Assembly (NCBI GenBank): GCA_016931365.1
Contig: JAFGEY010000415.1
Span: 1 to 21,211 of the forward strand
From: Anaerolineae bacterium
Lineage (GTDB): Bacteria; Chloroflexota; Anaerolineae; JAFGEY01
DNA length: 21,211 nt
Direction of reading: 5' to 3'
Made by a program: the position numbers and the translations under genes. Below, piece after piece: positions 1 to 21,211 of this stretch (position 1 is its first letter; each line of letters starts with the position of its first letter). Under the pieces are notes generated by a model. It saw nothing but the letters and a program-made list of their open reading frames with translations, was not told the origin of the DNA and did no database searches.

Positions 1-64
1 AGTCAGCCAGAGACAAGCTAAACAGGCATTATGTCGATGTTAACGTGGAGAACCAAAAATTCAA

Positions 65-79
65 GGAAACTTAGTTTCC
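65..79 (-). terminator. Short inverted repeat after the DUF4956 gene, possible weak terminator
   Basis: GGAAACT and AGTTTCC form a 7-bp perfect inverted repeat around one base, just beyond the stop of the minus-strand DUF4956 gene. Read on the minus strand, a T-rich stretch (TTGAATTTTT) follows. The stem is short and AT-rich, so termination here is only a possibility. Nothing else is recognisable in bases 1-86. Confidence 0.3.
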
Positions 80-86
80 AGTGTAT

Positions 87-695
87 TTAATCTCCCTTTA
101 CAATTACTTGCGCAGAGGCCTGGGGTTTATCATAATAAATCTTGATCTCTGCCGAGTCGTGCAAGAAATCCAGGCGGCCAACCTCCACCCGTCTGATCGA
201 CAGGCCGGTGCGTTGGCGCAAGTCGGCCAGCAAATCATCTCGATGGTCCGGGGTGATGAGATCGACCTTTTCGTAGGTGATCTTGGTGCTGGCCTCAAAG
301 TGAAAGCCCCACTCCTTTTCCAGCACATAAAGTAGCGCCACAACGGTTCCGTTGGACACGAACAATTTCATCAACTCGCCGTTCAGCATCAAGATTGAAT
401 TCATCACCGACAAGGCGATAATGATGAACAGGTAGGTCATCTCGCGGGTAGGCATCTCTTCGGTGCGGTAGCGGAGCACGGAAAAGATGGCAAACAGACC
501 AAAGCCGACCCCCACACTTAGAGTGGTGCTGGTGAACAATCCCAGCACAAAGTAAGTAATGGTACTGAAAGCCAGAAAGGTAAATACGTAATTCTTGTTT
601 TTGGTAACAGGATAATAGATAAGCCTGACAATGAGCAGGGCGATAAGCAGATTAAAACCGGCGCCCAGGACAAAACTAGTGAGTTCACTGAACAT
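87..695 (-). CDS. DUF4956 family membrane protein
   Basis: The product is about 202 aa. Its N-terminal two thirds is hydrophobic, with roughly four membrane segments, and it carries the family signature FAIFSVLRYRTEEMPTREM followed by a membrane helix and a soluble C-terminal tail (about residues 130-202). DUF4956 proteins often sit beside VTC-domain proteins, as here, and I infer a membrane partner of a polyphosphate polymerase. The exact function is unknown. The reading frame can start at GTG 704 or ATG 701, but ATG 695 is preferred because GAGGTG (702-708) lies six bases upstream of it. The start overlaps the end of the upstream VTC gene by 11 bp, so translation is probably coupled. The family call is firm; the role is not. 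Confidence 0.85.
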   Translation of the reverse strand: MFSELTSFVLGAGFNLLIALLIVRLIYYPVTKNKNYVFTFLAFSTITYFVLGLFTSTTLSVGVGFGLFAIFSVLRYRTEEMPTREMTYLFIIIALSVMNSILMLNGELMKLFVSNGTVVALLYVLEKEWGFHFEASTKITYEKVDLITPDHRDDLLADLRQRTGLSIRRVEVGRLDFLHDSAEIKIYYDKPQASAQVIVKGD

Positions 696-1542
696 AGTCA
701 TCACCTCGCATTAATGTGTCGATCAATCGGAGTGTGGGCTTAAAGTTGTTGTGTTTTACTTGCGGATAGAGCATCGAAACGCCGATGCAGTATTTGCTGA
801 AATTGGTCGCACGCACGCCCCAGGTGCGCATCTGTCGGGCAAACTCCGAGTTCGTTGAACGGCCATCTTGTTTGACTTCAGCGACCGCGACCCCGGTCAG
901 GGACGTATGCACATCATTCCACAAAAAACACAGGCCCACGTCTACGGTCAGGCGTTCCACACGGTGCGTGCTGACCAACGTGATGCGCTGAAACGTGTTG
1001 AGCAGCCTGGCTCCCAATTCTTCCAACTGGTATGGATAACAGGTGCGCAAGAAGGGTTTGGCGTCTTGTGCGATCTGCAAGTTCAGTGCCTGGGTTTGCA
1101 TGCGGCTTTTAACGGTTGTGTTACCAGCGACTTTGTGCTTTATTTCCAGGAAGGCCAGCTCAGAGTCTGCGTACGCGCGTTCGCGCACTTTGTAACGATT
1201 GCGCCAGCCGTTGTGATGCTGCCGATAGAGCGTCAAGTCGGGTGTGTCAAAGTAGAGCGTCCGATAGCGATGCAGCCGCCGTCCATCGATCTCTAAAATC
1301 CGATAGTGGTCGGTCAGGCGAGCCAGTGCCTGAGAGAGCTGCTCCTCGCTCAAGACATATTTTGTGTCGGTGCGGCTAAACAGCGCAACGTGATCCATTT
1401 CGGATAGACTGATGGCGTCAAAGCTTTGTAGCAGAGTAGCTTGCCAGGATGAATCTCGTTGCGCCGTCATCGTGGGCGCAGAGGTGGTTACTGGAGATAG
1501 AGCAGTCTCTGGTTGGGCAACAGCACGTGGGTATATGTTCAT
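685..1542 (-). CDS. VTC-domain protein, probable polyphosphate polymerase
   Basis: A 285-aa soluble protein with the VTC domain from about residue 48 to the C-terminus. Visible family motifs are SRTDTKYVLS (about 56-65), LYFDTPDLTLYRQHHNGWR, YKVRERAY and FLEIKHK. These supply the basic and acidic residues that line the phosphate tunnel in yeast Vtc4. In eukaryotes this domain makes polyphosphate from ATP. Bacterial members next to DUF4956 are presumed to do the same or to bind polyphosphate; the substrate here is inferred. Residues 1-40 are low-complexity and unlike the family, so the true start could be Met25 or Met49. The SD before ATG 1542 is poor (AAGAAAG). It is the first gene of a two-gene minus-strand operon with the DUF4956 gene. 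Confidence 0.85.
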   Translation of the reverse strand: MNIYPRAVAQPETALSPVTTSAPTMTAQRDSSWQATLLQSFDAISLSEMDHVALFSRTDTKYVLSEEQLSQALARLTDHYRILEIDGRRLHRYRTLYFDTPDLTLYRQHHNGWRNRYKVRERAYADSELAFLEIKHKVAGNTTVKSRMQTQALNLQIAQDAKPFLRTCYPYQLEELGARLLNTFQRITLVSTHRVERLTVDVGLCFLWNDVHTSLTGVAVAEVKQDGRSTNSEFARQMRTWGVRATNFSKYCIGVSMLYPQVKHNNFKPTLRLIDTLMRGDDYVQ

Positions 1543-1584
1543 CTATCTTTCTTCGTTTCCTTTCCGTCTCGATGTTCTATCGTT

Positions 1585-1590
1585 AGCATA
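1585..1590 (-). promoter_or_regulatory. Possible extended -10 for the VTC/DUF4956 operon
   Basis: On the minus strand TGC-TATGCT reads as an extended -10 (TGnTATnnT) about 43 bp upstream of the VTC start. No convincing -35 is spaced at 16-18 bp, so this is a weak call. Confidence 0.3.
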
Positions 1591-1697
1591 GCATGCCAAG
1601 CTGAAAACAACCCAAGAGAAGGCTGAACGTTTGCTGAGAATTTGTCCACCTCACAAAAAGCGAGTGTATGGCCGAAGAAACAGGGCAGGCAGTACGC

Positions 1698-1730
1698 GAT
1701 GAGGCAAGTCAACTTGCCTCATCCGGCAAG
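1698..1730. promoter_or_regulatory. Alternating palindromic half-sites over the -35, candidate operator
   Basis: A perfect 12-bp inverted repeat (arms 1698-1709 and 1712-1723, two-base centre) contains GGCAAG (1703-1708) and CTTGCC (1713-1718). A third half-site, GGCAAG (1725-1730), can pair with the middle one. The middle half-site covers the -35 of the selenoprotein promoter and the third lies in its spacer, a layout typical of a repressor operator. No T-run follows, so a terminator is unlikely. The binding protein is not in the window. Confidence 0.55.
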
Positions 1731-1742
1731 CGGTGATATGAT
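1714..1742 (+). promoter_or_regulatory. Sigma70-type promoter of the selenoprotein/yggS operon
   Basis: TTGCCT (1714-1719), a 17-bp spacer and TATGAT (1737-1742) fit the sigma70 consensus. Transcription should begin near 1749, leaving a leader of about 35 nt before the GTG start at 1785. The -35 lies inside the palindrome at 1698-1723. Confidence 0.65.
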
Positions 1743-1773
1743 GAGTGTCAGTGATTTGTTCATCATACATTGG

Positions 1774-1780
1774 GAGGAGG
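1774..1780 (+). promoter_or_regulatory. Strong ribosome binding site fixing the selenoprotein start
   Basis: GAGGAGG ends four bases before GTG 1785. It matters because it shows that translation is meant to begin upstream of the in-frame TGA at 1857 and not at GTG 1869 after it, which has no comparable SD. Confidence 0.75.
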
Positions 1781-1784
1781 CATT

Positions 1785-2228
1785 GTGCTAGAACATCGAG
1801 CTGTATGGACGCAGGTTGCAACCCGCGCCGGCGACATTTTAAGCGCGGGCTGCCATTGATCGGAAGCCGTGTTTCTCGCCGTGGGCGAGCACATTCTGGA
1901 TGAGGTGCATCCGCAGAGCAAGCGGATGGCCACGTTGTTTGGCGGTGGCGTGGGTGGTTGCCGCGAGGAGCTGTGCGGCGCGTTGAGCGGCGCCATTCTG
2001 GCGATGAGCGCGTTGCTGGGCCGCACCGATTGCAAGATCAATGATAAACCCGAAATGGCTCTCGCCAAGGGGTATCGAGAGCGTTTTCTAGCCGAGTTCG
2101 GGCATACGATTTGTGCTCCGTTGCGCGACCAGTTCAACCCCGACGGCAAAGGCTCGTGCCGTCTGTTGGTCGAGCAGACAACGCTGACGCTGCTCGAATT
2201 TCTGGCCGAGGCGGGCAAGATCGACTGA
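1785..2228 (+). CDS. C_GCAxxG_C_C family redox selenoprotein (UGA read as Sec)
   Basis: From GTG 1785 the frame gives 147 aa if TGA 1857-1859 is read as selenocysteine, residue 25. The local sequence is GCH-U-SEAVFLAV. Relatives have a conserved Cys at this place (G-x-N-C-[AS]-E/Q-A-V), so the TGA replaces a functional cysteine. The rest of the family pattern is intact after the TGA: GGGVGGCREELCGALSGAI, then EFGHTIC, then GSCRLLVEQ. These supply the later conserved cysteines expected of the proposed redox family (PF09719/TIGR01909). A SECIS-like hairpin follows the TGA at the right distance. Cys23 gives a Cys-x-Sec pair not typical of cysteine homologues. The substrate is unknown. It is cotranscribed with the YggS-like gene 28 bp downstream. 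The alternative is a nonsense mutation, which the intact motifs, SD and hairpin argue against. An ordinary gene finder would report only the fragment from 1869. Confidence 0.82.
1869..1892 (+). promoter_or_regulatory. Bacterial SECIS-like hairpin inside the selenoprotein gene
   Basis: CUCGCC (1875-1880) pairs perfectly with GGCGAG (1884-1889) around the apical loop GUG (1881-1883). Below a UUU bulge, GUG (1869-1871) pairs with CAC (1890-1892). The loop starts 21 nt after the UGA, and its first bases are G and U. As I recall the bacterial SECIS model, the loop lies about 16-37 nt after UGA with a G among its first two bases, and the U bulge also resembles the E. coli fdhF element. Folding was judged by eye. 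Confidence 0.75.
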
Positions 2229-2256
2229 CAAGCGTTACACGGTTGAGGGGTGAGTG

Positions 2257-2934
2257 GTGGATCGACATCTGGTCGAGATCGCAGATTCGGCAAGACACAT
2301 TCTGGACGAGGTGCCCCAAGGCGTGATCGTCGTCGCGGCGGCCAAAACGCGCACGCCAGAAGAGGTGCGGGCCGCTGTCGAAGCCGGGATCGTCCATGTC
2401 GGGCACAATTACGTACAGGAGACGCAGGCGATGATCAATCAGGTGCGCGGCGTGACCTGGCATATGATCGGCCATATGCAGCGCAACAAGGCCAGGGCGG
2501 CCGTCGAACTGTTTGACATGATCGAGACAGTCGATTCGCTGCGCCTTGCCCAAGAGATCGACAAACGTTGCGCTTTTTTGGGCAAGACAATGCCGGTGCT
2601 GATCGAGGTCAACAGCGGGCGCGAGCCAAACAAGGATGGCGTTTGGCCCGAACAAGCTGACGACCTGGCGCGCCAGATAGCCGGATTAACCTGTATCCGC
2701 CTGCAAGGGCTGATGACGATGGGGCCGTTTTCGGAGGATGCGAAAGATTTGCGGCCCTGTTTTCGGGCCACGCGCAAGGCGTTTGAGCGGTTGGCACGGC
2801 TAGGCCTGCCCGGCGCCGAGATGTGTTATCTGTCGATGGGGATGAGCAGCAGCTACCGGGCAGCGATTGACGAGGGAGCAAACATTGTGCGCATCGGCAC
2901 GCGGTTGTTTGGGCCGCGAATGTCAGGTCAGTGA
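2257..2934 (+). CDS. yggS: YggS/PLPBP-type pyridoxal phosphate homeostasis protein
   Basis: A 225-aa alanine-racemase-N-fold protein that binds pyridoxal 5'-phosphate and buffers its supply to apo-enzymes; the family has no established catalytic activity. Visible motifs are VVAAAKTRTPEEV with the PLP lysine (Lys30), HMIGHMQRNKA, QGLMTMGPF, and the phosphate-binding C-terminus LSMGMSSSY...GANIVRIGTRLFG. Odd points are GHNYVQE where most members have GENRVQE, and SSSY where MSxD is usual. GTG 2254 and GTG 2257 are both in frame; 2257 is preferred because GAGGGG (2245-2250) then sits six bases upstream. It follows the selenoprotein in the same operon. SelA is PLP-dependent, but a functional link to selenium is only speculation. 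Confidence 0.88.
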   Translation: MDRHLVEIADSARHILDEVPQGVIVVAAAKTRTPEEVRAAVEAGIVHVGHNYVQETQAMINQVRGVTWHMIGHMQRNKARAAVELFDMIETVDSLRLAQEIDKRCAFLGKTMPVLIEVNSGREPNKDGVWPEQADDLARQIAGLTCIRLQGLMTMGPFSEDAKDLRPCFRATRKAFERLARLGLPGAEMCYLSMGMSSSYRAAIDEGANIVRIGTRLFGPRMSGQ

Positions 2935-2940
2935 ACGGGA

Positions 2941-2969
2941 GCGGGGCTCGAGACCTGGCCCTGTTTTTT
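2941..2969 (+). terminator. Rho-independent terminator after yggS
   Basis: GCGGGGC (2941-2947) pairs with GCCCTGT (2958-2964), including two G-U pairs, around a 10-nt loop, and a run of T (2964-2969) follows directly. It lies between the convergent yggS and ychF stops. The stem is moderate, so the call is moderate. Confidence 0.5.
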
Positions 2970-2989
2970 ATGCCAATCGCTTTTACGTT

Positions 2990-4087
2990 TCACACGTTGA
3001 ACAAAAAGTGGATCACGTCGCCGTCCTGCACCACATATTCGCGGCCCTCGGTGCGCAGCCGGCCGTGATGTCGAGCCTCGGCGAAAGATCCCATCTCGTG
3101 CAGATCGACAAAGGAAACCACCTCGGCGCGGATAAAACCGCGCTCAAAGTCGGTGTGGATTTTGCCGGCGGCGCGCGGGGCGGTTGTCCCGGCCGGGATG
3201 GCCCAGGCCTGGACGGTCTTGGTGCCGGTGGCGGTGAAAAAGGTGATCAGATCGAGGGCGCGATAGCCCGCATGAACCAGCCGCTGCAAGCCGGATTCCG
3301 ACAGGCCCAGGTCGGCCAGATAGGTGGCGGCGTCGTCGGCGGGCCACTCTTGTAATTCCATCTCGGTCTGGGCGCACAGCACCACCACTTCGACGCCCTC
3401 CTGGATGACCAGCGCTTTGACCCGTTCGGCCTGTGCGCCGCCGTCGGGCAAATCGGCTTCGTCGACGTTGATCGCATACAGATAGGGTTTGTTAGTGAGC
3501 AGGGCCATCTCGGCAGCCCAGGCCCGTTCCTTGTCTGATGCGAGCAGTGCGCTGGCCCGCTGTCCGCCATTCAGGCCGTTGCGCAAGCGGGCCAGCCAGT
3601 CGAGTTCGTCAGCAAAGGCTTTGGGATTGGCTTTGGCCGCGCCCTGGATGCGCTCAATGCGCCGCTCGACGATCTCGACATCGGCCAAAATCAGTTCGGT
3701 CCATACCGTCTCGATGTCGGCCACAGGGTCGATGCGCTCCTGGACGTGGGCAACGTTTTCGTCTTTAAAGCAGCGCGCGACCATTGCAATGGCATCAACG
3801 TTGCGGATGTGGCCCAAAAACTGGTTGCCCAACCCCTCGCCGCGATGCGCGCCGCGCACCAGCCCGGCGATGTCGACAAAGCGCACGGTGCTGGGCACCA
3901 CGTTTTGTGGTTTCACCAGCGAGGCGACAAAGTCGAGCCGGGGATCGGCCAGGGGTACGACGCCGATGTTGGGATCGATGGTGGTGAACGGATAGCTGGC
4001 AACAGCCGCCCCGGCGTTGGTCAGGGCGTTGAACAGGGTGGATTTGCCCACATTGGGCAGGCCGACAATTCCGATTTCGAGGCTCAT
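2990..4087 (-). CDS. ychF: Ribosome-associated ATPase YchF (OLA1 family)
   Basis: A 365-aa cytosolic P-loop NTPase of the Obg/TRAFAC class, the usual length for YchF (about 363). G1 is GLPNVGKST with Lys15; G3 is DIAGLV; the base-specificity position reads NVDE, and Glu in place of the Asp of NKxD is the YchF feature linked to ATP preference. The coiled-coil insertion is central, and the C-terminal TGS domain includes LITFFTATG, TDFERGFIRAEV and VQDGDVIHFLFNV. YchF binds ribosomes and affects translation and stress responses. The frame extends upstream to 4153, but ATG 4087 is chosen: it gives the canonical MSLEIGIVG start and has GGAGG a few bases before it. It is monocistronic, with its own consensus promoter. 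Confidence 0.96.
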   Translation of the reverse strand: MSLEIGIVGLPNVGKSTLFNALTNAGAAVASYPFTTIDPNIGVVPLADPRLDFVASLVKPQNVVPSTVRFVDIAGLVRGAHRGEGLGNQFLGHIRNVDAIAMVARCFKDENVAHVQERIDPVADIETVWTELILADVEIVERRIERIQGAAKANPKAFADELDWLARLRNGLNGGQRASALLASDKERAWAAEMALLTNKPYLYAINVDEADLPDGGAQAERVKALVIQEGVEVVVLCAQTEMELQEWPADDAATYLADLGLSESGLQRLVHAGYRALDLITFFTATGTKTVQAWAIPAGTTAPRAAGKIHTDFERGFIRAEVVSFVDLHEMGSFAEARHHGRLRTEGREYVVQDGDVIHFLFNV

Positions 4088-4124
4088 CGTTTCCTCCGGA
4101 AATAAGGGGTGGATCGATGTAGAT

Positions 4125-4153
4125 ATTGTAGCCAGCAAAAGCCGGGTTGTCAA
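4125..4153 (-). promoter_or_regulatory. Consensus sigma70 promoter of ychF
   Basis: Read on the minus strand, TTGACA (4153-4148), a 17-bp spacer and TACAAT (4130-4125). This is a near-perfect housekeeping promoter, with transcription expected to start about 30 bp upstream of ATG 4087. Confidence 0.8.
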
Positions 4154-4156
4154 TTA

Positions 4157-4185
4157 TAGACAGCGTCGGTCAGTTATGATACAAT
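4157..4185 (+). promoter_or_regulatory. Sigma70-type promoter of the GAF histidine kinase
   Basis: TAGACA (4157-4162), 17 bp, TACAAT (4180-4185), each differing from consensus by one base. The start site would be near 4192, giving a leader of about 34 nt. Its -35 lies only three bases from that of the divergent ychF promoter, so the two probably compete for polymerase. Confidence 0.6.
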
Positions 4186-4225
4186 AGGATCGATTCCGAT
4201 TGCCGCACAGTATTGCTGCAAGTAT

Positions 4226-7096
4226 ATGGTAGAGAAGAGTCGCCAAGTGCAGTCAAAAGCAAAGCCTCGTTTACGTGCAATCTTGGCCAAGTGGGCGGAT
4301 GTCATTCGCCATTGGTTCACGCCTGTTGATCGATCACTTGTGCAGAAGCGTGTCTTGCTGCAAAATTTCAGCCGCGAACTGACCGAGCATCTGGATCTCC
4401 AGTTCATCTTTGATCGGATGTTGGCTTGCGTGAGCGATCTTGTGAACCCACGGTGCGCCGTAGTCTTGGCGTTGGAGCAGGGGGGACATTATGAGGTGGT
4501 GGCGACAAGAGGCGGTGTGAACACCGGTGCGATTTCGGGACTGCGTTTTGTACGTCAAGATGGGGTGATCGCGCGTTTGCAGCGCGGCGGCGACTTGCTG
4601 CTCCGGCAACAGGTCGCGTGGCAGACGGGTCTTGACGTCGATGAGCGTGCCCGCTTGGATGCGCTGGGTGCTGTGCTGTTGGTGCCTTTGCGCGCGCGCG
4701 ATCAGCTTTTGGGTGTGTTAGCGCTTGGCCCGCTCAGCTCGGGCGGGCGTTACGGCAGCGAGGAACTGGCCCTGTTGGATACCATCGCCGATCAGACGGC
4801 CATCGCCGCGGCCAACGCCCGCCTGTATGCCGATCAGTTGGCGCAGAGCCGGTATTTGATCGAACAAACGCGCCGTTTAACTGATATTCTGTCGTTGGGA
4901 CACCAGCTTAAGAGCCTCGACCGCGATCAGGTTGTCCAGAGCACGGTTGAGGCGGTGCGCGAGAGCCTGGGCTTTGATCTGGTCACACTCAGTCTGATCG
5001 ACGATGATAATCCGATGCGTGTGCGTGTGGTCGCCTGGAGCGGGGTCAAAAGCGCGACTTGGGAGCGGCTTGCCCAGACCACCTTTCCACTGCTCGATTT
5101 CGACGCGCTGGAGGGTGTCCGACGGCTGGGGCAGTGCTATTTTGCCTTTGCCCTCGACAGCCAGGCGCAGATATCGACTGAGCGTGAACCTGTCTCTTGG
5201 CAAGAAGGGGATCAGCTTTATGTGCCGCTGACCAGTAGTGAGGGGTTGATTGGCTACCTGACCGTCGATCGCCCGCGCGACGGCTATCGGCCCCATGAAA
5301 GTGCCCTGGAGATGCTCGAAATCCTCAGCAACCAGGCTGCGGTGGCGATCCAGAACGCAATTTTGTACGATAACATCGATCGTGCCCTCGATGAGCGCCT
5401 GGCCGAGTTGTCCACGCTGCAAGAGATCGACCGGCAGATCAATGCCCGGCTCGATTTCCAACACGTGATGGATACCACACTCAACTGGGCAATGCAGATC
5501 ACGGCGGCCACTGCCGGAACGTTGGCCCTCGTCTCCGACGATCACCAATTTCTGCGTGTCGTCGCTCATCGCGGCTACCCTCCCGAGATCGATGCCTATT
5601 GGGAAGAACCGTGGCCGATTTCCGAAGGGATCGTCGGCCGGGTGGTGCGCACCGGCAAGCACGAATGCGTCGAGGATACGACGCGGGATGCCGACTATGT
5701 CGATCTGTTGGTCAGTGTGCGCTCGCAATTGGCCGTGCCGATCGAACGACAAGATCGGGTGATCGGTGTGATTAGCCTGGAGAGCGATCGCTCTGGCGGG
5801 TTCAATGCCGATCACATCGCCTTTTTGCGTCGCCTGGCCGACCACGCGACAATCGCCATTGAAAACGCGCAGCTCTACGACCAGGCACAGCTTCGCGTGG
5901 CCGAGTTGACTACACTGCAACAGATCAGCCTCGATTTGACGTCGAGCCTGGATCTGAACGCCGTGCTCGATTCGGTGGTGCGGAACGCCCAGGTGCTTTT
6001 TGGGGCCGATTCAATCTCCCTGTACCTGTATGATGCACATCGAGAGATAGTTTCTTTTGGCGCAGGCATTACCCCCAAAGGCAAACTGGTCGAGCCGCCG
6101 ATGCCTCCGGAAGACAACAAATTGATCTCGGCGGTTGCGCGCAGCGGCGAAGCAATGATCATCCCTGATGTCCAGGCCAATCCGGTGTTCCCCCTGGACC
6201 ATATTCCGGTGGGTGCTATAGCCTGTGTGCCCCTGCGCGTTGACAGTGTGTTGGGGGTATTCAACGTTGTTTTTGAAAAGCGACATCTGTTTACGTCGGA
6301 TGAGTTGCTGGTAATCCAACTGCTGGCCAACCAGGCGGCGATCGCGATCAAAAATGCGCAGTTGTATGCTGCCGTGCAGCAGGCCAACGAGGCCAAGAGC
6401 GAGTTTGTGAGCATTGTCTCCCACGAACTTAAAGTGCCGATGACCTCGATTCGCGGCTATGCGCGGCTGATGACGATGGGGGCAACAGGCGAATTATCAG
6501 GGCAGCAGCACGAATTTATGGACGTGATCCTGAATAATGTGGATCGGATGACCAATCTGGTCAGCGATTTGCTAGACAGTGCACGGATTCAATCGGGGCG
6601 CATCCGGCTTGCCCCGCGATCTGTGGCTCTGTCCAAGATCGTCCAGGACACTTTGCCATCGGTGCGCACCGAAATCGAAGCGCGCGAGCACGAATTGATC
6701 GTCGACCTCCCGGTTGACCTGCCCAACGTCCAGGCCGATCCGGGGTGGATAACCCAGGTGCTCGTCAATTTGCTGAGCAATGCTTACAAGTACACGCCCG
6801 ACGGGGGACAGATCAAGGTCTGGGCGCAGCGACGAGGCGGGAGCGATTCGGCAGAGGGGCAGTGGGTGATGTGCGCCGTTGCCGATAGCGGTGTCGGCCT
6901 GCGGGAAGAGGATCGCGAGCGTCTATTTCAGCAGTTCTTTCGCGTGCGCGACCAAAAGATGCAAAAGGAAACCGGGACCGGGTTGGGATTGTCGATCACG
7001 CGCAGTATCGTCGAATTGCACGGCGGGCGCATTTGGGTGGAAAGTACCTATGGACAGGGGAGCACGTTCTATTTCACTTTGCCTATCGCAGAATGA
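4226..7096 (+). CDS. Multi-GAF sensor histidine kinase (four GAF domains, no membrane segment)
   Basis: A 956-aa soluble kinase. Four GAF domains lie at about residues 52-205, 213-383, 395-555 and 561-718. Each begins with a helix such as STLQEIDRQINARLD and ends with a helix such as AIENAQLYDQAQ that joins it to the next, making a long signalling rod. The phosphoacceptor box SHELKVPMTSI has His733; most kinases have SHELRTPL. The ATPase domain has the N-box NLLSNAYKYTP (from 848), G1 DSGVGL (887) and G2 GTGLGLSI (917), so it looks active. No ligand can be assigned to the GAF domains. There is no adjacent response regulator, so its partner is elsewhere (orphan kinase). No clear SD precedes ATG 4226; GTG 4247 is an alternative with GAGAAGAG upstream. 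It ends at a bidirectional terminator. Confidence 0.93.
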   Translation: MVEKSRQVQSKAKPRLRAILAKWADVIRHWFTPVDRSLVQKRVLLQNFSRELTEHLDLQFIFDRMLACVSDLVNPRCAVVLALEQGGHYEVVATRGGVNTGAISGLRFVRQDGVIARLQRGGDLLLRQQVAWQTGLDVDERARLDALGAVLLVPLRARDQLLGVLALGPLSSGGRYGSEELALLDTIADQTAIAAANARLYADQLAQSRYLIEQTRRLTDILSLGHQLKSLDRDQVVQSTVEAVRESLGFDLVTLSLIDDDNPMRVRVVAWSGVKSATWERLAQTTFPLLDFDALEGVRRLGQCYFAFALDSQAQISTEREPVSWQEGDQLYVPLTSSEGLIGYLTVDRPRDGYRPHESALEMLEILSNQAAVAIQNAILYDNIDRALDERLAELSTLQEIDRQINARLDFQHVMDTTLNWAMQITAATAGTLALVSDDHQFLRVVAHRGYPPEIDAYWEEPWPISEGIVGRVVRTGKHECVEDTTRDADYVDLLVSVRSQLAVPIERQDRVIGVISLESDRSGGFNADHIAFLRRLADHATIAIENAQLYDQAQLRVAELTTLQQISLDLTSSLDLNAVLDSVVRNAQVLFGADSISLYLYDAHREIVSFGAGITPKGKLVEPPMPPEDNKLISAVARSGEAMIIPDVQANPVFPLDHIPVGAIACVPLRVDSVLGVFNVVFEKRHLFTSDELLVIQLLANQAAIAIKNAQLYAAVQQANEAKSEFVSIVSHELKVPMTSIRGYARLMTMGATGELSGQQHEFMDVILNNVDRMTNLVSDLLDSARIQSGRIRLAPRSVALSKIVQDTLPSVRTEIEAREHELIVDLPVDLPNVQADPGWITQVLVNLLSNAYKYTPDGGQIKVWAQRRGGSDSAEGQWVMCAVADSGVGLREEDRERLFQQFFRVRDQKMQKETGTGLGLSITRSIVELHGGRIWVESTYGQGSTFYFTLPIAE

Positions 7097-7116
7097 CAGG
7101 CCATATACGACTTGGC

Positions 7117-7163
7117 AAAAAATGTGCCCGCCACCTTGACAGAGAGCGGGCACATTCGTTTTT
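7117..7163. terminator. Bidirectional rho-independent terminator
   Basis: Perfect 11-bp arms AATGTGCCCGC (7121-7131) and GCGGGCACATT (7146-7156) enclose a 14-nt loop. An A-run lies to the left and TTTTT (7159-7163) to the right, so it can stop transcription of both the kinase (+) and the GH13 gene (-). The TAA of the GH13 gene is inside the T-run. Confidence 0.88.
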
Positions 7164-8658
7164 ACTCCGCTTTGAGCACCCATCCCGACCATGGAGGCAT
7201 CGGTCCGCCGATCAACCGGCCGCGTGAGACGCTGCACGTATTGTCGCTGAGCTGGTCGTTAAGTCTGATCCCATCGGGCAGTTTGTCTTTGACCCCAATG
7301 TTGATCGGGAAAGGTTCTTGCCCGTTGTTAAACAGCACGACAATCGTCTCGTCTTGATAGCGGCGGATAAAACCATACACATTGTATCGGTTGTCGGCAT
7401 AGAGCGTGTCAAAACTGCCACGTCGCAGGGCTGGGAGTTTTTGGCGCACGACGATGAACCGCTTGACTGCATCGCGTAGCTGGTTGTCCCAACGCGCCTC
7501 ATTCCAGGTCATTGTCATCCGGCCTTCGTGTCCCTCCACGGCGACACTGCGCATGCCGACTTCGTCGCCGTAATAGATGCACGGCGCGCCAGGCAGGGTC
7601 ATCTGGAAGAGGAAGGCCAGTTTGAGGCTCTCTTTGTCGTTGCCCAAAATCGACAGGATGCGTGGTGTATCGTGGCTGCCGAGCAGGTTGAGTTGAACCT
7701 GGGTGACCTCCCAGGGATACATGGCTATCATCTCTTCGATCTGCTGGGCAAACTCTTTGGCTTTGAGCGTTTTGAGCTTGTAGCCGCCCGGACGCACGCG
7801 CGTGTCGAGCTTGTCACCGCCAAAAAATCCCTGCGTGGCGCGGTTAAAGACGTAATTCATCACTGCGTCGAAACGGTCGCCCTGAAGCCATTCTGGGGCC
7901 GGGTGCCATATCTCGCCGACGATGTAAGCCTCGGGGTTGGCGGTCTTAACCCGGCGGCGGAATTCCTGCCAGAACGGTTCGTCATCGATGTCGGTGGGCA
8001 CGTCGAGCCGCCAGCCGTCGATGCCGAATCGAATCCATTGCTCGGCGATGCCCCACAAGAATTCGCGCACTTGAGGGTTATCGGTGTTAAATTCGGGCAG
8101 GGGGGGCAGATCCCACCAGCATTGGTAGTTGGTTTTCCATTTGCCTTTCTTCCGAGCGATGGCGCGTGCGTTATATGGATCGAGTGGCTTGTTCTTATCC
8201 TTGATCACAAACCAGTTCACATAGGCCGACTTGAGGCCGTTTTCCAGGATATCATTGAACTGGAAAAACCCCCGGCTGGCGTGGTTGAATACGCCATCAA
8301 GCACGATGCGGATGCCGCGCGCGTGCGCCTGGTCAATCAGTTCGCGCAGCGCGGCGTTGCCACCCAGCATCGGATCGACCTGGTTGTAATCGTGTGTATG
8401 GTAGCGGTGGTTTGACGCCGACTGAAAAATAGGGCAGAAATAGATGGCATTGATGCCCAGGTCAACAAGGTAGTCGAGATGTTCGACGACGCCGAGCAGA
8501 TCGCCGCCTTTGTAGCCGTGCGGGCCGGGCAGGATGTCCCAGGCCATCAATCCACTTGGTTTGGGCATACGTTCGCTGCGCGCAAAGGTGTCGGGAAAAA
8601 TCTGGTAGAAAACGGCGTCTTTAACCCAGTCCGGGGTCTGAATTGCGGTTTCCGGCAT
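7162..8658 (-). CDS. GH13 alpha-amylase-family glycosidase, neopullulanase/cyclomaltodextrinase-like
   Basis: A 498-aa glycoside hydrolase that should cleave alpha-1,4 (and possibly alpha-1,6) links in maltodextrins by a retaining mechanism. GH13 regions are complete: DGVFNH (121-126), GWRLDVP with nucleophile Asp219, GEIWH with acid/base Glu249, and GSHDTPRI with Asp330. EIWH and SHDTPR are typical of the neopullulanase/cyclomaltodextrinase/maltogenic amylase group. Those enzymes usually carry an N-terminal CBM34 domain of about 120 residues; here the catalytic barrel starts at once (DWVKDAVFYQIFPDTF). No signal peptide is seen, so it is probably cytoplasmic. ATG 8658 is chosen over upstream starts because AAGGAG lies about nine bases before it and the upstream frame is lysine/arginine-rich noise overlapping another gene. 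It overlaps the preceding gene by 38 bp. Exact substrate uncertain. Confidence 0.93.
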   Translation of the reverse strand: MPETAIQTPDWVKDAVFYQIFPDTFARSERMPKPSGLMAWDILPGPHGYKGGDLLGVVEHLDYLVDLGINAIYFCPIFQSASNHRYHTHDYNQVDPMLGGNAALRELIDQAHARGIRIVLDGVFNHASRGFFQFNDILENGLKSAYVNWFVIKDKNKPLDPYNARAIARKKGKWKTNYQCWWDLPPLPEFNTDNPQVREFLWGIAEQWIRFGIDGWRLDVPTDIDDEPFWQEFRRRVKTANPEAYIVGEIWHPAPEWLQGDRFDAVMNYVFNRATQGFFGGDKLDTRVRPGGYKLKTLKAKEFAQQIEEMIAMYPWEVTQVQLNLLGSHDTPRILSILGNDKESLKLAFLFQMTLPGAPCIYYGDEVGMRSVAVEGHEGRMTMTWNEARWDNQLRDAVKRFIVVRQKLPALRRGSFDTLYADNRYNVYGFIRRYQDETIVVLFNNGQEPFPINIGVKDKLPDGIRLNDQLSDNTCSVSRGRLIGGPMPPWSGWVLKAE

Positions 8659-9295
8659 CGAAGGTTGCTCCTTTGTGGTTGCCAATGGTAAGTTGTCGGC
8701 GCAGCTCATCGTATCGCAGGTGCGAGAATTTGAGTCGTTCTTCGAGTTCGGACATCCGGGCGCGGCATTGGTGCAGTTTTCTCTGGCGCGTTTCCTTTTC
8801 AACCTGAAAAGCCTTCGACTGTCGGGCCTCTTGCGCCGCAGATTCGGCTTTGTGACGCGCACGCCGTTCCCACAGCTCGTCACCAAAAGCGGGCACAAAC
8901 GCAAAGCCGATCGCGACCACCAACACGACTGCGCCCCAGATCACGCCTTTGTTCATATCGCTCCACTGGTAATTCGTGTAGACAATATATCCTGCCCAGA
9001 CAACACCAGCCAGAATGATCAACTGGGCCAGAATGGTGAACCAGCCCACGTCGAGCATACGCTCTTTGTAGCCATAGCGCGTCGGCGTGACTGTGCGTCG
9101 GCGGTGGTAAAAAGGGTAGGCTCTTTTGCGAACCTTGTTGTAGGTCTCGGTGTACACCTGATTGATCGACTCGATCGGCGCGGTGAGCAGTTCCTGTTCG
9201 AGCTTTTTCAATGCGTCCAGCTCGTTTTCGATACGCGGTATCTCGTTTTCCATCCATTGCGCTTCAAGGATGATTGTACTTTTGTCTGCTTGCAT
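8621..9295 (-). CDS. Coiled-coil membrane protein of unknown function
   Basis: A 224-aa protein I do not recognise. A Glu/Leu/Lys-rich coiled coil (about 8-37) leads to a basic stretch, then two membrane helices (about 84-106 and 117-137) separated by a short loop, then a second, highly charged coiled coil (about 140-205). Both coiled-coil arms should lie on the same side of the membrane, forming a hairpin anchor. The positive-inside rule (RKRAYPFYHRRR before helix 1, ERRARHK after helix 2) suggests the cytoplasm. ATG 9295 is preferred over TTG 9298 because GAGGTG lies four bases upstream. It is the first gene of an operon with the GH13 gene and ends inside that gene's 5' end, so the two are probably translationally coupled. 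A scaffold role is conceivable but unsupported. Confidence 0.75.
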   Translation of the reverse strand: MQADKSTIILEAQWMENEIPRIENELDALKKLEQELLTAPIESINQVYTETYNKVRKRAYPFYHRRRTVTPTRYGYKERMLDVGWFTILAQLIILAGVVWAGYIVYTNYQWSDMNKGVIWGAVVLVVAIGFAFVPAFGDELWERRARHKAESAAQEARQSKAFQVEKETRQRKLHQCRARMSELEERLKFSHLRYDELRRQLTIGNHKGATFDAGNRNSDPGLG

Positions 9296-9342
9296 CAAAC
9301 ACCTCTATGGCCTTCAAGGGTGACGATAAGATCAGAAAGCAC

Positions 9343-9370
9343 ATTATACCGCACCTTGGCATAAACGCAA
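9343..9370 (-). promoter_or_regulatory. Promoter of the coiled-coil/GH13 operon
   Basis: On the minus strand, TTGCGT (9370-9365), 16 bp, and a perfect TATAAT (9348-9343). The start site would be near 9336, about 40 bp before ATG 9295. The -35 is weak (three of six). Confidence 0.55.
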
Positions 9371-9453
9371 AACAGGTCAGGGATGGTCTACTTGAAAATA
9401 GGTTGACACTTGTCGGATTTACAGCGAGGGGATTTTCCGGCTCTCGGGCAGGA

Positions 9454-9482
9454 TTGACAAGGATCATGTTGTATGGTATTCT
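9454..9482 (+). promoter_or_regulatory. Promoter of the nine-gene transporter/diterpene operon
   Basis: A perfect TTGACA (9454-9459), 17 bp, and TATTCT (9477-9482), preceded by TGG so that it also fits an extended -10. Transcription would start near 9489. This is downstream of ATG 9473, which argues that the MFS protein starts further in. It diverges from the coiled-coil/GH13 promoter. Confidence 0.6.
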
Positions 9483-10921
9483 CTATTTGTGCATTGATAT
9501 GGCACAGTGCAAGTGTGGTGCGAGGACGCGCAGGAAGGAGAGGCTCTCTGTTTCGGCGCGTCCGCTGGTTTGGGAGCAAAAAGCATTTGGTGGAAACGGC
9601 GAATCCAGCACGGCGGCAGGCACCGATCCGGATCGATATCTTTTATTCATTGATCACTCTGGGCAGTACGGCGATCTGGTCGGTTATGAGCGGATGGCTG
9701 CTGTACTTTTATCTGCCACCCGCAGGGGAAGGACAGGTGTTGGTCCCGGCGGCGCTTTATGGCGTGACGACATTGGCCGTTCGTGCCTTGAACGCCCTGT
9801 TCGCGATCTGGGTCGGTCACCGGTCGGATCGGATTCGCAGCCGGTGGGGGCGTCGCTTGCCATTGATATTTGTCTCTGCGCTGCCGATGCTGCTTTTCTT
9901 TGTGCTTTTGTGGATACCTCCGGTGCGCGGCGAGTCGGGGTGGAACCTCGCTTACCTGGCCTTGATCCTGATTCTGTATAATGGCGCGTATAGCCTGAAC
10001 CAGATTCCATTTACTGCGTTGTTGCCCGATCTGGCCCTGACCGACAGCCATCGCGTGCGTATGTCGGCCTGGTCGGCGAGTGCGTTTTTGCTTGGCTTTA
10101 TTCTCGGCGGGCTGGCCGGGCCGTTGATCGACCGGGGCGGGTACTTGGTGATGGCCCTGATCTACGTCGGGATCGCGTTGCCCCTGTTTTATTTGCCTTT
10201 TCTCGTGCTGCGCGAGCGCCCGCGGCCGCCAGCGGCGGAAATGGCTGCGGATCGTCCTGACCTGTGGCGCGCGCTGGGATCGATGCGGCACAATCGCCCG
10301 TTTGTGATTATGACCGCCGCCGGGGTCTGCTATTGGGGGATCACAACCCTCGTCCAGGCGACACTACCCTACATTGTTACCGAAATCTGCCGGCTCGACA
10401 CCGGCGACGCCTTTTATTTTTACATCCCGGCGGTGCTGGCCTCGCTGGTCTGTTATCCATTGATCACCTGGCTGTCGAACCGGGTGGGCAAATGGGCCGT
10501 CTTTGCCGGATCGATGCTCGCCTCGGCTATTGTGCTACCGGGTTTGCTGCTGATCGGTGAACGGCTGCCGTTAGGGTTGGGCGCGCAGGGCATCTTGTGG
10601 ATGACACTGCAAGCGGTCGCGCTCTCTGGTGTGGCAATGTTGCCCCCGGCGTTTGGGGCTGAAATCGTCGATTACGACGAACAGCTTACCGGGCAGCGCC
10701 GCGAGGGGCTGTATTATTCGGTCTGGGGGCTGCTCGACCAGGTGGTCAACGGCCTAGTCGCTGCTCTGTTGCCGGTGATCCTTTTGCTGGGGCGCAGTCG
10801 TGGCGATCCCAACGGGCCATTGGGTGTGCGGATGGTCGGCATGTTTGGTGGCGCGTTGATGCTGGTTGGATTCCTGGTTTTTTTGAATTATCCGTTGCGT
10901 CAAAAGGGGGAGGTCGAATGA
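9473..10921 (+). CDS. MFS transporter, GPH (MelB-like) type; start uncertain
   Basis: An integral membrane protein with about twelve helices. The loop GHRSDRIRSRWGRRLPLI (about residue 115) is the MFS/GPH signature between helices 2 and 3. GPH proteins usually couple sugar or glycoside transport to Na+ or H+; the substrate here is unknown. Coordinates run from the only early ATG, which has AAGGA nine bases upstream. However, the first 40-odd codons are arginine-rich with rare AGG/AGA codons, and a strong promoter overlaps ATG 9473. Better starts are TTG 9587 or GTG 9590, or CTG 9548, which has AAGGAG exactly seven bases before it. The transporter core begins at APIRIDIFYSL. It is first in a tightly packed operon, and its stop overlaps the GNAT start by 4 bp. 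Confidence 0.85.
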   Translation: MVFSICALIWHSASVVRGRAGRRGSLFRRVRWFGSKKHLVETANPARRQAPIRIDIFYSLITLGSTAIWSVMSGWLLYFYLPPAGEGQVLVPAALYGVTTLAVRALNALFAIWVGHRSDRIRSRWGRRLPLIFVSALPMLLFFVLLWIPPVRGESGWNLAYLALILILYNGAYSLNQIPFTALLPDLALTDSHRVRMSAWSASAFLLGFILGGLAGPLIDRGGYLVMALIYVGIALPLFYLPFLVLRERPRPPAAEMAADRPDLWRALGSMRHNRPFVIMTAAGVCYWGITTLVQATLPYIVTEICRLDTGDAFYFYIPAVLASLVCYPLITWLSNRVGKWAVFAGSMLASAIVLPGLLLIGERLPLGLGAQGILWMTLQAVALSGVAMLPPAFGAEIVDYDEQLTGQRREGLYYSVWGLLDQVVNGLVAALLPVILLLGRSRGDPNGPLGVRMVGMFGGALMLVGFLVFLNYPLRQKGEVE

Positions 10922-11718
10922 GCACCTATGAGATCGAACGGATCGCCGAACTGGAATGGGCCAACTATGCGGCCACGGCCGCAATCGCCCAGATAACGCC
11001 GGGCCTGGAGTTGATCTTGCGTCCCGACGCAATCTTGAGCAGCAGTGAGATATTTCCCACGCCGGATGTCAACCACGCCTGTTTGCTGCGCGCCGATTCG
11101 CAGGGCATAGATGCGCTGATCGACGAGATGGTGGGGTATTATCAGGCCAAAGACCTGCTGCCGACGATTTTTGTCTCTCCGGCCTGCACGCCCGCCGATC
11201 TGGCCGAACGCCTGCTGGCGCGCGGATTTGCCCGCCAGGAAGGTGCCGAGGCGTGGATGGTGGTGGATGATATCTGGGCGGCTCAGATACCCAAGCCGTC
11301 GCCCCGGATTGAGGTCCGTGAGATCGAGCCGGAGGAGGCACTGACTGTGGCCCAGGTCTTTATGACCGCCTTTGACATGTCGCTCGATTTTGCGCCGGCG
11401 ATGGCCCAGTTGCTCGCGCCGTCGGTAGGACTGCCGGGCGCGCATCACTACCTGGCTTTTCTGAACGACGAGCCGGTGGGCACATGCTCGCTGATCTGTC
11501 ATCAGACCTTTGGTGTGCTGGGCAGCGCGGGGGTGATCCCTTCACGGCGTGGCGGCAGTGCAGCTACCAATCTGGCCGTGCGCGCCGTGTTCGACGCGCG
11601 GCAAGAAGGCGTGCGGACATTGATGCTGCAAACGGCGGCCGGCACGCTGCTGGAGCGATTTCTACGTATTTACGGGTTCAAAACAGCATTCACACGCACA
11701 GGCTATACGCTTCAATGA
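10918..11718 (+). CDS. GNAT-family N-acetyltransferase
   Basis: A 266-aa soluble protein whose C-terminal half (about 130-266) is a GNAT fold: it transfers an acyl group from acyl-CoA to an amine, or less often a hydroxyl. The acetyl-CoA loop reads SRRGGSAATNLA (Arg210-Gly213), preceded by the beta strand FGVLGSAGVIP and followed by TLMLQTAAG and the family-typical LERFLRIYGFK. The N-terminal half (1-125) resembles a degenerate second GNAT-like domain without the CoA loop. Start ATG 10918 overlaps the MFS stop as ATGA and has GGGGGAGG a few bases before it. Its operon place next to export and terpene genes allows a role in tailoring a product or in resistance, but the substrate cannot be read from sequence. 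Confidence 0.85.
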   Translation: MSTYEIERIAELEWANYAATAAIAQITPGLELILRPDAILSSSEIFPTPDVNHACLLRADSQGIDALIDEMVGYYQAKDLLPTIFVSPACTPADLAERLLARGFARQEGAEAWMVVDDIWAAQIPKPSPRIEVREIEPEEALTVAQVFMTAFDMSLDFAPAMAQLLAPSVGLPGAHHYLAFLNDEPVGTCSLICHQTFGVLGSAGVIPSRRGGSAATNLAVRAVFDARQEGVRTLMLQTAAGTLLERFLRIYGFKTAFTRTGYTLQ

Positions 11719-12443
11719 GCGCACTGATCGAAACGGCCGATCTACAAAAGACATATCAGACAAGCGATGTAACTTTTCATGCCCTACGCGGCGTTTCTTT
11801 GCAGGTGGAGGCCGGCGATTTTGTGGCCGTGATGGGGCCGTCGGGCAGCGGCAAATCGACGCTGCTGCATCTGGTCGGCGGACTGGATCGCCCTTCGGCA
11901 GGATCGGTAAGCGTAGGGGGGCGTTATCTCGAAAAGATGAACGAAACCGAGTTGGCCCGCTTTCGCCGCGCCGACATCGGCTTTGTGTTCCAATTCTTCA
12001 ATTTAGTCGACAACCTGACCGTGCGCGCCAACATTGAACTGCCCGCCCTGTTGACCCGGCGCCGGGACAAAAAAGCCATTCGACGGCGCTCAGAGGCATT
12101 GTTGGAGCGGCTGGGCATCGCCAGCCAGGCTGACAAGCATCCCTGGGAACTGTCGGGCGGGCAGCAGCAGCGGGTGGCGATTGCCCGTGCATTGATCAAC
12201 AACCCCACGCTGCTGCTCGGTGATGAGCCGACCGGCAACCTCGACAGCGCCAGCGGGCAGGATGTGCTGACAATTTTGCATGAATTTAACGAACAAGGGC
12301 AGACAATTTTGATGGTCACACACGATGCGGTTGCGGCGTCAAAGGCCAGGCATGTGATCTTTATCCGCGATGGGCTGTTGGTCGACACGCTGCCCGGCGG
12401 CGACGCGCAACGCATCGCCCGGCGTGTGACCGAGTTGCAGTAG
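11715..12443 (+). CDS. ABC transporter ATP-binding protein, LolD/MacB type
   Basis: A 242-aa nucleotide-binding subunit. Walker A is GPSGSGKST (Lys47), the Q-loop is [11 protein letters not shown], the signature is [15 protein letters not shown] (from 146), Walker B is LLLGDEP (Asp170, Glu171), the D-loop is GNLDSA and the H-loop is His203. The [15 protein letters not shown] and GNLDS pattern is typical of LolD/MacB/FtsE-type ATPases that pair with FtsX-like permeases, and such a permease gene follows four bases after the stop. It energises extrusion or extraction of a substrate from the membrane. The frame is open further upstream, but ATG 11715 overlaps the GNAT stop as ATGA and gives the standard family start. 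Confidence 0.95.
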
Positions 12444-12447
12444 GCCG

Positions 12448-14775
12448 ATGGATGCAATCTGGCAGAAAATCAAGGCTGATATCAGCAGCCGTGCGCTGAT
12501 CTCGACGCTGATCGTGATCACTGTGGCGGCGGCCTCTCTGCTGCTCACGCTGGCGCTCGCCACATTGATGAACATCGGTGCGCCCTATGATCGGGCCTTT
12601 GACGAGCTGAACGCGGCGCACCTCTGGCTGTATTTCGACCGCGACAAGGTCCGCGCGCGCGACATCGAGCGCATTGAGGAATTGCCAGGCGTGGTCGGTA
12701 GTACGGGGGTGCAGTACAGCGTGACCAGCCGGGTGCAGATCGGCGACACACGGGTGTGGACTAGTTTGCGCCTGACCCCGCCTGAGCCGCCTGCTGTCAA
12801 CCGGTTGCTGGTCCAGGAGGGACGCGATTGGCGACCCGACGACCTGGAAGTGCTGGCCGCCAAAGACCTCAAAGATCTGTATGGTTTGCAGGTTAGTCAG
12901 GTGATCACTTTGACGCAGTGGGATGGCAAAAAGATCGGTTTGCCGGTGATTGGCCTGGCCTATAACCCGATGTGGGACACCTATCGTAGCTCACAGCCGC
13001 CCTACCTGTACATTTCAGAACAAACGTTGCGCAAGCTCTATCCCGACGAGTCTGCCTGGGACTGGTCACTTGGTTTGCGCATAGCTGATCCTGAAACCGT
13101 CGATGAGATCGTGGCTCAGGTCAAGGATTTGCTCCGTAACGATGTTCTGGTTGCGCACACCAACTGGCGTGACGTCAGGGAATCGGCCATCTTTGGCGCA
13201 CAGATCAATTTTGTGTTTTTAGGGTCGTTTGGCCTGTTTGCCGTTGTAGCGACAGTTCTGGTCATTGCCAGCAGCGTCAGCTCATCGGTGCTATCACAGT
13301 TCCGGCAGATCGGGTTGCTTAAAGCATTGGGCTTTACTCAAGGCCAGATTTTGCTCCTTTACACGGGCCAATACCTGATTCTGGGGATCGTTGGCTGCCC
13401 GTTGGGGTTGATCTTGGGTCTTGTCCTATCGCCATTGCCGCTCAAGAGTGTTGCCGCCTCACTCAGCACCACTTTTCGTCCCTCGCTCGATCCGGTGCTG
13501 ATTGTGGTGGTTTGGGGTGTTGTATTGGGCAGTATCTTGCTGGCGACGTGGGGATCGGCTTACCGGGGCGCACGAGCGAATACGGTCAAGGCGATCTCGG
13601 TAGGGGCCGAGGCGCCGCGCCGACGGTCTTTTTGGATCACGGCTCTTGCTGCCCGGCTTGGTGCGTCGGTGGTGATGGTGCTTGGCCTGAATGACATTTT
13701 TGCCAAACCCTTCCGCTCCGTGATGACCGGGCTGAATCTGACTTTAGGGGTGATCGGCGTAGTGTTTGGGTTGACGCTGAACGAAACACTGGAAAACTAT
13801 CGACAAAATCCCGCTCTACTGGGCATTGTCTACGATGCCGTTGTCACCCGGCAAGAGATGAGCGACAGCCGCGCGCAGGGCTTGCTGCGCCGTTCCACCG
13901 ACGTGATCGCCTATTATGGCGAGCTGTTGATCGAGGCTGAAACGTCGAGTGGGCAGGCGTTTCAGGTGCGCGCAGTAGACGGTGACTTGGGCGCGTTTCC
14001 CTTTCAGATCACCGGAGGGCGTCTTTTGCAGCCGAACACTGCCGAGGCGATTGCCGGGCAGGGCCTGCTCGATTGGCTGGGGTTGCAGGTGGGCGATGAA
14101 TTGACCTTGATCCTGGACAAGAACGAAAAACGTCCACTGACTTGGCAGATCGTTGGCAAATACCCGGAACCGGTCAACGCCGGGCAGATGATGATCGTCA
14201 ATTTGGCGTCGGTGACGCGCGCAGTCAAGAGCGCCGAACCGTCGCGTTATTACGTCAAGTTGGCTCCCAACGCCAACGTTGCCCGGCTTGGGACGTTTTT
14301 GTCTCCGCATCCGGACTCGGATCTGAATCTGACTTTAGTGGAGCAGGCCATTCCAAGCGTGGTGATCTATTTGCAGTTGGCGATCCTGGCCCTGGCTGTC
14401 GTGCTGATTGGCATTGCCCTGGTCAATGTGTTTAATACTTCGTTGCTGGCAATGCAGGAAAAGGTTCGCATCATCGGCGTACTCAAGACGGTGGGGATGA
14501 CACCGGCTCAGGTGATGTCGATGAGCAATACCACCACCGCCGTGCTGGCACTGATTGCCACGCTGACGGGCATTCCATTTGGCTGGCTCTTTACCAAAGG
14601 AATGCTCGAGGTCTTGTCCCAAGTGTACGGTTTTGGCCGGGTGAGTGTGCGCTTGAATCCACTTTATGCACTGCTGCTGGTACCGGTACTGGTGATGGTG
14701 AGCTTGGTTGGCAGCCTGTTTCCAGCACGGCGGGCGGCGCGACTGTCGATTGTCGAGGTGCTGAGGCATGAGTGA
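12448..14775 (+). CDS. Duplicated FtsX-like ABC permease
   Basis: A 775-aa permease with two FtsX modules. One membrane helix (about 16-40) leads into an extracytoplasmic region (about 45-245), then FtsX module 1 (about 250-385, containing [15 protein letters not shown]), a middle helix (about 424-445), a second extracytoplasmic region (about 450-635) and FtsX module 2 (about 637-765, containing [16 protein letters not shown]). The duplicated layout is common in Gram-positive and chloroflexote lipid/peptide exporters, in contrast to the single-module MacB. Together with the preceding ATPase it should form a complete mechanotransmission-type ABC exporter. Starts four bases after the ATPase stop; ends with an 8-bp overlap into the GT87-like gene. 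The substrate is unknown; a hydrophobic terpenoid or its conjugate is an inference from context. Confidence 0.93.
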
Positions 14776-16171
14776 ATCTGTGCGGCGCTGTTGGGCGCAG
14801 TCCAAGGTCTATCGCGTGCTACTGATCGTGGCACTGGTGTACACCGTGCTGCGGTTGGCCATTCACGGCGTTTATCTGGGGATGATGCTTGCCCCGTCGG
14901 CGGACGGCGAGAGCGACTTGCCCGAATGGACCGAGGCTGAAGGGCCGATGATCCCCGCGGATTTGCAGATCTATCTCAACGCGGCCAGACATTTTCAGCA
15001 GCGAGAGGGCTTGTATCTGCAAGGGCCGTTGACGCGGTTGGAAGATCATTACCCTTATGCGCCGATCTTTGCCCTGTTTTTTGTGCCCTTTTTATCGCTT
15101 TCGCCTGTCGTAGTGACGGTAGTGCACACGTTGCTACACATCGCTGCGTATGTGATGCTTTTTATCTGGTGGGGGCGCATCTTTCGACGGATGGGGTTGG
15201 ATCGTGCGGCGCTGGCCCTGGCCTGGACGCTGCCACTGTGGCCGGTGTTCGCGGCTTTCTGGGGTGATTTGGGCTACCTGAACATCTATCTGCCCATGGC
15301 TTTGTTGGGAACCTGGTTCATCGAGGCGGTGCTGTCGGAGCGGCTGGGATGGGCACTGCTCTGGTTGTCGATCATTGTGCAGATCAAGCCGCACTGGGCC
15401 TTTGCGCTGGCTGTGCCACTTTTTTTGGGGCGCTTTCGTTTCTTTTTCAAGCTGGCCGGATTGGCTGTCCTGGTGTATGTGATTGTATTTGGCCTGCTTG
15501 TGACGATCACCGGGCCAGAGTACATTTTGACGCAGTATGGCGAGTACGTCCAGTTTTTGGGCCGCTTGAGCCGCGATTTCCCCTGGCGTGAATCCAGTGC
15601 GCCCTTTCTTGGTTATAACCATTCGGTGCGGCAGGTCATTTATTATGTGCTGGGGCGCTCACCGCTGACTCGTATCCTGGCTACTGCGTTCAAAGTGCTT
15701 CTGTTGCTGCCTCTCGCGTTCGCCGGTCTGCATCATCTGCTGCGTCCGGTAAGGCAGCCCGGTTTCGAGGTGCCACGTCTGGGCCTGGACTGGGCTTTTG
15801 CCCTTTACTTGGGCGCGTTCATCTGGTTAGATATGGTCTGGGAAGTTTCGTTGGGTCTGGTTGTTTTCGTTTACTTGCTTGCGGTGGTTGAGAGGCGAGG
15901 TGTGCGCGCGTTGCTGTGGGGCGTCTTTATGCCTTATGTGTTTGTCGATCTGATCCAGGCCGCCAGTTTTGCTGTCTGGGGAATGAGTGTAGTTGCGCCA
16001 GGGCCGTATGTGTTGACCGATCCAAGCATTTATGTCCCGGTGATTTTGATTGCCATTTTGACTTTTTATGCTGTTCTGGTTGGTCGATTGTGGCGGGGCG
16101 CGCGTGAGCCGGTTGTGGAAGTGGGGAGGGATGATGGAACTGGAAACGTTCCGGCGTTTGCCAACGGCTGA
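14768..16171 (+). CDS. GT87-like (DUF2029) polytopic membrane glycosyltransferase
   Basis: A 467-aa protein with about ten or more membrane helices. After helix 1, a long loop carries PADLQIYLNAARHF (Asp65), then LEDHYPYAPIFALFFVPF, the layout of GT-C enzymes in which an early loop Asp is the catalytic base. IIVQIKPHWAFALAVPLFLGR matches the Lys-Pro region of GT87. Known GT87 members such as mycobacterial PimE use polyprenyl-phosphate mannose and act on the outer membrane face. The sugar and acceptor here are unknown. It overlaps the permease by 8 bp and the following Rv3378c-like gene by 38 bp, so it is tied to the diterpene genes. I infer, but cannot show, that it glycosylates the diterpenoid or a lipid exported with it. 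Confidence 0.78.
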   Translation: MSESVRRCWAQSKVYRVLLIVALVYTVLRLAIHGVYLGMMLAPSADGESDLPEWTEAEGPMIPADLQIYLNAARHFQQREGLYLQGPLTRLEDHYPYAPIFALFFVPFLSLSPVVVTVVHTLLHIAAYVMLFIWWGRIFRRMGLDRAALALAWTLPLWPVFAAFWGDLGYLNIYLPMALLGTWFIEAVLSERLGWALLWLSIIVQIKPHWAFALAVPLFLGRFRFFFKLAGLAVLVYVIVFGLLVTITGPEYILTQYGEYVQFLGRLSRDFPWRESSAPFLGYNHSVRQVIYYVLGRSPLTRILATAFKVLLLLPLAFAGLHHLLRPVRQPGFEVPRLGLDWAFALYLGAFIWLDMVWEVSLGLVVFVYLLAVVERRGVRALLWGVFMPYVFVDLIQAASFAVWGMSVVAPGPYVLTDPSIYVPVILIAILTFYAVLVGRLWRGAREPVVEVGRDDGTGNVPAFANG

Positions 16172-17075
16172 AATTGCCGGGCTGGCCCGACAGGCCGGGC
16201 CGCAGGTGTGTGTCTTTCCGATCAACGGCACGCGCCGCTGGTTTATTCTGGAGCATCCGCAGGAGGCGGCGGAGGGCCTGACCGAGGCATACTTGGACAT
16301 CACCTGGGAACGGCAGCGCGAATTGTACGCCCTCTTTTTCGATCACGGCGTCGATACCCTGCTCACGCCGATCTTTGGGCCAGACCTGCTGGCGCGCGAC
16401 GAGGCCTATTTGCGACTCCTTGAGCCAGGACTGCTGTGGTTTACGCGCGCGCCCAGCCTGCGCGATTTTTATCGCGCCTACGACGTGCGTGTGCGCGTCT
16501 ATGGCGATGCCCGGCGCTATCTGGCGCAAACGACGTTGGCCTATGTGCTTGACGATTTTGCGCGCATCGAGCAGGAAACGGCCGAGCATCGTAGCCACCG
16601 CCTGTTTTTTGGCGTTTGTGCGCACGATGCCGCCGAGACAGTCGCCGAGATCGGCGTGCAATTTCACCAGGCACACGGTCGGCTGCCGGCCAAGCGCGAG
16701 ATCGTCGAGGCGTATTATGGCGAATATGTCGATCCGGTGAGCTTTTTCATCGGCTTTGATCGATTGACGGTCTTTGACATGCCGCTCATCGCTACCGGTG
16801 ACGAGGATTTATATTTTACAGTCAGTCCATCGCCCTATGTCGATCAGATCACGTTGCGCGCGATACTGTACGATCATCTCTATGCGCGGCAGGTGGCGGA
16901 AACCGATTATGCGGATTGGTTGGCAGAAGACTGGCAAGCTTTGTCCGAGTTCTACCACGTAAATCGACATCACGTGTTGGGTGTGGGGCGCAAGCATCCC
17001 GGTGCAGGATTTTGGTACCCGCTGCCGCAGGTCAATTTACCATTATCAATGACACATCAAGAGGGGAACGAATGA
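16134..17075 (+). CDS. Rv3378c-like diterpenyl diphosphate-processing enzyme (tuberculosinol/kolavelool synthase family)
   Basis: A 313-aa protein clearly related to M. tuberculosis Rv3378c (about 296 aa), which has a cis-prenyltransferase-like fold and turns tuberculosinyl diphosphate into tuberculosinol or 1-tuberculosinyladenosine. Motifs shared with the Rv3378c sequence as I recall it are VFPINGTRRWF (Rv3378c VFPFDGTRRWF), LTPIFGPDLL, FGVCAHDAAETVA, EAYYGEYVD, FFIGFDR, LYFTVSPS and RAILYDHLYAR. The two catalytic-site arginines are kept (Arg34, Arg35), but the Asp (Asp34 in Rv3378c) is Asn31 (codon AAC, 16224-16226). That could change or weaken the reaction. ATG 16131 is also in frame; 16134 is chosen because GGAGG (16125-16129) is then four bases away. 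It overlaps the GT87-like gene and shares ATGA with the cyclase, in the same order as Rv3378c-Rv3377c. The family call is strong, the product unknown. Confidence 0.9.
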   Translation: MELETFRRLPTAEIAGLARQAGPQVCVFPINGTRRWFILEHPQEAAEGLTEAYLDITWERQRELYALFFDHGVDTLLTPIFGPDLLARDEAYLRLLEPGLLWFTRAPSLRDFYRAYDVRVRVYGDARRYLAQTTLAYVLDDFARIEQETAEHRSHRLFFGVCAHDAAETVAEIGVQFHQAHGRLPAKREIVEAYYGEYVDPVSFFIGFDRLTVFDMPLIATGDEDLYFTVSPSPYVDQITLRAILYDHLYARQVAETDYADWLAEDWQALSEFYHVNRHHVLGVGRKHPGAGFWYPLPQVNLPLSMTHQEGNE

Positions 17076-18568
17076 ATTATACGCAGGAAGCGATTGAATT
17101 GGTCCAAAACCTGGATCAACGCATGGGGCCAAGTCCGTACGACATTGCCTGGCTGGCGCGGCTGTATCCGTTGGGTAAGAGCAGTGCCAACTGGCCCGAT
17201 CTGGTCGAGTGGCTGCTGGGACACCAGGCTCCGGATGGCAGTTGGGGCGGGGAGATTGTCTATTATCACGACCGCATTATCTGCACGCTGGCAGCCGTGA
17301 TCGCTTTGTACGAAAATCGATTTGGGTGGAAAGTGTCTGAGCCAATCCAGCGGGCGCAGAGTTACCTGTGGCATCATCTGCATCTCTTGCCGCGCGATCC
17401 GTTCGAATTGGTCGGTTTTGAGCTGTTGCTGCCCACGCTGCTGCAAGAGGCGCGTGCACTGGGCCTAGATGTGCCCACACACACGTGCGGTTATGGCGAG
17501 ATACAGACGGCTAAACTGCGGCTGATCCCGCCGGAAATGCTCTACTCGCCCAAAATCTCGACCGTCCACTCGCTCGAATTTCTGGGACGCGACGGCGATG
17601 CCGAACAACTGAAGGGGGCGCGGGCCAGCAATGGTTCTTTGGGCAACTCGCCCGCTGCGACGGCGTATTATTTGACGCGCTCCGACGCCGATGATGGACA
17701 GGCGAATGCTTATCTGGCCGATGTCCTCGCGCACGAATGGCAGGTGATCTATTTGTATCCGTTTAGCACGTTCGAGCTGACCTGGGTGCTGAACAACCTA
17801 GCTTTTTCCGGCCTGCCGATCACTGCCTTTGCCGGCGAGGACATCTGGCGGCGACTGTGCGCCGAGTTGGGGCCGACGGGCATTGGCCTCGACGCGACCT
17901 TTGGCATCACCGATGGCGACATTACGTCTGTCACCACCCGTCTGCTGATCGAAGCCGGCTATGAGGTCGATCCGTCCATCCTGGCCCGCTTTGAGAACAA
18001 GGAAACCCACGTTTTTCAGACTTATAAATTCGAGCGCAACATCAGTGTAGGCACCAATTTACACGCCCTCGAATCATTGGTGCTGCTGCCCGATTATCCA
18101 GCCTGCGAGCGGGTCAAAAAGAGCGTGCTGGTCACACTGCTCGAAAATCGTAAATACAATATGTATTGGATCGATAAATGGCACACCTCACCCTATTATG
18201 CCACCTCGCACGTGTTGATCGGTATGCTGCGCGAGGGCGATTACCTGATCCATGCCTGCCACAACACCGTGGAATGGTTGTTGCACAACCAGCGTGAGGA
18301 TGGTTCATGGGGCTTTTTCGATCGAGGCACGGCAGAAGAGACGGCTTATGCGCTCACAGCTTTGTTGCATTATCATTGGTACGATCCGGTGCCCAAAGAA
18401 GTTTTGCGTCGTGGCGCTTTATATTTGGCTCAAGAATATCGGAAAAACGGATCGGCGTACCCCGAACTCTGGATCGGCAAGTGCCTGTATATCCCTTATG
18501 CGGTGGTGCGTTCGGCGATCTTGGCCGCGTTGATTCTCTACGAGTCCGTGATCGGGCAGACGCTATGA
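17072..18568 (+). CDS. Class II diterpene cyclase, Rv3377c-like
   Basis: A 498-aa beta-gamma terpene cyclase, nearly the length of Rv3377c (501 aa). It should protonate geranylgeranyl diphosphate and form a bicyclic (labdane, halimane or clerodane) diphosphate. The general-acid motif is DGDITS (Asp281, Asp283), with Asp283 the catalytic middle Asp; Ile284 replaces the fourth residue of DxDD (Thr in Rv3377c as I recall it). QW-like motifs are DGSWG (55-59) and DGSWGFF (from 410). Other shared blocks are SPYDIAWLARL, DRIICTLAAVIAL, KWHTSPYYATSH and AEETAYALTAL. No class I DDxxD domain is present, so the diphosphate goes to the preceding enzyme. ATG 17072 is chosen: GAGGGG lies five bases upstream and it shares ATGA with the previous stop. 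The precise skeleton (tuberculosinyl, kolavenyl or other) cannot be told by eye. Confidence 0.92.
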   Translation: MNYTQEAIELVQNLDQRMGPSPYDIAWLARLYPLGKSSANWPDLVEWLLGHQAPDGSWGGEIVYYHDRIICTLAAVIALYENRFGWKVSEPIQRAQSYLWHHLHLLPRDPFELVGFELLLPTLLQEARALGLDVPTHTCGYGEIQTAKLRLIPPEMLYSPKISTVHSLEFLGRDGDAEQLKGARASNGSLGNSPAATAYYLTRSDADDGQANAYLADVLAHEWQVIYLYPFSTFELTWVLNNLAFSGLPITAFAGEDIWRRLCAELGPTGIGLDATFGITDGDITSVTTRLLIEAGYEVDPSILARFENKETHVFQTYKFERNISVGTNLHALESLVLLPDYPACERVKKSVLVTLLENRKYNMYWIDKWHTSPYYATSHVLIGMLREGDYLIHACHNTVEWLLHNQREDGSWGFFDRGTAEETAYALTALLHYHWYDPVPKEVLRRGALYLAQEYRKNGSAYPELWIGKCLYIPYAVVRSAILAALILYESVIGQTL

Positions 18569-18617
18569 ATTGCAACTGGTTTTCGACCGTTTGTTGGGGG
18601 AAACAGAGGTAGTGAAA

Positions 18618-20303
18618 ATGAAACTGGCGACTCGACTGCTTCAGGTGTCTACCGCAGACCCCGATGATGCCCGTCGTCGCAAATTGCTCAACATTATGCT
18701 GTTTGGTATCATGGCTATCGTTGTGGTAGGTAGCCTGGCCACGGCCATTGCAGATGTTGCGCACCTGATCGCTCACGATGAGGTGGTGAGTCTGGTTTAT
18801 GTGGCAAGTATCGCCGCGCTGACAGGTAGTGCGATCATCTGGATCATCAACCGCTACGCTTCGGGACAAGTGGCCAGCGTGCTCTTTTTATTGTTGCTCA
18901 CGGTGATCATTGCATTTTCGGATGAAGCGCGTCAGGTTGTTGAAGGACGCAGTGTATTCTTGTTTACCATTCCTATTCTGATGGCCAGCGTGACCCTGCG
19001 CCCCTGGGCCAGTTTTGTCGTCGCAGGGTTGAGCAGTGTGCTGGTTTCAGTCATCGCCGTGAGCATCCGGCCCGACTATGTACCACCGATACCGACGATG
19101 CTGGGTTTCTTTGCCGTCGCGCTGGTTTCCTGGCTGGCCGCGCGCAGCCTGGAAGTTGCTCTGGCCGACCTGCGCGCGATCAACGCCGAACTAGATCGGC
19201 GCGTCCTTGACCGCACGCGCGAATTGGCTACCACCTTGAGTGAAAACCAGGCGATTTTGGAGAGCATCGCCGATGGGGTGATTATGTTCAGCCCCGACGG
19301 CCGCGCGGTGGTTGCCAATCCGGCCATTTCGCTCTTGTTGACCAAGCCGCCCGAGCAGATTGTCGGTCGAGATATGGAAACCTTGATGGAACATGAGGTG
19401 GATGTCCAAGATCGTCAGCTAATGACTCGTCTGCTGCAAGGCGACACGGCTCTGGCTCCGACATTCAAGTTGGAGTGGGGTCGCAAGACGCTTTCGGTGA
19501 GTTGTGCGCCGGTGCACAGCGAAACTGGGTCAGCCGTCGGCACCGTCGCTGTTTTTCGAGATTTCACCCGTGAGGCCGAGTTGGATCGGATGAAAAGCGC
19601 CTTTGTATCGACCGTTTCGCACGAATTGCGCACGCCGTTGAATGCCATCCTCGGCTATGCAGACATGCTCCACGAAGCCGTTTTTGGCGCGCTTTCGGAG
19701 CGTCAGAGTGAGGTGATGCAACGACTGGTCGCCAACGCTAATCGGTTGCTTAGTTTGGTCAACGATCTATTGGACAGCGCTCAGATTGAGGCTGGGACGT
19801 TGTCGCTCAACTTCAGCCAGGTGCAGCCCGCCGATCTGATGCGTGATATGCACTCGACGATGGTTGTGCTCTCCAATGCTAAAAAATTGGATCTGATCTG
19901 TCGCATCGATCCGGATATGCCAGAGGTTGTTTTTGGTGATGCTCAACGCCTGCACCAGATTTTGCTCAACCTAGTCAACAATGCCGTCAAGTTTACCGAG
20001 CAGGGGGCGGTAACGGTCAACATATTTTCGTCTGGCGACACACACTGGAGCATTGAAGTGATTGATACGGGGCCTGGCATTCCCCCTGAAGCTATGGCGC
20101 ACATGTTTGAACCATTTCACAGCGTCGATAGCTCGGCGACGCGCAGACATCGTGGGGCCGGGCTTGGATTGTCGATTGTCAAACAACTTGCCGAATTGAT
20201 GGGCGGAACGGTGAGCGTCTCCAGTGAGTTGGACCAGGGCAGCACATTCACCGTTCAACTGCCCGTTAAGCCACCTGATTTTTCAAAGGAGTCATTGTCA
20301 TGA
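18618..20303 (+). CDS. Membrane-bound PAS sensor histidine kinase
   Basis: A 561-aa kinase. About six membrane helices fill residues 24-171 with no large periplasmic domain, which suggests sensing within or near the membrane. A coiled coil (about 172-205) leads to a PAS domain (about 205-320, ILESIADGVIMFSPDGRAVVAN). The HisKA box SHELRTPLNAIL has His335, followed by N-box NLVNNAVKFTE, G1 DTGPGI and G2 GAGLGLSI, so it should be active. The frame is open from 18570, but ATG 18618 with GAGGT eight bases upstream is preferred. The 49 bp after the cyclase stop hold no terminator or convincing promoter, so it is read as part of the same operon. It shares ATGA with the response regulator, its likely partner. 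The ligand is unknown. Confidence 0.92.
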   Translation: MKLATRLLQVSTADPDDARRRKLLNIMLFGIMAIVVVGSLATAIADVAHLIAHDEVVSLVYVASIAALTGSAIIWIINRYASGQVASVLFLLLLTVIIAFSDEARQVVEGRSVFLFTIPILMASVTLRPWASFVVAGLSSVLVSVIAVSIRPDYVPPIPTMLGFFAVALVSWLAARSLEVALADLRAINAELDRRVLDRTRELATTLSENQAILESIADGVIMFSPDGRAVVANPAISLLLTKPPEQIVGRDMETLMEHEVDVQDRQLMTRLLQGDTALAPTFKLEWGRKTLSVSCAPVHSETGSAVGTVAVFRDFTREAELDRMKSAFVSTVSHELRTPLNAILGYADMLHEAVFGALSERQSEVMQRLVANANRLLSLVNDLLDSAQIEAGTLSLNFSQVQPADLMRDMHSTMVVLSNAKKLDLICRIDPDMPEVVFGDAQRLHQILLNLVNNAVKFTEQGAVTVNIFSSGDTHWSIEVIDTGPGIPPEAMAHMFEPFHSVDSSATRRHRGAGLGLSIVKQLAELMGGTVSVSSELDQGSTFTVQLPVKPPDFSKESLS

Positions 20304-20671
20304 GCCGAGGCCTCGCGTTGATTATCGAAGATGATGTTGACCTGTCGTTCATTTTTGCAGAATCGCTCAGGGCCGCCGGGTTTGAATCCGAGATCGTTCG
20401 CGACGGTGCTGTTGCCGAAAAACGCCTGGCGGCGACCGAGCCAGAGGTTGTGGTTTTAGACCTTCACTTGCCCAACGTATCCGGCGAGCAGCTTTTGACC
20501 CAGATTCGCCGCGATGGACGCCTGGTCAAAACGCGGGTCATTCTCTGCACCGCCGATCCGCGCATGGCCGAACCACTGCAAGAGATCGCCGACTTGGTGC
20601 TGATCAAGCCGATCATTTTCAGCCAATTGCGCGATCTTGCGTCGCGCCTGGCAGGCACACGAAACGATTGA
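20300..20671 (+). CDS. Single-domain response regulator (CheY-like receiver)
   Basis: A 123-aa protein that is only a receiver domain. The acidic pocket is Glu10-Asp11-Asp12 (IIEDDVD), the phosphoacceptor is Asp54 (VVLDLHLP), the switch Thr is Thr84 (CTAD) and the conserved Lys is Lys103 (LIKP). It should accept phosphate from His335 of the kinase it overlaps by 4 bp. There is no DNA-binding or enzymatic output domain, so it must act through protein contact or a phosphorelay, and cannot by itself regulate the operon. It is last in the operon and is followed at once by a strong terminator. Confidence 0.95.
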   Translation: MSRGLALIIEDDVDLSFIFAESLRAAGFESEIVRDGAVAEKRLAATEPEVVVLDLHLPNVSGEQLLTQIRRDGRLVKTRVILCTADPRMAEPLQEIADLVLIKPIIFSQLRDLASRLAGTRND

Positions 20672-20692
20672 TCAACCCGGTGTCATATTTTA

Positions 20693-20735
20693 AGCCAGGC
20701 TCTCGCCTGTGTTGCGGGAGCCTGGCTTTTCTTTT
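20693..20735 (+). terminator. Strong rho-independent terminator of the diterpene operon
   Basis: Arms 20693-20706 and 20714-20727 pair over 14 bp with one G-U pair (AGCCAGGCTC against GAGCCTGGCT, plus TCGC/GCGG) around a 7-nt loop, followed by TTTTCTTTT. It lies 21 bp after the response regulator stop. Confidence 0.92.
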
Positions 20736-20762
20736 GACGCAAATCCTGAATGGTTGTATACT
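20734..20762 (+). promoter_or_regulatory. Sigma70-type promoter of the nitrilase-family gene
   Basis: TTGACG (20734-20739), 17 bp, TATACT (20757-20762), each one base from consensus. The -35 abuts the T-run of the upstream terminator. The start site would be near 20769, only about 20 nt before ATG 20789. Confidence 0.72.
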
Positions 20763-20788
20763 AGAACCTATTTGAGAGGAGTTTTGCA

Positions 20789-21211
20789 ATGCGCGAAGTG
20801 ACCGTCGCTACGATTCAAATGCGCCCGCAACTGCGGGAACAAGAAAATAACTTGCTGAGGATGGCCGAGTGGATCGACAAGGTGTGTACCGAACAGCACG
20901 TCGATCTGGCCATTTTCCCGGAACTGATCACCACCGGCTACGAGTGCGGCGTCGAATTTGTCGAACTGGCCGAGCGTGTGCCCGGCCCCATCGTCAATCT
21001 GATCGCTCAGCGGGCCAGCGATTACGGCACACACATCCTGTTTGGGATGGCAACCAAAGAGCGCGTCGAGAGCATTCTCTACAACTCGGCCATCCTGGTC
21101 GGGCCGGATGGCGAGGTAATGGGCCGCTACAACAAGACCCACCTGCGTGGCGAAGAGCGCTTGGCCTTTCGCCCCGGCTTTCGATACAATGTCTGGGAAA
21201 CCGAGTTTGGC
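20789..21211 (+). CDS. Nitrilase-superfamily carbon-nitrogen hydrolase (5' part)
   Basis: The first 141 residues are present; the gene runs off the right edge. From ATG 20789, with GAGAGGAG seven bases upstream, the protein reads MREVTVATIQMRPQL, then FPEL with catalytic Glu45, then YNKTHL with catalytic Lys116. The catalytic Cys and the C-terminal half lie beyond the window. The superfamily hydrolyses or condenses C-N bonds in nitriles, amides and carbamoyl compounds. RYNKTHLRGEERLAF and the lack of other domains suggest an amidase or N-carbamoylase-type branch and not a true nitrilase, but this is not certain. It has its own promoter and is separated from the diterpene operon by a terminator, so it is probably unrelated to it. 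Confidence 0.9.
   Translation, partial: MREVTVATIQMRPQLREQENNLLRMAEWIDKVCTEQHVDLAIFPELITTGYECGVEFVELAERVPGPIVNLIAQRASDYGTHILFGMATKERVESILYNSAILVGPDGEVMGRYNKTHLRGEERLAFRPGFRYNVWETEFG

Follow-up and report, generated by a model that had tools for sequence, protein, structure and literature searches.

An operon in the 21,211-nucleotide window (the whole stretch of Anaerolineae DNA that we analysed) has, in our estimate, an even chance of both making a cyclic diterpenoid and carrying the membrane receptor that matches it. Because its two synthase genes, here called genes A and B, sit beside a membrane sensor kinase and a partner protein, and do so in many related Chloroflexota as well, this linkage suggests that the cell senses the diterpene as a signal. 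The enzyme class of A and B is well supported by their sequences and a rearranged bicyclic diterpenol is the best reading of the product, while sensing of that product by the linked kinase is what we infer from linkage, sensor fold and analogy.

Gene content of the probable operon

The genes of the probable operon, all on the forward strand, are:

9473..10921, +, sugar-type MFS transporter, with which the probable operon opens (Pfam MFS_2, E 1e-48)
10918..11718, +, GNAT-type acyltransferase, a weak match (Pfam Acetyltransf_1, E 1.9e-5)
11484..12443, +, ABC transporter ATPase of MacB/LolD type (Pfam ABC_tran, E 2e-33; best NCBIfam match MacB/LolD); the ORF starts 5' of the likely start, with homology only from about residue 78
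12448..14775, +, FtsX/MacB-type permease (Pfam FtsX, E 1.2e-28; MacB_PCD)
14768..16171, +, GT87-like membrane glycosyltransferase (Pfam GT87, E 3e-4, 21 bits, below the cut-off of 25)
16134..17075, +, gene A, zeta-fold (cis-prenyltransferase-like) diterpene synthase of the Rv3378c/Haur_2146 family (NGTRRW motif, Asn31)
17072..18568, +, gene B, class II diterpene cyclase of the Rv3377c family (DGDIT acid motif with Asp283; His166, Gly469, Tyr473; E 1.7e-58)
18618..20303, +, sensor histidine kinase (Pfam PAS, HisKA, HATPase; membrane helices)
20300..20671, +, stand-alone response-regulator receiver domain (Pfam Response_reg only, E 3.3e-14)

Genes A and B are adjacent and share an ATGA, as the initial annotation had observed, and the kinase and receiver genes share another. 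That annotation closed its feature at 18568; it captured the pair itself and missed the kinase and receiver downstream, along with the transporter and glycosyltransferase-like genes upstream. Its remark that no methyltransferase lies near the pair agrees with our scan of 17 window ORFs, none of which matched a methyltransferase family. Across 73 related loci, homologs of the MFS transporter (anywhere in the locus) and of the FtsX/MacB-type permease were each found in 13, those of the GT87-like glycosyltransferase in 23 and those of the receiver in 42.

Genes A and B belong to the Rv3378c and Rv3377c families

A sequence search returned Rv3378c as a full-length relative of gene A (E 9e-65 over residues 6-294); at E ≤ 0.001 only Rv3378c entries matched, and no UPP synthase appeared among profile-search matches up to E 10, where the additions were chance rows only. 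Gene B lies in the squalene-hopene cyclase superfamily (Pfam, NCBIfam) and has Rv3377c as its best solved match (E 1.7e-58). These matches bear out the families first proposed for both proteins and rule out identity as a squalene-hopene cyclase or a plain UPP synthase, the best matches that had been named as evidence to the contrary. The pairing of the two families is already in print (PMC9814783), and the pair is not rare outside mycobacteria: gene A has 2555 database relatives at E ≤ 1e-3, and among the best 120 of these, those with an organism name are all Chloroflexota or Anaerolineae.

Gene A has the cis-prenyltransferase (zeta) fold, and its Tyr53 and Tyr92 match Tyr51 and Tyr90 of Rv3378c (counted by eye in the alignment). 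It lacks the Asp of the DGTRRW motif: Asn31 aligns with this residue (Asp34 of Rv3378c), and Asn is found there in 121/121 closest sequences (the window plus the best 120 of 2555 relatives), so that gene A cannot simply be equated with tuberculosinol synthase. The same position is Gly in the Herpetosiphon kolavelool synthase (L102), and since that enzyme is reported to be active, the Asp is not binding for the wider Rv3378c-type family. Together, the Asn and Gly variants suggest that some members of the family can do without this metal-site residue; in the literature on this enzyme fold we found nothing usable on the role of Asp34. One of the two patterns that retrieved the 73 related loci contains NGTRRW, which biases the frequency of Asn in those loci, and our statement on Asn therefore rests on the alignment of best relatives plus all 14 strong gene A hits (14/14) among 400 evenly drawn Chloroflexota genomes, 14 of which carry the strong gene A form.

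In gene B the central Asp of the DxDD motif, the general acid, is Asp283 (kept in 121/121 sequences), and the last Asp is replaced by Ile284 (Ile in 68 and Thr in 43 of 121). The aligned acid motif of Rv3377c is DCDTT; as this characterised enzyme already lacks the last Asp, the residue is not binding for assignment as a class II diterpene cyclase. Read by eye, His166 stands opposite a Phe in Rv3377c, and of the 121 sequences 86 have His here, 30 have Tyr and 5 have Leu. The active-site residues lean, and only lean, against a plain labdane product.

That the pair is simply the tuberculosinol or tuberculosinyl-adenosine pathway that mycobacteria also have, with incidental neighbours, is in our judgement very unlikely. 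The best characterised matches are indeed Rv3378c and Rv3377c, the zeta fold of A and the B acid motif without its last Asp are common to both pairs, and the A-B order is presumably that of M. tuberculosis (from the gene numbers), as had been proposed, and the reverse of that in Herpetosiphon, where B precedes A. Against this reading stand Asn31 for Asp34 in all 121 closest sequences, His for Phe at position 166 of B (by eye) and a kinase linkage that is not incidental (58/61, below). The window operon also differs in holding genes for the sensor kinase, the receiver, a GT87-like protein and an ABC transporter; the operon of M. tuberculosis is reported to include genes for LytB and GGPP synthase (PMC3470408).

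Membrane signal transducers accompany diterpene cyclases

The window's kinase family lay directly downstream in 58/61 testable related loci, against a background of 6/507 other genes. In the even draw of 400 genomes, a membrane signal transducer (kinase, GGDEF-HD or STAS protein) was near 42/44 assessable diterpene-cyclase loci, whereas 0/15 weaker, mostly squalene-hopene-cyclase-like control loci had one nearby, and the profiles recovered their positive controls in the same data. Chance adjacency in kinase-rich genomes is ruled out by both background counts (6/507, and 2/49 far genes) together with the control loci.

Gene calls in the loci were our own ORF picks, longest first, with gene A hidden in three (L002, L018, L044), and the draw overlaps with the genomes of the 73 loci (L061 and G374 have contigs of equal length and are probably one record). 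The 44 assessable loci come from 46 cyclase places in 47 rows, L133 and L147 being taken as the probable two ends of one gene, after L145 and L129 were set aside as cut off; L119 was scored on an opposite-strand kinase, and a receiver and a sensor fragment also lie downstream of its cyclase. Among the 15 control loci, 7 score above the hopene-cyclase cut-off (L162, L163, L164, L166, L170, L172, L175), 6 resemble squalene-cyclase models with scores under the cut-off (L161, L165, L168, L171, L173, L174), L169 has a squalene synthase (HpnC) as its picked frame and L167 has no match; L161 and L168 are near a contig edge.

These counts also bear on whether the diterpenoid could serve as a structural lipid that stiffens the membrane, like a small hopanoid, with the linked transducer monitoring membrane lipid content. 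While its being common in Anaerolineae, the intramembrane position of the sensor (in the model) and the superfamily of gene B would all suit such a lipid, we consider it unlikely: the strong A form is present in only 14/400 Chloroflexota genomes, which is patchy for a structural lipid, and hopene-cyclase-like loci of the same draw lack such a transducer (0/15).

Sensor domains and their outputs

The membrane domain of the kinase has six helices in a structure model (residues 1-214, pLDDT 96) versus five by hydropathy scan. In the proposed class of six-TM lipid receptors (adenylyl cyclase, CqsS), a six-helix membrane domain leads into a coiled coil, and the window kinase may be built likewise. 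Its sequence found no match in the PDB (one row at E 0.19), and the best Foldseek hit had an E of only 1.3. By Pfam, the receiver has neither an output domain nor a DNA-binding part. One sensor family recurs on differing outputs beside diterpene synthases, and comparison of the sensors delineated a second group, to which the kinases of L119-L122 and of L125/L127 belong together with the GGDEF-HD proteins; those of L130/L131/L135 fit into neither. A single sensor family for all transducers is thus ruled out, as is generic membrane-segment likeness behind the sensor matches, since no comparison with GT87, MFS or FtsX segments gave a probability above 1.5%.

Gene clusters often include pathway-linked two-component systems, and the kinase and receiver may be an ordinary cluster-situated regulator that senses something else (membrane state, redox, starvation) and sets the amount or use of a diterpenoid serving as a defence compound or other secondary product. 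We give this possibility real weight, well short of an even chance. A constant sensor with varying tailoring genes fits a cue other than the final product, and a GGxxSPF stretch in a second sensor family at related loci recalls what we take to be the quinone-site motif of RegB. RegB has a quinone-binding site (PMC5506826). Arguing the other way, the receiver lacks a DNA-binding part, sister loci carry GGDEF-HD and STAS outputs with no direct action on promoters, and the same sensor family is found on different outputs beside diterpene synthases.

A proposed diterpenoid signal and its known counterparts

One close counterpart is the O-methylkolavelool cluster of Herpetosiphon aurantiacus (Haur_2145-2146-2147, here locus L102), in which a class II cyclase and a zeta-fold synthase likewise lie beside a sensor kinase and receiver, the membrane sensor being distantly related to that of the window. 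Its A protein is ~25% identical to that of the window and has a GGSRR motif; its gene order is kinase-receiver-B-A-methyltransferase, whereas the window has A-B, then kinase and receiver, with no methyltransferase in the ORFs scanned. Synthase and kinase genes are also adjacent in CqsA-CqsS and LqsA-LqsS, whose synthases are presumably unrelated to those of the window. These systems pair a small lipophilic signal with a six-TM sensor kinase (PMC4821796); the window's signal would be a cyclic diterpenoid rather than an alpha-hydroxyketone.

Judging from the enzyme families, gene B would protonate and cyclise geranylgeranyl diphosphate to a bicyclic diphosphate, probably of a rearranged (halimane or clerodane) type, which gene A would ionise, with a quench most likely by water, to yield a diterpenol. 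At a guess from gene position, the GT87-like, GNAT, MacB/FtsX-type ABC transporter and MFS proteins may decorate and export it. Within the membrane, the kinase would then sense the diterpenoid, or something derived from it, and signal to the lone receiver, as the linkage, the sensor fold and the analogy with CqsA-CqsS would have it. Our even estimate applies to these four steps jointly.

More tentatively, and well short of that estimate, Chloroflexota may use cyclic diterpenoids as membrane-soluble signals. Each synthase module, a class II cyclase and its zeta-fold or class I partner, would go with a membrane receptor from one of at least two families that show no detectable mutual similarity, on kinase and receiver, GGDEF-HD and STAS outputs; the window would be one complete unit whose single operon makes the signal, possibly decorates and exports it, and encodes its receptor and receiver. 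If so, the O-methylkolavelool of Herpetosiphon would be a signal too. To our knowledge, bacterial diterpenoids are mostly without a known role, and a fixed, phylum-wide link between synthase and transducer would make their purpose directly testable. It would also point to a class of candidate ligands for a membrane sensor domain that lacks annotation, and would inform the debate on six-TM cyclase and kinase anchors as possible lipid receptors; the tuberculosis pair would become a single branch of a family that is widespread in Chloroflexota.

Active sites and likely products of the pair

Four genes of the window are considered here:
16134-17075 (+), gene A, predicted zeta-fold diterpene synthase of the Rv3378c/Haur_2146 family
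17072-18568 (+), gene B, predicted class II diterpene cyclase of the Rv3377c family
18618-20303 (+), sensor kinase
20300-20671 (+), receiver

As judged from sequence, the enzyme assignment of A and B is well supported. Asn31 of A occupies the place of Rv3378c Asp34, and Asn is found there in the window protein and all of its 120 best relatives (121/121), as well as in the strong A matches (E<1e-70; 14/14) of an even 400-genome Chloroflexota draw; L099, an A-like protein that scored more weakly in the draw, retains Asp (DGSRR). The Rv3378c tyrosines mutated in substrate complexes (Y51F and Y90F, per structure entry titles) align, by a by-eye count, with A Tyr53 and Tyr92, each of which is present in at least 119/121 A sequences. 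The Herpetosiphon aurantiacus enzyme (locus L102) differs in carrying Gly at the Asp34 place, within a GGSRR motif. L102 has the gene order cyclase, synthase, methyltransferase, and we take it to be the published Herpetosiphon kolavelool cluster. Since this Gly variant is described as active, second-hand, in PMC8131916, PMC9440906 and PMC4902038, alcohol formation seems compatible with loss of the Asp.

In B, the acid-motif Asp283 is invariant (121/121) and Ile284 replaces the last Asp of the motif. Two comparison places were taken from PMC9814783: Gly469, matching Rv3377c Ala475, and Tyr473, matching Rv3377c Tyr479. There, one Gly-to-Asp change sufficed to shift an enzyme's product from a clerodane to a labdane, and Gly469 therefore leans toward a rearranged halimane or clerodane as the product of B. 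It is a soft guide because the place varies among cyclases: Gly in 3/8 of the window type, Asn in 7/7 of the Herpetosiphon type, Asp in 4/4 class-I-linked cyclases (L119-L122) and Gly in 6/7 of another class-I-linked group, with one gap.

Distribution of A and B

A search of 5.8 billion proteins returned 2555 A relatives at E<=1e-3, and at least 1593 B relatives were found among 7997 candidates scored. Many of the 120 A relatives and 120 B relatives listed are already labeled by one source as tuberculosinol/isotuberculosinol synthase and halimadienyl-diphosphate synthase. Scanning 84,980 species genomes with two conserved A stretches gave 73 loci, 72 of them in records labeled as Chloroflexota groups, and in 63/73 B lay downstream of A on the same strand. 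These include two zeta-fold synthase and class II cyclase fusions (L052:7959-10487 and L056:8001-10487), single open frames of 842 and 828 residues that keep both NGTRRW and DADDT. The sole non-Chloroflexota locus, in Legionella erythra (L060:8001-10572), carries an NGTRRW-type A and a class II cyclase on the opposite strand, split into two frames. Three loci (L023, L042, L061) were without B, and a contig edge cuts off the remaining six. PMC9814783, on Tpn2, had already found an Rv3378c equivalent in 44% of the clusters that encode Rv3377c homologs, so the pair by itself is not new.

Locus architecture also varied. A single A gene is followed by two tandem cyclase genes at L005:700-5185 and L070:7989-11968. 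Close A relatives (L001, L004, L006; 59-64% identity to window A) carry a different cyclase type (35-37%), whereas L055 combines a distant A (43%) with a cyclase of the window type (63%). In L061 (probably identical to L154 of genome G374), L042 and L023, A precedes a kinase and receiver with no adjoining cyclase gene. G374 gave zero cyclase matches in the draw-wide B search; A may act there on an uncyclised substrate, or the genome may be incomplete.

A sensor kinase accompanies the pair

The constant member of these loci is the sensor kinase, which begins <=1.2 kb after the pair in 58 of the 61 testable loci (those with >=900 bases following the pair). In L023 the kinase is present with one extra gene between, and L016 and L060 have no kinase of this family. 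As background, kinase homologs make up 6/507 other genes of >=200 aa in A loci, one of the six being the L023 kinase. Among the 120 best sensor-bearing database proteins, 19 (window among them) were on >3 kb contigs identical in length to one with a listed A or B, versus 0.8 expected (at most 3) from shifted lengths.

In the unbiased 400-genome Chloroflexota draw, 14 genomes had strong A, and every one of them was also among the 17 with a strong sensor domain (E<1e-24; Fisher p 3e-23). The three sensor genomes lacking A (G399, G054, G239) have a kinase and receiver-like gene, with the pair absent. B relatives (E<1e-20) occurred at 46 places, two of them cut off; profiles built here, scanned across the flanks of the 44 assessable places, revealed at 42 a transducer gene (kinase, GGDEF-HD or STAS) no more than about 2.5 kb away, on the same strand at 41. 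Within that distance no such transducer was found at L108, which ends soon after A, or at L139, where an ABC-2-type permease follows the cyclase. Weaker cyclase matches of the same search had a transducer in 0/15 cases (p 3e-12 versus 42/44); seven of the 15 pass the hopene-cyclase cut-off and the others are mostly weaker squalene-cyclase relatives. At several B loci a class I terpene synthase stands in place of A as second enzyme and the transducer is still there; Pfam Terpene_syn_C_2 was detected in 7/7 tested second enzymes (L119, L121, L124, L125, L127, L128, L130). In Herpetosiphon, the characterised cluster is immediately preceded by genes for a kinase and a receiver (L102 669-3405).

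At L119-L128 there is a second family of sensors, most of which carry a GGxxSPF-like stretch. It is found both in kinases and in GGDEF-HD proteins, next to class I plus class II diterpene synthases.

Upstream genes vary

Window genes from 9473 to 20671 all run in one direction with intergenic gaps of <=49 bases, in the order MFS, GNAT, ABC ATPase, FtsX permease, GT87-like, A, B, sensor kinase and receiver. Among the 73 A loci, homologs were found of the kinase in 59, the receiver in 42 and GT87 in 23. The upstream families differ, with FemAB/GNAT-like proteins in 36 loci, sulfotransferases in 13 and ICMT-like methyltransferases in 18 (cluster sizes, with Pfam identity from one or two representatives per cluster). 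The initial annotation saw no methyltransferase at the window, and no methyltransferase family turned up among the 17 window ORFs scanned; the ICMT-like family belongs to related loci. An FMO-like oxygenase lies upstream in L023, and L004 has a B12 radical SAM protein among its upstream genes. In one protein (P0336) an ICMT-like methyltransferase domain is fused ahead of the sensor kinase. Unrelated to these genes, window 90-1542 (-) holds a DUF4956 protein beside a VTC-domain protein.

What the sensor may perceive

Search listings of an open-access library gave no report of a link between a diterpene synthase/cyclase and a sensor histidine kinase. One listed paper that names both tuberculosinol and Chloroflexi mentions the Herpetosiphon compound. 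The main rival explanation is that the sensor belongs to an ordinary regulator responding to a different cue; the lone receiver and the outputs of the GGDEF-HD and STAS type argue against one that simply switches transcription of the cluster. We prefer the hypothesis that the sensor perceives the product of the pair.
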